NCBI RefSeq assembly: GCF_001570605.1
Contig: NZ_BBXG01000007.1
Coordinates: forward strand, 56,042 to 120,041
Direction of reading: 5' to 3'
Source of the DNA: Herbidospora cretacea
GTDB lineage: Bacteria > Actinomycetota > Actinomycetes > Streptosporangiales > Streptosporangiaceae
Length of the DNA stretch: 64,000 nucleotides
Shown here: piece after piece, positions 1 through 64,000 of the stretch
Layout of the letters: each line of letters starts with the position of its first letter
Numbering within the stretch: position 1 is the stretch's first letter
The notes under the pieces: generated by a model
Databases searched by the model: none
Told to the model about the DNA's origin: nothing
Seen by the model: the letters and a program-made list of their open reading frames with translations, nothing else
Made by a program: the position numbers and the translations under genes

Positions 1-1828
1 GGGTCGGCGTGGGGGTCGGCGTGGGGGTGACGGTCGGGGTCGGGTTCGTGGTCGGGGTGGGCGGCGGCGGGGTCGTCTCCACGGACGGGCCGCGCAGCGC
101 GCCCAGCGCGACCTTCCTGCCCGCGTCCACGCCGATCGCCTCGGCCACGTCGGCGGGCAGCGGCGCGCCTGCCGAGGCGGCGGACGAGCCCGGCTTCAGC
201 CGGTAGTCGGTCCCGCTGAAGTAGGCCTCCGCGCCCTCCTGGTAGTGCGCGTTGCTCTCGCGGCCGGTCGACCTGAGCTGGGTCAGGCTGGTGAAGGCCT
301 GGTCGTTCCCGGCTGGGACCGCCCACTTCGCCACCTGGGAGGCCGTCGTCGGGCGGTAGTAGCCGTTGTTGTCCATCTGCCCGGCGGGGATCATCTTCGC
401 CGCGCCGACCCGCTTGCCCGACGACGCGCTGTTGGCGTCGACGGTGTCCACGAGGGCGCCGCCGCCCGACCGGCCGGAGAAGATGTTGTTGATCAGGGTC
501 ACCTCGGCGGTGTCCCAGGTCACCCCGCGCGCCAGCGCGTCGGGAGCGGGACAGTTGTCGGCGTTGCAGCGGTCCAGGTGCGGACGGGGGTCCTCGGCGA
601 CCTGGATCGGCGAGGCGTTGTCGGCCAGGGTGTTGTTGTAGACGCGGACCTTGTTGGACCCGCTGATCTTGAGGCCGAACTGCCCGTTCCCGGCGAGCAG
701 GTTGGAGGCGATCAGCGCGCGCGAGGACACCTCGTAGTACATGCCGTGCTTGGCGTTGCCCCGGGCCACGTTCCGGACCAGCTTCACGTTCTCGCACGAC
801 AGATCGCACCAGAACCCGGCGCCCTGGTTGCCGTCGAACACGTTGTCGCGGATGTTGGCGTTGACGAGGAACGTCGCCTTCATCCCGGCCCCGGCGAGGC
901 TGGAGACCGCCACCAGGCCGATCTTCTCGGTGTTGTTGCCCGAGACGACGTTCCCGTACATGGTCAGGTTGCCGGCCTTGTGGGAGCTGACGCCGGTGAA
1001 GCCGTTGGCGGTGATCGTGTTCCCGGCCAGCCGCATGTCGCTCGCCAGCACCGACACCCCGGCGGCGGCGTTGAGGGTGACCGCGTTGTCCTCCAGGACC
1101 ACGCCCTTGGCCTGCGAGATGATCGCGGCCGGCTTCTTGCGGTAGTCCTGGCTGGTGGCGTAGTGGGTGAAGCCGAGGCCCCGGAGCACGGAGTTCTCCG
1201 CGCCGGGCAGGAAGTGGACGGCGTAGTTGACGGAGGCCAGCTCCACCCGGGCCTTGGCGGGGTCGCTGCCGAGGTAGATCGTCCCGCGGCCGTCCCAGAA
1301 GAAGGTGCCCGGGACGACGGCCGCCCGCGAGGCCACCTGCTGGAGGGGCTTGCCGCCGTAGAAGGCCATCTCGGGGTCGCCGCCGATGACGTTGCCCGTG
1401 GTGATGTCGGGCGGGTAGACACATGCGCTGCGGCAGATGTCGGGGTTCCAGCCGTCGAGCCGCCAGGCGGCGCCGTCGCGGGTGAACCTGCCGGGTGCGA
1501 TCTCGGTGCTGCCCTTGAACCAGGCCTGTTCCCCGGGGGCCGACTGGATCGTCACCGGCTTGGCGATGCTGCCCAGGGATTCCCGGTATTCGCCACCGCG
1601 TACGACGATCGTCGTCATCACCCCGCCCTTGGCCCGCTTGAGCGCGGCGCCGACGGTGCGCAGCGGCGCGCTCTCCGTTCCGGGGTTGGCGTCGTTCCCG
1701 AGGGTGGCCGACACGTGCACCGCGTTGGCCGCGGGCGGGGCCGCGATCGCCTGGGTGGCCATGTCGATTCCGATCGCGCTGCCTACGGCAAGCGAACAGA
1801 CGACGAATCTTCTATAACGAAGAGGCAT
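1..1828 (-). CDS. Secreted right-handed parallel beta-helix protein (C-terminus outside window)
   Basis: The frame opens at an ATG at 1828, reads leftwards and is still open at base 1, so the protein is truncated by the window edge (609 codons visible). A basic N-terminus (MPLRYRRFVV) and hydrophobic stretch ending near AIAAPPAANA look like a signal peptide. Next comes VSATLGNDANPGTESAPLRT, the usual entry of pectate-lyase-like beta-helices, then Asn-rich coils such as DNAVTLNAAAGVSV, GNTITANGFTG and NNTLADNASP over roughly residues 240-440. The visible C-terminal end is a Thr-Pro repeat, typical of a linker to a wall or binding domain. It is a paralogue of the protein at 28778-30454, sharing coil order and the PGEQAWFKGS/PGEVVWFDGS motif. 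Secreted polysaccharide-active enzyme is the likely class; the substrate cannot be read from sequence. Confidence 0.82.
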   Translation of the reverse strand, partial: MPLRYRRFVVCSLAVGSAIGIDMATQAIAAPPAANAVHVSATLGNDANPGTESAPLRTVGAALKRAKGGVMTTIVVRGGEYRESLGSIAKPVTIQSAPGEQAWFKGSTEIAPGRFTRDGAAWRLDGWNPDICRSACVYPPDITTGNVIGGDPEMAFYGGKPLQQVASRAAVVPGTFFWDGRGTIYLGSDPAKARVELASVNYAVHFLPGAENSVLRGLGFTHYATSQDYRKKPAAIISQAKGVVLEDNAVTLNAAAGVSVLASDMRLAGNTITANGFTGVSSHKAGNLTMYGNVVSGNNTEKIGLVAVSSLAGAGMKATFLVNANIRDNVFDGNQGAGFWCDLSCENVKLVRNVARGNAKHGMYYEVSSRALIASNLLAGNGQFGLKISGSNKVRVYNNTLADNASPIQVAEDPRPHLDRCNADNCPAPDALARGVTWDTAEVTLINNIFSGRSGGGALVDTVDANSASSGKRVGAAKMIPAGQMDNNGYYRPTTASQVAKWAVPAGNDQAFTSLTQLRSTGRESNAHYQEGAEAYFSGTDYRLKPGSSAASAGAPLPADVAEAIGVDAGRKVALGALRGPSVETTPPPPTPTTNPTPTVTPTPTPTPT

Positions 1829-1907
1829 AGGGCCTTTCATACCGAGAGGACCGTGATCGTGTACACAGAAGTTACAAAAACGGCCTGAGCCCCTCAGGTC
1901 ACAGCTA

Positions 1908-2303
1908 ATGCCTGTATTAACGAGGAATAACCGAGCCGTGCGCGACGATCTTCTCCGGGCCGTGATGGCCTCAGCCAGCGCTTTTTCCGAGGCCGGTCGT
2001 GACCTTTACCTCGACTTCCACCCCGACATCCGCCGCTGGTCGCCCATCACCGATCTGGTCGGCCGGGTCCGCCTCGGCGTCTCCTTCATGCTCCCCGACG
2101 GCCGGGAACTGGTCTGTGAGGTGCGGCTCGTCCCGCGCGGCCAGGCCTGGCACGTCGAGGGGACGGTCGACCTTGACGGCGAGGAGTTACTTCACTTACC
2201 CGAAGCGCCGGAGCACCTGATCGGTCTCTACACCGAGCAGGTGCTCGAACCGGCGCGCCGGCACCTCGACGAGGCCGTCACAGGGCTCGCAAACCCTGGA
2301 TGA
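1908..2303 (+). CDS. Hypothetical protein, 131 residues
   Basis: I do not recognise this family. It has no signal peptide or membrane segment. A helical N-terminus (DDLLRAVMASASAF) is followed by alternating beta strands (VRLGVSFMLPDG, VCEVRLVPRG, WHVEGTVDLDG) and a helical C-terminal tail (QVLEPARRHLDEAV), so it looks like a small globular alpha/beta protein. It is transcribed away from the beta-helix gene, and its last 26 bp overlap the end of the convergent DUF742 gene. The ATG at 1908 has only a weak upstream AGG; a GTG at 1938 is an alternative start. Confidence 0.6.
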   Translation: MPVLTRNNRAVRDDLLRAVMASASAFSEAGRDLYLDFHPDIRRWSPITDLVGRVRLGVSFMLPDGRELVCEVRLVPRGQAWHVEGTVDLDGEELLHLPEAPEHLIGLYTEQVLEPARRHLDEAVTGLANPG

Positions 2304-2619
2304 CCTCGCGCAGGATCCGCTCCTCGGGCAGCTGGGCCACGGTGGCCTGCGGCCGGGCGGTGATGATGTTGCGGTCGCGCAGACCGCTCAGCAGGATGCG
2401 GACGACGTTCAGCGACAGGCCCACGTCGGAGGCGACGTCGGCGACCGACGACGGCGTCGTGCCGGCCCGGACGATCCGCAGCTCCTCGGGCGTGAGCCCG
2501 GCCAGCGACGCCCCCGGGACCGCCCGGATGATCGTCATCAGCTCGAACTCCGGCCCGGTGGGCCGGGTCCGTCCCCGGGTGAGCGTGTACGGGCGGAGCA
2601 GAGGTGGTTCTTCGCTCAC
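2278..2619 (-). CDS. DUF742 family protein (conservon CvnC-like)
   Basis: A 113-residue protein with the DUF742 layout: a short N-terminal PLLRPYTLTRGRT segment followed by a winged-helix-like body (PEELRIVRAGTTPSSVADVASD, LSLNVVRILLSGLRDRNII). In conservons, the actinobacterial operons of a sensor kinase, a roadblock protein, a DUF742 protein and a small GTPase, this component is thought to form a membrane-proximal complex with the kinase. Its GTG start overlaps the kinase stop (GTGA, 2616-2619), so the two are translationally coupled. The next gene on this strand is not a roadblock or GTPase gene, so this is a two-gene remnant or minimal version. Confidence 0.85.
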   Translation of the reverse strand: MSEEPPLLRPYTLTRGRTRPTGPEFELMTIIRAVPGASLAGLTPEELRIVRAGTTPSSVADVASDVGLSLNVVRILLSGLRDRNIITARPQATVAQLPEERILREVIQGLRAL

Positions 2620-4736
2620 CGGTCTTCGTCCTCCGCTCGACGCCAGCCGGCCTGGAACGAGGAGAACAGGTCGGGCTTGGCCGGCTCCTCGCGCAGCTGG
2701 GGGGCCATGTTGGTCTGCTTGACCCGCCGGGGCAGGTTGACCCCGGCCTCGCTGCCCGAGGGCGCGCCGTGCTTGCCGGAGACGGGGGCCAGCACCGGCG
2801 CGGACGGCCGGGGCAGCGGCAGCTCGGCCGCCGCGATCTCGGCCGCGTCGGGCACGACCACCAGTTCGGCCGGGATCAGCACGATGGCCGTCGTGCCGCC
2901 GTACGGCGAGGGCCGCAGGTTGACCGTGATGTCGTGCCGCTTGGCGAGCTGCCCGACGACGAACAGGCCGAGCCGGTCGCTGTCGGCCAGGTCGAACTCG
3001 GGCGGGTCGGCCAGCCGCGCGTTGATGGCGGTCATCTCCTCGGAACTCAGGCCCAGCCCGCGGTCCTCGATCTCCAGGACGAACCCGCGCGCCGCCAGGT
3101 CGCCGTGGACGGCGACCCGGGTGTGCGGCGGCGAGAAGATCGTGGCGTTCTCGACGAGCTCGGCGATCAGGTGGATGGCGTCGGTGACGGCCGGGCCGAC
3201 CAGCTTGGCGTGGTGCGGCACGTTGACGTCGACGCGCAGGTAGTCCTCGACCTCCTCGACGGAGGCGCGGACGACGTCGAACAGGGCGACCGGTTCCCGC
3301 CAGCCCCGGCCCGGGGCCGCGCCCGACAGGATGATCAGGCCCTCGGCGTGGCGGCGCATGCGGGTGGTCAGGTGGTCGAGGCCGAACAGCTGCTCCAGCA
3401 GGTTCGGGTCCTCGACCTGCCGCTCCAGGCCGTCGAGGATGCCGAGCTGCCGGTGCAACAGCGATTGGTTTCTGCGGGCCAGGTTGAGGAACACCTTGTT
3501 GACGCCCTGCCGGAGCTTCGCCTGGCCGACCGCCGCTTGGACGGCGGTCGACTGCACCGAGGTGAACGCGTTGGTCACCGTGGCGACCTCGGCGGTGTTG
3601 CCGGGCACCTCGACGGGCGGGGTCTCGCTGACGACGTCGACGTCGTCTCCCCGGCTGAGCCGCCGCACGATGTCGGGCAGCCGCCGGTCCGACAGGTCGA
3701 CGGCGGCCTTCTGCAGGGCGCCCAGCTCGGCGGAGATCCGGCGGCCGAACCGGACCGAGACCAGCAGTGTGACCACGACGGCGAGCAGCCCGACGACGGC
3801 GAGCACGCCGAGGCGGATCAGCACGGTCATGACGGCCGGCCGCATCCGGTTGCCGATCTCGGTGGTGGCCTGGCCGCCCAGTTTGTCGAGGGTGATCGAC
3901 AGCGTCTCGGTGGTGGCCTGCCAGCGGCCCGCCTCCGGCGGCAGCTGCGCCTCGGGCCTGACCTTGTCGCGGACCGCCCCTTCGAGCTTCACGAAGTCGA
4001 GGTAGGCCGGTGTCCCGTTCAGCTTCACGTAGGGGTCGCGCATGGCCCCTTCGAGGCCACTGAAGCCGAGGCTGTAGAGCAGGGAGCGCTTGGAGGCCAT
4101 CTCGACGAAGGTCTCCTGCTCGCGCTGGCTCATCCGGCCGGTGCCCAGGGTCCCGGCGAGCAGCGCCGACTGCTGGCTGACGATCTCGCGGGCCCGCCCG
4201 ATCAGCACGACCGCCTTCGTCTGGTCGATCAGGTCGAGGTCGGGGGCGATCATCATGCGGTCGTACACCTGCCAGGCGACCTCGGCGATCTCGCTGTACT
4301 GCGTGAGCGCGTCGAGCCGCCCGATCTGGCGGCTCTCCACCTGGGTGCGCAGCGTGTCGAGCCGGTCGAGCTGCCGGAGCAGTTCCTGCACGCGGTCCCA
4401 GAGGGCGGGCGGAGCCGCGTCGCGCCCGGAGACGGCGTGCCCGGCCAGGCCGGCCGCGACCTCGTCGGTGCGCTTCTGCTGGGTGTCGAGGTCGGCGTGG
4501 AAGGCGGAGGTCCCGCCGAGGAAGGTGACCGACATGAGGCGTTCGTGCTGTAACTCGGTCAGCACCGACCGGGAGGGCAGAACGATGTGCTCGTAGACCG
4601 TCCCGACCCGGAGGTATTCCCTACCGGAAGTGAGGGTGATTGCTGCGGTCAATGCCCAGATGACCGTCAGAGCGGTCACGGGAGCGAGCAAGACCGCGAA
4701 GATCTTGAACCGGATGGAGCGTTTGCGGCCAGCCAT
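2616..4736 (-). CDS. Nitrate/nitrite-sensor-like histidine kinase (conservon CvnA-like)
   Basis: A 706-residue membrane kinase. Membrane segment 1 lies at about residues 12-35, an extracytoplasmic all-helical region resembling nitrate/nitrite-sensing domains follows to about 305, then membrane segment 2 and a HAMP-like linker (about 330-385). The cytoplasmic part has a helical region with NLARRNQSLLHRQLG and a HATPase_c domain with N-box ELVENATIFSPP (about 523) and G-box EDRGLGLSSEE and LGLFVVGQLAKRH. The H-box is atypical, as usual for this family. A Pro/Ala-rich tail with KQTNMAPQLREEP follows. No response regulator is adjacent. In known conservons the output passes to the roadblock/DUF742/GTPase partners, of which only DUF742 is present here. 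Confidence 0.85.
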   Translation of the reverse strand: MAGRKRSIRFKIFAVLLAPVTALTVIWALTAAITLTSGREYLRVGTVYEHIVLPSRSVLTELQHERLMSVTFLGGTSAFHADLDTQQKRTDEVAAGLAGHAVSGRDAAPPALWDRVQELLRQLDRLDTLRTQVESRQIGRLDALTQYSEIAEVAWQVYDRMMIAPDLDLIDQTKAVVLIGRAREIVSQQSALLAGTLGTGRMSQREQETFVEMASKRSLLYSLGFSGLEGAMRDPYVKLNGTPAYLDFVKLEGAVRDKVRPEAQLPPEAGRWQATTETLSITLDKLGGQATTEIGNRMRPAVMTVLIRLGVLAVVGLLAVVVTLLVSVRFGRRISAELGALQKAAVDLSDRRLPDIVRRLSRGDDVDVVSETPPVEVPGNTAEVATVTNAFTSVQSTAVQAAVGQAKLRQGVNKVFLNLARRNQSLLHRQLGILDGLERQVEDPNLLEQLFGLDHLTTRMRRHAEGLIILSGAAPGRGWREPVALFDVVRASVEEVEDYLRVDVNVPHHAKLVGPAVTDAIHLIAELVENATIFSPPHTRVAVHGDLAARGFVLEIEDRGLGLSSEEMTAINARLADPPEFDLADSDRLGLFVVGQLAKRHDITVNLRPSPYGGTTAIVLIPAELVVVPDAAEIAAAELPLPRPSAPVLAPVSGKHGAPSGSEAGVNLPRRVKQTNMAPQLREEPAKPDLFSSFQAGWRRAEDEDR

Positions 4737-5225
4737 GAGACCTCAACAGAGGGCGAACACATGCGTTAATAGTGGCGAAACAATAGCAACGCGTGAGCTG
4801 TGGAACTAGGTGGCGTTCGCAACGAAATGGGGGCTATTCGGGTTTGACACCGATTCGCGACTTTGTTGGGTGGGGCGGCGGAATAAGGTTCCGCCTGCCG
4901 ATGACACAGAGTCGCGTTCGGGTCCGATGGCTACCTGCTTTGATAACTAATCTATCTAAGTCGGCGTCCGGCATGGTCACACTCCGCTGCGTAGCGCGCC
5001 GATCGCGGATGTGAGGTAGCACACCATCCGAAAGCGCTGTTTCGGACTCTGGGGTTGACGCATGTGGTCAGCGGTGACCCCCGGATGGCCGTCTGGCGAA
5101 CGCGCGGAGACGCGTGGCGCGTCGGCGCGCGGCCCTCGCCGGGCGGCGACGCCCGCAGGCAGACCGGTGTCCGGCCGTCGCCGGTTTTCGCCGGCGTCGG
5201 CGGGCCGGGCGGAGCCCGGGGTGGA
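4737..5225. other. Intergenic region without a supported gene
   Basis: The half next to the kinase start is AT-richer (AATAGCAACGCG, TTTGATAACTAATC) and presumably holds the leftward promoter of the conservon-like pair. The half next to the barstar stop is very GC-rich, with short inverted repeats such as CGCCGG-TTTTCG-CCGGCG near 5176-5193 that could fold as a barstar terminator, though without a T-run. Two short overlapping open frames (4793-5014 and 4834-5022) have no recognisable composition or motif and are not called. Confidence 0.5.
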
Positions 5226-5600
5226 TCAGTTGTCGAGCATGATCACGGTCAGGGTGGCGTCGCCCTTGGTGCCGTCGGTGGCGGCGTCCGACAGCGCGGA
5301 GCCGAGGCCGTCGTAAGCGGTCGCGTCGATCTTCCGCAGGACCGACGGCTTCGACCAGATGAGGACGTGCTCGCCCGGCGACAGCCATGACAGGTCGGTC
5401 AGGTGGTCGTAGAGCGCGTCGAGATGGTGTCCGAAACCTTCGGGAAACTCCAGCGCGCGGGAGATGGCCTCGAAGGCCGCCGCGGAGGTGGTCATCTCGG
5501 CGCCGTCGAGGAGGTGGGGGGTGGCCCCGCGCTCCTTGGCCTCGGCTATGGCGGTGGCGACCCCGACGGTACGGGGAGCTCGTACAAACCTACTCGGCAT
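5226..5600 (-). CDS. Barstar-family protein (ribonuclease inhibitor fold)
   Basis: A 124-residue protein with the barstar signature in its second half: FPEGFGHHLDALYDHLTDLSWL, i.e. the helix that in barstar inserts into the barnase active site, followed by strands EHVLIWSKPS and ATLTVIMLDN. Barstar is a cytoplasmic inhibitor of a secreted ribonuclease. The start at 5600 has a good ribosome site (GAGGGAAG, about 9 nt upstream). No barnase-like gene (secreted RNase with the usual catalytic Glu/Arg/His) is adjacent, so this is an orphan antitoxin-like protein. It is divergent from the EamA operon across a 221-bp AT-rich spacer. Confidence 0.85.
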   Translation of the reverse strand: MPSRFVRAPRTVGVATAIAEAKERGATPHLLDGAEMTTSAAAFEAISRALEFPEGFGHHLDALYDHLTDLSWLSPGEHVLIWSKPSVLRKIDATAYDGLGSALSDAATDGTKGDATLTVIMLDN

Positions 5601-5784
5601 GGTTGCGGTCTTCCCTCAGGACGGCTCTTCCCACGTGCCACGGAATCTTCCGGGTAAAAACATCTATTCAAATTGGCTTATGGACCGATCTTTCGGTGCA
5701 TTGTCATCAGCTCTGGCCTGCTTAGTCAATGAATCTCGTCAGATTCTTACTCGTGGTCATAAAGGTCAGTTGCGAGTAAATGAC

Positions 5785-5821
5785 TTGCCAGCGAGTGTCT
5801 GGTTGTCAGACAATCTGACGC
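5785..5821 (+). promoter_or_regulatory. Promoter-like hexamers overlapped by a dyad at the EamA/GntR operon start
   Basis: TTGCCA (5785-5790) and GACAAT (5809-5814) stand 18 bp apart as -35/-10-like boxes. The predicted transcription start falls at about the ATG at 5822, so the mRNA would be leaderless; no Shine-Dalgarno precedes that ATG. The -10 box sits inside the perfect palindrome TTGTC-A-GACAA (5803-5813), which overlaps a second perfect dyad GTCAGA-N3-TCTGAC (5805-5819). Such short dyads fit FadR-type GntR repressors, and one is encoded as the second gene of this operon. Confidence 0.5.
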
Positions 5822-6784
5822 ATGCGCATCGCAGAGACAGGTTCCCCCAGCGAGCCCCAGCCGCCGCAGGTCGCTTCCGGGCGCACGCCGCAGGCGGGTT
5901 CGGGGGGCGGGCCGCGGCCGGGGTTGGTCCGTTCGCAGCCGGCGCTTCTCGTCGTGCTGGCCGCCGTTCTGTGGGGGACCGCGGGGACCGCGGGGACCTT
6001 CGCGGCGGCGGGGGCGGTCGCGCTGGCCGCCGCCCGGCTGGTCATCGGCGGCACGGCTCTGGCCGGATTCGTGCTGCTCAGGCCGGGGGCGTGGTTTCGG
6101 CCCAGCCCGGTGCTGCTGCTGGGCGGGCTGTGCGTGGCCCTCTACCAGCTCTGTTTCTTCGTCGCGGTGGGCATGACCGGTGTCGCGATCGGCACCGTCA
6201 TCCTCATCGGCAGCGGGCCCGTTTTCACCGGCCTGCTGTCGTGGGCCCTCGACCGGCGGGCGCCCTCCCGCCAGTGGATGTGGGGGACCGCCGCGGCGAT
6301 CCTCGGCTGCGCGGTCCTGCTGCGGCCCGGCGGCGGCACCGTCGACCCGCTCGGCGTCGGCCTGGCGCTGGTCGGCGGTTTCATCTACGCCTCGTACGCC
6401 GTCATCGCCGCCCGCGCCATCGTCGCGGGCAACCCCAGCGACAGCGTGATGGCCGTCATGTTCGGCGTCTCGGCCCTGATCATGCTGCCCGTCCTCCTGA
6501 CCGGCGACCTCTCCTGGATCACCGACCCGGCCGGCCTGGTGACCATCCTCTACCTGGGCCTGGCCACGACGGCCCTGTCCTATCTCCTCTACGGCCGGGG
6601 CCTGCGCGGCACCCCCGTCGCCACCGCCAGCACCCTGGCCCTGGCCGAACCGGCGGTCGCCGCCGTCCTGGGCGTAGCGGTGTTGGGTGAGACGCTGAGC
6701 CCGGCGTCGTGGGCCGGTCTGGGGCTGCTGGCGCTCAGTCTGATCGTGGTGGCCCGGCCGGAAAAAGTAGGCTCTCCGGCGTGA
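5822..6784 (+). CDS. EamA/DMT-family transporter
   Basis: A 320-residue polytopic membrane protein with about ten hydrophobic segments in two repeats, as in the drug/metabolite transporter superfamily. Recognisable pieces are VVLAAVLWGTAGTAG in segment 1, the conserved GTVILIGSGPVFTGLLSW region, and the second-half segment ATASTLALAEPAVAAVLGV with the usual family proline. The 40-residue N-terminus is unusually Pro/Gly-rich. It probably exports a metabolite or toxic compound across the membrane; the substrate is unknown. It overlaps the GntR gene by GTGA (6781-6784), suggesting that regulator controls the exporter. Confidence 0.88.
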   Translation: MRIAETGSPSEPQPPQVASGRTPQAGSGGGPRPGLVRSQPALLVVLAAVLWGTAGTAGTFAAAGAVALAAARLVIGGTALAGFVLLRPGAWFRPSPVLLLGGLCVALYQLCFFVAVGMTGVAIGTVILIGSGPVFTGLLSWALDRRAPSRQWMWGTAAAILGCAVLLRPGGGTVDPLGVGLALVGGFIYASYAVIAARAIVAGNPSDSVMAVMFGVSALIMLPVLLTGDLSWITDPAGLVTILYLGLATTALSYLLYGRGLRGTPVATASTLALAEPAVAAVLGVAVLGETLSPASWAGLGLLALSLIVVARPEKVGSPA

Positions 6785-7389
6785 AGCTGCGCCCCGTCTC
6801 CACCGTGGAAGCCCTCGCGGACGCCCTGCGCACCCGCATCCTGTCGGGTGACGTCCCCGCCGGGACCCAGTTCCCCGAGCAGGAGATCTCGGCGACCTAC
6901 GGCGTGGCCCGCCCGACCGTCCGCGAGGCCATCGCCGCGCTCGTCCACGAGGGCATCCTGCGGCGCGAGCGGAACAAGTCCGCCTACGTCCCCGATTTCA
7001 CCTCGGCCGACCTCGACGACCTGCTTTACGTACGCCGCCCGCTGGAGGACCTGGTCGGCGCGGCGGTGGCGGGACGGCGGGTGGAGGAGGCGCGCCGGGC
7101 CCTCGACGCCATGGCCGCGCTCCCCGACGACGCCCCCTGGGCCGGGATCGTGGCCCAGCACATGGCCCTCCACGAGGCCCTCGCCCGCGCCGCCGGCAGC
7201 CCCCGGCTGCTCCGCCTCTACCTGTCCCTCTCGGCCGAGACCCGGCTCGGGGTGGTGCGCCTGCGGGAGGCGTACCCGCAGCGGGACGAGATGGTGACCG
7301 AACACCGCGACTTGCTCGAACGGCTGGAGGCCGGAACATCGCGGGAGGCGGCGGAGGCGGCCCGCGAGCACCTCGTCTGGCGCATCTGA
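6781..7389 (+). CDS. GntR-family (FadR subfamily) transcriptional regulator
   Basis: A 202-residue regulator. The N-terminal winged helix (residues about 5-70) contains LADALRTRILSGDVPAG and the recognition region YGVARPTVREAIAALVHEG. The C-terminal all-helical FCD ligand domain (about 75-200) carries the usual spaced histidines (HMALHEAL, TEHRDLLERL, AAREHLVW). I chose the GTG at 6781, which overlaps the transporter stop, because the upstream in-frame sequence lies inside that gene. It probably represses its own operon through the dyad at 5803-5819, with a small carboxylate-like ligand as inducer; this is inference. Confidence 0.87.
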   Translation: MKLRPVSTVEALADALRTRILSGDVPAGTQFPEQEISATYGVARPTVREAIAALVHEGILRRERNKSAYVPDFTSADLDDLLYVRRPLEDLVGAAVAGRRVEEARRALDAMAALPDDAPWAGIVAQHMALHEALARAAGSPRLLRLYLSLSAETRLGVVRLREAYPQRDEMVTEHRDLLERLEAGTSREAAEAAREHLVWRI

Positions 7390-7434
7390 CCCACGGCCTT
7401 GCCGCGCCCCTGAAAGCCCGACACAATCGCGCCC

Positions 7435-7776
7435 ATGCACGTGCCGGATACCTACGTGTACGTCACCGAGGAAGGCGTCACCCGCCACTACGCCGACGGT
7501 TCCGTCGAGGCGCTGGCATGGGAGGACGTCGTCGAGGTAAGAGTCGGTGGCGTCACCGAGTCCGACGTGCTCATCGTCCTGGAGGACCGTGCGGGCGACA
7601 ACTGCGTGGTGCCCCGCTCGGCCACCGACGCGACCTTCCTGGCCCGCCTCCGCTACCTCCCCGACTTCGATCTCGAACGCCTCTCGTGGGCCGTCGAGAA
7701 CGCCGACGACGGCTACGTCGTCGTGTGGCGCAGCCCCGATCCGCCTCATCCGATCCCGGATTTGGAATACGACTAG
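7435..7776 (+). CDS. Hypothetical protein, 113 residues
   Basis: No family recognised. The sequence is a run of predicted beta strands with regular turns (DTYVYVTEEGVTRHYADGS, WEDVVEVRVGG, SDVLIVLEDRAGDN), then an acidic C-terminal part with FDLERLSWAVENA and WRSPDPPHP. The N-terminal half resembles small PH-like or immunity-type beta folds in rhythm only. No signal peptide or membrane segment. It lies 45 bp after the GntR gene on the same strand and could be cotranscribed. Confidence 0.6.
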   Translation: MHVPDTYVYVTEEGVTRHYADGSVEALAWEDVVEVRVGGVTESDVLIVLEDRAGDNCVVPRSATDATFLARLRYLPDFDLERLSWAVENADDGYVVVWRSPDPPHPIPDLEYD

Positions 7777-7804
7777 CCAAGATCACGTCTGATTCCGACA
7801 TAGA

Positions 7805-7828
7805 GTGACAAAGAGCGTCTGTTGTCAC
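7805..7828. promoter_or_regulatory. 24-bp dyad GTGACAA-N10-TTGTCAC
   Basis: Perfect 7-bp inverted arms (7805-7811 and 7822-7828) separated by 10 bp. It is centred in the 71-bp spacer before the APH-fold gene and ends 19 bp before that gene's ATG. The spacing suits a dimeric repressor operator. A terminator role is less likely because the arms are AT-containing and no T-run follows. Confidence 0.45.
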
Positions 7829-7847
7829 CTGGGTTTGGATTCAGATC

Positions 7848-8912
7848 ATGAACGTCGATCTGCGCAGCCTGATCGCGCGAGTCTGGGAACCGTCCGGCGA
7901 CGCCGTCCGCGTGACCACAGGGGAGATCCCCCCGGGCTACCGCGAGGCCGAGCGCTACTCGTTCACCGGCGACCGCCTGCGCCCCCAGGGCGTCTTCGCC
8001 CTGTACCCGCTGGTCGTCAGCGTCCGCGAGGGCGCCGACCCCGGCCAGGCCCTGCTCGTCTCGTGGCTGAGCGGCCTGCTCGGGCGCGGCCCGCTGCGCG
8101 CCGCCTTCGGGCTGCGCCCAGACCGCCCGTACGTCTGGCTCTACTCCCGGGGCCGCGCGGTGGCCCGCGCCACGGTCGGCTGGAACACCTCGACGAGCGT
8201 CCTGGCGGTCAACGAGGCGGTGACCGTCGCGGCCCTGCTCGGCAACCGGCTGGTCCCGAGCCTGCTCGCCGAGGCGGAGTGGCAGGGCCACCCGGTGACC
8301 GTGACGAGCTGGACCGGCCGCCCCCACCGCCAGGGCGACCCGGCCCCCTCACCCCAGATCATCAGGGACATCGCCTTCAGCAGCCCCCGCAGCCGCGTGG
8401 TCCTCTACGAGGCGGCCTACTGGAAGCGCCTCCGCGCCGAGATCGCCGCCCTCCGCGAGGCCCCCCGCCTGGCCGCCGTCACCGACCGCCTGGCCGACCG
8501 CCTGGAGCGCTGCTACGGCGACGTCCCGCTCACCTTCGGCCGCTGGCACGGCGACCTGGTCCCGGAGAACGTCCTGTGGTCGAGGGGCCGCCCCCGCCTG
8601 GACGGCTGGGGCCTCAGCGCCCCCGACGTGCCGTTGGGCTTCGACATCCTCCACTGGCACTTCCACGACGCCCTGGTCACCCGCGGGCTGCCCCTCCACG
8701 AGGCGTCGTCGGCGGCCGGCGACGCGGCCGTCCGCCTGCTGGGCGAACTCGGCGTCCCCCGGGAGGCCCGCCCCCTGGTGGCCTGGCTCTTCCTCCTGGA
8801 GACGGCGCTCCGCGCGTACCGGGAGCGCCTGGACGGCTCGGCCTGGAACCCGGCCATCTACCCCGCCATCATCCACGTCCTGTCGGAAGGCGGCGTCTAC
8901 GCCGCCCCCTGA
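7848..8912 (+). CDS. APH/kinase-fold protein with altered Mg-binding loop
   Basis: A 354-residue cytoplasmic protein whose C-terminal half looks like an aminoglycoside/choline kinase fold: WHGDLVPENVLW gives the HGD-x-x-x-x-N catalytic loop. In the usual family the following strand ends in IDWE, with the Asp binding Mg-ATP. Here the matching stretch reads RLDGWGLSAPD, with a Gly next to the Asp and no acidic residue after the Trp, then GFDILHWHFHD in place of the normal D-L helix. The N-terminal lobe has few recognisable kinase features. It may be a divergent small-molecule kinase or a pseudokinase. It ends convergently with, and overlaps by 16 bp, the zinc-ribbon gene. Confidence 0.7.
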   Translation: MNVDLRSLIARVWEPSGDAVRVTTGEIPPGYREAERYSFTGDRLRPQGVFALYPLVVSVREGADPGQALLVSWLSGLLGRGPLRAAFGLRPDRPYVWLYSRGRAVARATVGWNTSTSVLAVNEAVTVAALLGNRLVPSLLAEAEWQGHPVTVTSWTGRPHRQGDPAPSPQIIRDIAFSSPRSRVVLYEAAYWKRLRAEIAALREAPRLAAVTDRLADRLERCYGDVPLTFGRWHGDLVPENVLWSRGRPRLDGWGLSAPDVPLGFDILHWHFHDALVTRGLPLHEASSAAGDAAVRLLGELGVPREARPLVAWLFLLETALRAYRERLDGSAWNPAIYPAIIHVLSEGGVYAAP

Positions 8913-9097
8913 GGGATCTCGCGGTAGCGGGTGTCGCAGGCGGGGCAGGCCCATTTCTCGTCCTGGACCGCGCAGCCGCCGAGGACGAGGCGGCGCTCGG
9001 CCAGGGCCTGCTTGAGTTCCTCGGTGAAGTGGGGATAGCCGTAGGCGATCGGGACCAGGGGGCCCTCTCCGCATCTGGGGCACAGTGCGTTCGTCAT
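8897..9097 (-). CDS. Small zinc-ribbon protein
   Basis: A 66-residue protein with two CxxC knuckles, CPRCGEG near the N-terminus and CPACDTRYRE near the C-terminus, enough for one structural zinc site. The middle is a helix (YPHFTEELKQALAERRLVLGG). I start at the ATG at 9097; an in-frame GTG at 9124 would add nine residues and overlap the leader of the reductase gene. Function unknown; similar actinobacterial proteins are simply annotated as zinc-ribbon proteins. Confidence 0.65.
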   Translation of the reverse strand: MTNALCPRCGEGPLVPIAYGYPHFTEELKQALAERRLVLGGCAVQDEKWACPACDTRYREIPQGAA

Positions 9098-9148
9098 GTC
9101 GGAAGCTCGCTTTCGTATGATCACTCAGAGTGACGACGGAGGTGTGCG

Positions 9149-10051
9149 GTGGCCGGGAAGCTGGTGCTCGTGCCGGGGGCGCGGGGGCTCGGGCGGAAGG
9201 TCCTGGAGCGGTTGCGGGGGATGGACGTGCCGGTCAGGGCCATGGTCCGCCATGACGACGCGCGGGCCGAGGAGCTCCGGGCGCAGGGGACCGAGGTCGT
9301 CATCGGTGATCTGACCGAGCCGGAGACCGTCGCCGAGGCGCTCAGGGGCGTCTCGCGCATGTACTTCGGGCTGAGCGTCTCGCCCGACCACCTGCTCGCC
9401 GCCGCCGTGGTGGCCTCGGTGGCCAAGGACATGGGCGAGCTCGACGGGCTGGTCGACCTGTCGCAGATGACGGTGTCCCAGATGACCGCCACCAGCACGG
9501 CCGAGTCCCACCAGCAGCGCCTCCACTACCTGGCCGAGCGGGTCTTCGACTGGTCGGGGCTGCCGGTGACCCACGTCAGGCCGACCGTCTTCCTCGACAA
9601 CCCGCTGTTCACCACGCTGGCCGCCCGGTCGATCCGGGAAGACGGGACGATCGCGCTGCCCTTCGGCGCCGGGCGAACGTCCCCGATCGCCACCGACGAC
9701 GTCGCCCGGGTGGTCGCGGTGATCCTCCGCGACCCCACCCCGCATCTCGGCGAGGTCTACCAGCTCACCGGCCCGCGCACGCTCGACATGAACGGCATGG
9801 CCGAGGAGTTCGCGCAGGCGCTCGGCCGGCCGGTCGCCTACCGGGACGTCTCGCTGGACGCCTGGATCGACGACGTCCTGCCCAAGACGGGTCTGCCGGC
9901 GCACACCCGGCAGCACATCGCGACCATGGCCAGGCTGCACCACGAGAACCGCTACGACCGGGCCACCGACGACGTCTTCCGGGTGACCGGCACGCCGGCC
10001 CAGACCGTCGCCGTGTTCGTGGCGGCGCATCGCGACGTCTATCTCAGTTGA
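9149..10051 (+). CDS. NmrA-type NAD(P)-binding reductase/sensor
   Basis: A 300-residue Rossmann protein of the NmrA/atypical short-chain family. The dinucleotide-binding turn is VPGARGLGRKV at the N-terminus, followed by a basic residue after strand 2 (RAMVRHDD), which favours NADPH. VVIGDLTEPETVAEAL and THVRPTVFLDN are typical later motifs. The classical Tyr-x3-Lys pair is not present in its normal place, as in many NmrA proteins that sense redox state or reduce quinones. Starts at GTG 9149 and overlaps the convergent LCP gene by 8 bp. Not obviously part of the polysaccharide locus. Confidence 0.83.
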   Translation: MAGKLVLVPGARGLGRKVLERLRGMDVPVRAMVRHDDARAEELRAQGTEVVIGDLTEPETVAEALRGVSRMYFGLSVSPDHLLAAAVVASVAKDMGELDGLVDLSQMTVSQMTATSTAESHQQRLHYLAERVFDWSGLPVTHVRPTVFLDNPLFTTLAARSIREDGTIALPFGAGRTSPIATDDVARVVAVILRDPTPHLGEVYQLTGPRTLDMNGMAEEFAQALGRPVAYRDVSLDAWIDDVLPKTGLPAHTRQHIATMARLHHENRYDRATDDVFRVTGTPAQTVAVFVAAHRDVYLS

Positions 10052-11126
10052 CCTGCTTGGTGTTCGACGTGCCGCCGTGGTCGTCGAAGTACTGATCGAG
10101 CTTGTCGTCGCGGATGGCCGCGTACATGACCTTGGCCGCCTTGTCGTCGAGGCGGACGATGCTCGCGCCCTTGACGGTGTCGGTCCCGGCCAGCGGCACG
10201 GTCGAGGCCACCAGGCTGTGGCCCCGGATGTCGCGCAGCTCGATCGCCAGGTCCCGCAGCGTGCCGATCGAGACGCCCGAGTCGACGCTGATCGACTTGG
10301 TCAGCGCGCCGAGGAAGTCGTTGAGGGCGAAGGGGTCGGTCACCACGCCGCCGTTGATCAGCTTGTCGGCGACCGCCCGCAGGAACGCCTGCTGCCGTTT
10401 GATCCGGTCGAAGTCGCCGCCCGGCAGGCCGTAGCGCTGGCGGACGAACAGCAGCGCCTTCTCGCCCTCCAGGTGGACGGTCCCCTGCGGCCAGGTGATC
10501 TTGTTCGCCGAGTCGTAGGTCTCCTTCGAGACCTCCACCTCCACGCCGCCGATCGCCTTGCTCATCGCCACGAAGCCGGTGAAATCGAGTGAGGCGAAAT
10601 GATCAATTCGCACTCCGGTGAGTTTCTCCACCGTCGAGATGAGCAGCTTGGGGCCGCCGTACGCGTACGCGGCATTGATCTTGTCAGGACCGCGGTTCGG
10701 GATCGGGACATAGGAGTCGCGCGGAATCCCGACGAAGTAGACCTTCTGCCGGTCGGCGGGCAGGTGCACCAGCATGATCGAGTCGGCGCGGTGCGCGCCC
10801 TTCTCGCCCGGACGGGCGTCGGATCCGATGAGAAGCCAGTTCAGGGCCTCGCCCACGGGCTTCGCAGGGCGCTCCGGCTCGGCCGGGAAGACGTCGTCGA
10901 TCCGGGTGATGTTGCGGTCGTAGGTGTACTGCCGCTCCATGGCGATGGTGAACAGGGCGGCGGCCGGTACTGACAGCACCAGTAAGGAAATGATGAGAAT
11001 GTTACGTTTCCGTGTAGAACGCTTTTTCGGTGCCGGCTCGTCTGTGGTTTGGGTCACGTGGCCTGTCCGGGGGGTGCGGAGCTGCGGGTTTGCCGAAAAC
11101 ATACTGGTCGATACGTGTACGGTCAC
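10044..11126 (-). CDS. LytR-CpsA-Psr (LCP) family glycopolymer transferase
   Basis: A 360-residue single-pass membrane protein: basic cytoplasmic N-terminus with KKRSTRKR, one membrane segment at about residues 43-64, then an extracellular LCP domain. The domain shows LLIGSDARPGEKGAHRADS, the strand with IPRDSYVPIP, and KINAAYAYGG, matching the acidic/arginine pyrophosphate-binding pocket of LCP enzymes. These enzymes move undecaprenyl-linked glycopolymers onto peptidoglycan. Its position at the edge of the locus, divergent from the initiating transferase, suggests it anchors the polymer made here. The GTG at 11126 lacks a clear ribosome site; ATG 11102 and a GTG near VTQTTDEP are alternatives. 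Confidence 0.88.
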   Translation of the reverse strand: MTVHVSTSMFSANPQLRTPRTGHVTQTTDEPAPKKRSTRKRNILIISLLVLSVPAAALFTIAMERQYTYDRNITRIDDVFPAEPERPAKPVGEALNWLLIGSDARPGEKGAHRADSIMLVHLPADRQKVYFVGIPRDSYVPIPNRGPDKINAAYAYGGPKLLISTVEKLTGVRIDHFASLDFTGFVAMSKAIGGVEVEVSKETYDSANKITWPQGTVHLEGEKALLFVRQRYGLPGGDFDRIKRQQAFLRAVADKLINGGVVTDPFALNDFLGALTKSISVDSGVSIGTLRDLAIELRDIRGHSLVASTVPLAGTDTVKGASIVRLDDKAAKVMYAAIRDDKLDQYFDDHGGTSNTKQVN

Positions 11127-11333
11127 AACTGTCCAGAGCTGCGCCTGAAGTATAAGTGGCCATATGTGGACGTTCCGATGAACTTTCCCTCTATGTTGCG
11201 GCGATCTTACGATCGTTCCACCGTTCCCACGCCCTCATGGTCAACAAGATCAGTTAGTGAGTTCGGTAAACCAGCGGTACACGTGGGGCGTCCGTCAGGT
11301 ACACAAAAGGATGGGGAAAGGCGCATCTGCGAC

Positions 11334-12779
11334 ATGGATGTTGCTGTCGAAGAGGTGGTTCGCTCCGGGATCAACGATCCCGGCTGGTCACGGCGCTACA
11401 TACGCGCCGCTGTCGGCATGGACTCCTTCAGCGGGGCCGTGGCGATTCAGGGGGTCCTTCTCGTACGGTTCGCGCTCGGGCTGGCCCATCCCGTGGAGAT
11501 CGCCCTGGGCCTGGCGATCACCACGGCGTGGCCGCTGACCCTGGCGCTCGTCGGTGGCTACGACCGGCGCAACATCGGCGACGGCGCCGACGAATATCGC
11601 AAGGTCATCCACTCGGCGGGCATTCTGGCGTCGGTCGTCGCCATCTCGGCCTACTCCACCCAGACGTCGATCGCCCGCTCCTACGTCATGGCGGGCATCC
11701 CCATCTGCGCTCTGCTCTCCTTGGGCGTGCGCTACGGCCTGCGGAAACGGCTCCACCACCGCAGGCGGAACGGGGAGTGCCTCCGGCGGGTGGTCGCGGT
11801 CGGCCACTGGACGTCGGTGCTCGACCTGCACGCCCAGTTCTCCCGCGAACGCCACCACGGCATGCGGCTCGTGGCGGCGTGCGTGCCGCCCGACCAGGCG
11901 GGGCGGCTGCCCGCGCAGGTCGACGGCTTCCCGGTGCTGGGCGACTTCGGGAACGTCCCTGAGGTGGTCGCGGCGGCGCAGGCCGACAGCGTGGCCGTGC
12001 TCGCCTGTCCCGAACTCGACGGCCACGCGCTGCGGCGGCTGGCCTGGCAGCTGGAGGACCGGGGCACCGAACTGCTCGTCGCGACCGCGCTCATGGAGGT
12101 GGCCGGGCCGCGCATCAACATCCGGCCGGTCGCCGGGCTCGCGCTGCTCCACGTCGAACACCCCGACATCAAGGGCATCCGCCAAGTCGTGAAGGGCGTG
12201 TTCGACCGGGTGATGGCGACGCTGGCGCTGGTCGTGCTGCTGCCGTTCATGCTGGCCATCGCGACGGCGATCCGGATCAGCAGCCCCGGGCCGGCGCTGT
12301 TCCGGCAGGCCCGCGTCGGCAAGCACGGCGAGGAGTTCACCGTCTACAAGTTCCGCACGATGACCGCCGACGCCGAACGCCGGAAGATCACCCTGAGGGC
12401 TTTCGACGACGACGGCAACGGCGTCCTGTTCAAGTTACGGAACGATCCAAGGGTCACCCCGCTCGGTTCGTGGCTCCGGCGCTACTCCCTCGACGAGCTG
12501 ACCCAGCTCATCAACGTGGTCAAGGGCGAGATGTCCCTCGTGGGACCGCGCCCGCCGCTGCCGGAAGAGGTCGAGCAGTACGGCACCGACGTACGGCGGC
12601 GGCTGCTGGTCAAGCCCGGCATGACGGGCCTGTGGCAGGTCAGCGGACGGTCCGACCTGACGTGGGAGGAGTCGGTCCGGCTCGACCTGCGTTACGTCGA
12701 GAACTGGTCGCTCACCCTGGACGTGCTCATTCTCTGGAAGACGTGGTCGGCCGTGGTCGGCGGACGGGGAGCGTACTGA
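11334..12779 (+). CDS. Exopolysaccharide polyprenyl glycosylphosphotransferase (initiating enzyme)
   Basis: Transfers the first sugar-1-phosphate to undecaprenyl phosphate. The N-terminal half has several membrane segments and a nucleotide-binding-like middle domain. The C-terminal catalytic part (WbaP/CpsE type) has one membrane helix (DRVMATLALVVLLPFMLAI), FRQARVGKHGEEFTVYKFRTM broken over the basic patch, then SLDELTQLINVVKGEMSLVG, PRPPLP and PGMTGLWQVSGRS. I chose ATG 11334 (481 residues, normal for the family); the frame stays open to 11049, inside the divergent LCP gene, and ATG 11178 is an alternative. First gene of the rfb operon, 3 bp before rfbA. Confidence 0.88.
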   Translation: MDVAVEEVVRSGINDPGWSRRYIRAAVGMDSFSGAVAIQGVLLVRFALGLAHPVEIALGLAITTAWPLTLALVGGYDRRNIGDGADEYRKVIHSAGILASVVAISAYSTQTSIARSYVMAGIPICALLSLGVRYGLRKRLHHRRRNGECLRRVVAVGHWTSVLDLHAQFSRERHHGMRLVAACVPPDQAGRLPAQVDGFPVLGDFGNVPEVVAAAQADSVAVLACPELDGHALRRLAWQLEDRGTELLVATALMEVAGPRINIRPVAGLALLHVEHPDIKGIRQVVKGVFDRVMATLALVVLLPFMLAIATAIRISSPGPALFRQARVGKHGEEFTVYKFRTMTADAERRKITLRAFDDDGNGVLFKLRNDPRVTPLGSWLRRYSLDELTQLINVVKGEMSLVGPRPPLPEEVEQYGTDVRRRLLVKPGMTGLWQVSGRSDLTWEESVRLDLRYVENWSLTLDVLILWKTWSAVVGGRGAY

Positions 12780-12782
12780 CAC

Positions 12783-13850
12783 ATGAAGGCCCTGGTTCTG
12801 GCGGGGGGCTCGGGCACCCGCCTGCGGCCCATCACGCACACCTCCGCCAAGCAGCTCGTACCGGTGGCCAACAAGCCGGTGCTCTTCTACGGCCTGGAGG
12901 CCATCGCCGACGCGGGCATCCGTGACGTCGGGATCGTCGTCGGCGACACCCACGCCGAGATCGAGGCGGCCGTCGGCGACGGCTCCCGGCTCGGCGTCAA
13001 CGTCACCTACCTGCGGCAGGACGCGCCGCTCGGGCTGGCCCACGCGGTGAAGATCGCGCGCGACTACCTGGGCGACGACGACTTCGTCATGTACCTGGGC
13101 GACAACTTCATCGTCGGCGGCATCCGCTCGCTGGTCACCCGCTTCGGACACGACCGCCCGGCCGCGCAGATCATGCTCACGCAGGTCCCCGACCCGACCC
13201 AGTTCGGCGTGGCCGAGCTCGACGACCAGGGCCGGGTGGTGGCCCTCGAAGAGAAGCCGCGGCAGCCCAAGAGCGATCTCGCGCTGGTCGGCGTCTACCT
13301 GTTCACCGCCGCCGTGCACGAGGCCGTGGCCGAGCTCAAGCCGTCGGCGCGCGGCGAACTGGAGATCACCGACGCGATCCAGTGGCTCATCGACGACGGC
13401 CGCCGCGTCGAGTCGACGATCATCTCCGGCTACTGGAAGGACACCGGCAACGTCGCCGACATGCTGGAGGTCAACCGCCTCGTCCTGGAGTCCCTCACCC
13501 CGGCGGTACGGGGTGAGGTCGACGCCGCCTCCGAGCTCATCGGGCGGGTGGTCGTCGAGGAGGGCGCGGTCGTGACCAGGTCGCGCATCGTCGGCCCGGT
13601 CGTCGTCGGGCCGGGCGCGCTCGTGCGCGACTCCTACGTCGGGCCGTTCACCTCGGTGGCGGCCGGCTGCGTCATCGCCGACAGCGAGATCGAATATTCG
13701 ATCCTGCTGGCCCGCTCGTCCATCACCGGCGTGCGCCGGGTCGAGGCGTCGCTGATCGGCCACGACGTCGAGGTCACCCCGGCCCCCAACACCCCCCGAG
13801 CCCACCGGCTGGTGCTCGGCGACCACAGTAAGGTGCAGATCTCCGCATGA
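12783..13850 (+). CDS. rfbA: Glucose-1-phosphate thymidylyltransferase
   Basis: Makes dTDP-glucose from glucose-1-phosphate and dTTP, the entry step to dTDP-L-rhamnose. The N-terminal nucleotidyltransferase domain has GGSGTRLRPIT, the Lys-containing SAKQLVPVANKP loop and YLGDNFIVGG. At 355 residues it is the long form: after about residue 245 come left-handed beta-helix hexapeptides (GRVVVEEGAVVT, GPVVVGPGALV, YVGPFTSVAAG), as in StrD-like enzymes from actinomycete sugar clusters. Tightly coupled to the transferase upstream and overlapping rfbB by ATGA. Confidence 0.92.
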   Translation: MKALVLAGGSGTRLRPITHTSAKQLVPVANKPVLFYGLEAIADAGIRDVGIVVGDTHAEIEAAVGDGSRLGVNVTYLRQDAPLGLAHAVKIARDYLGDDDFVMYLGDNFIVGGIRSLVTRFGHDRPAAQIMLTQVPDPTQFGVAELDDQGRVVALEEKPRQPKSDLALVGVYLFTAAVHEAVAELKPSARGELEITDAIQWLIDDGRRVESTIISGYWKDTGNVADMLEVNRLVLESLTPAVRGEVDAASELIGRVVVEEGAVVTRSRIVGPVVVGPGALVRDSYVGPFTSVAAGCVIADSEIEYSILLARSSITGVRRVEASLIGHDVEVTPAPNTPRAHRLVLGDHSKVQISA

Positions 13851-14788
13851 CACGTGTCCTGGTCACCGGGGGGGCCGGGTTCATCGGCTCCCATTTCGTG
13901 CGCACCCTGCCCGACGCGAAGATCACTGTCATAGACAAGCTGACTTATGCCGGCAACCGCGCCAACCTCGACGGCGTCGACCACGACTTCGTCCACGGCG
14001 ACATCTGCGACCCCGACCTGCTGGCGCAGGTCGTGCCGGGCCACGACCTGGTGGTGAACTTCGCCGCCGAGAGCCACGTCGACCGGTCGATCGACGGCGC
14101 GGCCGACTTCGTCCGGACCAACGTGCTCGGCACCCAGACCCTCATGCAGGCCTGCCTCGACGCCGGGGTGCCCCGCGTCGTGCAGGTCTCCACCGACGAG
14201 GTGTACGGCACCATCGAGACCGGCTCCTGGGACGAGAGCGCGGCGGTGAACCCGCGTTCGCCCTACTCGGCGGCCAAGGCCGGCGGCGACATGATCGCGC
14301 GCGCCTACGCGGTGACCCACGGGCTCAACGTCTCGATCAGCCGCTGCGGCAACAACTACGGCCCCTACCAGTTCCCCGAGAAGGTCGTCCCGCTGTTCGT
14401 GACGAACCTGCTCGAAGGGCGGAAGGTCCCGCTCTACGGCGACGGCGGCAACGTCCGCGACTGGGTCCACGTCGACGACCACTGCCAGGGCATCCGCCTG
14501 GTGGCCGAGCGCGGCGAGCCCGGCGAGGTCTACCACATCGCCGGGACGGCGGAGATGTCCAACCGCGAGCTGACCGACCACCTGCTCACCGCGTGCGGCG
14601 CGACCTGGGACAGCGTCGAGTACGTCGAGGACCGCAAGGGCCACGACCGCCGCTACAGCCTCGACGACTCACGGCTCAGAGCGCTCGGTTACGCTCCCCG
14701 CTGGACCTTCGCCGAAGGCCTGGCCGACACGGTCGCCTGGTACCGCGACCACCCGTCGTGGTGGAAGCCGCTGCGGGGCTGGGCGTGA
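13847..14788 (+). CDS. rfbB: dTDP-glucose 4,6-dehydratase
   Basis: Extended short-chain dehydrogenase, 313 residues. N-terminal VTGGAGFIGSHFV binds NAD; STDEVYGTIE supplies the catalytic Asp-Glu pair and SPYSAAKAGGD the Tyr-x3-Lys pair. NNYGPYQFPEK and RDWVHVDDHC are further family signatures. Converts dTDP-glucose to dTDP-4-keto-6-deoxyglucose. Overlaps rfbA (ATGA) and rfbD (GTGA), so the three are translated as a unit. Confidence 0.94.
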   Translation: MTRVLVTGGAGFIGSHFVRTLPDAKITVIDKLTYAGNRANLDGVDHDFVHGDICDPDLLAQVVPGHDLVVNFAAESHVDRSIDGAADFVRTNVLGTQTLMQACLDAGVPRVVQVSTDEVYGTIETGSWDESAAVNPRSPYSAAKAGGDMIARAYAVTHGLNVSISRCGNNYGPYQFPEKVVPLFVTNLLEGRKVPLYGDGGNVRDWVHVDDHCQGIRLVAERGEPGEVYHIAGTAEMSNRELTDHLLTACGATWDSVEYVEDRKGHDRRYSLDDSRLRALGYAPRWTFAEGLADTVAWYRDHPSWWKPLRGWA

Positions 14789-15624
14789 CGCGCTGGCTCG
14801 TCACCGGCGGCGGGGGCATGCTGGCGAAGGACCTGGCGAGCGTCCTCGGCGAGGTCTGGGCGCCCACCCGGGCCGAGCTCGACATCACCGACGAGGCCCA
14901 GGTCACCGAAGCCGTGCGCGAGGCCGACGTGGTGGTGAACTGCGCCGCCTGGACGGCCGTCGACGACGCGGAGACACATGAGGAAGAGGCGCTGAGGATC
15001 AACGCGCCCGTTCTTCTCGCGAAGGCGGCCGGCCGCAGACTCATCCACCTCTCGACCGACTACGTCTTCTCCGGCGAGGGCACCGACCCCTGGCCGGAGG
15101 ACGCGCCGACCGCCCCCGTCAACGCCTACGGCCGCACCAAGCTCGCCGGTGAGCGGGCCGTCCTGAGCCACGGCGGAACGGTCGTCAGAACCGCCTGGCT
15201 GTACGGCGCCCACGGCCCCAACTTCGTCGCCACGATGACCCGCCTCGAACAGTCCCACGAGGTCGTGAACGTCGTCGCCGACCAGCACGGCCAGCCCACC
15301 TGGACCCGCGATCTGGCCCGCCGGATCGTCGACCTGGCCGGATCGGGCGCCCGGGGGGTCTTCCACGCCACCAACTCCGGCGCGACCACCTGGCACGGCC
15401 TGGCGCGGGAGGTCTTCCGCCTGCTGGGCGCCGACCCGGAGCGGGTCCGGCCGATCACCTCGGCCGAGTTCCCCCGCCCGGCGCCGCGTCCGAAGAACAG
15501 CGTTCTGGCCCACGGTGCGTGGGGGTCGGCGGGCCTCAAGCCGATGCGCGACTGGCGAGAGGCCCTCCACGACGCCTGGGCTATGGAGCTTTCTCCGGGG
15601 CTTTCTCGGCCGGAACCACGATGA
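14785..15624 (+). CDS. rfbD: dTDP-4-dehydrorhamnose reductase
   Basis: A 279-residue reductase catalysing the last step to dTDP-L-rhamnose. N-terminal WLVTGGGGMLAKDL is the NADPH-binding turn; LSTDYVFSGEG and NAYGRTKLAGE hold the catalytic Thr/Tyr/Lys set, and RTAWLYG and DQHGQPTWTRDLA are RmlD signatures. The GTG at 14785 overlaps the rfbB stop; a longer in-frame extension lies inside rfbB and is not used. The last 44 bp overlap the convergent FkbM gene, a large overlap for this region. Confidence 0.92.
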   Translation: MTRWLVTGGGGMLAKDLASVLGEVWAPTRAELDITDEAQVTEAVREADVVVNCAAWTAVDDAETHEEEALRINAPVLLAKAAGRRLIHLSTDYVFSGEGTDPWPEDAPTAPVNAYGRTKLAGERAVLSHGGTVVRTAWLYGAHGPNFVATMTRLEQSHEVVNVVADQHGQPTWTRDLARRIVDLAGSGARGVFHATNSGATTWHGLAREVFRLLGADPERVRPITSAEFPRPAPRPKNSVLAHGAWGSAGLKPMRDWREALHDAWAMELSPGLSRPEPR

Positions 15625-16552
15625 CGTCCCGGGAGCCGTAGCGCGGCAGCGGCTCCTCGGAGGCGAGTTCGGCGTCGGTGATGACGTGGAGCGCGTCGTC
15701 GCCGATGGCGTGCACCTCGTAGTTCTCCGCGCGCAGGTCGCGGAGCACCTGGCGGAGCGCGGGAACGTTCCGGAGCACCTCCACGACGATCGTCGGCCGG
15801 TTGGCCAGCAGCTGCGGCCAGACCGCGCGCAGCACGTTGGCCTCGTAGCCCTCGATGTCGAGTTTGATCAGGTCGACCCCGTCGACCAGGTCCGACATGC
15901 GCACCGTCGGGACGGTGATCGTGCGGTTGGCCGGGCGGCCGCTGATGCCCTCGCCGCCCTCCGACAGGTAGGCCCCGGTCGGGGCGACGTAGCTCTCCTG
16001 GTCGGGCAGCGACAGCTCCAGCGTGGCCGGGGCGTCGTCGGGGACCACGGCGGCCTGGATCACCTTCACGTTGGCGAGCCCGTTGAGGTCGGCGTTGCGC
16101 GACACGATGTCGGCCGCCTCCGGGTTGGCCTCGACCGCGACGTAGGGCACCTCCCGGGCCGCGTCGGCGCCCTGGACGGTGTAGTAGCCGATGTTGGCGC
16201 CCAGCTCCAGGATGCCGGTGGCCTTGGCGCACAGGTCGCGCCAGCAGGCCGTCTCCATGCCCTCGTAGCCGCGTTCGCCGTACCAGAACAGGATGCGCAC
16301 CAGCCGGGACTCCACGGCGGCCAGCCGGATGCGCGGGTTGTCGGGCAGCGCGAAGTCCTGGGTGAAACCGAGCGGCCGGTGCCGCAGCACCTTCACCGCG
16401 TGGCCGAGCAGGGTGCGCGAGACCCCGGAGGAGGAGTGGAAACCCGAACGGGTCCTCATCGTCACTCCGGGCGGGACCACGATGAGCGCGCGGGAGAGCA
16501 ACTCCCGGGCTTTGACGCGGGCCCGCAGGACGGGCGAGAGCTTCTCGGCCAT
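15581..16552 (-). CDS. FkbM-family SAM-dependent methyltransferase
   Basis: A 323-residue methyltransferase. ILELGANIGYYTV is the SAM-binding motif I, YVAVEANPEAAD the acidic loop, and VDLIKLDIEGYEANVL the FkbM signature. Members O-methylate sugars or polyketides, so in this locus it may methylate a sugar of the polymer. The ATG at 16552 is preceded by GAGAGAAG at good spacing; an in-frame ATG 54 bp upstream is less convincing. Its 3' end overlaps rfbD by 44 bp. Confidence 0.85.
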   Translation of the reverse strand: MAEKLSPVLRARVKARELLSRALIVVPPGVTMRTRSGFHSSSGVSRTLLGHAVKVLRHRPLGFTQDFALPDNPRIRLAAVESRLVRILFWYGERGYEGMETACWRDLCAKATGILELGANIGYYTVQGADAAREVPYVAVEANPEAADIVSRNADLNGLANVKVIQAAVVPDDAPATLELSLPDQESYVAPTGAYLSEGGEGISGRPANRTITVPTVRMSDLVDGVDLIKLDIEGYEANVLRAVWPQLLANRPTIVVEVLRNVPALRQVLRDLRAENYEVHAIGDDALHVITDAELASEEPLPRYGSRDVIVVPAEKAPEKAP

Positions 16553-16643
16553 GGACTTCTCTCGTTTAGGGGCAAAATGGATCGGCCCCAGACTAAAGGT
16601 GCACATGGCGTAAATGGGGGCCCAATTTCTTGGGTGAGAAAAC

Positions 16644-16672
16644 GGACCCGCCCCTCCCTCCAGGGCGGGTCC
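16644..16672 (-). terminator. Intrinsic terminator after the beta-propeller gene
   Basis: Perfect 10-bp stem GGACCCGCCC/GGGCGGGTCC with a 9-nt loop. Read on the minus strand it lies 9 bp after the stop at 16682 and is followed by GTTTTCT, so it fits a Rho-independent terminator for the leftward secreted-protein/flippase operon. It separates that operon from the FkbM gene. Confidence 0.8.
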
Positions 16673-16681
16673 GCCCCGTCG

Positions 16682-18301
16682 TCAGCGCGCCCGCAGGCGC
16701 AGGTCGAAACTGATGTCGCTGGAGTCGGGCCGGTCCTGGTGGATCTCCACGGTGATCGTGTTCTGTCCCTGCTGGAGCAGGCCGGGTGACAGGGACACGT
16801 CGGTCCACTGCGACTCGGCCGTGCCCGAGATGGTGGACAGGGCCCGGGTGGCGGCGGTGATCGTGCCGGTGGGGAGGTTGTTCCGCCAGACCTCCTGGCC
16901 GTTCAGGTAGACCACCGCGCCGTCGTCCCTGATCACGCCCATGGTGAGCTGGCCGAAGGTGGCGGCGACGCCGAAGGTGGCGCGGAAGTAGTAGGTGATG
17001 CGGCCTGCCGCGACCACCTGGCGTTCGTCGCCGTCGCCGAAGCCGAACTGCGCGGCGCCCTGCGGCCAGCCCGCGTCGTTGAACCCGGCCGCGCGCCAGG
17101 CCGTGCCCTGGTCGCTGCCGTCGTCGAGGTAGCGCCACGTCGATCCGCCCGGGACGAGCGTGACGTCGCCGGAGGGCGGGATCAGCGGGAACTCGGTGTA
17201 GTTGGGCCGGGCCACGTCGTTGAGCTGGCTGTAGCCGCCGCCCGCGCGGAGCGCGTCGGGTCCGGCGTTCAACGCGAACACCTGGCCGTTGGCCGTGGGG
17301 GCGAAGTCGGTGTCGACCGCTCCCGTCCCGGCGTCGACGGCCGCGAAGTCACACCGCTGGAACCCGGCGAAGTCGGGGCAGAAGTGGCCGGCGGCGTACA
17401 CGTAGGAGCCCCGGACCGCGACCGACTCCACGTCTCCGTCGGCGGTGCGCTCCCAGCGCCGCGAGCCGTCGCTCAGCCGGTAGGCGGCCAGCCGCCCGCC
17501 GACGCCGGCGATGGCGGCGTAGACGTTGCCGTCGTCTGCGGCCAGGTCGAGCACCCAGCACTGGTTGCTCGGCACGTCGCAGCTGGCCGGCGGGTTCCAG
17601 CTCGTCACCGAGCCGCCCAGGTCGACCGAGCCCAGGAACAGCCGCGTCGCGCCGCCGAGGCTGCGGAACTGGCCGCCGACCAGCACGCTGCCGCCGTTCG
17701 GCGCGGGCGCCATGGTCATGATCGTGTTGTTGGCGCCGGGGTTCCAGCCGCGCAGCGCGCCGCTGTTCACGTCGACGGCCGCCAGCCTGTTCCGGTTCTG
17801 CCCGGCCACCTGGCTGAACGCGCCGCCCGCGTAGAGCGTGTCGCCGATCACGGCCAGCCCGCGCACCGTGCTGTTGGCCGCCGGGCTCCAGCCGCCCACC
17901 ACGCCGCCGGACGCCAGGTCGACGGCGGCCAGCCGGGTCCGGGTCTGGCCCGCGACGGTGGTGAAGTCGCCGCCGAGGAACACCCGCCCGTTCCCCACGG
18001 CCAGGACCTGCACCGCGCCGTTCACGGCGGGCGACCACGATCGGATCAGGTCGCCCGAGGCGGCGTCGAGCAGGGCGACGCGCTGGCGGCCCACGGTCTC
18101 GCCGGTCGTCGAGTGGCGCAGGCTGGTGAACTCACCCGCGATCACCACCCGGTCGCCGGTGTGGACGATGGCCAGCACCCGCCCGTTGGGCAGCCAGTTG
18201 GCCCGGGGCTGGCCCGAATAGTCGGCCGCCCACGCAGGGGCGGTGAACAGACCGGTCAGAAGAATCACCAGGGACAGGACGGTCAGGAACTTCCTCCGCA
18301 T
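16682..18301 (-). CDS. Secreted beta-propeller protein with C-terminal jelly-roll domain
   Basis: A 539-residue secreted protein. A signal peptide (MRRKFLTVLSLVILLTGLF, cleavage near PAWAADY) is followed by blade-like repeats with a recurring pattern of VFLGGDFTTVAGQTRTRLAA, LYAGGAFSQVAGQNRNRLAA and VLVGGQFRSLGGATRLF, each followed by a VDLASG-like turn, up to about residue 370. The last 160 residues (GGSTWRYLDDGSDQGTAW, VYLNGQEVWRNNLP, NTITVEIHQ) form a galactose-binding-like beta sandwich. Probably binds or acts on surface carbohydrate; no catalytic motif is evident. It shares its repeat style with 27150-28781 and 30546-34742. Last gene of a leftward group, ended by the hairpin at 16644-16672. 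Confidence 0.82.
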   Translation of the reverse strand: MRRKFLTVLSLVILLTGLFTAPAWAADYSGQPRANWLPNGRVLAIVHTGDRVVIAGEFTSLRHSTTGETVGRQRVALLDAASGDLIRSWSPAVNGAVQVLAVGNGRVFLGGDFTTVAGQTRTRLAAVDLASGGVVGGWSPAANSTVRGLAVIGDTLYAGGAFSQVAGQNRNRLAAVDVNSGALRGWNPGANNTIMTMAPAPNGGSVLVGGQFRSLGGATRLFLGSVDLGGSVTSWNPPASCDVPSNQCWVLDLAADDGNVYAAIAGVGGRLAAYRLSDGSRRWERTADGDVESVAVRGSYVYAAGHFCPDFAGFQRCDFAAVDAGTGAVDTDFAPTANGQVFALNAGPDALRAGGGYSQLNDVARPNYTEFPLIPPSGDVTLVPGGSTWRYLDDGSDQGTAWRAAGFNDAGWPQGAAQFGFGDGDERQVVAAGRITYYFRATFGVAATFGQLTMGVIRDDGAVVYLNGQEVWRNNLPTGTITAATRALSTISGTAESQWTDVSLSPGLLQQGQNTITVEIHQDRPDSSDISFDLRLRAR

Positions 18302-18320
18302 GGCCGGAGTATGAACCTGA

Positions 18321-19349
18321 TTACCGCCTCAGTCGACGCACGATCGCCCCGAGTCCTATCAGGACCATCAGCCCGGCCGCCCCGCCGAGCATGAGCTGCG
18401 GCAGCCGCGACGGTTCCTTCGCCTTGCCGCTCTGCTGGATCGCGTTCGGGTCGGGCTGCGGCCCCGGCTTGCGGATCGGGCCGGTGACCAGGTCCTCCGG
18501 CAGCGCCCACGAGTAGATCTCGCTCTTCTCGCCCTCGCTGCCGACCAGCAGCGTCGTGCCGTCGGCGCTGAGCGCCATCGACTCGCCCTGCGGCTGCTTG
18601 GGCGCGTCGACCGTCTGGACCACCTGGCCGGTCACCCCGGAGAAGATGCGGATCTTGGCCAGGCCGCGCAGGTACATGCGGCCGTCGTAGCCGATCAGCC
18701 CGTCGGAGATGACGTGGGGGACCGGCACCAGCTTCTCCAGCCGGTTGGGCACGCCCGGCATCAGCGACGCGGGGGCGGCGTAGACGGCGCCGCCGCTCGT
18801 GGTCTTGCTGACGAAGTAGAGGTTGCCGTTGGACGGGTTGACCAGGACCGCCTCGGAGTCCTGCGGGCCGTCGGGGTAGACGATCGGATAGCGCTCGGCG
18901 GTCACCGTCGTGTCGGCCAGCGTCTTCGGCTCGGGGAAGACGAACAGGGTCACCCCGGCCGTGCGGGTCTTGTCGTTGTCGCCGGTGTCGGCCAGGTAGA
19001 TCAGGGCGTTGCCGCGCTGGTCGACGAAGCCGCCCATGGCCTCGGTGTCGACGGCCGCGGCGCCCTCGATGGTGACCGTCGCCCTGGTCGAGCCGTCGGG
19101 GCCGATGGCGTAGAGGGTGGCCGGCCCGGCGCCGTCGTTGTGGGTCCAGACGACGCCGGGGTGGAGCGGGGAGGCGTACAGGCCGCTGGATTCGGTGATC
19201 TTCGGGTCGGCGACGACCCGGTCCTTCTTCCACGCCGCCTTCACCTGCGCGGGGGGCGCGGGCTCCGCGTGAGCGGGAACCGCCCCCGTCAGTGCGAGCG
19301 CCAGGAGGGCGCTACTCAGCAGCGTGGGTCGTCGCATGGGGGGTCTCAT
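18321..19349 (-). CDS. Secreted, C-terminally membrane-anchored beta-propeller-like protein
   Basis: A 342-residue protein with a signal peptide (LLSSALLALALTGAVPAHA), a beta-rich extracellular body (VVWTHNDGAGPATLYAIG, LIYLADTGDNDKT, MYLRGLAKIRIFSG, LLVGSEGEKSEIYSW), and near the C-terminus a single membrane helix (LMLGGAAGLMVLIGLGAIV) ending in basic RRLRR. The topology is therefore type I: outside domain, cytoplasmic stop. Similar unannotated propellers occur in actinomycetes; no enzymatic motif is visible. Its start overlaps the flippase gene by 38 bp, so it is cotranscribed with the polymer export genes. Confidence 0.75.
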   Translation of the reverse strand: MRPPMRRPTLLSSALLALALTGAVPAHAEPAPPAQVKAAWKKDRVVADPKITESSGLYASPLHPGVVWTHNDGAGPATLYAIGPDGSTRATVTIEGAAAVDTEAMGGFVDQRGNALIYLADTGDNDKTRTAGVTLFVFPEPKTLADTTVTAERYPIVYPDGPQDSEAVLVNPSNGNLYFVSKTTSGGAVYAAPASLMPGVPNRLEKLVPVPHVISDGLIGYDGRMYLRGLAKIRIFSGVTGQVVQTVDAPKQPQGESMALSADGTTLLVGSEGEKSEIYSWALPEDLVTGPIRKPGPQPDPNAIQQSGKAKEPSRLPQLMLGGAAGLMVLIGLGAIVRRLRR

Positions 19350-20580
19350 TCCGTGACGGGAGGGAGGTCTTGCGCAGGTGCCACCAGAGGAGGAAGCCCG
19401 AGGCCAGGCCGCCGAATCCGATGCAGTAGGGGGCCAGGTGAGCCAGGTCGGGAGCGGCCACGAGCATGATCAGCATGGCCGTCAGGCCGATGCCGGTCTC
19501 GGCCGCCCGCACCAGGAACACCAGGCGGGACAGGGTGTAGGCGGCGGCCATCATCGACAGCGGCAGCGTCGCCGAGAAGCTGACCGTATAGGCGATCCAG
19601 CCGCCCACGGTGACCGCGTCGAGGGTGAACGCGCCCCCGGTGATGAGCGGGCCGGCCCACCCGAGGACCGCGAGGGCCACCACGCCGCAGGCGAGCGTGC
19701 CGGCGATGAGCACCACCGACGCGGTGAGCGCGTTGCGCGGCCGGATCGGCACCCCGGCGTCGCGCCGCCGCACGAACGTCGGCAGCAGATAGGACCCCGC
19801 GCCCTGCACGACCGTCAGCGCCGGCGACAGCAGCAGCCGCCCCGCCTCGACGGCGGCCAGCACGGTCCGCCCGGCGAACGTGTCGATCGCCACCCGCATG
19901 ACCAGCAGCGCGACCGGCCGCAGCGACGCCTGCGCCGACCGCCAGGCGGCGAACGCGGTCACCTCGCGGAGCCCGGCCAGGCGCGGCCACGGCAGCCGGT
20001 ATTCCGCCGACGGCAGCAGCAGGAGCGTCAGCGCCAGCGAGAGGACCTGCCCCGCGCACATCGCGCCCAGGATCCACGTCAGCGTGAACGGCGTGCCCCC
20101 GGCCCAGAGCCCGGCCAGGATCGCCAGCGTCGTGCCGACGTAGACGAGGTCGTTGAGCACCAGCCGGCCGAACTCCAGCCGCGCGTTGAGCAGCCGCCGC
20201 GCGCTCTCCTGCGGCAGCCAGAGGACCGTGAGCAGCGCGAACGCCGCGACGCCCGCCGCGTCGGCCAGGTCGAGCAGCAGCGCGAACGCCACCCCGACGA
20301 GGGTCCCGGCCGCCGTCAGCCCGAGGATCGAGGCGCACAACGCGGCCCGGATCCGCGGATTGAAACGGTCCAACACGTTGAGCGAGTCGCCCACCCACGA
20401 GGAGTAGACGGTGGTGACCGCGACGAGGACGGCCATCATGATCGCGTAGGCGCCGAACGCCTCGGGCCCGAGGAACCGCACCGCGATGAGCTGTAAGACG
20501 ACGCTGCCGCCGGCCGTGACGGCCTGGGAGGTGACCGATCCGCCCGCTCGGGCGACCAGCCTGCGCAGGGACCGGGCCAT
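19312..20580 (-). CDS. Oligosaccharide flippase-like membrane protein (Wzx type)
   Basis: A 422-residue polytopic protein with about twelve hydrophobic segments in MATE/polysaccharide-transporter style. The N-terminus SVTSQAVTAGGSVVLQLIAV and RFLGPEAFGAYAIMMA are the typical Wzx opening. It would flip the lipid-linked repeat unit to the outer face for polymerisation. The start ATG overlaps the stop of the chain-length gene by one base (TGATG). Confidence 0.84.
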   Translation of the reverse strand: MARSLRRLVARAGGSVTSQAVTAGGSVVLQLIAVRFLGPEAFGAYAIMMAVLVAVTTVYSSWVGDSLNVLDRFNPRIRAALCASILGLTAAGTLVGVAFALLLDLADAAGVAAFALLTVLWLPQESARRLLNARLEFGRLVLNDLVYVGTTLAILAGLWAGGTPFTLTWILGAMCAGQVLSLALTLLLLPSAEYRLPWPRLAGLREVTAFAAWRSAQASLRPVALLVMRVAIDTFAGRTVLAAVEAGRLLLSPALTVVQGAGSYLLPTFVRRRDAGVPIRPRNALTASVVLIAGTLACGVVALAVLGWAGPLITGGAFTLDAVTVGGWIAYTVSFSATLPLSMMAAAYTLSRLVFLVRAAETGIGLTAMLIMLVAAPDLAHLAPYCIGFGGLASGFLLWWHLRKTSLPSRNETPHATTHAAE

Positions 20581-21704
20581 CAGTTGGCGGCGCCGGTGTC
20601 GATGGTCACCACGGGCTCGGAGTCGTCGTCAGGCGGGTCGTCGGCCACCGGCGGCCGGGCGGCCGGGGTCTTCGCGGGCGGCTCGGGCCAGCTCCGGATC
20701 GGCGGCGGAACGGGCCGGTCGGGCTTGTCGGTGGCAGATGCGGAGGGCGACTCGGCCGGTTTGGCGGGCAGGCTGATGCGTTCGAAGGCGGCCGTCGGGC
20801 GGTCGTCGTATTCGGCCTTGACCGGGGCCGAGCCGTTGATCTCCGGCCGGGGCAGCAGCGGGCGCCGGGGCTGGGGGGGCTTGTGGCGCTGACCGGTCGG
20901 GGTGGTGGCCTGGCGGACGGTGCCGATCGGGTTGGTGGCGCGCAGGAACGCGATGACGATCGCCAGCAGGGTGCCGACCGCGAGGCCGATCGCGATGTTG
21001 GTCGGCACCTTGCTCGGGGTGACCTTCAGCGGGTTGGCCTGGTCGACGAACCTGACCCCGCCGCCGAACTGGGCGAGGTCGATCGTCGCCTCCGACTCCT
21101 TGAGCTGGAGCTGCACCAGCGCCTCGGTCAGCGACGACTCGGTGGCGCTGCCGTCGGGGGCCCGTTTCAGGTCGGCCTGCACGCGTTCGCGGGTGGTCCG
21201 CACGCTCTTGAGGAGTTTCTCCTGGTCGCGCTGCGCGTCGGCCTCGGTGAGGATCTGGTAGGCCGCCACGACCGAGTTGGACATCTGGGCGGCCAGCTTG
21301 TCGGTCTTGGCCGTCGAGGTGACCACGACGATGCCGCCGGCCGTGCCGGGCGACGCCGTGACGCTCTGGCGCAGCGTCTCGAGGTCGACCACGACCTTCT
21401 GCTCGTTCTCCAGCAGTTGCCTGGCCCGGTCGAGCACGCCCGCCGACTGGGCGAACGCCGCCCGCTGGGCGGTGTAGGCGATGTAGCTGCTGTCGGACGA
21501 GACGCCCATGCGCAGATAGGTGGTGCTGCGCGGGTCGACCACCGCGAACCGGGCGGTCGCCTCGACGTTGCCGAAGACGAAGAAGGTCGCCGCCCCCGCC
21601 ATGACGGCGGTGGCGAGGATCAGCGCGACGGACGACCACCGATAGCGCCACACGGCCTCAAGAAGGCCGACCTCCGGGGTCTCGTCACGTTGGTCTGTGG
21701 CCAC
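20580..21704 (-). CDS. Wzz-like chain-length/polysaccharide co-polymerase
   Basis: A 374-residue protein with two membrane segments (about 24-46 and 225-247) enclosing an extracytoplasmic, largely helical domain. This is the polysaccharide co-polymerase architecture that sets polymer length. The segment near helix 2 has VDQANPLKVTPSKVPTN, the Pro-rich motif before the second membrane helix. No Walker-type tyrosine kinase domain is fused. Instead the cytoplasmic tail is about 120 residues, Pro-rich and disordered (KPPQPRRPLLPRPE, PPIRSWPEPPAKTPAA). Coupled to the flippase downstream. Confidence 0.84.
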   Translation of the reverse strand: MATDQRDETPEVGLLEAVWRYRWSSVALILATAVMAGAATFFVFGNVEATARFAVVDPRSTTYLRMGVSSDSSYIAYTAQRAAFAQSAGVLDRARQLLENEQKVVVDLETLRQSVTASPGTAGGIVVVTSTAKTDKLAAQMSNSVVAAYQILTEADAQRDQEKLLKSVRTTRERVQADLKRAPDGSATESSLTEALVQLQLKESEATIDLAQFGGGVRFVDQANPLKVTPSKVPTNIAIGLAVGTLLAIVIAFLRATNPIGTVRQATTPTGQRHKPPQPRRPLLPRPEINGSAPVKAEYDDRPTAAFERISLPAKPAESPSASATDKPDRPVPPPIRSWPEPPAKTPAARPPVADDPPDDDSEPVVTIDTGAAN

Positions 21705-21765
21705 GAATGCCTGTTCTCCCCGCTGTGCATTCCTCTACACGGTAAAGAAGTGGTTGATTCACAGT

Positions 21766-22875
21766 TTAGACATCAGCCTCAGGGCCGAGAATCGCCTGCC
21801 TCATTGCCGCTGTGTAACGCAATAGGCTGAACCGGGACATCGCATCGTCGAAACCCCTGTTCGCGAGGGCCTTCGCGGCGGTCCAGTCGTTAAGCAAAAT
21901 TTCCACGGCGTCGGCGAGCGCGACCGCGTCCCCCGGCGCGACGAGCAGGCCGTTCTCCTTGTCGCGCACGATCTCGGCCAGCCCCTGGACGTCACTGGCG
22001 ATCACCGGACGGCGGGCCAGCATGCCCTCGACGGCGACCAGGCCGAAGGGCTCCACCCTGGAGGGCACCAGCACGACGTCAGCGGTGTCCAGAAGTGGCC
22101 ACACCGGGTCGGCGAACCCGGCGAAGGTCACCTCGGGACCTGCTTTGGCGCGGAGCTCGGCCTCGTACCACTCGTAGCCGGGGAAGATCGTCCCGGCCAG
22201 GGTCAGCTTCACCGGCACACCCCGGCTGACCAGGATGTTCGCCGCCTCGACCGCCACGTCGTTGCCCTTGCGCGGCGACAGCCGGCCGACCAGGACGAGG
22301 TGGCCCTCGTGGTCGGGGCGGGGGTCGGTGGGCGGGGGACCGGCGACGCCGTTGTGGATGACGGCCGTTCGGCCGTCAGGGGCTCCGTCGGCCACGATCC
22401 GGTCGCGCACGCTCTGGCTGATCGCGATGATCGAGTGGGCCAGCCGCAACGGCAGGGCCAGCGCCCGCCTGATCGGCCCGGGGACGCTCTCCTCCGCCTC
22501 GTGGACGTGGCACACGACCTTCGGCACCCCGGCGAGCCGCCCGGCCAGCAGCCACCAGGGGATGGTGACCGTGTTGACGTACAGGACCGAAGGGCGGTTC
22601 TCGCGCAGGTAGGACACCATGCGCGGGAGGCGGGCGGCCAGGGTGGCGGCGAGCCTGAGCAGGCCGACCGGCTTCAGGTAGGCCTTGCGGAGCACCGGCA
22701 CGGGCAGGATCTCCACCTCGGCCCCCGCTTCCCGGATGAGAGCGCACAAAGGGCCATCAGCAGGCAGAGTGACCGTTATTTCGGCCAATTCGGACAGGGC
22801 TCGGACCGATTCCACCAGCATGCGGTCGGACCCGTAGAGATCGGGCGAAGGGTGGGCCATCACCACTCGAACCAT
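21766..22875 (-). CDS. GT4-family glycosyltransferase
   Basis: A 369-residue GT-B glycosyltransferase. N-terminal VRVVMAHPSPDLYGSDRM is the acceptor-side start; the C-terminal nucleotide-sugar domain has LVLVGRLSPRKGNDVAVEA and the retaining-GT signature PSRVEPFGLVAVEGMLARRP (E-x7-E). HVHEAEESVPG in the middle resembles other exopolysaccharide transferases. I use the ATG at 22875; a TTG at 22890 would add five residues and run into the shared operator-like repeats. Divergent from the second glycosyltransferase across a very short spacer. Confidence 0.86.
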   Translation of the reverse strand: MVRVVMAHPSPDLYGSDRMLVESVRALSELAEITVTLPADGPLCALIREAGAEVEILPVPVLRKAYLKPVGLLRLAATLAARLPRMVSYLRENRPSVLYVNTVTIPWWLLAGRLAGVPKVVCHVHEAEESVPGPIRRALALPLRLAHSIIAISQSVRDRIVADGAPDGRTAVIHNGVAGPPPTDPRPDHEGHLVLVGRLSPRKGNDVAVEAANILVSRGVPVKLTLAGTIFPGYEWYEAELRAKAGPEVTFAGFADPVWPLLDTADVVLVPSRVEPFGLVAVEGMLARRPVIASDVQGLAEIVRDKENGLLVAPGDAVALADAVEILLNDWTAAKALANRGFDDAMSRFSLLRYTAAMRQAILGPEADV

Positions 22876-22883
22876 GATTGCCG

Positions 22884-22936
22884 CATCCAAATGTTTGGTT
22901 ACCGTTTACGGTTGGATGTTCATCTTGTCATCCAAC
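22884..22936. promoter_or_regulatory. Repeated CATCCAA half-sites between divergent glycosyltransferases
   Basis: Within about 50 bp lie CATCCAA (22884-22890), its reverse complement TTGGATG (22912-22918) and CATCCAAC (22929-22936). The last two make a perfect 8-bp dyad GTTGGATG-N10-CATCCAAC. Between them is ACCGT-TT-ACGGT (22901-22912). The symmetry fits a shared operator controlling both outward promoters. Confidence 0.5.
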
Positions 22937-22947
22937 GAAGGGGACGC

Positions 22948-24039
22948 ATGCGCATCGCCATGATCGGTACTCGCGGGGTACCGGCCCGTTACGGGGGCTT
23001 CGAGACCGCCGTCGAGGAGATCGGGGCACGCCTGGCCGACGCCGGGCACGACGTCCGGGTCTACTGCCGGGGGGCGGTGGAGCCGATCCCCGCCTACAAG
23101 GGGATGACGCTCGTCCACCTGCCCGCCGTCAAGCACAAGATCATGGAGACGCTCAGCCACACCGGCCTGTCGGTCGGCCACGTGCTCTTCCACCGCACCG
23201 ACGTCGCCCTGGTGTTCAACGCGGCGAACGCGCCCTTACTGCCGTTCCTCAAGCTCGCCCGCATCCCCGTGGCCACCCATGTCGACGGCCTGGAGTGGAA
23301 GCGCGCCAAATGGAACGGTGCAGGGCAGCGCTACTACCTGGCGGTGGAGAAGCTGTCGGTCCGGTGGTCGAAGCAGATCATCGCCGACGCGGTCGCCATC
23401 CAGGACTACTACCGGGACAAATACCAGGCCGACAGCGTGATGATCCCCTATGGCGCCCCCATCCAGGAGCGGTGCGACGAGGGCCTGCTGAAGGCCGAGG
23501 GCTACGAACCCGGCGGATACCACCTGGTGGTGGCCCGGTTCGAGCCGGAGAACCACGTCGACGTGATCGTCGAGGGCTACGTGCGGAGCAAGGCCAAACT
23601 GCCGCTGGTCGTGGTCGGCTCGGCCCCCTACGCCGAGGACTACGTCAAGAAGATCAACGACCTGGCCGCCACCGACGACCGGGTGAAGCTGGTCGGCGCC
23701 GTCTGGAACCAGGACCTGCTCGACGCCCTCTACGCCGGGTGCGCCACCTACCTCCACGGCCACTCCGTCGGCGGCACCAACCCCTCGCTGCTGCGCGCCA
23801 TGGGCGCGGGCGCCTCGACCATCGCCTACGACGTCGTCTTCAACCGCGAGGTCCTGGGCGAGTCGGGCGCGTTCTTCGGCGGCCCCGACGACCTCGCCCG
23901 CGTCATCGAGGAGGCCGAGGACGACCCGGCCGCCGCCCGCCACCGCGGCCACCTGGCCCGCGAACGCGCCCGCACCTCCTACACCTGGGACGACGTCGCC
24001 GCCCGCTACGAACGCCTCTGCCTGGACCTGCGCGGATGA
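22948..24039 (+). CDS. GT4 glycosyltransferase with N-terminal DUF1972 (rhamnosyltransferase-like)
   Basis: A 363-residue transferase beginning MRIAMIGTRGVPARYGGFET, the DUF1972 signature seen in rhamnosyltransferases of capsule and exopolysaccharide loci. The C-terminal donor domain has YHLVVARFEPENHVDVIVEGY and HSVGGTNPSLLRAMGAGAS in the E-x7-E position, with an Asn-Pro-Ser variant. With rfbABCD in the same locus, dTDP-L-rhamnose is a plausible donor. ATG 22948 has AAGGGGA 7 nt upstream; the longer frame upstream runs antisense through the other transferase and is ignored. Overlaps the next gene by ATGA. Confidence 0.86.
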   Translation: MRIAMIGTRGVPARYGGFETAVEEIGARLADAGHDVRVYCRGAVEPIPAYKGMTLVHLPAVKHKIMETLSHTGLSVGHVLFHRTDVALVFNAANAPLLPFLKLARIPVATHVDGLEWKRAKWNGAGQRYYLAVEKLSVRWSKQIIADAVAIQDYYRDKYQADSVMIPYGAPIQERCDEGLLKAEGYEPGGYHLVVARFEPENHVDVIVEGYVRSKAKLPLVVVGSAPYAEDYVKKINDLAATDDRVKLVGAVWNQDLLDALYAGCATYLHGHSVGGTNPSLLRAMGAGASTIAYDVVFNREVLGESGAFFGGPDDLARVIEEAEDDPAAARHRGHLARERARTSYTWDDVAARYERLCLDLRG

Positions 24040-24893
24040 GTTTCGTGCGCTACCCGCCGGGCCGGGCCAACGTCTGGATCCCGGTCGGCGACGCCCGGTC
24101 GGCCGCCGCCGGGCTGTCCCTGCTCACCTTCTCCAAGCCGCTGCCGCTGCTGGCCCAGCGGACGCTCCACCGGGCGGTGCGCATCGCCGGGCCGTGGCTG
24201 CTGCCGGGCCGCCGCGAGAAGTGGGAACCCCCGGTCGACGGCTGGGACGCCCTGCTGGCGGAGGTCGCCGAGGCGGTCGGCCGGGTCGACGGGGTGGCGC
24301 TCTACCTGCGCCCGCAGTCGACCCGCCCCGGCGCCGCCGCCCTGCTCCTCAGGGACGGCCGACCGGTCGGCTTCCTGAAGGTCCGCGAGGGCCTGGAACG
24401 GGAGGCCGGGGTGCTGCGGCTGCTCGACGGCGGCGACGGCTTCCGCGCGCCGGTCGTGCTGGGCGAGGGCCACTCGTGGCTGGTGATGTCGGCGATGGAG
24501 CCGGTCCCGGCCCGGCCGGCCCGCAAGGTCGACGTCGTCGACCTGACCGCCCGCATCCAGCGCCTGCTCGCCGACCTGCCCAAACCGCCCGGCACCCCCG
24601 GCCACTGGCTGCCGATGCACGGCGACCTCACCCCGTGGAACCTGCGCCGCACCCGGGGCAGGGTGCCGTGGCTGATCGACTGGGAGGACGCCGCCTGGGC
24701 GCCCCCGGGCGCCGACGAGGTCTACTTCCGGGCCGCCGAGACGACCCTGTTCGGGGTCGACCCGGTGCCCACCGGCTACGCCGAGGCGGCCGCCCACTGG
24801 GAGGCCGTCATCTCCAAGCGCCACGACGACCTCCCGCTCAACGGCGGCATGCTGGCCGCGCTCGAAGTGCTCAGCCGTCCGCCCAGTCGGTGA
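24036..24893 (+). CDS. APH-fold phosphotransferase in the polysaccharide locus
   Basis: A 285-residue protein with a choline/aminoglycoside kinase-like C-terminal half: MHGDLTPWNLRRT (catalytic HGD-x4-N) and WLIDWEDAAWAPPGADEVY (Mg-binding Asp). Both key Asp residues are intact, unlike the related protein at 7848-8912. The N-terminal lobe has ALLLRDGRPVGFLKV, where the Lys may be the ATP-binding lysine. Translational coupling with the rhamnosyltransferase-like gene suggests it phosphorylates a sugar or lipid-linked intermediate. The 3' end overlaps the convergent sulfotransferase gene by 23 bp. Confidence 0.78.
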   Translation: MSFVRYPPGRANVWIPVGDARSAAAGLSLLTFSKPLPLLAQRTLHRAVRIAGPWLLPGRREKWEPPVDGWDALLAEVAEAVGRVDGVALYLRPQSTRPGAAALLLRDGRPVGFLKVREGLEREAGVLRLLDGGDGFRAPVVLGEGHSWLVMSAMEPVPARPARKVDVVDLTARIQRLLADLPKPPGTPGHWLPMHGDLTPWNLRRTRGRVPWLIDWEDAAWAPPGADEVYFRAAETTLFGVDPVPTGYAEAAAHWEAVISKRHDDLPLNGGMLAALEVLSRPPSR

Positions 24894-25767
24894 GCCGGCG
24901 GCCGAGCATCTCCTCCAGTCGCCGGTTGTGCGGGGCGAAGTGGCGGGCGAGCCGCTTGCGCACGTCGGCCGGGATGTCACCCGGTGCGGCGGCGTTCCAG
25001 ACCTGGCCCGCCTTGGGCAGCGGCGCGGGCGGCAGCCCGAGGAACTCGGCCGCCCCGTCGCAGGCCGCCTGCGGGTCGCGGTAGAAGTCCTCGCTGGTCA
25101 GGATGTGGAAGCGGTCGCGCGGGAAGTGCGCGAACCAGCGCTCCAGGCCGCGCGCGTACTCGCTCTGGGCGACGTAGGACTGCTGCTCGTGGGCGTAGGA
25201 CAGGTACGCCGGATCGGCGACGATCCTCGCCTCCTCCCCGGCGGTCCGGGTCTCCTCGGCGGCCAGCGCCTCCTCGAAGGTCAGGGTCTCCGCCCCGGCC
25301 CTCACCCGCTCGCGGTAGTGGGAGAACGCGCGCTCCACCGGGTCGCGTAAGACGAGCAGGATGCGTGCCGTTGGCACGTTCCCGGCCGCCCGCCCGGCGG
25401 CCAGCGGGTGGTGCAGGTAGTAGGGCGAGCCCTCACCGGCCACCACCGGGCCGCCCGCTCTGCGCTCCGCCCTGGCCCGGCTGAACCGGCTCGGCAGGTG
25501 CGACCGGTACCACCGCATCCCGCGCGCGTAGTTGGAGTCGAAGTAGTGGACGCCCTTGGTGTGGTTGGCCTTCGGCAGCAGCCCGGCCGCCGGGAAGAGC
25601 GGGATCACCCGGGGATGTTCGAGCAGCGCGAAGTAGAACGACGTCGACCCGCCGCGCTTGGCCCCGATCAGCAGGAAGTCGGGATCGGGCCGGAAATCCG
25701 CGGTCGCCATGCCCCATCCCCGGATGGCGGCGCGGCCCGCGTTCATCACGGGTTTCGGGAGCTTCAT
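24871..25767 (-). CDS. PAPS-dependent sulfotransferase
   Basis: A 298-residue sulfotransferase. FLLIGAKRGGSTSFYFALL is the 5'-phosphosulfate-binding loop and LLVLRDPVERAFSHYRERV the 3'-phosphate-binding motif with its Arg and Ser, the two hallmarks of the fold. HYFDSNYARGMRWYRSHLP is typical of carbohydrate (heparan N-sulfotransferase-like) members. The ATG at 25767 has AAAGGAAG upstream; a start at 25827 is less likely. It probably transfers sulfate from PAPS to a hydroxyl or amino group of the polymer or a secreted lipid. PAPS synthesis genes are not in the window. Confidence 0.86.
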   Translation of the reverse strand: MKLPKPVMNAGRAAIRGWGMATADFRPDPDFLLIGAKRGGSTSFYFALLEHPRVIPLFPAAGLLPKANHTKGVHYFDSNYARGMRWYRSHLPSRFSRARAERRAGGPVVAGEGSPYYLHHPLAAGRAAGNVPTARILLVLRDPVERAFSHYRERVRAGAETLTFEEALAAEETRTAGEEARIVADPAYLSYAHEQQSYVAQSEYARGLERWFAHFPRDRFHILTSEDFYRDPQAACDGAAEFLGLPPAPLPKAGQVWNAAAPGDIPADVRKRLARHFAPHNRRLEEMLGRRLTDWADG

Positions 25768-25864
25768 CAACGTCTTCCTTTCAACCGGTCCATAGTGAAA
25801 AGTTATTAACCGCTCGTATGCTGGCACACGTCACCAGGCAGAGCGGCGATTCGGGGGGACCGGC

Positions 25865-27139
25865 GTGAAAGGTGCGCGCCACCGGCGGCTTCGGACGCAG
25901 TGGTGGCCCACTCTCGTGCCTCTCGGAATGATTCTCGCGAGCGACTACAAATTGCGCTCGCGTGACGTCGGCGAAGCCGTCGGCGGCGGCATCGACGCCA
26001 CCGTGCTGCTGGAGATCGGGGTCTACGGGCTCTGCGCCCTCTACCTCTACCGGCGGTTCGGCCTGCGGGCCCCGCGTCAGGCGGCCCCGGCCGCGCTGAT
26101 CCTGGCCTGGCTGTTCGCGGCCTACTGCGCCCTGTCGGTGCTGTGGACCCCGTTCCCGCCGTTCGCCGCCGTCCGCGCCTCGCAGTTGCTGGTCACCGCG
26201 ATCGTCTGTCACGTGATCGCGACCCGGGCGACGCGCGACGACCTCTACCGGCTGGCCCACTTCTTCGTCGGCCTGGTGATGGTCTCGGTGGCGTTCGGGC
26301 TGGCGATCCCGCTCAAACGCACGCCGAACACGCAGGACCGCTTCAACTGGCTCTACGTCCACCCGGTCACGGCCGGGATGTTCCTGGGCGTGGCGCTGCT
26401 GCTGTGCCTGGCGTTCCTGACGCCGGGCGGGCTGCCGAGGCGCTACCCGTGGCCGGTCTACGCCGGTTCGGCGGCCGTCGCGGGCGCGGCGCTGGTCGCC
26501 ACCGGCACGCGCGGGGCGGCCATCGGCATCCTCGCGGGGGTGGCGGCGTTCCTGCTCACCGCCCGCGGGGCCCGTGGCCGGGCCGAACTGATCATGGTCG
26601 GGGTGCCCCTCGTGGTGCTCCTGCCGCTGCTGTACGGCGACAAGCTCATCGAGTTCGCCACCCGTGGCGAGACCGTCGAACAGTTGGAGAGCCTCAACTC
26701 CCGTACCGACCTGTGGACCTTCGCCTACCAGGCGGTGATGAACCGTCCGGTGTTCGGCAACGGCATGTCGTCGGCGCGCGGGCTGTTCCTCGACGCCCTC
26801 GGGCTCGGCGGAGGCCACAACATCTTCGTCAACGTCGTCGTCGAGGGCGGGCTCGTGGGAGCGGCGATCTTCTGCCTGCTCCTGGTGGTCGTCCTGACGG
26901 TGAACCTGTCGTTCACCAGGGCCAGGGAGGTGCGGGTCGAGGCGGCGATGCTGCTCGGCCTGATGACCTTCCTGGTGGTCGACGGCCTGACGGCCGACCA
27001 GATGGCGGGCGCGGCGAACGTCGCTTCCATCTGGATGTTCCTCATCGTGGCGTGGACATGTGTTATCACACGTAAACCAGTGAGACGCGAGGAGCGTCAC
27101 GATACGCGTGGGGCCGATGTGACCTCACCTGTGCCCTGA
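25865..27139 (+). CDS. O-antigen polymerase/ligase-like membrane protein (Wzy)
   Basis: A 424-residue polytopic membrane protein with about eleven hydrophobic segments and one larger extracellular loop after LLPLLYGDKLIEF. That loop contains NSRTDLWTFAYQAVMNRPVFGNG and GGHNIFVNVVVEGG, the RxxxW...H..(F/Y) pattern of Wzy_C/O-antigen ligase proteins. It should polymerise flipped repeat units outside the membrane. The GTG at 25865 follows a G-rich ribosome site. Its presence with flippase and co-polymerase completes a Wzx/Wzy set. Confidence 0.85.
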   Translation: MKGARHRRLRTQWWPTLVPLGMILASDYKLRSRDVGEAVGGGIDATVLLEIGVYGLCALYLYRRFGLRAPRQAAPAALILAWLFAAYCALSVLWTPFPPFAAVRASQLLVTAIVCHVIATRATRDDLYRLAHFFVGLVMVSVAFGLAIPLKRTPNTQDRFNWLYVHPVTAGMFLGVALLLCLAFLTPGGLPRRYPWPVYAGSAAVAGAALVATGTRGAAIGILAGVAAFLLTARGARGRAELIMVGVPLVVLLPLLYGDKLIEFATRGETVEQLESLNSRTDLWTFAYQAVMNRPVFGNGMSSARGLFLDALGLGGGHNIFVNVVVEGGLVGAAIFCLLLVVVLTVNLSFTRAREVRVEAAMLLGLMTFLVVDGLTADQMAGAANVASIWMFLIVAWTCVITRKPVRREERHDTRGADVTSPVP

Positions 27140-27149
27140 AGGGGACCCA

Positions 27150-28781
27150 ATGCGCAAGACCCTGATATTGGGGCTGCTCACCGCGTTAGCGGTGACCCCC
27201 GTCCCCGCGGCCATGGCCGACACGGCGCCGACCGGGAGTGAGCCCGCGACGGTCACCGCCGACGCCCTGCCGACCTGGCAGACCGACGGCGTCGTGCTGA
27301 CGATCGAGATCGCAGGCGGCGTCACCTACGTCGGAGGCAACTTCGACAACGTCCGGCCGCCGGGCGTCCCCAAGGGGGGCGCGGGCGAGGTGGAGCGGGT
27401 CGGGCTGGCCGCGTTCGACACCGCCACCGGCGACCTGCTGCCGTGGAACCCGGTGGCGTTCTCCCCGACGTTCACCAGCGACACGGCGCAGAACGAGTGC
27501 GACAAGATCTCCACCGACACCTACCGGTGCGACGCGGTCTGGGAGATCAAGGCCTCGCCCGACGGCTCGAAGATCTACGTCGCCGGCGACTTCAACAAGA
27601 TCGACAGCTCGCGGCGCGACCGCATGGCGGCCTTCGACACCGCCACCGGGGCCCTCGACCCCGACTTCAAGCCCGTGTTCAACAACCGGGTCCGCGCCAT
27701 CGCGGTGTCCGACACGACCGTCTACGCGGGCGGCCACTTCACCACCGTGAGCGGCGAGACCCGCACCCGCCTGGCCGCCTTCGACGCCTCCACCGCCGCC
27801 CTCACCTCCTGGGCGCCGACGGCCGACAAGCGCGTCAACGCGATGATGCTGACCCCGGCCGGCAACCGCCTCATCGTCGGCGGCGACTTCGACCGCATCA
27901 ACGGGATCAAGCAGCACGGCCTGTCGGCCGTCAACGTCAGCGACGGCTCCAAGGGCACGTTCAACAGCAACGACATCCCCGCCAACAGCTCCACCAGCCG
28001 TTCGTGGGTGACCGACATCGTCTCCGACGGCACCCGCATGTACGCCAGCGCCAACGGCGAGGGCACCTTCGACGGCCGCCTGGCCTTCAACCCCGACAAC
28101 GGCTCGCGCATCTGGATCAACAACTGCCTCGGCGCGACCCAGGCCGTCTCGGTGATGGGCGGCGTCCTCTACAGCGGCAGCCACGCCCACCGCTGCAACA
28201 TGCAGTCCTACTACGGCGCCGACGGCTTCCCTGAGACCAAGCCCCACCGCCGCTACCTCGCCGAGCCGGCCGGCACCGCCCAGGGCGGCAAGCAGACCAT
28301 CCTCCACTGGTTCCCCAACTCGGCCCCCGGCACCACCTACCCCTGGGTCCAGGGCCCGTGGGCGATGGCCAACGACGGCACCTACCTGTGGGCCGGCGGT
28401 GACTTCACCGAGGTCAACGACGTGGCGCAGCAGGGCCTCACCCGCTGGACCTTCCACGAGACCAAGCCCGACGTCGGCGGCCCCATCCAGGCCGGCTTCG
28501 GCGCGCCGACCCTCCAGGCCAACGGCGGCGGCAAGGTGACCATCCGCTGGGGCGCCACGTGGGACCTGGACAACCGCAAGGTCCGCTACGAGGTGCTGCG
28601 CAACGACGGCCAGATCGCCTGCACCGCCGAGTCGTTCTCGGTGTTCTGGAACCTGCCGAACCTGTCGTGCCAGGACACCGGGCTCACCCCCGGCGCTTCG
28701 CACACCTACCGGGTGCGCGCGATCGACCCGTACAACAACCGCGTCTCCAGCCCGACCAGCGCGTCGGTGACGGTTCTGTGA
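27150..28781 (+). CDS. Secreted beta-propeller protein with C-terminal Fn3-like domain
   Basis: A 543-residue secreted protein. Signal peptide MRKTLILGLLTALAVTPVPA, then TVTADALPTWQTDGVV, nearly the same segment that opens the mature part of 30546-34742. Blade repeats follow (VTYVGGNFDNVRPPG, IYVAGDFNKIDSSRRDRMAA, VYAGGHFTTVSGETRTRLAA, LIVGGDFDRINGIKQHGLSA, LWAGGDFTEVNDVAQQGLTR). Cysteine pairs occur in two loops (NECDKISTDTYRCD and the HAHRCNMQ region). Residues about 455-543 form an Fn3-like domain (WDLDNRKVRYEVLRNDG, HTYRVRAIDPYNNRVSS). Good ribosome site AAGGGGA. Overlaps the beta-helix gene by GTGA. Function probably carbohydrate binding; no active site recognised. Confidence 0.83.
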   Translation: MRKTLILGLLTALAVTPVPAAMADTAPTGSEPATVTADALPTWQTDGVVLTIEIAGGVTYVGGNFDNVRPPGVPKGGAGEVERVGLAAFDTATGDLLPWNPVAFSPTFTSDTAQNECDKISTDTYRCDAVWEIKASPDGSKIYVAGDFNKIDSSRRDRMAAFDTATGALDPDFKPVFNNRVRAIAVSDTTVYAGGHFTTVSGETRTRLAAFDASTAALTSWAPTADKRVNAMMLTPAGNRLIVGGDFDRINGIKQHGLSAVNVSDGSKGTFNSNDIPANSSTSRSWVTDIVSDGTRMYASANGEGTFDGRLAFNPDNGSRIWINNCLGATQAVSVMGGVLYSGSHAHRCNMQSYYGADGFPETKPHRRYLAEPAGTAQGGKQTILHWFPNSAPGTTYPWVQGPWAMANDGTYLWAGGDFTEVNDVAQQGLTRWTFHETKPDVGGPIQAGFGAPTLQANGGGKVTIRWGATWDLDNRKVRYEVLRNDGQIACTAESFSVFWNLPNLSCQDTGLTPGASHTYRVRAIDPYNNRVSSPTSASVTVL

Positions 28782-30454
28782 GACGGGGGCTCGCCGCCGC
28801 GGGGGCCCTGGCCCTCGTGGCGGCGGGCGTCCTGATCTGGGCCGCGCTCATGCGGCCCGGCAGTGTCGAGCCGGCCCAGCCGTCGTGGAAGACGGCCGGG
28901 CCGGTCCCGCTGGGCCAGACCGACTACGCCGTCCCCGACGGCGCGTTCTTCGTCGCGACGACCGGTGACGACGGCTCGCCCGGCGACCGCGACCGGCCCT
29001 GGCGGACCCTGGGCCACGCGGTGGAGACCGCCCCGGCGGGCGCGACGATCGTGCTGCGCGCGGGCGTCTACCACGAGAAGGTCGAGATCTTCCGCAAGAA
29101 GCTGACCATCCAGAACCACCCCGGCGAGGTCGTCTGGTTCGACGGCAGCGAGCCGGTCACCGGCTGGACCGCCGACGGCCCCCGGTGGCGGCGCGACGAC
29201 TGGAACGTCCAGTTCGACAACACCGACTTCACCGCGGGCGGCGGTGAGGACTGGCACATGGTCGACCCCCAGTACCCGATGGCCAACTGGCCCGACCAGG
29301 TCTTCTTCGACGGCCGGCGGCTCGCCCAGGTGCGCGGCGCCGGCGAGGTCGGCCCCGGCACCTTCTTCGTCGACTACCAGACCCGCCAGCTCTTCGTCGG
29401 CGACGACCCCACCGGCCACGACGTCCGCGCCACCACCCTCGACGAGGCCCTCTACTTCGAGGGCGCCCACGGGTCGGCCCTGAAAGGCGTGGGGGTACGC
29501 CGCTACGCCACCTCCCTGGCCAGGATCGCCGCCGTCAAGGCGTTCGCCGACGACATGACGATCGAGAACAGCGTCTTCGCCGACACGTCGGTGACCGGCC
29601 TGTCGCTGAAGGGCGCGCGGATCACCGTCCGGCACAACCTGTTCGAGGGCAACGGCCAGGTCGGCCTCGGCGGGCACAAGTCCGACGACGCCACGATCGT
29701 CGGCAACGTCAGCCGCGGCAACAACGTGGAACGCTTCATGATGACCCCCGTCTCCGGCGGCCTGAAGATCACCGAGTCGCGGCGCATGACGCTCGTCGGC
29801 AACCTCATGGAGAACAACCGGGGGCCCGGCATCTGGCTCGACGAGTCGATCGTCGGCGCCCTGGTCGCCCGCAACATGGCGCGGAACAACGCCCACCACG
29901 GCATCCATTTCGAGATCTCGGCGGGGGCCCTCATCGCCGGAAACGTCTCGACCGGCAACGGCTCCCACGGCATCTATGTGAACGAGTCGAGTGACGTGCG
30001 GATCTGGAACAACACCGTGGCCGACAACAAAGGCCGCCAGATCTATGTCATCGACGGGGCGCGGCAGCAACTCGTGCCGGGAGTGAGCTGGAATGTGAGC
30101 GGTGTCGAGGTGCGCAACAACGTCATTTCCGCCGCGACCGTCGAACCCCTCGTCGCGGTCCGCGACCTCACCCGGCGCAAGAGCGCCGCCGACATGGCCG
30201 ACTTCGACCACAACGTCTACTACCGGCGCGGATCGGGCCCGATCGCCGACTGGGCCGACTGGACCAGGGCCGAGGCCGGAGTGGCGACGCTCGACGACTT
30301 CCGGCGTTCGGCCGGTCAGGAAAGCCACGGTACCGAATCGCCTGAATATGGCGGTTTGCCCGATGGCGCGCCGCTGCCTTCCTCGGTCGCCCGATTGTTC
30401 GGGCTCCCGGATGAAGCGGAAGTTAAAGCGGGGGCCCCTGACAGCGAACTTTAA
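28778..30454 (+). CDS. Membrane-anchored or secreted parallel beta-helix protein
   Basis: A 558-residue protein. An N-terminal hydrophobic helix (AAAGALALVAAGVLIWAAL) without an obvious cleavage site suggests a signal anchor. FFVATTGDDGSPGDRDRPWR opens the beta-helix, followed by IVLRAGVYHEKVEI, a region of strands, then Asn-rich coils (NSVFADTSVTGLSL, HNLFEGNGQVGLGG, NNRGPGIWLDE, NNAHHGIHFEI, NGSHGIYVNES, NNTVADNKG) at about residues 260-440. It is the paralogue of the truncated gene at 1-1828, with the same insert before the coils. Likely a polysaccharide lyase, epimerase or hydrolase acting on an extracellular polymer; which one is not decidable here. GTG 28778 overlaps the upstream stop. 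Confidence 0.82.
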   Translation: MRRGLAAAGALALVAAGVLIWAALMRPGSVEPAQPSWKTAGPVPLGQTDYAVPDGAFFVATTGDDGSPGDRDRPWRTLGHAVETAPAGATIVLRAGVYHEKVEIFRKKLTIQNHPGEVVWFDGSEPVTGWTADGPRWRRDDWNVQFDNTDFTAGGGEDWHMVDPQYPMANWPDQVFFDGRRLAQVRGAGEVGPGTFFVDYQTRQLFVGDDPTGHDVRATTLDEALYFEGAHGSALKGVGVRRYATSLARIAAVKAFADDMTIENSVFADTSVTGLSLKGARITVRHNLFEGNGQVGLGGHKSDDATIVGNVSRGNNVERFMMTPVSGGLKITESRRMTLVGNLMENNRGPGIWLDESIVGALVARNMARNNAHHGIHFEISAGALIAGNVSTGNGSHGIYVNESSDVRIWNNTVADNKGRQIYVIDGARQQLVPGVSWNVSGVEVRNNVISAATVEPLVAVRDLTRRKSAADMADFDHNVYYRRGSGPIADWADWTRAEAGVATLDDFRRSAGQESHGTESPEYGGLPDGAPLPSSVARLFGLPDEAEVKAGAPDSEL

Positions 30455-30545
30455 TCGTTACTTTGTGACCCACGGGTTACTCCTTGCTGGATTAAACCGT
30501 TCCATTACGCTTGCAGCGGTGTGAGAACGATCTCCTGAGATGTAG

Positions 30546-33500
30546 GTGCCCGTGGTAATTCGATCATCGCGAGTGGCCGCCTTCCTGGCCGCGACATTAT
30601 TGGGGGCGTCGCTCGCGACGGTCCCCCTTCCCGCCCGAGCCGACATCGACCCGCCTCCGGGCGTCACCGAGACGGTCACCGCCGACGCCCTGCCCACCTG
30701 GCAGATCAACGGCGTCGTCTGGAAGATGGCCACCGTCGGCAACACGGTCTACGCGGTCGGCAGCTTCACCCGCGCCCGGCCGCCGGGCACCGCCCCCGGG
30801 AACGCGGCCGAGGTGGTGCGGTCGAACATCCTGGCCTTCAACATCACCACGGGCAACGTCACCTCCTTCGCGCCGACCCTCAACGCGCAGGCCCGCACCA
30901 TCGCCGTCTCGCCCGACAAGACGAAGATCTACATCGGTGGGGACTTCACCCAGGTCAACGGCCAGACCCGCAACCGGGTCGCGGCCTTCGACGTCGCCAC
31001 GGGCAACCTGGAGTCGTGGGCGCCCTCGGTCGGCAACGTGGTCCGCGCGATCACGGTCAGCAGCTCGACCGTCTACATCGGCGGCAACTTCTTCAACGTC
31101 AACGGCCAGAGCCGCAACCGCCTGGCCGCGGTCAACCGGAGCAACGGCGCCAACCAGCCGTGGGCGCCCGACACCGACGACGAGGTCTTCGCGCTGATCA
31201 TGTCGCCCGACCAGAGCCGGGTCATCGTGGGCGGCAAGTTCCAGCAGCTCAACAATGTCCCCCGGGTGGGCATCGGCGCGGTCGACCCGGTCACCGGCGA
31301 CTCGCTGCCGTGGAGCAGCAACCCGATCCCGGCCCGGATCGGCAACGACTACTCCATGACCTACGACCTGGCCACCGACGGCACCAACATCTACGCCGCC
31401 GCCGACGGCGAGGGCTGGCACTGGTTCGACGGCCGGTTCGCGGTCGAGCCCAACACCGGCGACCTGATCTGGCTCGACAACTGCTACGGCGCCAGCTACA
31501 GCGTCTTCCCGATGAACAGCGTCCTCTACAGCGTCGGCCACGCCCACGACTGCGAGTCGCTGAAGGGCTTCCCCGAGGTCTCGCCGACCCGCTGGCAGCG
31601 CGCCCTGGCCACCACGATCGAGCCGACCGGCACCGACCCGATGCCGCCCTCGAACAACAGCCAGTACACCGGTCAGCCCACGCCGACCCTGCTCCACTGG
31701 TTCCCGCAGGTCAACGCCGGTTCCTACACCGGCATGAACCAGGGCGGCTGGGCCCTGACGGGCAACGGCGACTACCTGGTCCTGGGCGGCGAGTTCACCT
31801 CGATCAACGGCGGCGCCCAGCAGGGCCTGACCCGTTTCGCGGTCAAGGCCAACGCGCCCAAGACCTCGGGCCCGATCCCGACGGCCGACCTCACCCCGAC
31901 CGCGGTCTCGCTCAACGCCGGCACCGCCCGGCTCAGCTGGAAGACCACCTGGGACCGCGACCACGCGAAGCTCAAGTACCAGATCCTCCGCGACGGCGGC
32001 ACGACCCCGATCGGCGAGGTCGAGGTCGACTCCAACTTCTGGACCCTCCCGTCGGCCGGCTTCATCGACGAGGGCCTCGCGCCCGGTTCCGTCCACACCT
32101 ACCGGGTCCGCGCCGTCGACCCGCAGGGCAACGCCGTCGGCAGCGGCACCTCCGACCCGGTGACGATCTCCTCGGCCGGGGCGCTGAGCGCCTACGCCGA
32201 AGCCGTGATCGACGACGGCGCGAGCGCCTACTGGCGTCTCGGCGAGGCGTCCGGCACGACCGCCTTCGACTACGCCGCCTTCACCGACGCCACCCGTGAC
32301 GCGGGCACCTCCCAGGCGACCCCCGGCGCGATCAACGGCGACGCCGACGCCGCGGCCAGCTTCAACGGCACCGGCACCGGCCTGGTGAAGACCAACAGCA
32401 CGGTCGCCACCACCCCCGCCTTCTCGATCGAGGCCTGGGTCAAGACCACCTCGAACCAGGGCGGCAAGATCGTCGGGTACGGCGCCTCCGCCACCGGTGA
32501 GTCCGGCAGCTACGACCGTCACGTCTACATGGACAACTCGGGCCGCGTCTACTTCGGCGTCTACCCCAACGCGGTCCGCACGGTGAACAGCGCCCCCGGC
32601 TTCAACGACGGCCAGTGGCACCACATCGTGGCGACCCAGGGCAGCGGCGGCATCGCCCTCTACGTCGACGGCCGCCGCGTCGGCCAGGACGCCTCGGTGA
32701 CGGGCGCCCAGGTCTACAACGGCTACTGGCGCATCGGCGGCGACAACCTCAACGGCTGGCCCAACCGCCCGACGAGCAACTACCTCAACGGCCAGATCGA
32801 CGACGTCGCCATCTACCCGGCGGCCCTGACGCCGGCCAAGGTCGACGCCCACTTCGTCGCCTCGGGCCGCACCAGCCCGATCCCGCCGCGCCCGGCCGAC
32901 GACTACGGCCGCGTGGTCTACGACGACGAGCCGGTCACCTACTTCCGGTTCAACGAGGCCAACGGCCCGGCGGCGATCGACGCCAGCACCACCGGCGTCA
33001 ACGGCTCGTTCACCGGCACGGGCGTCACCTACAACCAGACGGGCGCGATCGTCGGCTCGACCAACCGGGCGGTCCGGGTGCAGAACGGCGGGCGGGCCTT
33101 CTCGGCCAACTCGATGAGCAACCCGACGACCTACTCGGCCGAGGTCTGGTTCCGCAGCAACTCCAACCAGGGCGGCAAGATCGTCGGCTTCGGCAACACC
33201 GCCACCGGCACCAGCGCCAACTACGACCGCCACGTCTACATGCGCAACGACGGCCGCCTGGTCTACGGCACGTACACCGGCGCCTTCAACCTGATCACCA
33301 CGACGGCCACGTACAACAACAACCAGTGGCACCACCTCGTGGCGACGCAGGGCGCCGACGGCATGAAGCTCTACGTCGACGGGGCCCTGGTGGGCACCAA
33401 CGCGCAGACCGGCGCCGAGAGCTACTCGGGTTACTGGCGCTTCGGCGGCGACAACCTGAACTCCTGGCCCAACCGCCCCACCTCCGACAACCTCAACGGG

Positions 33501-34742
33501 TTCCTCGACGAGGGCGCGATCTACGCCAAGGTCCTCACCCCGGCCGAGGTCGCCCAGCACTACCAGGAGGGCACCGGCACCGGCCCGGCCAACCAGCCGC
33601 CGACGGCGTCGTTCACCTCCAGCTGCACCGACCTCGGATGCACCTTCGACGCGTCCGCGTCGAGCGACCCCGACGGCTCGATCGACGGCTACGCCTGGGA
33701 CTTCGGCGACGGCCAGACCGGCACCGGCGCGACCCCGAGTCACACCTACCCGGCCGCCGGTGACTACCCCGTCACCCTGACCGTCACCGACAACGACGAC
33801 GCCACCGCCGAGAGCTCCGGCGTGGTCGTGCCCCGACCGGCCGCCAACCCGCCGTCGATCATCGCCAACGACACGTTCGGCCGGACCCTCAACGGTTCGC
33901 TCGGCACCGCCCAGACCGGCGGCCCGTGGACGCTCGTCGGCGGCGCCGGCAACTTCTCCGTCGACGGCAACGCGGCCAAGCTCGCCCTCCCGGCGACGGC
34001 GGCCAACCCGCGCGCCTACCTCGACGGCGTGTCCAGCACGACCTCCGACCTGTCGTTCTCGATCGCGTCGGACAAGGTCGGCACGGGCAACGGCACCTAC
34101 CTGTTCGCCTCCGGCCGCCGCGTCGCAGGCGTCGGCGAGTACAAGGTCCGGGCCCGGCTGCTCCCCTCGGGCGTCGGCCTGTCGCTGATCCGCACCGCCG
34201 GGAGCACCGACACCCTGATCACCTCGGAGACCACCGTCCCCGGCCTGACCTACACGCCGGGCCTGGTGCTGAACATGCGGGTGCTGGTCACCGGCACCAA
34301 CCCGACGACGATCTCCGGCAAGGTCTGGAACGCCGCCGGGACCGAGCCCGCCGGCTGGCAGGCGACCACCACCGACGCCACCGCGAACATGCAGGTCGCG
34401 GGCGGCGTGGGCATCGGCGCCTACCTGTCGGGCACCGCGACGAACGCGCCGATCACCCTGACGGTCGACGACCTCGCCGCGAGCAACCTGGCCGCCGCCC
34501 CGACGGCCGCGTTCACCCCGACGTGCACCGGCCTGACCTGCGACGTCGACGCCTCGGCCTCGACCGCCGGTTCGTCGGCCATCGCGAGCTACACGTGGAG
34601 CTACGGTGACGGCGGTGCGCCCAGCACCGGCCAGACGGCGTCCCACACGTACGCCGCTCCGGGCACCTACAACATCACCCTGACCGTGACGGGCGCTGAC
34701 GGACGGACCTCGGTCGTGGTCCAGCCCGTGACCGTCGCCTAA
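30546..34742 (+). CDS. Large secreted multidomain protein: beta-propeller, Fn3, two LamG, PKD, sandwich, PKD
   Basis: A 1398-residue exported protein. A signal peptide is followed by TVTADALPTWQINGVV and propeller blades to about residue 430 (VYAVGSFTRARPPG, IYIGGDFTQVNGQTRNRVAA, VYIGGNFFNVNGQSRNRLAA). An Fn3-like domain follows (about 435-545). Two LamG/concanavalin-like domains (about 548-773 and 786-1008) each contain NQGGKIVG, YDRHVYM, QWHH(I/L)VATQG and GGDNLN-x-WPNRPTS. PKD1 is at about 1015-1096 (DASASSDPDGSIDGYAWDFG), then a beta-sandwich domain (about 1103-1316, FGRTLNGSLG) and PKD2 (about 1318-1398) at the very C-terminus. There is no sortase motif or membrane anchor. This set of binding modules suggests adhesion or binding to the surface glycopolymer. 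A hairpin follows the stop. Confidence 0.86.
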   Translation: MPVVIRSSRVAAFLAATLLGASLATVPLPARADIDPPPGVTETVTADALPTWQINGVVWKMATVGNTVYAVGSFTRARPPGTAPGNAAEVVRSNILAFNITTGNVTSFAPTLNAQARTIAVSPDKTKIYIGGDFTQVNGQTRNRVAAFDVATGNLESWAPSVGNVVRAITVSSSTVYIGGNFFNVNGQSRNRLAAVNRSNGANQPWAPDTDDEVFALIMSPDQSRVIVGGKFQQLNNVPRVGIGAVDPVTGDSLPWSSNPIPARIGNDYSMTYDLATDGTNIYAAADGEGWHWFDGRFAVEPNTGDLIWLDNCYGASYSVFPMNSVLYSVGHAHDCESLKGFPEVSPTRWQRALATTIEPTGTDPMPPSNNSQYTGQPTPTLLHWFPQVNAGSYTGMNQGGWALTGNGDYLVLGGEFTSINGGAQQGLTRFAVKANAPKTSGPIPTADLTPTAVSLNAGTARLSWKTTWDRDHAKLKYQILRDGGTTPIGEVEVDSNFWTLPSAGFIDEGLAPGSVHTYRVRAVDPQGNAVGSGTSDPVTISSAGALSAYAEAVIDDGASAYWRLGEASGTTAFDYAAFTDATRDAGTSQATPGAINGDADAAASFNGTGTGLVKTNSTVATTPAFSIEAWVKTTSNQGGKIVGYGASATGESGSYDRHVYMDNSGRVYFGVYPNAVRTVNSAPGFNDGQWHHIVATQGSGGIALYVDGRRVGQDASVTGAQVYNGYWRIGGDNLNGWPNRPTSNYLNGQIDDVAIYPAALTPAKVDAHFVASGRTSPIPPRPADDYGRVVYDDEPVTYFRFNEANGPAAIDASTTGVNGSFTGTGVTYNQTGAIVGSTNRAVRVQNGGRAFSANSMSNPTTYSAEVWFRSNSNQGGKIVGFGNTATGTSANYDRHVYMRNDGRLVYGTYTGAFNLITTTATYNNNQWHHLVATQGADGMKLYVDGALVGTNAQTGAESYSGYWRFGGDNLNSWPNRPTSDNLNGFLDEGAIYAKVLTPAEVAQHYQEGTGTGPANQPPTASFTSSCTDLGCTFDASASSDPDGSIDGYAWDFGDGQTGTGATPSHTYPAAGDYPVTLTVTDNDDATAESSGVVVPRPAANPPSIIANDTFGRTLNGSLGTAQTGGPWTLVGGAGNFSVDGNAAKLALPATAANPRAYLDGVSSTTSDLSFSIASDKVGTGNGTYLFASGRRVAGVGEYKVRARLLPSGVGLSLIRTAGSTDTLITSETTVPGLTYTPGLVLNMRVLVTGTNPTTISGKVWNAAGTEPAGWQATTTDATANMQVAGGVGIGAYLSGTATNAPITLTVDDLAASNLAAAPTAAFTPTCTGLTCDVDASASTAGSSAIASYTWSYGDGGAPSTGQTASHTYAAPGTYNITLTVTGADGRTSVVVQPVTVA

Positions 34743-34751
34743 GAGACAGCC

Positions 34752-34783
34752 GATGCCCCGCCGGTGAAGACCGGCGGGGCATC
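34752..34783 (+). terminator. Strong hairpin between the giant secreted-protein gene and rfbC
   Basis: Perfect 14-bp stem GATGCCCCGCCGGT/ACCGGCGGGGCATC with a GAAG tetraloop, starting 9 bp after the stop at 34742. No T-run follows, so it may act as a mRNA 3'-end stabiliser or an attenuating terminator rather than a full stop. rfbC starts 21 bp further on. Confidence 0.7.
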
Positions 34784-34804
34784 TGTCATGTAAGGAGAGT
34801 CCTC

Positions 34805-35401
34805 ATGGAAGAACTGCCGATCAAGGGCGCCTACCTCTACACCCCGAGGCTGTTCCGCGACGATCGCGGCACGTTCATGGAGTCGTTCCGGGCCGCCGAG
34901 CTGTCCGAGGCCACCGGCCATGGTCTGCGCCTGTCCCAGACCAACACCTCGGTCTCGGCCAAGGGCGTGATCCGGGGTGTCCACTACGCCGACGTGCCAC
35001 CCAGCCAGGCGAAATACGTGACCTGTGTGTCGGGCCGGATCCTGGACGTGATCGTCGACCTCCGGGTGGGCTCGCCGACCTTCGGGGAGCACGTCTCGGT
35101 GATCCTCGACTCGGAGGACTTCCGGAGCGTCTACGTCTCCGAGGGCCTCGGCCACGGCTTCGCCGCCCTGACCGACGCGACCGTCTTCTACCTGTGCTCC
35201 GAGCCCTACGCGCCGGCCCGGGAGCGGGGCATCAACCCGCTCGACCCGGCGCTCGGCATCGATTGGCAGGTCTCCGACCCGGTGCTGTCCGAAAAAGACG
35301 TACAGGCGCCATCGATGAAGCAGGCCCTCGACGAGGGCCTGCTTCCCGATTTCGACGCGTGTACGGCCTTCTACGAGACCCTGGGCCGATCTTCTAGTTG
35401 A
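34805..35401 (+). CDS. rfbC: dTDP-4-dehydrorhamnose 3,5-epimerase
   Basis: A 198-residue RmlC-type cupin. RLFRDDRGTFMESFR, the catalytic-loop motif GVIRGVHYADVP and SEGLGHGFAALTDATVFYL match the family, with the active-site His in RGVHY. It converts dTDP-4-keto-6-deoxyglucose to the L-configured keto sugar between RfbB and RfbD. TAAGGAGA stands about 6 nt before the ATG. It lies 19 kb from rfbABD at the far end of the locus, an unusual separation. Overlaps korB convergently by 8 bp. Confidence 0.92.
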   Translation: MEELPIKGAYLYTPRLFRDDRGTFMESFRAAELSEATGHGLRLSQTNTSVSAKGVIRGVHYADVPPSQAKYVTCVSGRILDVIVDLRVGSPTFGEHVSVILDSEDFRSVYVSEGLGHGFAALTDATVFYLCSEPYAPARERGINPLDPALGIDWQVSDPVLSEKDVQAPSMKQALDEGLLPDFDACTAFYETLGRSSS

Positions 35402-36440
35402 TCTTCCAGGTGTCGCCGCCCTGGAGCAGTTCGTCGAGGTCGCCGTGGCCGCGCTGGGCCACGGCCAGGTCGAGCTGCTCGCTCATCAGGCTGTCGTAGG
35501 AGGGCCGGTCGACCGACCGGAAGACGCCGATCGGCACGTGCTGGAAGGCCGGCTCGTCGAGCCGGCTCAGCGCGAACGCGAGCGACGGGTCGGGGTTGTG
35601 CACGTCGTGGACGAGGATCTCCGACTCGGCGATCGAGTCACGCGCCACGACCTCCAGACCACCGGTCGGCGCGAGCTTCACGGCCTGGGTCGCGTTGGCG
35701 ATCGGCTGGCCGTGCTCCAGGCGCAGCGTGATCACGTCACGCTTCTCGGGGTCCTTGAGGTCCTCGAACGCGTTGTCGTTGAAGATGTTGCAGTTCTGGT
35801 AGATCTCGACCAGCGAGGTGCCCTGGTGGGCGGCGGCCTCGCGCAGCACCGAATGAAGGTGCTTGCGGTCGGAGTCGATGGTCCGGGCGACGAACCCGGC
35901 CTCGGCGCCGACGGCCAGCGAGATCGGGTTGAACGGCTTGTCGAGCGAGCCCATCGGCGTCGACTTGGTGACCTTGCCGATCTCCGAGGTGGGGCTGTAC
36001 TGGCCCTTGGTCAGACCGTAGATCCGGTTGTTGAACAGCAGGATGTTCAGGTTGACGTTGCGGCGCAGCGCGTGGATCAGATGGTTGCCGCCGATCGACA
36101 GGGCGTCGCCGTCACCGGTGATCACCCACACCGACAGGTCGGGGCGCGAGGCCGCCAGACCGGTCGCGATGGCCGGGGCGCGGCCGTGGATCGAGTGGAA
36201 CCCGTAGGTGTTCATGTAGTAGGGGAACCGCGAGGAGCAGCCGATGCCCGACACGAACACGGTGTTCTCGCGCTTGATCCCGAGCTCGGGCATGAACGAC
36301 TGCACGGCCGCCAGGATCGCGTAGTCACCGCACCCGGGGCACCAGCGCACCTCCTGGTCGGACTTGAAGTCCTTCAGGGTCTGCTTGCCCTCGGCCTTCG
36401 GCACCAGCGCCAGGCCCTTGCCGTTCAGGGATTCACTCAC
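35394..36440 (-). CDS. korB: 2-oxoacid:ferredoxin oxidoreductase, beta subunit
   Basis: A 348-residue thiamine-diphosphate subunit. RWCPGCGDYAILAA holds the CxxC of the cluster region, and GDGDALSIGGNHLIHALRRN is the GDG-x(n)-N thiamine-diphosphate motif; LLFNNRIYGLTKGQYSPTS is typical of KorB. With KorA it oxidatively decarboxylates 2-oxoglutarate (or a similar acid) to the acyl-CoA and reduces ferredoxin. Its start overlaps the korA end by 8 bp. Confidence 0.9.
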   Translation of the reverse strand: MSESLNGKGLALVPKAEGKQTLKDFKSDQEVRWCPGCGDYAILAAVQSFMPELGIKRENTVFVSGIGCSSRFPYYMNTYGFHSIHGRAPAIATGLAASRPDLSVWVITGDGDALSIGGNHLIHALRRNVNLNILLFNNRIYGLTKGQYSPTSEIGKVTKSTPMGSLDKPFNPISLAVGAEAGFVARTIDSDRKHLHSVLREAAAHQGTSLVEIYQNCNIFNDNAFEDLKDPEKRDVITLRLEHGQPIANATQAVKLAPTGGLEVVARDSIAESEILVHDVHNPDPSLAFALSRLDEPAFQHVPIGVFRSVDRPSYDSLMSEQLDLAVAQRGHGDLDELLQGGDTWKIN

Positions 36441-38280
36441 TGTCGATCACTTCCTGGATCACTCCGGCCAGCTCCTCGGCCTTGAACGGAAGTCCGCGCA
36501 CGCGGTTGTAGCTGATGATGTCGACCAGGAACTTCGCCCGCAGCAGCAGCGCGAGCTGACCCAGGTTGATCTCCGGCAGGAGGACCTTGTCGTAGCTCTT
36601 CAGCACCTCGCCGATGTTCTTCGGGAACGGGTTGAGGTGGCGGATGTGGGCCTGCGCGACCTTCCCGCCGCCCCGGCGGACCCGGCGGATCGCCGCGGCG
36701 ATCGGGCCGTAGGTCGAACCCCAGCCGAGCACCAGCACCCGCGCGTCGCCGTCGGGGTCGTCGACCTCGACGTCGGGCACGTCGATGCCGTCGATCTTGG
36801 CCTGGCGCAGCCGGACCATGAGGTCGTGGTTGTTCGGGTCGTAGGAGATGTTGCCGGTGCCGTCGGCCTTCTCGATGCCGCCGATGCGGTGTTCGAGGCC
36901 GGGGGTGCCGGGGATCGCCCACGGGCGGGCCAGCGTCTCGGCGTCGCGCTTGAACGGCAGGAACGTCTCGCCGTCGTCGCCGTTGGGCTCGGTCGTGTAG
37001 GGCACCGAGATGTCGGGCAGCTCGGCCTGGGACGGGACCTTCCACGGCTCGGAGCCGTTGGCCAGGTAGCCGTCGGAGAGCAGCATCACCGGGGTGCGGT
37101 ATTTGATCGCGATCCGGGCGGCCTCGACCGCGGCGTCGAAACAGTCGCTCGGCGTCGCCGGGGCGATCACCGGCACCGGCGACTCGCCGTTGCGGCCGAA
37201 CAGCGCCATCAGCAGGTCGGTCTGCTCGGTCTTGGTCGGCATGCCGGTCGAGGGACCGGCGCGCTGCACGTCGACCACGATCAGCGGCAGCTCGGTGGTG
37301 ACCGCGAGGCCGACCGTCTCGGCCTTGAGCGCCACACCCGGGCCCGACGTGGTGGTCACGCCGAGCGCGCCGCCGAAGGCCGCGCCCAGGGCGGCGCCGA
37401 CGCCGGCGATCTCGTCTTCGGCCTGGAAGGTCCGGATGCCGAACCGCTTGTGCTTCGACAGCTCGTGGAGGATGTCGGAGGCCGGGGTGATCGGGTAGGA
37501 GCCCAGGAACAGCGGCAGCTTCGACTGGACCGACGCCGCGACCAGCCCGAGGGCCAGCGCCTGGTTGCCCGAGATGTTCCGGTAGACGCCGGCGCTCAGC
37601 GGGGCGGGCTTGATCTCGTAGGAGACCGAGAACGCCTCGGTCGTCTCGCCGTAGTTGTAGCCCGCGTTGAAGGCGGTCACGTTGGACTTGGCGATCTCGG
37701 GCTTCTTGGCGAACTTGGTCTCGATGAACTTGATGGTCGCCTCGACCGGGCGGCCGTAGAGCCACGAGAGCAGGCCGAGGGCGAACATGTTCTTCGCGCG
37801 CTCGGCGTCCTTCTTGGAGATGTCGAACTCTTCGAGCGCCTTGACCGTCAGCGAGGTCAGCGGCACCGAGTGGAGCCGCCACTCGGCCAGGCTCTCGTCT
37901 TCGAGCGGGTTGGTGTCGTAGCCGACCTTCTGCAGGTTCCGCTTGGTGAACTCGTCGGCGTTGGCGATGATGTCGGCGCCGCGCGGCAGGTCGGACAGGT
38001 TCGCCTTGAGGGCGGCCGGGTTCATCGCCACGAGGACGTTGGGCGCGTCGCCCGGGGTGAGGATGTCGTGGTCGGCGAAGTGGAGCTGGAAGCTCGACAC
38101 TCCGGGCAGGGTGCCTGCCGGGGCGCGGATCTCGGCCGGGAAGTTGGGCAGCGTCGACAGGTCGTTGCCGAACGACGCGGTCTCCGCCGTGAAGCGGTCG
38201 CCGGTCAGCTGCATACCGTCGCCGGAGTCGCCCGCGAACCGGATGATCACGCGGTCGAGTTGCTGCACCTGCTTGGTCAC
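36433..38280 (-). CDS. korA: 2-oxoacid:ferredoxin oxidoreductase, alpha (gamma-alpha fusion) subunit
   Basis: A 615-residue fusion: an N-terminal gamma-type domain (VIIRFAGDSGDGMQLTGDRF, about residues 8-190) followed by the pyrimidine-binding alpha domain (LGSYPITPASDILHEL, FQAEDEIAGVGAALGAAFGG) and a C-terminal domain with WGSTYGPIAAAIRR. I use the GTG at 38280 because GAGGAGG lies 10 nt upstream; the frame continues open to 38328 without a ribosome site. Together with korB it supplies reduced ferredoxin, which may feed the incomplete complex I encoded just beyond. Confidence 0.9.
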   Translation of the reverse strand: MTKQVQQLDRVIIRFAGDSGDGMQLTGDRFTAETASFGNDLSTLPNFPAEIRAPAGTLPGVSSFQLHFADHDILTPGDAPNVLVAMNPAALKANLSDLPRGADIIANADEFTKRNLQKVGYDTNPLEDESLAEWRLHSVPLTSLTVKALEEFDISKKDAERAKNMFALGLLSWLYGRPVEATIKFIETKFAKKPEIAKSNVTAFNAGYNYGETTEAFSVSYEIKPAPLSAGVYRNISGNQALALGLVAASVQSKLPLFLGSYPITPASDILHELSKHKRFGIRTFQAEDEIAGVGAALGAAFGGALGVTTTSGPGVALKAETVGLAVTTELPLIVVDVQRAGPSTGMPTKTEQTDLLMALFGRNGESPVPVIAPATPSDCFDAAVEAARIAIKYRTPVMLLSDGYLANGSEPWKVPSQAELPDISVPYTTEPNGDDGETFLPFKRDAETLARPWAIPGTPGLEHRIGGIEKADGTGNISYDPNNHDLMVRLRQAKIDGIDVPDVEVDDPDGDARVLVLGWGSTYGPIAAAIRRVRRGGGKVAQAHIRHLNPFPKNIGEVLKSYDKVLLPEINLGQLALLLRAKFLVDIISYNRVRGLPFKAEELAGVIQEVIDSE

Positions 38281-38388
38281 AGCGCTCAGTCCTCCTCGAC
38301 AGACCAGGACAAGGTCTGCTCGTGGCACATGTGTGAATTCAATGCTAGATCCCTTTGCCGCGCAGATACGAATGCGCAGGGGTTGTGA

Positions 38389-38405
38389 CCTACGTCGCTC
38401 GTAGG
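38389..38405. promoter_or_regulatory. Dyad CCTACG-N5-CGTAGG upstream of korA
   Basis: Perfect 6-bp arms in the 248-bp leader between the deacetylase stop and korA, about 110 bp before the korA start. Nearby GCGCA-N8-TGCGC (about 38361-38378) is a second small dyad. They could be operators for korAB; they are short, so chance is possible. Confidence 0.3.
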
Positions 38406-38528
38406 GGTTCGGTTCGTCAGTCGGGAAGGGCTGGACACAGGCCCGACGCGATGCGGCACAGGTCGACGTGCCGGCGAGCGAAGAGGATGATTCGGGTCAC
38501 GGTGCCTAACTATATGTCCCCGATCGAT

Positions 38529-39974
38529 TCACGGTAGCGACCGCCCAAAGCGCGAGACGACGCTGTCCACGGCCGATTCGTAGGTTCGGCCTGGCTGCAT
38601 CGGGCGTGTTCCGTACAACTCGGGAACGGTGACAAAAACGTATCCGCGCGACCGCAGTTCCTTGAGGATCTGCGGGATCGCCTCGGGGGTGGCGGGGCCC
38701 AGGTCGTGCAGGAGCACGATCGAACCGGGCTTCACGCCGGAGACGACGCGCTTGACGATGTCGGCCGCCGTGGTGTCCTCGGCGTCGCCGCCGTCGACGT
38801 CCCAGGTGACCACGCTCAGCTTGAGCTCGCCGGCGATCTTGGCGACGTCGGGGTTGACGGCCCCGTAGGGAGGCCGCATCAGGTTGGGCAGGCTGCCGGT
38901 GACCTGGGCGATGGTGTCCTGGGCGCGGGAGAGCTGCTCGTAGATCCGGTTGTCCGGCAGGGTCGTCAGGTCGCGGTGCGACCAGCTGTGGTTGCCGACC
39001 AGGTGCCCGTCGGCGGCCATCCTCCGCAGCAGGTCGGGGCGGGCGGCCGCGCTGGCGCCGGTGGTGAAGAAGGTGGCGCGGGCGCTGCCGAGCGCGGTCA
39101 GGATCCGGTCGGTGTACGGCCCCGGCCCTTCGTCGAACGTCAGGGCGACGCAGCGCGCGACCCGGCAGTCGACCTTGCCCGGCACCGCCGGGGCCGTGGC
39201 CTCGGGGCCGTCCCGCAGCTCGGGCGGGGTGGTCGGCCGGGCCGACTCGACGGCCCGCTGCACGGCGCGGCCGAAGTCCGACAGCAGCGGCTCGGCGTCC
39301 TTCTTGGGGATCGAGGTGGCCACCCGGCCGAGGGCGCCCGGCCCGATCTCGTAGTCGTCGAACTCCACGACCAGATCGCCGCGCGAGTTGAAGTCGAGCG
39401 AGTCGAACAGCCGGGCGTCCGGCTTGATCGCCGCGTGGTCGACGTCGGCGTCGTCGGCCAGCCGGGCGCCGACGGCCCGGGCGAGCCCGGCGAGGTCCTT
39501 GACCAGCAGGTCGGAACCGACGACGCGGGTGCCGTCGTACCAGAGGGTCCTGGTCTCGTTGGCCCAGGCCGCGCCCTCGTAGCGGCCCGTCCGCAGGCGG
39601 ACGCCGGTGGCCCCGGGGGACACGGCGGTGAGCTGCCAGTCGACGTTGATCTCGGCCTTGGGCAGGCCGGCCTTGCCCTTGGCGGCCTGCGCGGTGAACG
39701 CCTTGGCCTCGGCGGTCAGCTCCGCCCTGACCTGGTCGCTGAGGGGCGTCGCGCCGGGGATCTCGGGGTAGGTGGCGTAGACGTTGGACTTGCCCGTTTC
39801 TTTGTAGATGGTCTTTATCTGGAGGCCGGGGACGGCGGCGGGGTCGACGAAGGTCAGGACCGTCGGCTCCGACGACGGCGGCACCTCGTCGGCGGGGGAG
39901 TTGAAGGCCACTCCGCACGCGCAGGCCGCGGCGGCGAGGAGCGCGATTCCTCCGGTGAATCGCAAAACGGGCAT
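38529..39974 (-). CDS. NodB-type polysaccharide deacetylase lipoprotein with N-terminal RsiV-like domain
   Basis: A 481-residue exported protein. The N-terminus has a lipobox-like LAAAAC, so a lipid anchor is likely. The middle (about 60-260) resembles DUF3298/RsiV-type domains. The C-terminal CE4 domain has ALTFDEGPGPYTDRIL, GNHSWSHRDL (His-x3-His zinc site), MRPPYGAVN, the WDVDGGDAED motif and IVLLHDLG. The first motif normally reads TFDDGP; here the second Asp, a metal ligand, is Glu. Probably removes acetyl groups from peptidoglycan or another surface polymer. Divergent from nuoA across 79 bp. Confidence 0.86.
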   Translation of the reverse strand: MPVLRFTGGIALLAAAACACGVAFNSPADEVPPSSEPTVLTFVDPAAVPGLQIKTIYKETGKSNVYATYPEIPGATPLSDQVRAELTAEAKAFTAQAAKGKAGLPKAEINVDWQLTAVSPGATGVRLRTGRYEGAAWANETRTLWYDGTRVVGSDLLVKDLAGLARAVGARLADDADVDHAAIKPDARLFDSLDFNSRGDLVVEFDDYEIGPGALGRVATSIPKKDAEPLLSDFGRAVQRAVESARPTTPPELRDGPEATAPAVPGKVDCRVARCVALTFDEGPGPYTDRILTALGSARATFFTTGASAAARPDLLRRMAADGHLVGNHSWSHRDLTTLPDNRIYEQLSRAQDTIAQVTGSLPNLMRPPYGAVNPDVAKIAGELKLSVVTWDVDGGDAEDTTAADIVKRVVSGVKPGSIVLLHDLGPATPEAIPQILKELRSRGYVFVTVPELYGTRPMQPGRTYESAVDSVVSRFGRSLP

Positions 39975-40053
39975 GAACGCCAGATTATGGGCGCTACGGA
40001 GCGGTTTGCTGTGACTTGGCAGTGTCCGTGAGCTTCTTTGGTTCGGCGTTCAG

Positions 40054-40443
40054 GTGCGCGATTATCAGGGGGTGGACGGATACTTCGGGTCGTACGCGGT
40101 CGTGGCCGTGCTGCTGGCCGTCGGGGCGGCGATCTTCGCAGGGGCGCTGCTGGTCAACCGGCTGCTGCGCCCCGACCACCCGACCGAGGCCAAGCTGACG
40201 ACCTACGAGTGCGGCGTCGACCCCGTCGGCGACGGCTGGGCCCAGTCGCAGGTCAGGTACTACGTCTTCACCTATCTTTATGTCGTGTTCGCCGTCGACG
40301 CGGTGTTCCTCTTCCCGTGGGCGACCGTCTTCGCCGCCCCGGGCTTCGGCATGACCACCCTCGTCGAGATGTTCGTGTTCCTGGCGTTCATCGCGCTCGG
40401 CATCGTCTACGCGTGGCGCAAGCGCGTGCTCACTTGGACGTGA
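40054..40443 (+). CDS. nuoA: NADH-quinone oxidoreductase subunit A
   Basis: A 129-residue membrane subunit with three hydrophobic segments. TTYECGVDPVGDGWAQSQVR is the quinone-site loop characteristic of NuoA, including the conserved Cys in ECG. The first segment (VVAVLLAVGAAIFAGALLV) follows a short N-terminus. The start is uncertain: GTG 40054 or GTG 40072 (VDGYFGSY), neither with a good ribosome site. First gene of the partial complex I operon, 3 bp before nuoB. Confidence 0.9.
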   Translation: MRDYQGVDGYFGSYAVVAVLLAVGAAIFAGALLVNRLLRPDHPTEAKLTTYECGVDPVGDGWAQSQVRYYVFTYLYVVFAVDAVFLFPWATVFAAPGFGMTTLVEMFVFLAFIALGIVYAWRKRVLTWT

Positions 40444-40446
40444 CCC

Positions 40447-40944
40447 ATGGTTGATCTTCCTGCTCCGTCGTTCCGGCCCCCGGCCGGACCGGCCGCCCGG
40501 CTGGCGCCCAAGCCGATGAAGTTCGTGCTCAACTGGGGCCGCCGCTACTCGTTGTGGGTCTTCAACTTCGGCCTGGCCTGCTGCGCGATCGAGTTCATCG
40601 CCACCTCGGCGAGCCGCCACGACTTCATCCGCTTCGGCGTGATCCCGTTCGCCAACGGCCCCCGCCAGGCCGACCTGATGATCGTCTCGGGCACGGTCAC
40701 CGACAAGATGGCCCCGGCCGTGCTGCGCCTCTACGAGCAGATGCCCGACCCCAAGTACGTCATCTCGTTCGGGGCCTGCTCCAACACCGGCGGCCCCTAC
40801 TGGGACTCCTACTGCGTCACCAAGGGCGTCGACCAGATCATCCCGGTCGACGTCTACGTGCCCGGCTGCCCGCCCCGGCCCGAGGCGCTGCTCCACGGCA
40901 TCATGAAGCTGCAGGAGAAGATCGCGGGGGAGGGCATGACGTGA
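40447..40944 (+). CDS. nuoB: NADH-quinone oxidoreductase subunit B
   Basis: A 165-residue subunit holding iron-sulfur cluster N2, the last electron carrier before quinone. All four ligands are present: the tandem cysteines in GLACCAIEF, one in [13 protein letters not shown] and one in [15 protein letters not shown]. The short N-terminus ([19 protein letters not shown]) is Pro-rich. It should dock on NuoD, NuoC, NuoI, NuoH and NuoA, but NuoD is not encoded here. Overlaps nuoC by GTGA. Confidence 0.93.
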
Positions 40945-41471
40945 TCGACTTCAGCGGGTTCGGTTCCCGGGTCGTGATCTCCGAGTCGTTCGGCGAGACG
41001 ACCGCCGACGTCGGCCCCGGCGACTGGCTGGAGGTGCTGACCTTCTGCCGCGACCACGGGCTCGACTTCTTCGACTGGCTCACCGGCGTCGACGACCCGC
41101 CCGAGGGCTTCGCCGTCGTCGCCCACCTCGCCGACCAGCGTAGACACGAGCGTCTGCTGGTACGCACCCACGTGCCGCTGACCGATCCCGTGCTCCCCTC
41201 GGCGGTCGGCGTGTTCCGGGGAGCCGACTGGCACGAGCGGGAGACGTTCGAGATGTTCGGCGTGGTCTTCGAGGGCCACCCCGACCTCAGGCCCCTGCTG
41301 CTGCCCGACGGCTTCGAGGGCCACCCGCTGCGCAAGAGCTTCGTCCTGGCCGCCCGGGTGGCCAAGACCTGGCCCGGCGCGAAGGAGCCCGGCGAGTCGG
41401 GCACGGGCGCGCCCTCGCGCCGCAAGATGCTGCCGCCAGGGGTGCCGGCCGACTGGGGGCGCGATGCCTGA
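40941..41471 (+). CDS. nuoC: NADH-quinone oxidoreductase subunit C
   Basis: A 176-residue protein, near the normal size of an unfused Nuo[24 protein letters not shown] broken across the family signature (ERE..D..G..F..HP..R), then [10 protein letters not shown], are diagnostic. The GTG at 40941 overlaps the nuoB stop. The C-terminal 40 residues ([17 protein letters not shown]) are extra and basic. It overlaps nuoH by 8 bp, so nuoD is truly missing between C and H. Confidence 0.9.
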
Positions 41472-42411
41472 GCTGCTGGAGGTCGCGATCCGGCTGGTCG
41501 TGATCGTCGGGGCGTTCCTGGTGCTGCCGCTGATCGTCGGCCAGATGGAGCACAAGGCCATGGCCCACATGCAGAGCCGCCTCGGCCCCATGTACGCCGG
41601 CGGCTTCCACGGCTGGGCCCAGCTCATCGCCGACGGCGTGAAGTTCATGCAGAAGGAGGACGTCATCCCGGCGGCGGCCGACCGGACGGTCTTCAAACTG
41701 GCCCCCGCCGTCGCCCTGGTGCCCTACCTGGTCGTGCTGGTGGTGATCCCGGTCGGGCCCGGCCTGCTCGGGGTCGACCTCGACGCCGGGATCTTCTTCG
41801 TGCTGGCCGTGATGGGCGTCGGCGTGCTGGGCTCGATCATGGCCGGGTGGTCGTCCGGCAACAAGTACTCCGTCCTGGGCGGGATGCGGTCGGCGGCGCA
41901 GCTCATGTCGTACGAGCTGCCCTTGGTCCTGGCCGCCTCCAGCGTGGCCATGGCCGCCGGGACCCTGTCGCTCCAGGGGATCGTCGAGGCGTGGGAGCCC
42001 TGGTGGCTGGCCTGGCAGGCGATCGGCGCGGTGGTGTTCTTCGTCGCGGGGCTGGCCGAGCTGCGCCGCCCGCCGTTCGACATGCCGATCGCCGAGTCGG
42101 AGATCATCATGGGCCCGATGACCGAATACACCGGCATGCGGTTCGCCCTGTTCATGCTGACCGAATACGCCGGGATCGTGGTCCTGTCGGCGCTGACGAC
42201 GGTGCTCTACCTCGGCGGCTGGCAGGGGCCGCTGCTGCCCGGCCCGGTCTGGACGCTCATCAAGATCTTCGCGCTGGCGTTCGTCGTCATCTGGGTCCGG
42301 GTCAGCTTCCCCCGGATGCGCGAAGACCAGCTCCAGCGGCTCGCCTGGGTCGGCCTGGTGCCGCTGGCGCTGGTGCAGCTCGCGCTGACCGGGGTGGTGA
42401 AGGTCCTTTAG
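41464..42411 (+). CDS. nuoH: NADH-quinone oxidoreductase subunit H
   Basis: A 315-residue membrane subunit with about eight hydrophobic segments, forming the quinone entry channel with A and [26 protein letters not shown], broken across the loop, [17 protein letters not shown] and [13 protein letters not shown] match the conserved charged loops of NuoH. Ends 4 bp inside the antisense kinase gene, so rightward transcription either stops here or runs antisense through the two intervening genes. Confidence 0.92.
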
Positions 42412-43775
42412 TGGACGATCCGCAGCATGATGTCGGAGGCCGTGGGCCGGTTGTGCGGGTCCTTGTCCAGGCACGACGCGGCCAGGTCCCGTAACGAGGG
42501 CGGCAGCCGCATCAGGTCGGGCTGGTGGTTGATGATCCGGTTGAGGATCGCCGGGATGGTGTCCTCGCCGAACGCGTTCTTGCCCGACGCCGCGAACACC
42601 ATCGTGGCCGCCCACGCGAAGACGTCGGTCTCCGGCCCGACAGGACGGCCGCCGACCTGCTCGGGCGACATGTAGGCGGGGGTGCCCATGACCTGGCTCG
42701 CGGTCGCGTTGACCTGGTCGAGCGCCTTGGCGATGCCGAAGTCGATCACCCGGGGCCCGTCGGAGCCGATCAGCACGTTGCTCGGCTTGAAGTCGCGGTG
42801 CACGATCCCGGCCTTGTGGATCGCCGCCAGCGCGCCCGACGTCGCCAGCGCCAGCCGGGTCAGGCCGTCTTCGTTGCGCGGGCCCTTGTCCTTGACGAGC
42901 TGCTCCAGCGAGACGCCGTCGACGTACTCCGACACGACATAGGCCAGGTCGTCGGTGATGTTGACGTCCAGCACCCGGGCCGTGGAGAACGGCGCGACCC
43001 GGCGGGCCGCGTCGACCTCGCGCAGGAACCGCGCCTGGGCGTCCTTGTCCTTGGCGATGTGGGCGTGCAGCACCTTGACGGCGACCTTCTGCCCCCGCTG
43101 GTCGACGCACAGGTAGACGGCCCCCTGGCCACCCTGCCCGAGGTCGCCGACCACCCGGTAGGGCCCGAGGAACTGCGGCCCCTGGCTGCCGCGCGGCTGC
43201 GGCCCCATCGTCGAGGGGTGCGTCGGCTGGGTGAACGGCCGGGGCGGCGGCATGTTCATCGGCGGCTGGACGTAGGTCGGCCGCTGCATCGGGGGGTGCG
43301 GCGGCCGCTGGGGCTGGTGCTGGGGTGGGTAGCCCTGCTGCTGCGGCGGCGGCGTCATGTTCATCGGCCGGGGGGCCTGGAACTGCGGCTGCTGCACGGG
43401 CTGCCAGGCGTGACCCGGCTCGAAGACGCCGCGGCGGATGATCAGCGTGTGGGCGAGCCCGCCGAACCAGTTCAGGCAGAGCCCGATCGTCGTCGTCGTG
43501 TCGAGCCACACGGGCCACATCTCGACGTCCTCGTAGCTGGCGATGGCGATGAGGAACACGACGAAGTTCAGCGCGTAGAAACCGGTGGCGACGATCAGCC
43601 ACGGGCTGCGCTTCCTGGCGGCGGCGTACCCGATCACGAACGGTGTGCCGAACCCGCAGGTCAGCAGCGGAACCAGCGCCCACACCCAGGAGACCGCCGT
43701 GTTCGTGGCGGGCTTCTGCGGTTGCTGCGGCGGTTGCCAGTACGGATGCACAGCGCGAACAATACGTACTTCCAA
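42408..43775 (-). CDS. Membrane Ser/Thr protein kinase with N-terminal membrane module
   Basis: A 455-residue kinase with reversed topology compared with PknB types. Residues about 25-130 contain three membrane helices (VSWVWALVPLLTCGFGTPF, WLIVATGFYALNFVVFLIA, LCLNWFGGLAHTLIIRRGVF). A Gln/Pro/Met-rich linker (PPPQQQGYPPQHQPQRPP) follows, and then the kinase domain (about 200-455): GDLGQGGQGAVYL glycine loop, VAVKVL lysine, HRDFKPSNVLI catalytic loop, VIDFGIAK, GTPAYMSPEQV. All catalytic residues are present. There is no extracellular sensor. It lies antisense between nuoH and nuoI, 15 bp after the paralogous membrane-HhH gene. Start is TTG 43775 (GAGG upstream) or GTG 43751. Confidence 0.88.
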   Translation of the reverse strand: MEVRIVRAVHPYWQPPQQPQKPATNTAVSWVWALVPLLTCGFGTPFVIGYAAARKRSPWLIVATGFYALNFVVFLIAIASYEDVEMWPVWLDTTTTIGLCLNWFGGLAHTLIIRRGVFEPGHAWQPVQQPQFQAPRPMNMTPPPQQQGYPPQHQPQRPPHPPMQRPTYVQPPMNMPPPRPFTQPTHPSTMGPQPRGSQGPQFLGPYRVVGDLGQGGQGAVYLCVDQRGQKVAVKVLHAHIAKDKDAQARFLREVDAARRVAPFSTARVLDVNITDDLAYVVSEYVDGVSLEQLVKDKGPRNEDGLTRLALATSGALAAIHKAGIVHRDFKPSNVLIGSDGPRVIDFGIAKALDQVNATASQVMGTPAYMSPEQVGGRPVGPETDVFAWAATMVFAASGKNAFGEDTIPAILNRIINHQPDLMRLPPSLRDLAASCLDKDPHNRPTASDIMLRIVH

Positions 43776-43790
43776 CGCTAAGCGCCTCTA

Positions 43791-44411
43791 TTACGGGAGA
43801 TAGACGCCGTATTCGGAGAGCTCGTCATTCATCGTTCCCGGCAGTTCCAGGAGATCCGACAGGTCCTCCGCCGAGGTGAACGTCACCGTCCGGCTGCGCG
43901 CCTCCAGCACCCGTTCGACCAGGTCGGGCGTCATCCCGGGAACGGTCCTGAGCACCACCGCGGGCGCGTGGTTCATGTCGACCAGCCCGCCGTCGTCGAA
44001 CCGCCGCCCCAGATCGGGCCGGCCCACTCCCAGCCGCCGCGCCCGGCCGGGATTGCGCCGCGCGATCGCCCGCGCCTCCTGCCGCTTCAGCCGCGCTCGC
44101 TCGAACGGGCACGCCGGCCCGAACACCTTCCTGCGGACCATGAACGCGTGGAGCGTTCCGCCCAGCCACGACACGAACAGGGCCAGCACCATCGCCACGG
44201 CCCAGCCCCCGGAGGGCGTCCCCGTCGCGTTGCCGATGAGGAGCCAGGCGGCCATCGAGGTGGCGTACAGAAGCCCGGATAGGGCCAGCCACCAGCTACG
44301 CCGCCAGAAAGCCGCCCACAGGAAGGTGAACGGCGTCGCGAAACCAATGGTGACCAGGGGCGCCACCGCCCACAGAAATCCGCGAGCCGCCGAGCGCGGC
44401 ACCTGGTCCAT
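43791..44411 (-). CDS. Membrane protein with C-terminal helix-hairpin-helix domain
   Basis: A 206-residue protein. Its first 105 residues repeat the membrane module of the neighbouring kinase: FLWAVAPLVTIGFATPFTFLW against WVWALVPLLTCGFGTPFVIGY, and SWLGGTLHAFMVRRKVFGP against NWFGGLAHTLIIRRGVFEP. A basic linker (RARLKRQEARAIARRNPGRA) leads to a ComEA-like helix-hairpin-helix pair: VDMNHAPAVVLRTVPGMTP and FTSAEDLSDLLELPGTM. Such domains usually bind DNA non-specifically but also mediate protein contacts. It is the first gene of the antisense pair, with the kinase 15 bp downstream. Start ATG 44411. Function unknown. Confidence 0.78.
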   Translation of the reverse strand: MDQVPRSAARGFLWAVAPLVTIGFATPFTFLWAAFWRRSWWLALSGLLYATSMAAWLLIGNATGTPSGGWAVAMVLALFVSWLGGTLHAFMVRRKVFGPACPFERARLKRQEARAIARRNPGRARRLGVGRPDLGRRFDDGGLVDMNHAPAVVLRTVPGMTPDLVERVLEARSRTVTFTSAEDLSDLLELPGTMNDELSEYGVYLP

Positions 44412-44510
44412 ATGCGAAGGATACGGACTTTCTGTCTCGACCTGGAGAAAACCGAAAGGGCCGGGTCGTCACATTCACGAGGACCTCATCGTGCGTCATG
44501 ATGGTTGATC
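44412..44510. promoter_or_regulatory. Divergent spacer between the kinase pair and nuoI
   Basis: This 99-bp spacer must hold both the leftward promoter of the membrane-HhH/kinase pair and the rightward promoter of nuoI-nuoN, because the kinase pair runs against the nuo operon. The half next to 44411 is AT-richer (GAAGGATACGGACTTTCTG). I cannot assign -10/-35 boxes with confidence. Confidence 0.4.
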
Positions 44511-45410
44511 GTGGCGCGCATACCAGGAACAGGCCTGGCCAAGGGCTTGGCCGTGACGCTGCGACACATGCTCACGCGGTCGGTGACGCAGCAATATCCC
44601 GAGGTCCGGCCGGACCTCCCGCCCCGATCCCGCGGCGTGATCGCGCTGGTCGAGGAGAACTGCACGTCCTGCATGCTCTGCGCGCGGGAGTGCCCTGACT
44701 GGTGCATCTACATCGACTCCCACAAGGAGACCCTCCCGGCCCCCGAGGGCGGCCGTCCCCGGCAGCGGAACGTGCTCGACCGCTTCGCGATCGACTTCTC
44801 GCTGTGCATGTACTGCGGGATCTGCATCGAGGTCTGCCCGTTCGACGCCCTGTTCTGGGCGCCCGAGTTCGAATACGCCGAGGGCGACATCCGCAACCTG
44901 CTCCACGAGAAGGAGCGCCTGGCCGAATGGGTCCCGAGCGTGCCCGTGCCCCCGAGGCACGAACCGAACGCCGAGCCCCCCAAGGAGGTGGCGGCCGCCC
45001 GCCGGCCCGCCCGTGGCCCGGCAGCACCCGGCGCGGCCAAGCCTGAGCCCTCGGAGCCGACCAAGGCACGCCCGGCGCCCGAGGCCACGGCGGCTTCCGA
45101 GGAGACCAAGGCGCGTCCGGCGCGTGACGTGCGAGCCATCCGCCCGCCGGGCCGGCTGCCTGACCGGGCGTCCGGTGACGAGGAACCTCCGCCCGCCCCT
45201 CCACGTGATGTGCGCTCGATCCGCCCACCTGGGCGGCTGCCGGACCAGCCCGCCGACGAGCCCGTGGCACCCGAGTCGCCGAAGCCCCGGGTACCGCGCG
45301 ATGTGCGCTCGATCCGCCCGCCGGGGCGGTTGCCGGATCAGGGACCTGCGAAACCGCCCGAGCGCCCGAATCCGGAGGGCGGGGAGCGGCCCGATGAGGA
45401 GGGGCCGTGA
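44511..45410 (+). CDS. nuoI: NADH-quinone oxidoreductase subunit I with long repeat-bearing tail
   Basis: Ferredoxin-like subunit with two 4Fe-4S motifs, [15 protein letters not shown] and [18 protein letters not shown], both intact (clusters N6a/N6b). NuoI proteins usually end about 20-60 residues after the second motif; this one continues to residue 299. The tail is Pro/Ala/Glu/Lys-rich and disordered and contains three copies of RDVR(A/S)IRPPGRLPD at about residues 205-218, 232-245 and 263-276. The first copy has Ala and the others Ser at position 5. The GTG at 44511 ([13 protein letters not shown]) is my start; a TTG six bases upstream is possible. Overlaps nuoJ by GTGA. Confidence 0.9.
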
Positions 45411-45940
45411 CGAGTGCCGGCTTCTGGCCGCCGTCCGCGCTTGAGGTGGTGTTCCTGCTGCTCGGGCTGGTCGCCGTCGGCTCGGCGTTGATGGTGGTGA
45501 CGACGCGGCAGCTGGTGCACGCCGCGCTGTGGCTGGTCGTCTGTTTCGGGGCGCTGGCGGGGTGTTATCTCGTGCTGACGGCGGAGTTCGTCGCGTGGGT
45601 GCAGGTGCTGATCTACGTGGGCGCCGTGGTGGTGCTGCTGCTGTTCGGGATCATGCTGACGCGGGCGCCCATCGGGCGCAGCGACGATCTCGACTCCGGT
45701 AACCGGGTGGTCGCGGGGGTCGTCGCGGTCGCCACGGCCGGGGTGCTGGTCGGCGTCGTCGTGGGCGGGTTCCAGCACGCATACGCCGAGCTCCAGCCGG
45801 GGGCGGGGTCGGCGGAGACGCTCGGGGCGAGCATCTTCCGCAACTGGGTGCTGCCGTTCGAGGCGCTGTCGGTCCTGCTGCTGGCGGCGCTGATCGGGGC
45901 GATCGTGCTGTCGCGTACCGACATCAAGGGCCGGGGGTGA
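45407..45940 (+). CDS. nuoJ: NADH-quinone oxidoreductase subunit J
   Basis: A 177-residue membrane subunit with five hydrophobic segments. [22 protein letters not shown], broken at the pi-bulge helix, and [20 protein letters not shown] are the family signature. It has a 35-residue matrix-side loop ([19 protein letters not shown]). Part of the membrane arm. Spaced 4 bp from nuoK. Confidence 0.9.
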
Positions 45941-45944
45941 GGGG

Positions 45945-46253
45945 GTGCACGTCGTCTATCCCGCCGTCGTGGCCGCGCTCCTGTTCTCCATCGGCGTGTA
46001 CGGCGTCCTCGCCCGGCGCAACACCATCCTCGTGCTGATGTCGGTCGAGCTCATGCTCAACGCGGTCAACCTCAACCTGATCGCCTTCGACGTCTGGCTG
46101 CGCGACGCCCTCCACTCGGGCCAGGTCCTGACCCTGTTCGTGATCGTCATCGCCGCCGCCGAGGTCGGGATCGGGCTGGCCATCGTGCTGGCCGTCTTCC
46201 GGACCCGGCGGGCGATCGAGCTCGACCGGCTGCGCGATCTGGGGGAGCCGTGA
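45945..46253 (+). CDS. nuoK: NADH-quinone oxidoreductase subunit K
   Basis: A 102-residue subunit with three membrane helices. The helix-2 glutamate in [18 protein letters not shown] and the helix-3 glutamate in [20 protein letters not shown] are the conserved proton-channel residues. GTG start at 45945 directly after the nuoJ stop; GTGA overlap with nuoL. Confidence 0.92.
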
Positions 46254-48076
46254 TCGTCTCGCTCATCGTGGTCCTGCCGTTCGCGGGGGCCGTGCTCGGG
46301 CTGCTGCTCTCGCGCCATCCCCATGGCCGCGACCCGGCGGGGAACCTGGCCGCCAACAAACGCGCGGGCCTGTTCGGGGTGGTGCCGACCGCCCTGTCGG
46401 CGGGGCTCACCGGGTGGCTGGTCTGGGAGAACACGCCGTCCACCAACGTGCTGACCGTGATCGACACCGGCGGGGTCGCGATCACCGTCGGCCTGGAGGT
46501 CGCCGAACTGTCGGTGCTGACGGCGATGCTCGTCGGCGTGGTGGCGCTGGCGGTGCAGGTCTACTCAGTGGGATACATGCGGGGCGAGATCCGCTATCCC
46601 TCCTTCAGCGCCTTCATCAGCCTGTTCACCAGCGCGATGCTGCTGGTCGTGTTCGCCGCCGACCTCATGGTCCTCTATGTCGGCTGGGAGATCATGGGCC
46701 TGTGCTCCTACCTCCTGGTGGGGCACTGGTGGGAGGAGCGGGCCAACTCGCGCGCCGCGATCAAGGCCTTCCTGGTGACGCGGCTGGGTGACGTCGGCTT
46801 CCTGTTCGGCATCTTCGTGCTGGGCTTCGCGGCCGGGTCGTTCCGGATCTCCGACGTCCTGGCCGCCGACATCCCCACCCCGACCCTGGTCCTGGCGACG
46901 CTCCTGCTGCTGGCGGGTGTGGCGGGCAAGAGCGCGCAGGTGCCGCTGCACACCTGGCTGCCCGACGCGATGGCCGGCCCGACCCCGATCAGCGCCCTGA
47001 TCCACGCCGCGACGATGGTGGCGGCGGGCATCTTCGTGGTGGCCCGCCTCTACGTGCTGTTCCCGCAGCCCACCCTCGACGTGCTCGGTGTGGTCGCGGC
47101 GATCGGCATGCTCGGCGCGGCGCTGGCGGCCTTCGCCCAAAACGACCTGAAACGGGTCCTGGCCTACTCGACGATCAGCCAGCTCGCCTACATGGCCGCC
47201 GCCCTGGCCGGTGGCGCGCGCGACGCGGCCGTCTTCCACCTGGTCACCCACGGCGCCTTCAAGGCCCTGCTGTTCCTGTGCGCGGGCGCGGTCATCCACC
47301 ACGTGGGCTCCAACCTGCTCCACCACATGGGCGGCCTGCGCCGCGCGATGCCGGTCACGTTCTGGACCATGACCGTCGGCTACGCCGCCCTGATCGGCCT
47401 GCCCCCGGCCAGCGGCTTCTTCAGCAAGGACGCCGTCCTCTACGGCCTGGAGCGCTCGGACAGCCCCATCCAGCTCCTCCTCTACGGCTCGGCCCTGCTC
47501 ACCGTCGGCGTGACCGGCGCCTACGCGACCCGGGCGTGGCTGATGACCTTCTTCGGCACCGGCAAGATCCAGGCCCTCCCCGAGCCCGTCCCCGGCACCG
47601 CCCACGTCTTCGACGGCCGCGAGGCCCCGGCGACGATGCTGTGGCCGATGGGCATCCTGGCCGTCCCCGCCCTGCTCCTCGGCTTCACCGACGCCGGCGA
47701 GTTCCACCTCGCCCCGGCGGTGACGGCGCTGGTCGTGGCCCTGCTGGGGGTGGCGTTCGTCTACGTGATCTGGCGCGGCTCCCCCGAACGCGACCCGGCC
47801 CGGCTGCTGGGCGCGTTCCGCGACCCGTGCGAGCAGGCCTTCTACGTCGACCGGCTGTACGCGGCGGTGCTCGTCCGCCCGGTGCTCGCGCTGGCCCGGG
47901 GCGTCGTGCGGACCGACGACGAGGTGGTCGACGGGGCGGTGCGCGGCTCCGGCCGGGCGACCGTCGGCCTCTCGGGCCTGACCCGGCACCTCCAGAACGG
48001 CAACGCGCAGCTCTACGTGACCGGCGTGCTCGCCGGGGTGCTGCTGATCGCGGTCGGGGCGGTGGTGCTCGGATGA
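46250..48076 (+). CDS. nuoL: NADH-quinone oxidoreductase subunit L
   Basis: A 608-residue antiporter-like subunit. [24 protein letters not shown] (in two halves around the key Glu), [20 protein letters not shown] with its Lys, and [13 protein letters not shown] are the classic proton-channel signature. A C-terminal part with [14 protein letters not shown] corresponds to the amphipathic lateral helix region. Largest membrane-arm subunit; overlaps nuoK (GTGA) and nuoM (ATGA). Confidence 0.93.
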
Positions 48077-49554
48077 GCGTTCTGCTGGTCGCGCTGCTCG
48101 TGGTTCCCCTGCTGGGGGCCGCGGCGCTGCTCGTCCCGGGGCCGCTCGGCAGGGTGGCGGTGCGGTTCGGGCTGACGGTGTCCGGGGCGGTGTTCGCGGT
48201 CGCCGTCGCGGCAGCCTCCGCGTTCGACTACTCCGACGCCGGGACCATCCAGGGGACCGTCGACTTCGCGTGGATCCCGTGGCTCGGGGTGCGGTTCCAT
48301 CTCGGGATCGACGGGATCTCGCTGCCGCTCGTCGTGCTGACAGCGCTGCTGACCCTGCTGTGCCTGATCTACCTGGCCGGTCACGAGCCCGAGCGGGCCA
48401 GGGAGCTGGTCTTCGCGCTGCTCGTGCTGGAACTCGGCATGATCGGCACGTTCCTCTCGCTCGACCTGCTGCTGTTCTTCGTGTTCTTCGAGGTCGTGCT
48501 GATCCCCATGTACTTCGTCATCGCCGGCTGGGGTGGCGAGGGGCGGCGGCGGGCGGCGTACAAGTTCATCCTCTACACGCTGCTCGGGTCGGCGGTGCTG
48601 CTCGTCGGGCTGCTCTACGTCTGGGCGCAGACCGGCACGCTCGACATGGTGCGCCTCGCGGCCGAACACCCGATGAGCCGGTCGGCGCAGATCCTCGCGT
48701 TCGTGGCGATCGGGCTCGGGCTGGCCGTCAAGACGCCGATGTGGCCGCTGCACACCTGGCTGCCCGACGCCCACACCGAGGCCCCGACCGTGGGATCGGT
48801 GCTGCTCGCGGGGGTGCTGCTGAAGATGGGCACCTACGGGTTCGCCCGGGTGGCCATCCCGGTCCTGCCCGAGGGGGCCGCCGCCGTCGCGCCGTGGCTG
48901 GGCGCGCTGGCCGTCGTCGGGATCGTCTACGGCGCGCTGGCCTGCCTGGCGCAGCGGGATCTGAAGCGGCTGATCGCCTACTCGTCCGTGGGGCACATGG
49001 GGTTCGTGCTGCTCGGCTTCGCGACGCTCACGCCGGTCGGGATCAACGCCGCCCTCTACGGCAACGTCGCCCACGGGCTGATCACCGGCCTGCTGTTCTT
49101 CTTGGTGGGTGCGGTGAAGGAGCGCTACCGCACATCGGACCTCGATCAGCTCGGGTCGGGGCTGCTCGGGCGGCTGCCCTATGTCGGGTCGCTGCTGACC
49201 TTCGCCTGCGTCGCCTCGCTCGGGCTGCCCGGCCTGGCGGGGTTCTGGGGCGAGATGCTCGCCCTCCAGGGCGCCTACGAACCGGCCGCCGGGCTGTCCC
49301 GGCCGCTGTTCGTCACGTTCATGGTGATCGGCGGGCTCGGGGCGGTGCTGACGGCGGCCTATTTCCTGGTCATGCTGTCGCGGCTCACGCACGGCCCGTG
49401 GGGCGGGCCTGGGCCGTCGATCCACGACGCCACCCGGGTCGAGCTGACCGCCTGGGTGCCGCTGGTGGTGCTCATCCTGGTCTTCGGGGTGTGGCCGTCG
49501 GCGCTGCTCGGGCTGACCACACCTGCTGTACAGACGCTTCTGGGGGTGCCGTGA
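48073..49554 (+). CDS. nuoM: NADH-quinone oxidoreductase subunit M
   Basis: A 493-residue antiporter-like subunit with about fourteen membrane helices. [41 protein letters not shown] with its Lys, and GSVLLAGVLLKMGTYG identify it as NuoM rather than L or N. The ATG at 48073 overlaps the nuoL stop; longer upstream frame lies inside nuoL. Confidence 0.93.
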   Translation: MSVLLVALLVVPLLGAAALLVPGPLGRVAVRFGLTVSGAVFAVAVAAASAFDYSDAGTIQGTVDFAWIPWLGVRFHLGIDGISLPLVVLTALLTLLCLIYLAGHEPERARELVFALLVLELGMIGTFLSLDLLLFFVFFEVVLIPMYFVIAGWGGEGRRRAAYKFILYTLLGSAVLLVGLLYVWAQTGTLDMVRLAAEHPMSRSAQILAFVAIGLGLAVKTPMWPLHTWLPDAHTEAPTVGSVLLAGVLLKMGTYGFARVAIPVLPEGAAAVAPWLGALAVVGIVYGALACLAQRDLKRLIAYSSVGHMGFVLLGFATLTPVGINAALYGNVAHGLITGLLFFLVGAVKERYRTSDLDQLGSGLLGRLPYVGSLLTFACVASLGLPGLAGFWGEMLALQGAYEPAAGLSRPLFVTFMVIGGLGAVLTAAYFLVMLSRLTHGPWGGPGPSIHDATRVELTAWVPLVVLILVFGVWPSALLGLTTPAVQTLLGVP

Positions 49555-50966
49555 CCCAGTCGATCGACTACGGGGCGATCGCCGCGCCTCTGATCCTGGC
49601 GCTGACCGCCGGGCTCGTGCTGCTGCTCGACGCCTTCCTGCCCGCCCGGCGGGGGATCCGCACCGCTCTCGGCGGTGTCACCCTGGCCGCGCTGGTGGCG
49701 GCGTTCTCGGTGGTGGTGGCCCAGCGGGGCGTGAAGGAGACGTTCTGCGTCCCGTCCGTCGGATGTTCCTACGTCGTCGACCCCCTCACCGTGGTGTTCG
49801 CGGGGCTGGCCGTCGGGGCCGGGATCGTGGTGGTCCTGCTGTCGACGGCGCAGCTCGCCGACGGTGACATCCCGGTCGGGGAGTGGTATTTCCTGCTGCT
49901 CGCGGCCCTCACCGGCGCCGTCACGCTGCCCGCCTCGCGGGATCTCATCATGCTGGTCGTGGCGCTCGAACTGGTCTCGCTGCCGGTGTTCGCGCTGACC
50001 GCGCTGCGCCGCTACGACGGGCTGGGAGCCGAGGCCGCCCTGAAGCTGTTCGTCGTCTCCGTCGTCTCCACGGCGGTGATGCTGTTCGGCGTCAGTCTCC
50101 TCTACGGCGTCACGGGCGCCGTCCACCTCGACGCGATCGCGGCGGCCCTCGCGCAGCCGGAGCGGCCGGGGGCCGGGCCGGTCGTGGCGGTCGGGGCCGT
50201 CATGGTCATCGCCGGGTTCGGGTTCAAGATCGCCGCCGTGCCGTTCCACTTCTGGGCGGGCGACGTCTACCAGGGCGCGCCGATCCCGGTCGCGGCGCTG
50301 CTGTCGGTCGTGTCGAAGGCGGCCGGGTTCGCCGGGCTCATGCTCGTGCTCACCCAGGCCCTGCCGAGCGAGTCGGCCACCTGGACGCCCATCGTGGCGG
50401 TCCTGGCCGCGCTGACCATGACCGTGGGCAACGTGCTGGCGCTCCGGCAGACCCACCCCGTCAGGCTGCTGGCCTGGTCGTCGGTGGCGCAGTCGGGATA
50501 CGTGCTGGCGCCCGTCGCGACCACTGACACCCAGGCGGCCACCGCCTATTTGGTCTTCTACGCCGCCATGAACCTGACGGCGTTCGCGGTCGTCATGGCC
50601 GTGCCCCACGACACGCTCGACGGTTACCGGGGGCTGGCCTTCGGCCGTCCGGGGGCCGGGCTGGCGCTGGGCTTCGCGCTCATCTGCCTGGCCGGGCTCC
50701 CTCCCGGCCTCGCCGGGCTGTTCGCCAAGGTGGTCGTGTTCCGTGAGGTCGTGGCGGGCGGCCTCGGCTGGCTGGCGGTGGTGATGGCGGTCAACACGGT
50801 GATCGGCCTCTACTACTACATCGCCTGGACGGCCCGTCTCTTCACCCCCGCCGACGCGGTGAGACCCGTCGTGGCCGGGCCCGCCTGGATGGCGGTGGGC
50901 GTGGCCGCGGTGGTGGCGGTGGCCTTCTCGATCGCGCCGCAACTGGTCTTGGCCACCTTGGGCTGA
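49551..50966 (+). CDS. nuoN: NADH-quinone oxidoreductase subunit N
   Basis: A 471-residue antiporter-like subunit, last of the nuo genes. VVALELVSLPVFALTALRRYD carries the transmembrane Glu, GFGFKIAAVPFHFWAGDVYQGAP the channel Lys, and LLAWSSVAQSGYVLAPVA is the NuoN signature. GTG 49551 overlaps the nuoM stop. A 66-bp gap separates it from the HtpX-like gene. Confidence 0.93.
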   Translation: MTQSIDYGAIAAPLILALTAGLVLLLDAFLPARRGIRTALGGVTLAALVAAFSVVVAQRGVKETFCVPSVGCSYVVDPLTVVFAGLAVGAGIVVVLLSTAQLADGDIPVGEWYFLLLAALTGAVTLPASRDLIMLVVALELVSLPVFALTALRRYDGLGAEAALKLFVVSVVSTAVMLFGVSLLYGVTGAVHLDAIAAALAQPERPGAGPVVAVGAVMVIAGFGFKIAAVPFHFWAGDVYQGAPIPVAALLSVVSKAAGFAGLMLVLTQALPSESATWTPIVAVLAALTMTVGNVLALRQTHPVRLLAWSSVAQSGYVLAPVATTDTQAATAYLVFYAAMNLTAFAVVMAVPHDTLDGYRGLAFGRPGAGLALGFALICLAGLPPGLAGLFAKVVVFREVVAGGLGWLAVVMAVNTVIGLYYYIAWTARLFTPADAVRPVVAGPAWMAVGVAAVVAVAFSIAPQLVLATLG

Positions 50967-51032
50967 GTCGGGGCGGGAACGCCCAAACCGCCGCCCGCGT
51001 TGGTCAGGGGAGGGAGTGGGAGGAGGTGGGCG

Positions 51033-51848
51033 ATGCGGAGCAACGGGGCGCGGACGCTCGGGATCCTGGGCGCGTCGGCTGTGCTGATCGTCGTGGTGGC
51101 CGGTCTGATCGGGGGGATCACCGGGCTGGTCGCGGGGCTGCCGCTGGCCGCCGTCACCGTCTGGGTGGCCTACTTCTTCTCCGACCGGTTCGCCGTGGCC
51201 GCGCTGCGCGCGCGGCCCGTGGGGGAGGTCGAACACGCCGTCCTCTACGGCATCGTGCGCGAACTCTGCACCCAGGCCCGCCGCCCGATGCCCAGGCTCT
51301 ACGTCTCCCCGCTGGCCCAGCCCAACGCCTACGCCACCGGCCGCACGCCCCGCAAGTCCGCCGTCATCGTCACCCAGGGGTTGCTGGCGCTGCTCGACGA
51401 ACGTGAGCTGCGCGGGGTGATCGGCCACGAGCTGGCCCACGTGCACAACCATGACACCTTGCTCGCCTCGGTCGCCGGCGCGCTGGCCACGATGTTCACC
51501 ACGTCGGGCTACCTCGGCCCGATCTTCGGCGTCCGGCGGACCGACGACGAGACCCCGGCCACGCTGACCCGGGTCGTCGGCGCGGTCCTCCAGCCCATCA
51601 CGACCGCGCTGGTCAGGCTCGCGCTGCCGCCCGACCGCGAGTTCGCCGCCGACGAGGCCTCGGCCCGGATGACGGGCGACCCGCTCGCCCTCGCCTCCGC
51701 GCTGCGCCGGATCGACGCCAGCAACAGGGCCCGCCCGCTGCCCCGCAACGGGCGGATCGCCAGCGCCAGCCACATGTTCTTCGCCGGGCCGTCCGCCACC
51801 CGCCCGACCACCGCCGAGCGGGTCGCCAACCTCGAACGGCTGCGTTAG
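51033..51848 (+). CDS. htpX: HtpX-like M48 family metalloprotease
   Basis: A 271-residue membrane protease. Two N-terminal membrane helices (GILGASAVLIVVVAGLIGG, and GLPLAAVTVWVAYFFSD) precede the zinc-binding GHELAHVHNHD (HExxH) and the third-ligand region REFAADEASARMTG. HtpX-type proteases degrade misfolded membrane proteins. The ATG at 51033 has GGAGG nearby. Position immediately after nuoN suggests a role in quality control of the membrane arm, an inference from context. Overlaps the next gene convergently by 4 bp. Confidence 0.86.
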   Translation: MRSNGARTLGILGASAVLIVVVAGLIGGITGLVAGLPLAAVTVWVAYFFSDRFAVAALRARPVGEVEHAVLYGIVRELCTQARRPMPRLYVSPLAQPNAYATGRTPRKSAVIVTQGLLALLDERELRGVIGHELAHVHNHDTLLASVAGALATMFTTSGYLGPIFGVRRTDDETPATLTRVVGAVLQPITTALVRLALPPDREFAADEASARMTGDPLALASALRRIDASNRARPLPRNGRIASASHMFFAGPSATRPTTAERVANLERLR

Positions 51849-52420
51849 CTGCGCCGGTTCGCCGGGTCGGTCTCCCCGGCGTGCAGGCCGAACAGGCCGT
51901 CGATGCTGTTGCGGGGCGCGCCGGAGCGCTCGGCCTGGCGCTTCTTCGAGCTGTCGAGCTCGTGGTGCTGGTCGAGGAGGGTGCGATCCTGCTCGAACTC
52001 CATGAACGGCACCGCGTAGCCGCAGGAGTCGGAGATGCGGTCACACCTGACCACAATCACCGACCGGACGGCCGGATGCGGGCCGAAGTTCTTCAGCAGG
52101 TCGTCGAACCCGGCGTCGCGGGGGGTGACGACGGTGCCCGTGCCGTACAGGCGGACGATGTTCGGCGGCCCGGAGAACGCCGCGAACATGAGCGTGACGC
52201 GGCCGTTGTCGCGCAGGTGGGAGATGGTCTCGACGCCGCTGCCGTCGAGGTCGAGGTAGGCGACGGTGGTGTCGTCGAGGACGGCGAAGGTGTCGGCGTA
52301 GCCCTTGGGGGACACGTTGACATGCCCGCCGGACTCGGGGGCGGTGGCGACGAAATAGACCGGCTGTGAGGTGATGAAGGTCCGCAGCCGGTCGGTGATC
52401 ACGTCATATTGTTTGCCCAT
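51845..52420 (-). CDS. Pyridoxamine 5'-phosphate oxidase-like FMN/F420-fold protein
   Basis: A 191-residue split-barrel flavoprotein. FVATAPESGGHVNVSPKGYADTFAV, in two halves, and TVAYLDLDGSG, NGRVTLMFAAFSGPPNIVRLYGTG match the family's strand order and phosphate-binding loop. C-terminal CGYAVPFMEFEQDRTLLDQ is seen in actinobacterial members. It may bind FMN, F420 or heme; the substrate is unknown. Confidence 0.85.
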   Translation of the reverse strand: MGKQYDVITDRLRTFITSQPVYFVATAPESGGHVNVSPKGYADTFAVLDDTTVAYLDLDGSGVETISHLRDNGRVTLMFAAFSGPPNIVRLYGTGTVVTPRDAGFDDLLKNFGPHPAVRSVIVVRCDRISDSCGYAVPFMEFEQDRTLLDQHHELDSSKKRQAERSGAPRNSIDGLFGLHAGETDPANRRS

Positions 52421-52439
52421 GACCGGACGATAACGCCCA

Positions 52440-53411
52440 TCATTCGCCGGGCAGCCACCATATCCACAGGTTGGACTTCAGGGTCCACGTGTCGATCTTC
52501 TTCATCTCGCCGGTGTTCACGTCGATCGACCGCAGGCTCCCGCCGACAACGACGTCGTCTGCGTTGTTCCGGTACGTCCAGAGCAGCAGCCGGTCGGAGG
52601 TGTCCCAGGCCAGCCTGTTGGCCCGCTCGCCCTTCGGCATCGTCAGCCTGACCGGCGGCCCGACCGAGTCGGACGACAGGTCGTAGATCCGCAGCGCCGG
52701 CCGGCGGCCGTCGATGAACACCGCGATGCCGCGGCCGTCGTCGGCCAGGGCCAGCGGATAGTTGTCGTCGACGACCTGCGGCACCTCCTGCGTGTTCAGC
52801 ACGCCGTCGGCGTCGACCGAGGAGAACAGCGTGGTGTTCTGGTCGGACGCGCTGGTCACCATGACCTTGGAGCCGTCGCCGCTGAACCCGTGGAGCGCCG
52901 CGTCGGCCGGCAGCGTGTAGGAGCGCCCCGACGCGACCTCGACGATCCTCGTGGGCAGCGCGCCTGCCTCGTCGAGGTAGTCGATCGCGAGGTGCCTGCC
53001 GTCCTTCGACAGCAGGGTGTCCACGTCGTTGATCGTGATCCCCTTCGGCAGCGTGGCCTTCACCGCCTGCACCTTCCCCGTGGTGAGGTCGCGGACGACC
53101 AGTTTCCTGGTCTTCGCAGTGAAATAGGCCAGCCGCCTGCCGTCCCCGCTCAGCGCCGGCTGCAGCGCGCCCTCCCGGTCGACGCCCCCCGACGCCGTGA
53201 CCCGGTGAACCTGCGCGTCGGCGAGCGGCGTCGTGGTGCCGTCCCGGCGAGTGATCATCCACTGGCCGCAGGGCACCGTGTAGTCCTTCTTCGGGCACGA
53301 CTTGAGCCAGACGTACCGGGCCGCGGCTCCCGTCCGCGCCTCCGCGACCGTCGCCGGCGACATGACCGCGAGCGCCGTCAGGGCGGCGGCCACGAATGCG
53401 CGAGTCTTCAT
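52440..53411 (-). CDS. Secreted beta-propeller (TolB/WD40-like) protein
   Basis: A 323-residue exported protein. A signal peptide (VAAALTALAVMSPATVAEA) precedes blade-like repeats: ALSGDGRRLAYFTAKTRKL, LLSKDGRHLAIDYLDEAG, GFSGDGSKVMVTSASDQN, ALADDGRGIAVFIDGRRP, each with the D/S-G-x-x-(I/L)-A pattern of TolB blades. Two cysteines near the mature N-terminus (KSCPKKDY, VPCGQWM) may form a disulfide. No catalytic motif. Unrelated in repeat style to the exopolysaccharide-locus propellers. Confidence 0.75.
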   Translation of the reverse strand: MKTRAFVAAALTALAVMSPATVAEARTGAAARYVWLKSCPKKDYTVPCGQWMITRRDGTTTPLADAQVHRVTASGGVDREGALQPALSGDGRRLAYFTAKTRKLVVRDLTTGKVQAVKATLPKGITINDVDTLLSKDGRHLAIDYLDEAGALPTRIVEVASGRSYTLPADAALHGFSGDGSKVMVTSASDQNTTLFSSVDADGVLNTQEVPQVVDDNYPLALADDGRGIAVFIDGRRPALRIYDLSSDSVGPPVRLTMPKGERANRLAWDTSDRLLLWTYRNNADDVVVGGSLRSIDVNTGEMKKIDTWTLKSNLWIWWLPGE

Positions 53412-53550
53412 CTGCTTCCTTTCGTCACCGGAGTAGATGCGGGAACCGGGGCGGAAGTTGGCAGCGAATCGGTATCCGGCATGAGATGACCCAGATGCTG
53501 CGCCAGGTCCACAACCAGTAGGGGAGGCACCCCGCCTCGTGAGGTCGGGA

Positions 53551-53715
53551 CTATCGCCTCCGGCCGAGGGCGAGGCCGATGCTGAGGCCGACCACGACGC
53601 CGATCGGGATGAGGGTCTGCGGCTGGAGCCAGTACATCCCCGCCAGGCCGCCGATCACGCCGCCCAGAATCGAGCAGACGGTCATGTAAGTGATGTGCCG
53701 AGAGTTGTTCGCCAT
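53551..53715 (-). CDS. 54-residue glycine-rich double-span membrane protein
   Basis: An ATG at 53715 and TAG at 53551-53553 enclose 54 codons. The product begins MANNSRHITYMTVCSILGG, forms a first membrane helix with glycine zippers (GGVIGGLAG), a short MYWLQPQTLI turn, a second helix (IGVVVGLSIGLALG) and ends GRRR, giving an in-out-in hairpin with a positive end. No family recognised. The ribosome site is weak (GAG about 11 nt upstream). Good codon-position bias and sensible topology support it. Confidence 0.6.
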   Translation of the reverse strand: MANNSRHITYMTVCSILGGVIGGLAGMYWLQPQTLIPIGVVVGLSIGLALGRRR

Positions 53716-53797
53716 GCCGCACACTCAATTCTTTTCGAAAGAAGACGATGTCTGAATTCGAAGAATGGCGGCCGGAATCGCGAGGAACGTAGAGAAT

Positions 53798-53843
53798 CTG
53801 TCACGGTCTTTCGATGACAGCTGTCACGGACGATTCGTGACAG
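53798..53843. promoter_or_regulatory. Two abutting 23-bp dyads, CTGTCA-N11-TGACAG
   Basis: Positions 53798-53820 and 53821-53843 each read CTGTCA, 11 bases, TGACAG, with CGG following the left arm in both copies. They directly abut, so the junction is the 10-bp palindrome GACAGCTGTC. The second copy extends to 8-bp arms (CTGTCACG/CGTGACAG). They lie 45 bp upstream of the ABC transporter ATG and look like a tandem operator, possibly for the NarL-type regulator encoded at the end of the operon. Confidence 0.65.
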
Positions 53844-53887
53844 AGAGACTACGCAGGTGGTGGCCCGCACTGGCCAATCTTGACTCC

Positions 53888-54802
53888 ATGGGAACCACGC
53901 CTTCCACCGAACCGACGGCCCTGCGCGCCGTCGGCCTGCGCAAGAGATACGGGGACGTCCACGCCGTCAACGGCGTCGATCTGTCGATCGCTCCGGGGGA
54001 GGTCGTCACCATCCTCGGACCGAACGGCGCGGGGAAATCCACGACGGTCAACATGATCCTCGGGCTGACCAGACCGGACAGCGGCGAGGTCGCCGTGTTC
54101 GGGCGATCACCCGCCCAGGCCGTCAAGGAGGGCCGCATCGGCGCGGTGCTTCAGGAAGGCGCGTTGCTGGAGGACGCCACGGTCGGTGAGATCGTCGGCA
54201 TGGTGGCGTCCCTGCACCGCAAGCCGCTGACCGTCGAGGAGGCCCTCCGCAGGGCGGGGGTCGAGGACCTTCGGCGGCGGAGGTCGACCAAGCTCTCCGG
54301 CGGTCAGAAGCAGCGGGTGCGATTCGCCGTCGCCATGGTCTCCGACCCCGACCTTCTGCTGCTCGACGAGCCGACGGCCGGGATGGACGTGACCACGCGC
54401 CGCGAGTTCTGGAAGTCGATGCGGAGTTTCACCGCCCTGGGCCGCACGGTCATCTTCGCGACCCACCACCTGGAGGAGGCCGAGGAGCACGCCGACAAGG
54501 TCGTCTTCCTGAAGAAGGGGGTGGTGGTCGCCGACGGCTCGATCGACCAGGTGCGGACCCTGGCGGCGAGCCGCACGCTGCGCGCCGTCATCCCCGGCGT
54601 CGTCAGGGAGACCGTGCTCGCCCTGCCCTCGGTGGACCGGGCCGAGGTCTTCGGCGAGAAGGTGGAGGTGGTCAGTTCGAATTCCGACGAGACCCTGCGC
54701 GCGTTGCTGGCCGCCTTCCCGGAGGCGCACGGCATCGAGGTCGCCGGTGTCGGTCTCGACGAGGTCTTCTTCGCGCTGACGGCCGATGGGAGCGCGAAGT
54801 GA
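53888..54802 (+). CDS. ABC transporter ATP-binding protein (ABC-2 type)
   Basis: A 304-residue ATPase. Walker A GPNGAGKST, signature LSGGQKQRV, Walker B LLLLDEPTAGMD and switch His in FATHHLEEA are all intact. The C-terminal 90 residues (RAVIPGVVRETVLALPSV) form the small regulatory domain common to drug/lantibiotic-type ABC-2 exporters. The ATG at 53888 has no Shine-Dalgarno and may be leaderless; the in-frame extension to 53765 would run through the dyads. Pairs with the permease just downstream. Confidence 0.9.
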   Translation: MGTTPSTEPTALRAVGLRKRYGDVHAVNGVDLSIAPGEVVTILGPNGAGKSTTVNMILGLTRPDSGEVAVFGRSPAQAVKEGRIGAVLQEGALLEDATVGEIVGMVASLHRKPLTVEEALRRAGVEDLRRRRSTKLSGGQKQRVRFAVAMVSDPDLLLLDEPTAGMDVTTRREFWKSMRSFTALGRTVIFATHHLEEAEEHADKVVFLKKGVVVADGSIDQVRTLAASRTLRAVIPGVVRETVLALPSVDRAEVFGEKVEVVSSNSDETLRALLAAFPEAHGIEVAGVGLDEVFFALTADGSAK

Positions 54803-55539
54803 TGAAATCCGGATATCTGGCCCTGGAACTCCGCAGGGCGCTGCGGCAGCCCGGCACGCTCCTGTTCGTCGTGGGGTTCCCCGGCGCGTTCTACCTCCTC
54901 GAAACGCTGATCTTCGAGACGCAGATCCCGGGCGACGGCCCCTACCCGGCCCCGGTCATCGTCCTGCCGGCCATGACCGCCTGGGGTGTGCTGCTGGCCG
55001 GGATGCTCATCGGCACATCGGTCGTGAACGAGCGGGCCGCGGGCTGGCAACGGCAACTCCGGCTGACACCGCTTTCGGGAGTCGGCTACCTCATGGGGAA
55101 GGGGGCGGTGGGCATGCTCGTCGCGCTGTTCCCCCCGATGGTGGTCGCGCTCGTCGCGGGCCTGGTGAGAGGCGTGCGGCTGGAGCCCGGCTCCTGGCTC
55201 GTCCTGCTCCTCCTCGTCTGGCTCGGCGGGCTGCCCTTCGCGCTGCTGGGACTGTTGATCGGCCAGACGACCGGCAAGGACAACGTCCAGCAGGTCACGA
55301 TCGTCGGGATGCTGGTGCTGGCGATCTTCGGGGGCATGTTCATGCCCCTCGACACCCTTCCGGCGTGGTTCACCTCCGTCGGCCACTTCACACCGAGCTA
55401 CTGGCTGACCGAGATCGCCCGTTCGGCGGTGCTGCCGGACCAGGACGTCCTGCCGGCGGGCGGCGTCCTCGTAGCATGGACGCTGGTGCTCGGGAGTGCC
55501 GTGACGTGGCGCTACCGTCATGACTCCGGCCGGAGTTGA
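54802..55539 (+). CDS. ABC-2 type transporter permease
   Basis: A 245-residue permease with six hydrophobic segments. VVGFPGAFYLLETLIFETQ follows the short cytoplasmic start, and QVTIVGMLVLAIFGGMFMPLDTLP is the conserved fifth-helix region of ABC-2 exporters; TPSYWLTEIARSAVL closes it. Start ATG 54802 overlaps the ATPase stop (TGATG); a GTG three bases earlier is equivalent. Likely exports an antibiotic, peptide or lipid under control of the adjacent two-component system. Confidence 0.88.
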   Translation: MKSGYLALELRRALRQPGTLLFVVGFPGAFYLLETLIFETQIPGDGPYPAPVIVLPAMTAWGVLLAGMLIGTSVVNERAAGWQRQLRLTPLSGVGYLMGKGAVGMLVALFPPMVVALVAGLVRGVRLEPGSWLVLLLLVWLGGLPFALLGLLIGQTTGKDNVQQVTIVGMLVLAIFGGMFMPLDTLPAWFTSVGHFTPSYWLTEIARSAVLPDQDVLPAGGVLVAWTLVLGSAVTWRYRHDSGRS

Positions 55540-55565
55540 GTCTTTCGACGGGGGGAGAGTCGAAA

Positions 55566-56726
55566 GTGGCCGAGAACGATGACCACGTCCCCCCGCGCAG
55601 GTCCGTCGGCGAGAGGGGGAAGTCCCTCTTCCTGCCCGCGTCGTCGCTCTGGAGCGGGCGGGCCATCGTGCTCTCCATGGGGCTGACCCTGCTGTTCAGC
55701 GCACTCATGCTCCCGGCCTGGCTGCACGCCCTCGCCTCACTCGGCCCCCATGAGAAGTCCTGGGCGATCGGGTTGGGAGTCGCGTACACGATCGCCTATC
55801 TGCTCTTCGTGGCGATCGGCCGGTGGGAGGCCTGGATCATACGGGCGGTGCTGTGCCTGATCCTCATGGGACTGGGCGCCGCCCTCGTCGTCCTCCTGGG
55901 CCTGGACAACTCGTGGGTGCTGATGTTCGCCCTCTGCGTCATCGCGGTGATGGTCCGGCGCGAGGTCGCCGCCGTCGCCACGTCGCTGGCGCTCGTCGGT
56001 CTGGCCGTGGGCGCGCTGCTGGCCTGAGGTTTCGCCGAGCAACTCACCAACATCGTCATCCTCGGCGCGGTCAGCAGCGCGATCACCCTCCTGGCCTGGC
56101 TGGTCGACACGAACGAGGAACTGCGGCGGACCCGCGACCAGATCGCCGCGTTCGCGGTGGACCAGGAGAGGGAGCGCCTCGCCAGAGACCTGCACGACAT
56201 CCTCGGCCACAGCCTCACCACCATCAGGCTGAAGGCCGGCCTGGTGCGCCGGCTGCTGGAGGTCTCCGGTGACCTCGGCACGGCCGCCCGCGAGGCCGGC
56301 GACGTGGAGCGGTTGTCGAGTCAGGCGCTGGCCGACGTGCGCGCCACGGTCTCCGGATACCGGCAGGTCACGCTGTCCGGAGAACTGGTCACGGCGAAGG
56401 AGGCGCTGCGTGTCGCCGGAATCAGGGCGCGAATGCCCCGTGCCGTCGACGACGTCCATCCTGAGCTGCATGAAGTCTTCGGCCACGTGCTCCGCGAGGC
56501 GGTGACCAACGTGGTCAGGCACTCCTCAGCCAGGGAGGTGACCGTCGGCCTGGGGGGAAACTGGCTGGAGGTGAGCGACGACGGGACCGGCGCCGGCGGG
56601 CGGTGGGGGAACGGGCTGCGCGGGCTCGCCGAGCGCGTACGCGCCGCAGGGGGCACATTGGAGGCGAGTCCCCGCGAGCGGGGCGGATTCGTCGTACGGG
56701 CCACCGTCCCGAGCCGACAGGGATGA
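55566..56726 (+). pseudogene. NarL/DesK-type sensor histidine kinase split by an in-frame TGA
   Basis: The GTG at 55566 (GGGGGAGAG upstream) opens a protein with a hydrophilic start and about five membrane helices, ending at TGA 56025-56027 after LALVGLAVGALLA. The same frame continues at once with a sixth helix (NIVILGAVSSAITLLAWLV), a coiled linker, the HisKA_3 H-box ERLARDLHDILGHSLTTI and a HATPase domain (REAVTNVVRHSSA, VSDDGTGAG, GNGLRGLAER) to 56726. One base change would restore a normal kinase of about 386 residues. In the second half the first possible start is GTG 56157, inside the linker, without a ribosome site. I read it as a nonsense mutation or a sequence error. The partner regulator is intact. 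Confidence 0.85.
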
Positions 56727-56733
56727 TGCAGGG

Positions 56734-57339
56734 ATGATCAGGGTGCTTCTCGCCGACGACCAGGCACTGGTGCGCGGCGCGCTGGCGGCGATGCTCAACC
56801 TGGAGCCGGACATCACCGTGGTGGCGCAGGTCGGCTCCGGTGACGAGGTCCTCGCCGCGGCCCGCGCGACCTCCCCTGACCTGGCCCTGCTCGACGTGCA
56901 GATGCCGGGCAAAGACGGGCTGACGGTGGCGGAGGAACTCCACCGGGAGCTTCCTGACTGCCGCGTCCTGGTCTGCACGACCTTCGGCCGCCCCGGCTAC
57001 CTCACCCGGGCGATGGCGGCGGGGGCCTCCGGGTTCATCGTCAAGGACGCATCCCCCGAGGAACTCGCGGACGCGGTGCGCAAAGTCCACCGGGGCATCC
57101 GGGTCGTCGATCCCACCCTCGCCACCGAATCGCTCGTATACGGGATCAACCCGCTGACGGCGCGCGAGCGCGAGGTACTGACCGCGGTCGGCGCCGGGAA
57201 CACGATCGCCGAGATCGCGAAGCTGGTGCATCTCACCGAGGGCACGGTGCGCAACCACCTGTCCGCGGCGATCGGCAAGACCGGCACCCGCAGCAGGAGT
57301 GAGGCGGCCGCGGTGGCCAGGGAACGCGGCTGGCTCTAG
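56734..57339 (+). CDS. NarL/DesR-type response regulator
   Basis: A 201-residue regulator. The receiver domain has LLADDQALVRG (acidic pair), phospho-acceptor in LALLDVQMPGKDG (Asp near residue 54), the Thr in VCTTFG and Lys in FIVKDAS. The LuxR-type helix-turn-helix is LTAREREVLTAVGAGNTIAEIAKLVHLTEGT, in two halves, with VRNHLSAAIGKTG the recognition helix. It lies 7 bp after the kinase and probably controls the ABC operon, possibly at the 53798-53843 dyads. Confidence 0.9.
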   Translation: MIRVLLADDQALVRGALAAMLNLEPDITVVAQVGSGDEVLAAARATSPDLALLDVQMPGKDGLTVAEELHRELPDCRVLVCTTFGRPGYLTRAMAAGASGFIVKDASPEELADAVRKVHRGIRVVDPTLATESLVYGINPLTAREREVLTAVGAGNTIAEIAKLVHLTEGTVRNHLSAAIGKTGTRSRSEAAAVARERGWL

Positions 57340-57395
57340 GAGTCGTCAGGCCCGACTCCGCATCACCACAAGTCGGTCCCTGCGGCCTCGAAAGG

Positions 57396-57514
57396 CTCAG
57401 GGCACATGGCCGCATCATGATCAGCGACCGTGTGCCCCGAATGTGCCCTCTGATCTTCGTCCGGACGAGAGATCAGCACGTCCAAGACCAGCGAAGTTAA
57501 CGGTAGTTCTTGGA
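57396..57514 (+). repeat. Left copy of flanking direct repeat (integrase 3' end plus yajQ 3' end)
   Basis: Starts CTCAGGGCACATGGCCGC and ends CGGTAGTTCTTGGA. It matches 60381-60506 at most positions, with a few indels in the middle third. It contains an integrase-like C-terminus (frame GTGTGCCC-GAATGTGCCCTCTGA, i.e. V-C-P-E-C-A-L-stop). On the other strand it holds a copy of the last yajQ codons (S-K-N-Y-R-stop, with TAA instead of TAG). Acts as the left attachment junction of the element. Confidence 0.8.
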
Positions 57515-57732
57515 CAGCGTGGGGCCGCTGTAAACCGGGGTGATCGTGGTATCCGGGCGATGGCCTAGGCCTAGGGATGTCCGCCGGTGATTGTCGTCCC
57601 CTGCGACTGCTTCTCGGACTCGTGTACCTTAGTTGCACCCTACGGTGACCAGCCCGACTCACTCAATGGCAAGCTAACCCGGAGCACAAGGCTGCCAGGA
57701 CCCAAGTTCCTTGGTGCTCCCATGGCAGCCCT

Positions 57733-58371
57733 CTACGGTTCTTCCTTTTCGTTGCTGGATTCATCGGTGGGGCGTCCGGTTGAAGGGTTTGGATGTCCGT
57801 TTTTTCCCCAAAAAGCCCGGTACATTCTGAATATCTCGGGGGTCCAGTAAACAATCGCAGTGACGATAGCTCCCGCTGCCACCCAGCCGATGAAAGTAGA
57901 AGTGAAATCATGCCCCGGACGTAGAGATACGATCAGTAGCGACATTCCGGTCATAGCGCTAATCAGGAAAGTTGCTAATTGGAGTATTGAGCGTCTTCGC
58001 GCTGCGGCGAGCGCAGACAATGCTGAGATCAATCCTGCGGCAAGTAGCTCGTAGTTTCCGAATACCTGGGGAGAGCCGGTCCACTCCGTGTGAAACACGC
58101 GGCTGGGAAATAGTGGAATCAGTGAAGCGGCGCCAATAAGTGCTCCTATTGTCACTGCGGATAGGCCAAATTTTACCAGATTGGCCACATCGGACCTCTC
58201 GCCAGAACGCTCGGAATGCTCTTCATAGATGAGCATGCTGATCAATACTACGAATGATCCGATGAGTATTATTGGTGCCGAAACATCAACGAAATCGGAC
58301 AGCTTGTTGACGACAACTCCTCCGGCTATGAGAAGGCCTACTTTAATGGTGGTGTTGTCGGAGATTGCCAC
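57733..58371 (-). CDS. Element-borne multi-pass membrane protein of unknown function
   Basis: A 212-residue protein with about six hydrophobic segments (VGLLIAGGVVVNKLSDFV, APIILIGSFVVLISMLIY, FGLSAVTIGALIGAASLI, LLAAGLISALSALAAAR, and two more) and a hydrophilic C-terminal tail (NPSTGRPTDESSNEKEEP). Base composition is nearer 50% GC, unlike neighbouring chromosomal genes, so it arrived with the element. The GTG start at 58371 has GAGG 4-5 nt upstream. No family recognised. The only apparently complete gene of the element. Confidence 0.65.
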   Translation of the reverse strand: MAISDNTTIKVGLLIAGGVVVNKLSDFVDVSAPIILIGSFVVLISMLIYEEHSERSGERSDVANLVKFGLSAVTIGALIGAASLIPLFPSRVFHTEWTGSPQVFGNYELLAAGLISALSALAAARRRSILQLATFLISAMTGMSLLIVSLRPGHDFTSTFIGWVAAGAIVTAIVYWTPEIFRMYRAFWGKNGHPNPSTGRPTDESSNEKEEP

Positions 58372-58546
58372 GACGCCTCGCTTGTGGATGTGGCCATTTT
58401 GAGCACTTGTGATGTTCTGGATATCACGCCCTGATTGGCCGTAAATCTAAAGCGAGAATGTGTGATGGAGTCGTGATGACTTGGGTCGATCTTCATGTCA
58501 GTTGCCGCGATCATGATGGTGCATCCGAAGGTGGCCTGTCGCAGGT

Positions 58547-58800
58547 GTGGCCAAGGTCTTGCTGATCCCGATCGAGAAGATGGCTCGTCGCTGGGACGTG
58601 AGTGTGGACCTGGCGTCTGACGCCCAGCACCGGGAGCGGCTCGGCAGTCGAACGCTTCCTGTCGACATGGGCGTCCACATCCGAACCGTTGCTGAAGTCC
58701 TAGGAAAGTCCGACATCCGCGTCTCCCGGCGATACATCCATATCGCCACTTCATGAACACGCGCCGCCGCAAAGTGCATGGACAAGATGTTTGAGGGCAA
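58547..58800 (+). pseudogene. Tyrosine recombinase C-terminal fragment
   Basis: The frame ends MGVHIRTVAEVLGKSDIRVS and RRYIHIATS, which corresponds to the end of phage-type integrases (LGHSSI-x-TT-x-x-Y-x-H): the box-II region and catalytic Tyr are recognisable. The stop at 58754 is followed in another frame by A-A-A-K-C-M-D-K-M-F-E-G, the usual tail of such proteins. The Arg-rich first half of the catalytic domain is absent. It is a second recombinase remnant, distinct from 59191-60438. Confidence 0.6.
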
Positions 58801-58929
58801 ACTTTGACATCGAAACAGCGGCGTACTCTGACTCGAAAAAGGCTGAGGTCATACGGATTTCCAGTGTCGGACGATAATCATTTAGTCCTCCAAGACACGA
58901 AATCGTTGGCGTGGAATAATAGAAATCGA

Positions 58930-58948
58930 TCTGCTCTGCTCTGCTCTG
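58930..58948 (+). repeat. TCTGC pentanucleotide microsatellite
   Basis: Nearly four tandem TCTGC units within the non-coding part of the element. Probably slippage in decaying DNA; no function suggested. Confidence 0.5.
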
Positions 58949-59025
58949 TAACGGTCGGGAAGCGCATTATCGGCGATGCTGGCTGCAGCCGGCCAGGCAG
59001 GCATTTACTTGGGTAGTGAGTCTGA

Positions 59026-59194
59026 CATGCATGGCGTCGGCGAGATGAACAGCAGTATGTCGAGTTCCTCGACGTTCCGGTCGCCACCCTCAATCAGTGG
59101 CGCTGCCGCCGCGTCGGCCCTCGTGGCCGCCGGACCGGCAAGCACCCGCTACATCTCCGATGATGTCGTGGCCTGGGTTCGGGAGCAGATGTGA
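59026..59194 (+). pseudogene. Excisionase-like helix-turn-helix gene with frameshift
   Basis: One frame reads EQQYVEFLDVPVATLNQWR then CRRVGPRGRRTGKHP, the excisionase/MerR-type HTH that opens Xis proteins of actinomycete elements. At about 59147 the frame is broken, and the remainder RYISDDVVAWVREQM continues in another frame to TGA 59192-59194. The normal protein would read GKHxRY-x-x-x-D-V-x-x-W. The stop overlaps the integrase start by GTGA, the usual xis-int coupling. No start codon is evident in the first frame. Confidence 0.7.
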
Positions 59195-60438
59195 CCGTCT
59201 ACGACACGTGGTACAAGTCCCGGAGAGGGGCACGTGCAGGGAACACAAGCGCTCCCCACTTCGAACCATGGTCGCGGCGAACGGTGGCAAGTGCGTTGGC
59301 ACGACGACAGGGGAGAGCAGCGCGAGCGGACTTTCGAGAAGAAGCCGATGTCGACGGCTTTGACGCCGAGTCGAAGAACAGTCTGGACAAGGGAACGTCT
59401 GTCGACGTCACGCCGGTCGTGTCCGCGTCACGGACGCTGCTGCCAAGTGGCGGGCCGACCTGTTGCACCAAAGGTTGATGACCGAACGCATGGAACGGGT
59501 CTTCCGGCTCCACATCGATCCGATCATCGGCCATATGCAGATAGCCAATATGCGGCCAGCGCATATACGGTCATGGGTCAAGGACCGTTCGGGGTTTTGA
59601 CGCCTTCGACCCTGGCCATCGTCTACAGCAACGTGATCTCCTTCTTCAAACGCTGTGATCGATCGTGCTATCGGCATCTCGCTCTGCCTCGGCGTGCGCC
59701 TGCCGGACGCCGACAAGCCCAGTCACTTCGTCGCGATCCCCGATCAGGTCCCCACCCTCGCGTAGAACCTACTGCCGCTTGTCAGTACCGTCAGTTTTCT
59801 CGCAGCCGACTGCGGCGTGCGCGGCGGGGAGATCTTCGGCTTAGAGGTCGACGAACTCGGCCTGAAGCGCCGAGATGTCGACATCAGCCAGCAACTCGTC
59901 TGTGTCTTTGGTCAGGCGCCATACCTGGCTCCGCTGAAGACGTAGACCTCCGCGCGAATTGCCGAAGGTCGTCTGTGAGGCTCTCGCCGCACGCTTGAAG
60001 CGCTTCGAGCCGGTCGAGATTGAGATCGTGATGCGACCGACCCGCGCAACATCGTCACCCGCCCTGCCCCGCCCGGTGTTCACGACGAACGTGCTCCAGC
60101 CCATGCACCGAGCGACCTGAGCGCACATCTGGGCGCCGGCCGCCCGGCTCGCCGACATCCCGAAGGGCGTCGCTCTCCACTGCCTACGCCACTACTTCGC
60201 GATGCTGCTGATTCACAAAGGGGACTCGGCCAAGGCCGTACAGTTCGCGCTTGGTCACTCAACTCCGATGGTCACGCTCAACACCTACGTGGGGAGTGAC
60301 CCGAAGCAGGAGAGAAGACACGCCGACTGGTCGACGAGTCACTCGGACACACTCCGCGCCTCGCATGACCCCAGAAGGGACTCAGGGCACATGGCCGCTT
60401 CAAGATCAGCAACCGTGTGCCCTGAATGTGCCCTCTGA
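59191..60438 (+). pseudogene. Tyrosine integrase, multiply frameshifted
   Basis: Starts VTVYDTWYKS, the common start of Streptomyces-type integrases. It then changes frame to GERWQVRWHDDRGEQRERTF, back to EADVDGFDAESKNSLDKG, and on to ERVFRLHIDPIIGHMQIAN and VLTPSTLAIVYSNVISFFK (core-binding domain). The catalytic end reads ALHCLRHYFAMLLIHKGDSA, FALGHSTPMVTLNTYVG, with the His-x-x-Arg box, LGHS and Tyr intact, to CPECAL-stop at 60438. At least four frame changes and a stop near 59763 make it non-functional. The 3' end lies within the right direct repeat. Confidence 0.8.
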
Positions 60439-60506
60439 TCTTCGGCTGGACACAAAGATGCAGGTCAACAGGGCAAAGTCCAGTGAAACTAGCGGTAGTT
60501 CTTGAA
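60381..60506 (+). repeat. Right copy of flanking direct repeat
   Basis: Counterpart of 57396-57514. Contains the integrase C-terminus (to 60438), then a 50-bp diverged stretch, then CGGTAGTTCTTGAA, which is the 3' end of the yajQ coding sequence (K-N-Y-R-stop read on the minus strand). Right attachment junction of the element. Confidence 0.8.
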
Positions 60507-60980
60507 CTGCAGCGCGATGTCGAGGTCCTTACCTTTCAGCAAGGTGATGACATCCTGCAGATCGTCCTTCTTCTTGGAGCTCACCCGCAGCTCCTCGCCC
60601 TGGATCTGGGCCTTGACGCCCTTGGGCCCCTCGTCGCGGATCATCTTGGAGATCTTCTTCGCGTTCTCCTGGTCGATGCCCTCCTTGAGGGCGATGACCA
60701 GCCGATATTCCTTGCCGGAAAGCTTCGGCTCGCCCGCGTCGAGGACCTTCAGGGACAGCCCGCGCTTGACCATCTTCTCGCGGAACACGTCGAGGACCGC
60801 GTTGGCCCGCTCCTCGCTGTTCGCCTTGATCTCGATGTCCTTCGTCCCCGACCAGGCGATCGCCGCGCCGGTGCCCTTGAAGTCGAAGCGGTGCCCGACC
60901 TCTTTGACCGTCTGGTTCAGCGCGTTGTCGACCTCCTGCCGGTCGATCTCAGAGACAACGTCGAAACTGCTATCGGCCAT
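60489..60980 (-). CDS. YajQ-family nucleotide-binding protein
   Basis: A 163-residue protein, complete at normal family length. [20 protein letters not shown], the [14 protein letters not shown] strand and [20 protein letters not shown] with the terminal KNYR are hallmark segments. YajQ proteins have two ferredoxin-like lobes and bind RNA or, in some bacteria, cyclic di-GMP; the role here is unknown. Its last codons form the core of the element's attachment site, so its 3' end may have been replaced by element DNA while keeping the protein sequence. Confidence 0.92.
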
Positions 60981-60997
60981 CGGTGTCCGTGTCCTCT

Positions 60998-61480
60998 CTA
61001 CGTTCCTACCGACCTTAGCCGCCTCATGACCACTCGCGGCGCCACCTCGATCCCGAGCTCCCGTTCATGTGCTACGAGGGCCCTGAGTTCTGGTCCCCAC
61101 TCGGCAGGATCGAGCACCTCGAAGCCGCGCCTGGCGTACCAGGGTGCGTTCCACGGCACGTCGCGGAACGTCGTCAGGGTGACGGCGCCGAGCGCGCAGA
61201 CGGCCTCCAGGAGGGCGGTGCCCAGGCCCTTTCCCTCGTGTACGGGATGCACCGCCAGCTGGTCGAGGTGGGTCTGGCCGTCGACGGTTCCGACCAGGGC
61301 GAAGGCGACCGGGGGAACGCCCGTGACGTAGACCCGGCTCGGGTCGGAGGCCTCTTCGATCATGGTGGTGCCGGGTGGGAAGACGATGCCGAGCGGGGCG
61401 AACTTGGCGTCGGCGGCCAGCTCGATCGCGGCCAGGGCGGGGAGTTCGGCGGAGGCGGGGTGGCGGATCACGTGGACCAT
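60998..61480 (-). CDS. GNAT-family N-acetyltransferase
   Basis: A 160-residue acetyltransferase. Motif A is [20 protein letters not shown], with the acetyl-CoA pyrophosphate loop (x-x-G-K-G-L-G), and [15 protein letters not shown] is motif B with the usual Tyr. Catalysis uses acetyl-CoA; the acceptor cannot be predicted. It lies 17 bp upstream of yajQ and is probably cotranscribed. Confidence 0.87.
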
Positions 61481-61574
61481 CCTGGCTTGAGGGACGTCCG
61501 GGACATATCGATGTCACGTGTACGGCGTGAGTCCGCTATTCTTTTCCTCGTCGCCGCCGCAAGGGGGATGACGA

Positions 61575-61659
61575 GGCAGGTTGCCCGAGTGGCCAAAGGG
61601 AGCGGACTGTAAATCCGTCGGCTAAGCCTACCCAGGTTCGAACCCTGGACCTGCCACCA
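61575..61659 (+). tRNA. tRNA-Tyr (GTA)
   Basis: Acceptor stem GGCAGGT pairs with ACCTGCC, discriminator A and encoded CCA (61657-61659). The anticodon arm is GCGGA-CTGTAAA-TCCGT, anticodon GTA. The long variable arm (around CGGCTAAGCC) makes it a class II tRNA as expected for bacterial tRNA-Tyr, and the T-arm reads CCAGG-TTCGAAC-CCTGG. Length 85 with CCA. Confidence 0.96.
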
Positions 61660-61665
61660 GCAGGA

Positions 61666-61708
61666 AAAACGGCCCCTGATCAGCGCGAAGCTGATCAGGG
61701 GCCGTTTT
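61666..61708 (+). terminator. Strong bidirectional terminator after tRNA-Tyr
   Basis: A perfect 19-bp stem (61666-61684 with 61690-61708) and 5-nt loop. It begins AAAACGGCCCC and ends GGGGCCGTTTT, so it has T-runs in both directions. It serves tRNA-Tyr from the left and the GAF-domain gene, which ends at 61715 on the minus strand, from the right. Confidence 0.93.
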
Positions 61709-61714
61709 CGCGTC

Positions 61715-62545
61715 CTAGGAGAGCCACGCCTGCACGGCGATGCCGGTCAGGCCGGCGGCGCCCCTGACCAGTTGCGCGACGACCGTGGCCGTGCGGCCGT
61801 CGGAGAGGGCCAGTTCGATCGCCGCTTCCCGGCCCTGCGCCACCAGCTTCACGGCGGCGTCCTCCATGGCGATCCGATCACGCAGGCACAGGCCCGGAGG
61901 CATGGAGGCCGTGACGCCGGACCCGATGCCGCTCTCCCGCGCCGAGTCGAGGAACCTCCTGAACAGGGCCCGCTCGCGGTCGGCGCTCAGGTCGAGCAGG
62001 CTCTGCTCGACCAGCCGGGCCGACTGCTGGGCCACGGCCGTCATCTGGGCGTTCATCCGCTCGCCGAGGGAGGCGATGCACACGACGCCTTCCACGCGTC
62101 CGCTCAGGGGGTTGCGCACGGGGGTGCCCACGGCGGCGAATCGCTGGAAATCCTCCCAGAGGTGTTCTTCGCCCGAGACCTGGTAGGTGCGGCGCTCCAG
62201 CAGTGTGGAGCCGACGGCGTTGGTGCCGATGTCCGACTCGGCGTAGCTGAAGCCAGGGAGGATGCCGAGGGCGTCCGCGGCGGTGAGCAGCGACGAGTCG
62301 CCCACGATGCGCCGGGTCAGCACTCCGGAGGCGTCGCTGAGGAACACCCCTGACGGCGTGTCGGAGATGGCCGTCTGGAGCCGGTCCAGCACGGGCTGGG
62401 CCGCGCGGATGAGGAGGCTGTCGAGATCCAGGTCGTCGAGCAGGCGTGCTTTGAAGGTGCCGGGTTGGAGCCCGGCGTCCTGGCAGCGCCGCCACGAATT
62501 CAGGATCGGCTCGCGCACCGCCTTCTCCGCAGAGGTTCTGCTCAC
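61715..62545 (-). CDS. GAF-domain regulator resembling the N-terminus of AcoR/DhaR activators
   Basis: A 276-residue protein. The start resembles acetoin/glycerol-metabolism activators: EPILNSWRRCQDAGLQPG, then a GAF-like domain with SGVLTRRIVGDSSLLTAADALG, FSYAESDIGTNAVGSTLLE and HLWEDFQRFAAVGTPVRNP. AcoR/DhaR proteins continue with an AAA+ sigma-54 domain and Fis HTH. Here neither follows; the last 80 residues form a short alpha/beta region (ALSDGRTATVVAQLVRG). No DNA-binding domain is evident. GTG 62545 has GAGG 6 nt upstream. Confidence 0.8.
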   Translation of the reverse strand: MSRTSAEKAVREPILNSWRRCQDAGLQPGTFKARLLDDLDLDSLLIRAAQPVLDRLQTAISDTPSGVFLSDASGVLTRRIVGDSSLLTAADALGILPGFSYAESDIGTNAVGSTLLERRTYQVSGEEHLWEDFQRFAAVGTPVRNPLSGRVEGVVCIASLGERMNAQMTAVAQQSARLVEQSLLDLSADRERALFRRFLDSARESGIGSGVTASMPPGLCLRDRIAMEDAAVKLVAQGREAAIELALSDGRTATVVAQLVRGAAGLTGIAVQAWLS

Positions 62546-62717
62546 AATCAACCTCGTCAGTCTCAGAGATATCCGGAATGGGGCGCTGAATGCGTAAAGC
62601 CGGATATGTGCGGTGGATTGGAAAAAGCGTTACAATCTTCTACGATAAACCCTGCAAATGGGCGTGGATGCCCCCGTTTGGTAAATGTTCGTAAGGAATG
62701 GGGAAAGAGCCGCCGGT

Positions 62718-64000
62718 TCAGGATGGGGTAACCGGGAGGCGGAGGACGAAGCGTGCCCCGTTCGGGGCCGCGTCCTCGACGTGGAGGGTGCCGTGGTGGG
62801 CCCGGGCGATGTCGCGGGCGATGGCCAGGCCGAGCCCGGTGCCGCCGCGGTCGCGGCTGCGGGCGCTGTCCAGCCGGGTGAAGGGCTTGAAGATGTGCTC
62901 CCGTTCCGTCACGCAGACTCCCGGGCCGTCGTCGGTGACGCTGAGCTCCGCCATGTCGCCGCTGCGGCGCACCCCGACGGTGACGAGGCGGGTGGCGTGC
63001 CGTTGCGCGTTGTTGACCAGGTTGTTCAGCACCCGGCACACCTGGATGGGGACGGCGTCGGCCACCACTCCGGGGGTGAGGTCGAGCCGTGCCGGGTGGG
63101 GATCGCCGATCCGGCGCGAGATCTCGGCTTCGACGAGGTCGGCCAGGTCCACCGGTTCCAGGTCGGTGAGCGGGGTGGCCCCGCTCCGGGCCAGCGAGAG
63201 CAGGTCGGTGAGGATGGCCTGCAACCGGTCGACATCGGTCAGGGCGTGGCTGAGCAGGTCGGCGAGGTCGGTCTCGTCCGGGTGGAGCTGGGCCTCCTCC
63301 AACTGGATCCGCAGGCCGGTCAGGGGGGTGCGCAGTTCGTGGGAGGCGTCGGCGGTGAACCGCCGCTGGTAGTCGAGCGCGTGCCGCAGGGACCTCGTGA
63401 CGTCCTCCAGTTCGGCGGCGATCGCGCGCTCGTGGGTGTAGCGGCAGGCGTTGTCGACGCACACCGCCGCCCGGTTGACCAGTTCCTCGGCCAGGGCGAG
63501 GTCGTCCTCCTCGAAGGGCTTCCTGGACCTGGAGCGGTAGAAGCTCACCACGCCGAAGGTGACGCCCCGAGCCCGTACCGGCGCCGCGATGAGGGAGCTG
63601 AGCGGTTCGAGCACCGGCTGCTCGATGGCCACGCTGCGGGCCTGGGGGGTGGAGGGCGGCATCGCTATGAGCGCACCGACCGGATGCAGGCCGGGATCCT
63701 CGCCCACCCCTGAGAGCGCGACCCGGCGGAGTCCCCCGTCGAGAGTGGTGGGCTCCATCCCCCGCAGCACCTGGTCGGACAGGTCGACGCCGACGTGGTC
63801 GGCGAAGCGCGGGACGGCGATCTCGGCCAGTTCCTCGGCGGTCCGGGTCACGTCCAGTGACGTGCCGACGTGGGAGCCGGCGTCGCACAGCAGATTGAGC
63901 CGCTCGCGGGCCTGGAGGGCCAACCGGCCGATTCCCGGCTCGCTCACGGCCAGAAGCCACCCGTCGGTCGCGACGGGCGCCGCCGGTTGGTCGTCTCTGG
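62718..64000 (-). CDS. GAF-domain sensor histidine kinase (N-terminus outside window)
   Basis: The frame is open to the right edge; the residues before the first in-window start (GTG 63947) read PAAPVATDGWLLAVSEPG, which looks coding, so the protein extends beyond 64000. Visible parts: a GAF domain (about 63900-63430, with SSLIAAPVRARGVTFGVVSFY), the H-box FTADASHELRTPLTGLRIQ, N-box RVLNNLVNNAQRHA and G-boxes DDGPGVCV, GGTGLGLAIARDI. A cytosolic EnvZ-type HisKA kinase with all catalytic residues. Probably preceded by PAS or further GAF domains. No response regulator in the window beside it. Confidence 0.88.
   Translation of the reverse strand, partial: RDDQPAAPVATDGWLLAVSEPGIGRLALQARERLNLLCDAGSHVGTSLDVTRTAEELAEIAVPRFADHVGVDLSDQVLRGMEPTTLDGGLRRVALSGVGEDPGLHPVGALIAMPPSTPQARSVAIEQPVLEPLSSLIAAPVRARGVTFGVVSFYRSRSRKPFEEDDLALAEELVNRAAVCVDNACRYTHERAIAAELEDVTRSLRHALDYQRRFTADASHELRTPLTGLRIQLEEAQLHPDETDLADLLSHALTDVDRLQAILTDLLSLARSGATPLTDLEPVDLADLVEAEISRRIGDPHPARLDLTPGVVADAVPIQVCRVLNNLVNNAQRHATRLVTVGVRRSGDMAELSVTDDGPGVCVTEREHIFKPFTRLDSARSRDRGGTGLGLAIARDIARAHHGTLHVEDAAPNGARFVLRLPVTPS

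Follow-up and report, generated by a model that had tools for sequence, protein, structure and literature searches.

The window, i.e., the whole analyzed stretch of 64,000 nucleotides from Herbidospora cretacea (contig NZ_BBXG01000007.1), hosts a second complex I operon (nuo2) arranged as nuoABCH-IJKLMN beside korAB. By Pfam it comprises nuoA, nuoB, nuoC, nuoH, nuoI, nuoJ, nuoK, and three genes of antiporter-like type and is devoid of nuoE, nuoF, and nuoG. An epimerase gene precedes korB, and an M48 peptidase gene follows nuoN. The features are, in window coordinates:

35394..38328, minus strand: korB and korA, 2-oxoacid:ferredoxin oxidoreductase type, divergent from nuo2 (alpha subunit TIGR03710, 1.4e-198, above cut-off; beta subunit PF02775, TIGR02177 just below cut-off)
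40054..40443, plus strand: nuoA2 (PF00507, 4.8e-32)
40447..40944, plus strand: nuoB2, without the C-terminal tail motif of most NuoB2 examined from non-carriers, i.e., clusters whose NuoI2 lacks the motif described below (PF01058; nuoB_fam above cut-off)
40941..41471, plus strand: nuoC2 (PF00329, 3.8e-38; NuoC_fam below cut-off)
41464..42411, plus strand: nuoH2, membrane arm (PF00146, 7.1e-104)
42408..43775, minus strand: Ser/Thr-type protein kinase gene, antisense within the operon (PF00069, 3.9e-46; N-terminal membrane segment by reading only)
43791..44411, minus strand: helix-hairpin-helix protein gene, antisense within the operon (PF12836, 3.5e-6; membrane segment by reading only)
44511..44954, plus strand: NuoI2 core with two 4Fe-4S motifs (TIGR01971 and Fer4 matches)
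44955..45407, plus strand: NuoI2 tail, low-complexity, 151 residues (39 Pro, 22 Arg, 22 Ala, 17 Glu)
45123..45164, plus strand: motif copy 1, 14 residues, Ala after VR
45204..45245, plus strand: motif copy 2, 14 residues, Ser after VR
45297..45338, plus strand: motif copy 3, 14 residues, Ser after VR
45407..45940, plus strand: nuoJ2 (PF00499, 5e-39)
45945..46253, plus strand: nuoK2 (PF00420, 2.1e-28)
46250..48076, 48073..49554, and 49551..50966, plus strand: nuoL2, nuoM2, and nuoN2, assigned as L, M, and N by order (Proton_antipo_M, 1.5e-75, 3.4e-71, and 3e-55)

The nuo2 operon contains no nuoD. A second NuoD-like gene was located far off (G000:C2:599499-600242, L150), besides the nuoD of nuo1, and second NuoD-like genes were likewise found in 7 out of 7 further genomes examined; we infer that the distant second NuoD serves Nuo2. 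At the window locus, the only pointer toward a ferredoxin-dependent complex I is the adjacency of korAB. Near its end, NuoC2 displays a conserved SRRKxLPPGVPxDW-like stretch, the PPG of which recalls the NuoI2 motif. The Shine-Dalgarno sequence of the respective next gene may account for two further protein ends, GG(T/P)Q at the extreme C-terminus of NuoC2 in Streptomyces and EEGP/EES in NuoI2.

TIGR01971 was the best match of the window NuoI2 (4.8e-28), scoring 97.2 bits against a curated cut-off of 113.05, and the identity as NuoI is backed by the operon context. Two 4Fe-4S binding motifs are present (Fer4 in two stretches, Fer4_7 at 52-115), and the protein is likely the electron-entry subunit of the second Nuo complex. 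Translation probably starts at GTG 44511 and not at TTG 44505, since (V/M)(A/G)RIPG is common to relatives; the stop codon occupies 45408-45410, and nuoI2 overlaps nuoJ2. The original prediction had regarded such a tail as unusual for NuoI, which agrees with NuoI1 of the same genome. It had further described three near-identical copies of RDVR(A/S)IRPPGRLPD, and these are indeed found at 45123-45338, spaced by 27 and then 31 residues from start to start. One word of 9 residues is present three times in the tail; among 5000 tail shuffles, three reached such a word of 7 residues, and none a longer one. At DNA level, the 42-bp copies share 34/42 (copies 1 and 2), 37/42 (copies 2 and 3), and 33/42 (copies 1 and 3) positions. 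Judged by its composition and length variation, the tail is probably disordered; AlphaFold was run on the window NuoI2 and on L181, a short carrier, and both models (mean pLDDT 56.9 and 57.4) were too poor to be used for this purpose. A search of solved structures with NuoI2 returned iron-sulphur cores only, with matches ending by residue 164.

A search for NuoI orthologues including a copy count revealed the motif in 61 out of 130 distinct complete NuoI2 proteins, amounting to 97 copies. The concern that the repeat might occur in no other species was thereby removed, as it is present in many other genera. Single copies prevail (35 carrier proteins), followed by two (19), three (5), four (1), and five (1). 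Within the genus Herbidospora all seven genomes host the motif, five with three copies, one with four, and one with a single copy. These counts exclude duplicates and proteins truncated at the end of a contig (e.g., L113, L182, L187, L200, and L203). In L186 ([Actinomadura] parvosata subsp. kistnae) the NuoI2 frame stops early and two motif copies follow downstream in another frame; this locus was scored as non-carrier in the 130-protein count.

The motif core reads R-x-I-(R/K)-P-P-G-x-L-P. As the search pattern fixed R-x-I-(R/K)-P-P-G, all other positions could be counted independently: Leu is found at +8 in 97/97 and Pro at +9 in 82/97 copies, Val, Ile, or Pro at -1 in 94/97, and Asp, Asn, Ala, or Ser at -2 in 97/97. 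The residue following VR varies (Ser 47, Ala 38, Gly 11, and Asn 1 of the 97 copies). In the flank, Arg predominates over the other residues at -11 to -9 and occupies -6 in 61/97 copies. The tail behind the second cluster motif comprises 65-562 residues in carriers and 35-163 in non-carriers, and the last motif copy lies 8 to 217 residues from the C-terminus. As is typical for a short linear motif (SLiM), a short conserved stretch is thus embedded in a poorly conserved region. Scanning all tails with a 13-position profile gave no half-decayed copies, with known sites scoring about 25 or more and other tail positions at most 6.

Comparison of adjacent copies separated motif from surroundings at codon level. 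Motif codons were identical in 193 cases, differed synonymously in 138, and changed the residue in 65, compared with 153, 93, and 508, respectively, for codons of the flanks at matching offsets; if single changes struck the motif codons at random, about 33% would be synonymous. The motif is under purifying selection. This synonymous excess indicates that the residues are selected; therefore, DNA likeness alone is no sign of recency. The recent amplification that had been proposed from the similar DNA of the copies is supported only in part. Six out of seven Herbidospora genomes have three or four copies, making the window copies older than most of the sampled genus. Their differing codons are synonymous save the Ala/Ser one, and selection on the residues would yield this degree of DNA similarity. 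Recent-looking tandem copying is seen elsewhere, namely in L118 (genome G062), whose copies 2, 3, and 4 do not differ at any of 11 motif codons. Tandem units are found in the tails of L118 and L011.

Taxonomically, the motif is restricted to one clade. NuoI2 was detected in 44 of 80 family genomes, with the motif present in 29 and absent in 14, and with the protein truncated by a contig end in one. Among the matches listed, carriers belong to Herbidospora, Sinosporangium, Nonomuraea, Streptosporangium, Planomonospora, Sphaerisporangium, Microtetraspora, Planotetraspora, Microbispora, Acrocarpospora, and Spongiactinospora. Non-carriers of the same GTDB family, e.g., Actinomadura craniellae (L224), have short tails, and the motif was absent from all 38 fully read NuoI2 out of 60 class-level matches in other families. 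The sampling is uneven, one search having covered the best 80 of 501 confirmed matches, a set rich in near relatives and Streptomyces. In the tree, 42 out of 43 carrier tips form one clade (support 0.968) with no non-carrier within. The remaining tip, L118, sits outside on a long branch, but a tree of KorA places it within the clade (nodes 0.897 and 0.97). L148 (same genome as L043) and L112 represent the deepest carrier branches.

Occurrence beyond NuoI2 was evaluated on DNA level. The pattern (V/I/M)RxIRPPG yielded 62 matches in the 80 family genomes, 34 in NuoI2 by position and 28 elsewhere; the reversed-pattern control gave 2 matches against these 28 and underrates the background. In the window genome, all three matches are the three copies. 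Within 30 fetched loci, 17 such other sites were considered as the motif in other proteins and rejected, none of them having Leu at +8. The looser RxIRPPG gave 63 matches in the seven genus genomes, 20 of them in NuoI2 (reversed control 7), and seven in the window genome, three of them in NuoI2. Among 19 other sites of this looser pattern in 30 fetched loci, two have Leu at +8 (L246 of the window genome and L248), and L246 has Leu-Pro as well. Their low third-position G+C (0.48 and 0.54) suggests that both are probably untranslated, by a composition test that is weak in that the NuoI2 tail itself is not flagged; L243, L256, and L259 show coding-like composition and no Leu-Pro. As far as partial readings of the matched loci go, the motif appears nearly specific to NuoI2.

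The kinase gene within the operon had led to the proposal that the Ser following VR is a target of this kinase. As a conserved function this was not supported. Between nuoH (or nuoC) and nuoI, 27 out of 45 carrier loci and none of 63 non-carriers have a kinase gene, and in copies 2 and 3 of the window the Ser is placed in a basic context, both in favor of an operon kinase that phosphorylates the motif as a switch. On the other hand, 18 of the 45 carriers lack the kinase at this spot, including both deepest branches (L043, from the L148 genome, and L112), and the position following VR, at which a kinase substrate would conserve a phosphorylatable residue, is Ala, Gly, or Asn in 50 out of 97 copies, with 23 of 61 carriers having no Ser copy at all. 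The motif therefore does not need the kinase, and such a switch is very unlikely as its general explanation. A kinase-tail link in some lineages is possible, because the kinase at that spot is limited to carriers.

Reading of the partner subunits revealed that non-carrier NuoB2 often has a motif-bearing tail of its own, in the forms ALQSGLVRPP and variants (Streptomyces), LTRDLIAPP (Knoellia), and D(P/Y)(S/T)IIPG(L/F/M) (Actinomadura-type members). With patterns written post hoc, the tails having already been seen, strict matching identified 27 out of 38 non-carriers (LVxPP 19, IIPG 10, both 2) vs. none of 39 carriers. A looser pattern, applied to 97 distinct loci, matched 35 out of 41 NuoB2 in clusters with NuoH2 and no NuoI motif (shuffles: mean 7.6, maximum 14) and 2 out of 41 in clusters with NuoH2 and the NuoI motif, the latter being within shuffle range (mean 0.5, maximum 3). 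Loci without a NuoB anchor were dropped (L213 and L148 from the strict count, L289 from the looser one). Both matches in arm-bearing carriers come from the deepest branches (LLRAP in L148 and LLRPP in L112), as if these had been caught in a NuoB2-to-NuoI2 transition. NuoB1 of the window genome has no such tail motif. The NuoI2 and NuoB2 motifs thus show a complementary distribution, the counts of which are not independent, since the NuoB-to-NuoI switch is a single event on the tree; the two motifs would be functionally equivalent. The NuoC2 ‘LPPGVP’ was rejected as an explanation of the switch, being present in carriers and non-carriers alike.

Several nuo2 clusters are cut down to nuoB-nuoC-nuoI without nuoH2, many of them beside korA (L118, L170, L123, L125, L289-L296, and L300-L302). 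They seem to represent a Q-module that lost, or never had, the membrane arm. The best NuoH genome-wide was nuo1-like at 38-44% identity in four family genomes (G062, G226, G052, and G023) and in 11 out of 12 others; the twelfth, G113 (L297), also contains NuoH2 fragments of 77% and 66% identity in its nuo2 cluster, as if the membrane arm were being lost. NuoL/M/N-like matches (28-38%) in four arm-less stretches (L290, L292, L293, and L300) may belong to nuo1, and a second nuoD is kept in all four family genomes. The looser NuoB2 pattern was found in 0 of 13 non-carriers and 0 of 2 carriers without NuoH2, and NuoB2 of these 13 non-carriers has hardly any tail. This absence favors a role tied to the membrane-bound enzyme. 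In the stretches read, korA adjoins 8 of the 13 tail-less clusters; therefore, the tail cannot be a general requirement for KorAB to pass on electrons. Two carriers have the NuoI motif in the absence of NuoH2, L170 (G226, Streptosporangium violaceochromogenes), in which a nuoJ fragment is left, and L118, which has five copies and no nuoJ in its cluster.

As the best explanation, held with moderate confidence, a SLiM on the probably disordered NuoI2 tail would dock a peripheral protein, having replaced a NuoB2 counterpart in the ancestor of the carriers. The tail would act as a flexible tether extending from the Fe-S subunits where electrons enter the complex, and from it the motif would dock its partner onto the Q-module of a membrane-bound complex without NADH module; extra copies would raise the local valency, tuned by copy number. 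Most other Actinomycetes examined have a comparable motif on the C-terminal NuoB2 tail; the ancestor of the carriers would have gained the motif on NuoI2, with that of NuoB2 decaying. The docking sites suggested by the original prediction are backed by the conservation of 97 copies in 61 of 130 proteins and by the lack of half-decayed ones, although neither a partner nor structural backing was found. A regulator or another respiratory protein is the leading guess for the partner, though itself less likely than not. An electron donor, i.e., ferredoxin or KorAB, is slightly less likely, as is a partner of any other kind, and a subunit of the same complex is less likely still. A wider reading is put forward tentatively: a portable motif would have moved from the NuoB2 to the NuoI2 tail and would bring an electron donor, or else a regulator, to the actinomycete complex I that is membrane-bound and has no NADH module, at a valency set by the number of copies.

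NuoB and NuoI are neighbors in complex I. The motif might thus act as a staple within the complex, binding the membrane arm or NuoC/NuoD and steadying the Q-module, in which case either Fe-S neighbor could bear it, congruent with the tail-less NuoB2 in 13 out of 13 non-carrier clusters without intact NuoH2. We consider this unlikely: five motif copies in the absence of NuoH2 in L118 disfavor a pure membrane-arm staple, and one to five copies at 8-217 residues from the C-terminus are a better fit for a tether. The same lack of NuoB tails where NuoH2 is missing, together with the Arg-rich flanks (-11 to -9 and -6), could speak for a basic patch with hydrophobic residues holding the tail on lipid head groups or a polyanion. 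This is quite improbable, as the fixed Pro-Pro-Gly and Leu suggest binding in a shaped groove, acidic residues surround the ‘IIPG’ form of NuoB2, and L118 again has no NuoH2.

Pro-Pro-Gly is also an EF-P-dependent stall sequence, and with nuoI overlapping nuoJ it might pause ribosomes ahead of the membrane subunits. Against this highly improbable pausing signal stand the conserved Leu and Pro behind PPG, the lack of PP in the ‘IIPG’ form of NuoB2, and the L118 cluster without nuoJ. The long, fast-changing tails with tandem units in L118 and L011 resemble neutral low-complexity drift or repeat expansion on DNA level; considering 138 synonymous vs. 65 residue changes in the motif (93 vs. 508 in the flanks), family-wide conservation, and the lack of decayed copies, the probability of such an origin is negligible.

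A short motif in a disordered tail, possibly in several copies, is found in the carboxysome scaffold CsoS2. Rubisco-binding peptides of carboxysomes are described in parts of PMC10614612; the proteins and the motif differ from those of NuoI2, and the two are likened by description only. Passages of PMC11238625 describe NADH-module-less (11-subunit) complex I-like enzymes, e.g., of Desulfitobacterium hafniense, in which the Q-module has its first cofactors in NuoI; they present the direct electron donor as an open question and cite the notion of a docking platform for several donors. The window operon resembles this type in having no nuoE/F/G and differs from it, as described there, by a nuoD outside the operon, korAB next door, and a motif-bearing NuoI tail. 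In the cyanobacterial complex I-like enzyme, as portrayed in the same passages (PMC11238625), an addition close to where electrons enter may recruit the soluble electron carrier, as here; however, it uses separate extra subunits for ferredoxin, whereas in the window the tail of a core subunit would serve a putative recruitment. KorAB of Mycobacterium tuberculosis is an actinobacterial 2-oxoglutarate:ferredoxin oxidoreductase, the kind to which the window korAB is annotated; the likeness is one of annotation, and the gene neighbors named in parts of PMC2773412 are not nuo.

Titles and displayed abstracts of the open-licence papers returned by the searches contain no mention of such a motif. The enzyme type is already known, while the array of motifs and what looks like its move between subunits seem to be new. 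Being conserved and located on the entry subunit, the peptide lends itself as bait, and a peptide pull-down could name a partner directly. If true, the move of the motif between two subunits would be a clear case of docking-site turnover at the level of a whole complex.
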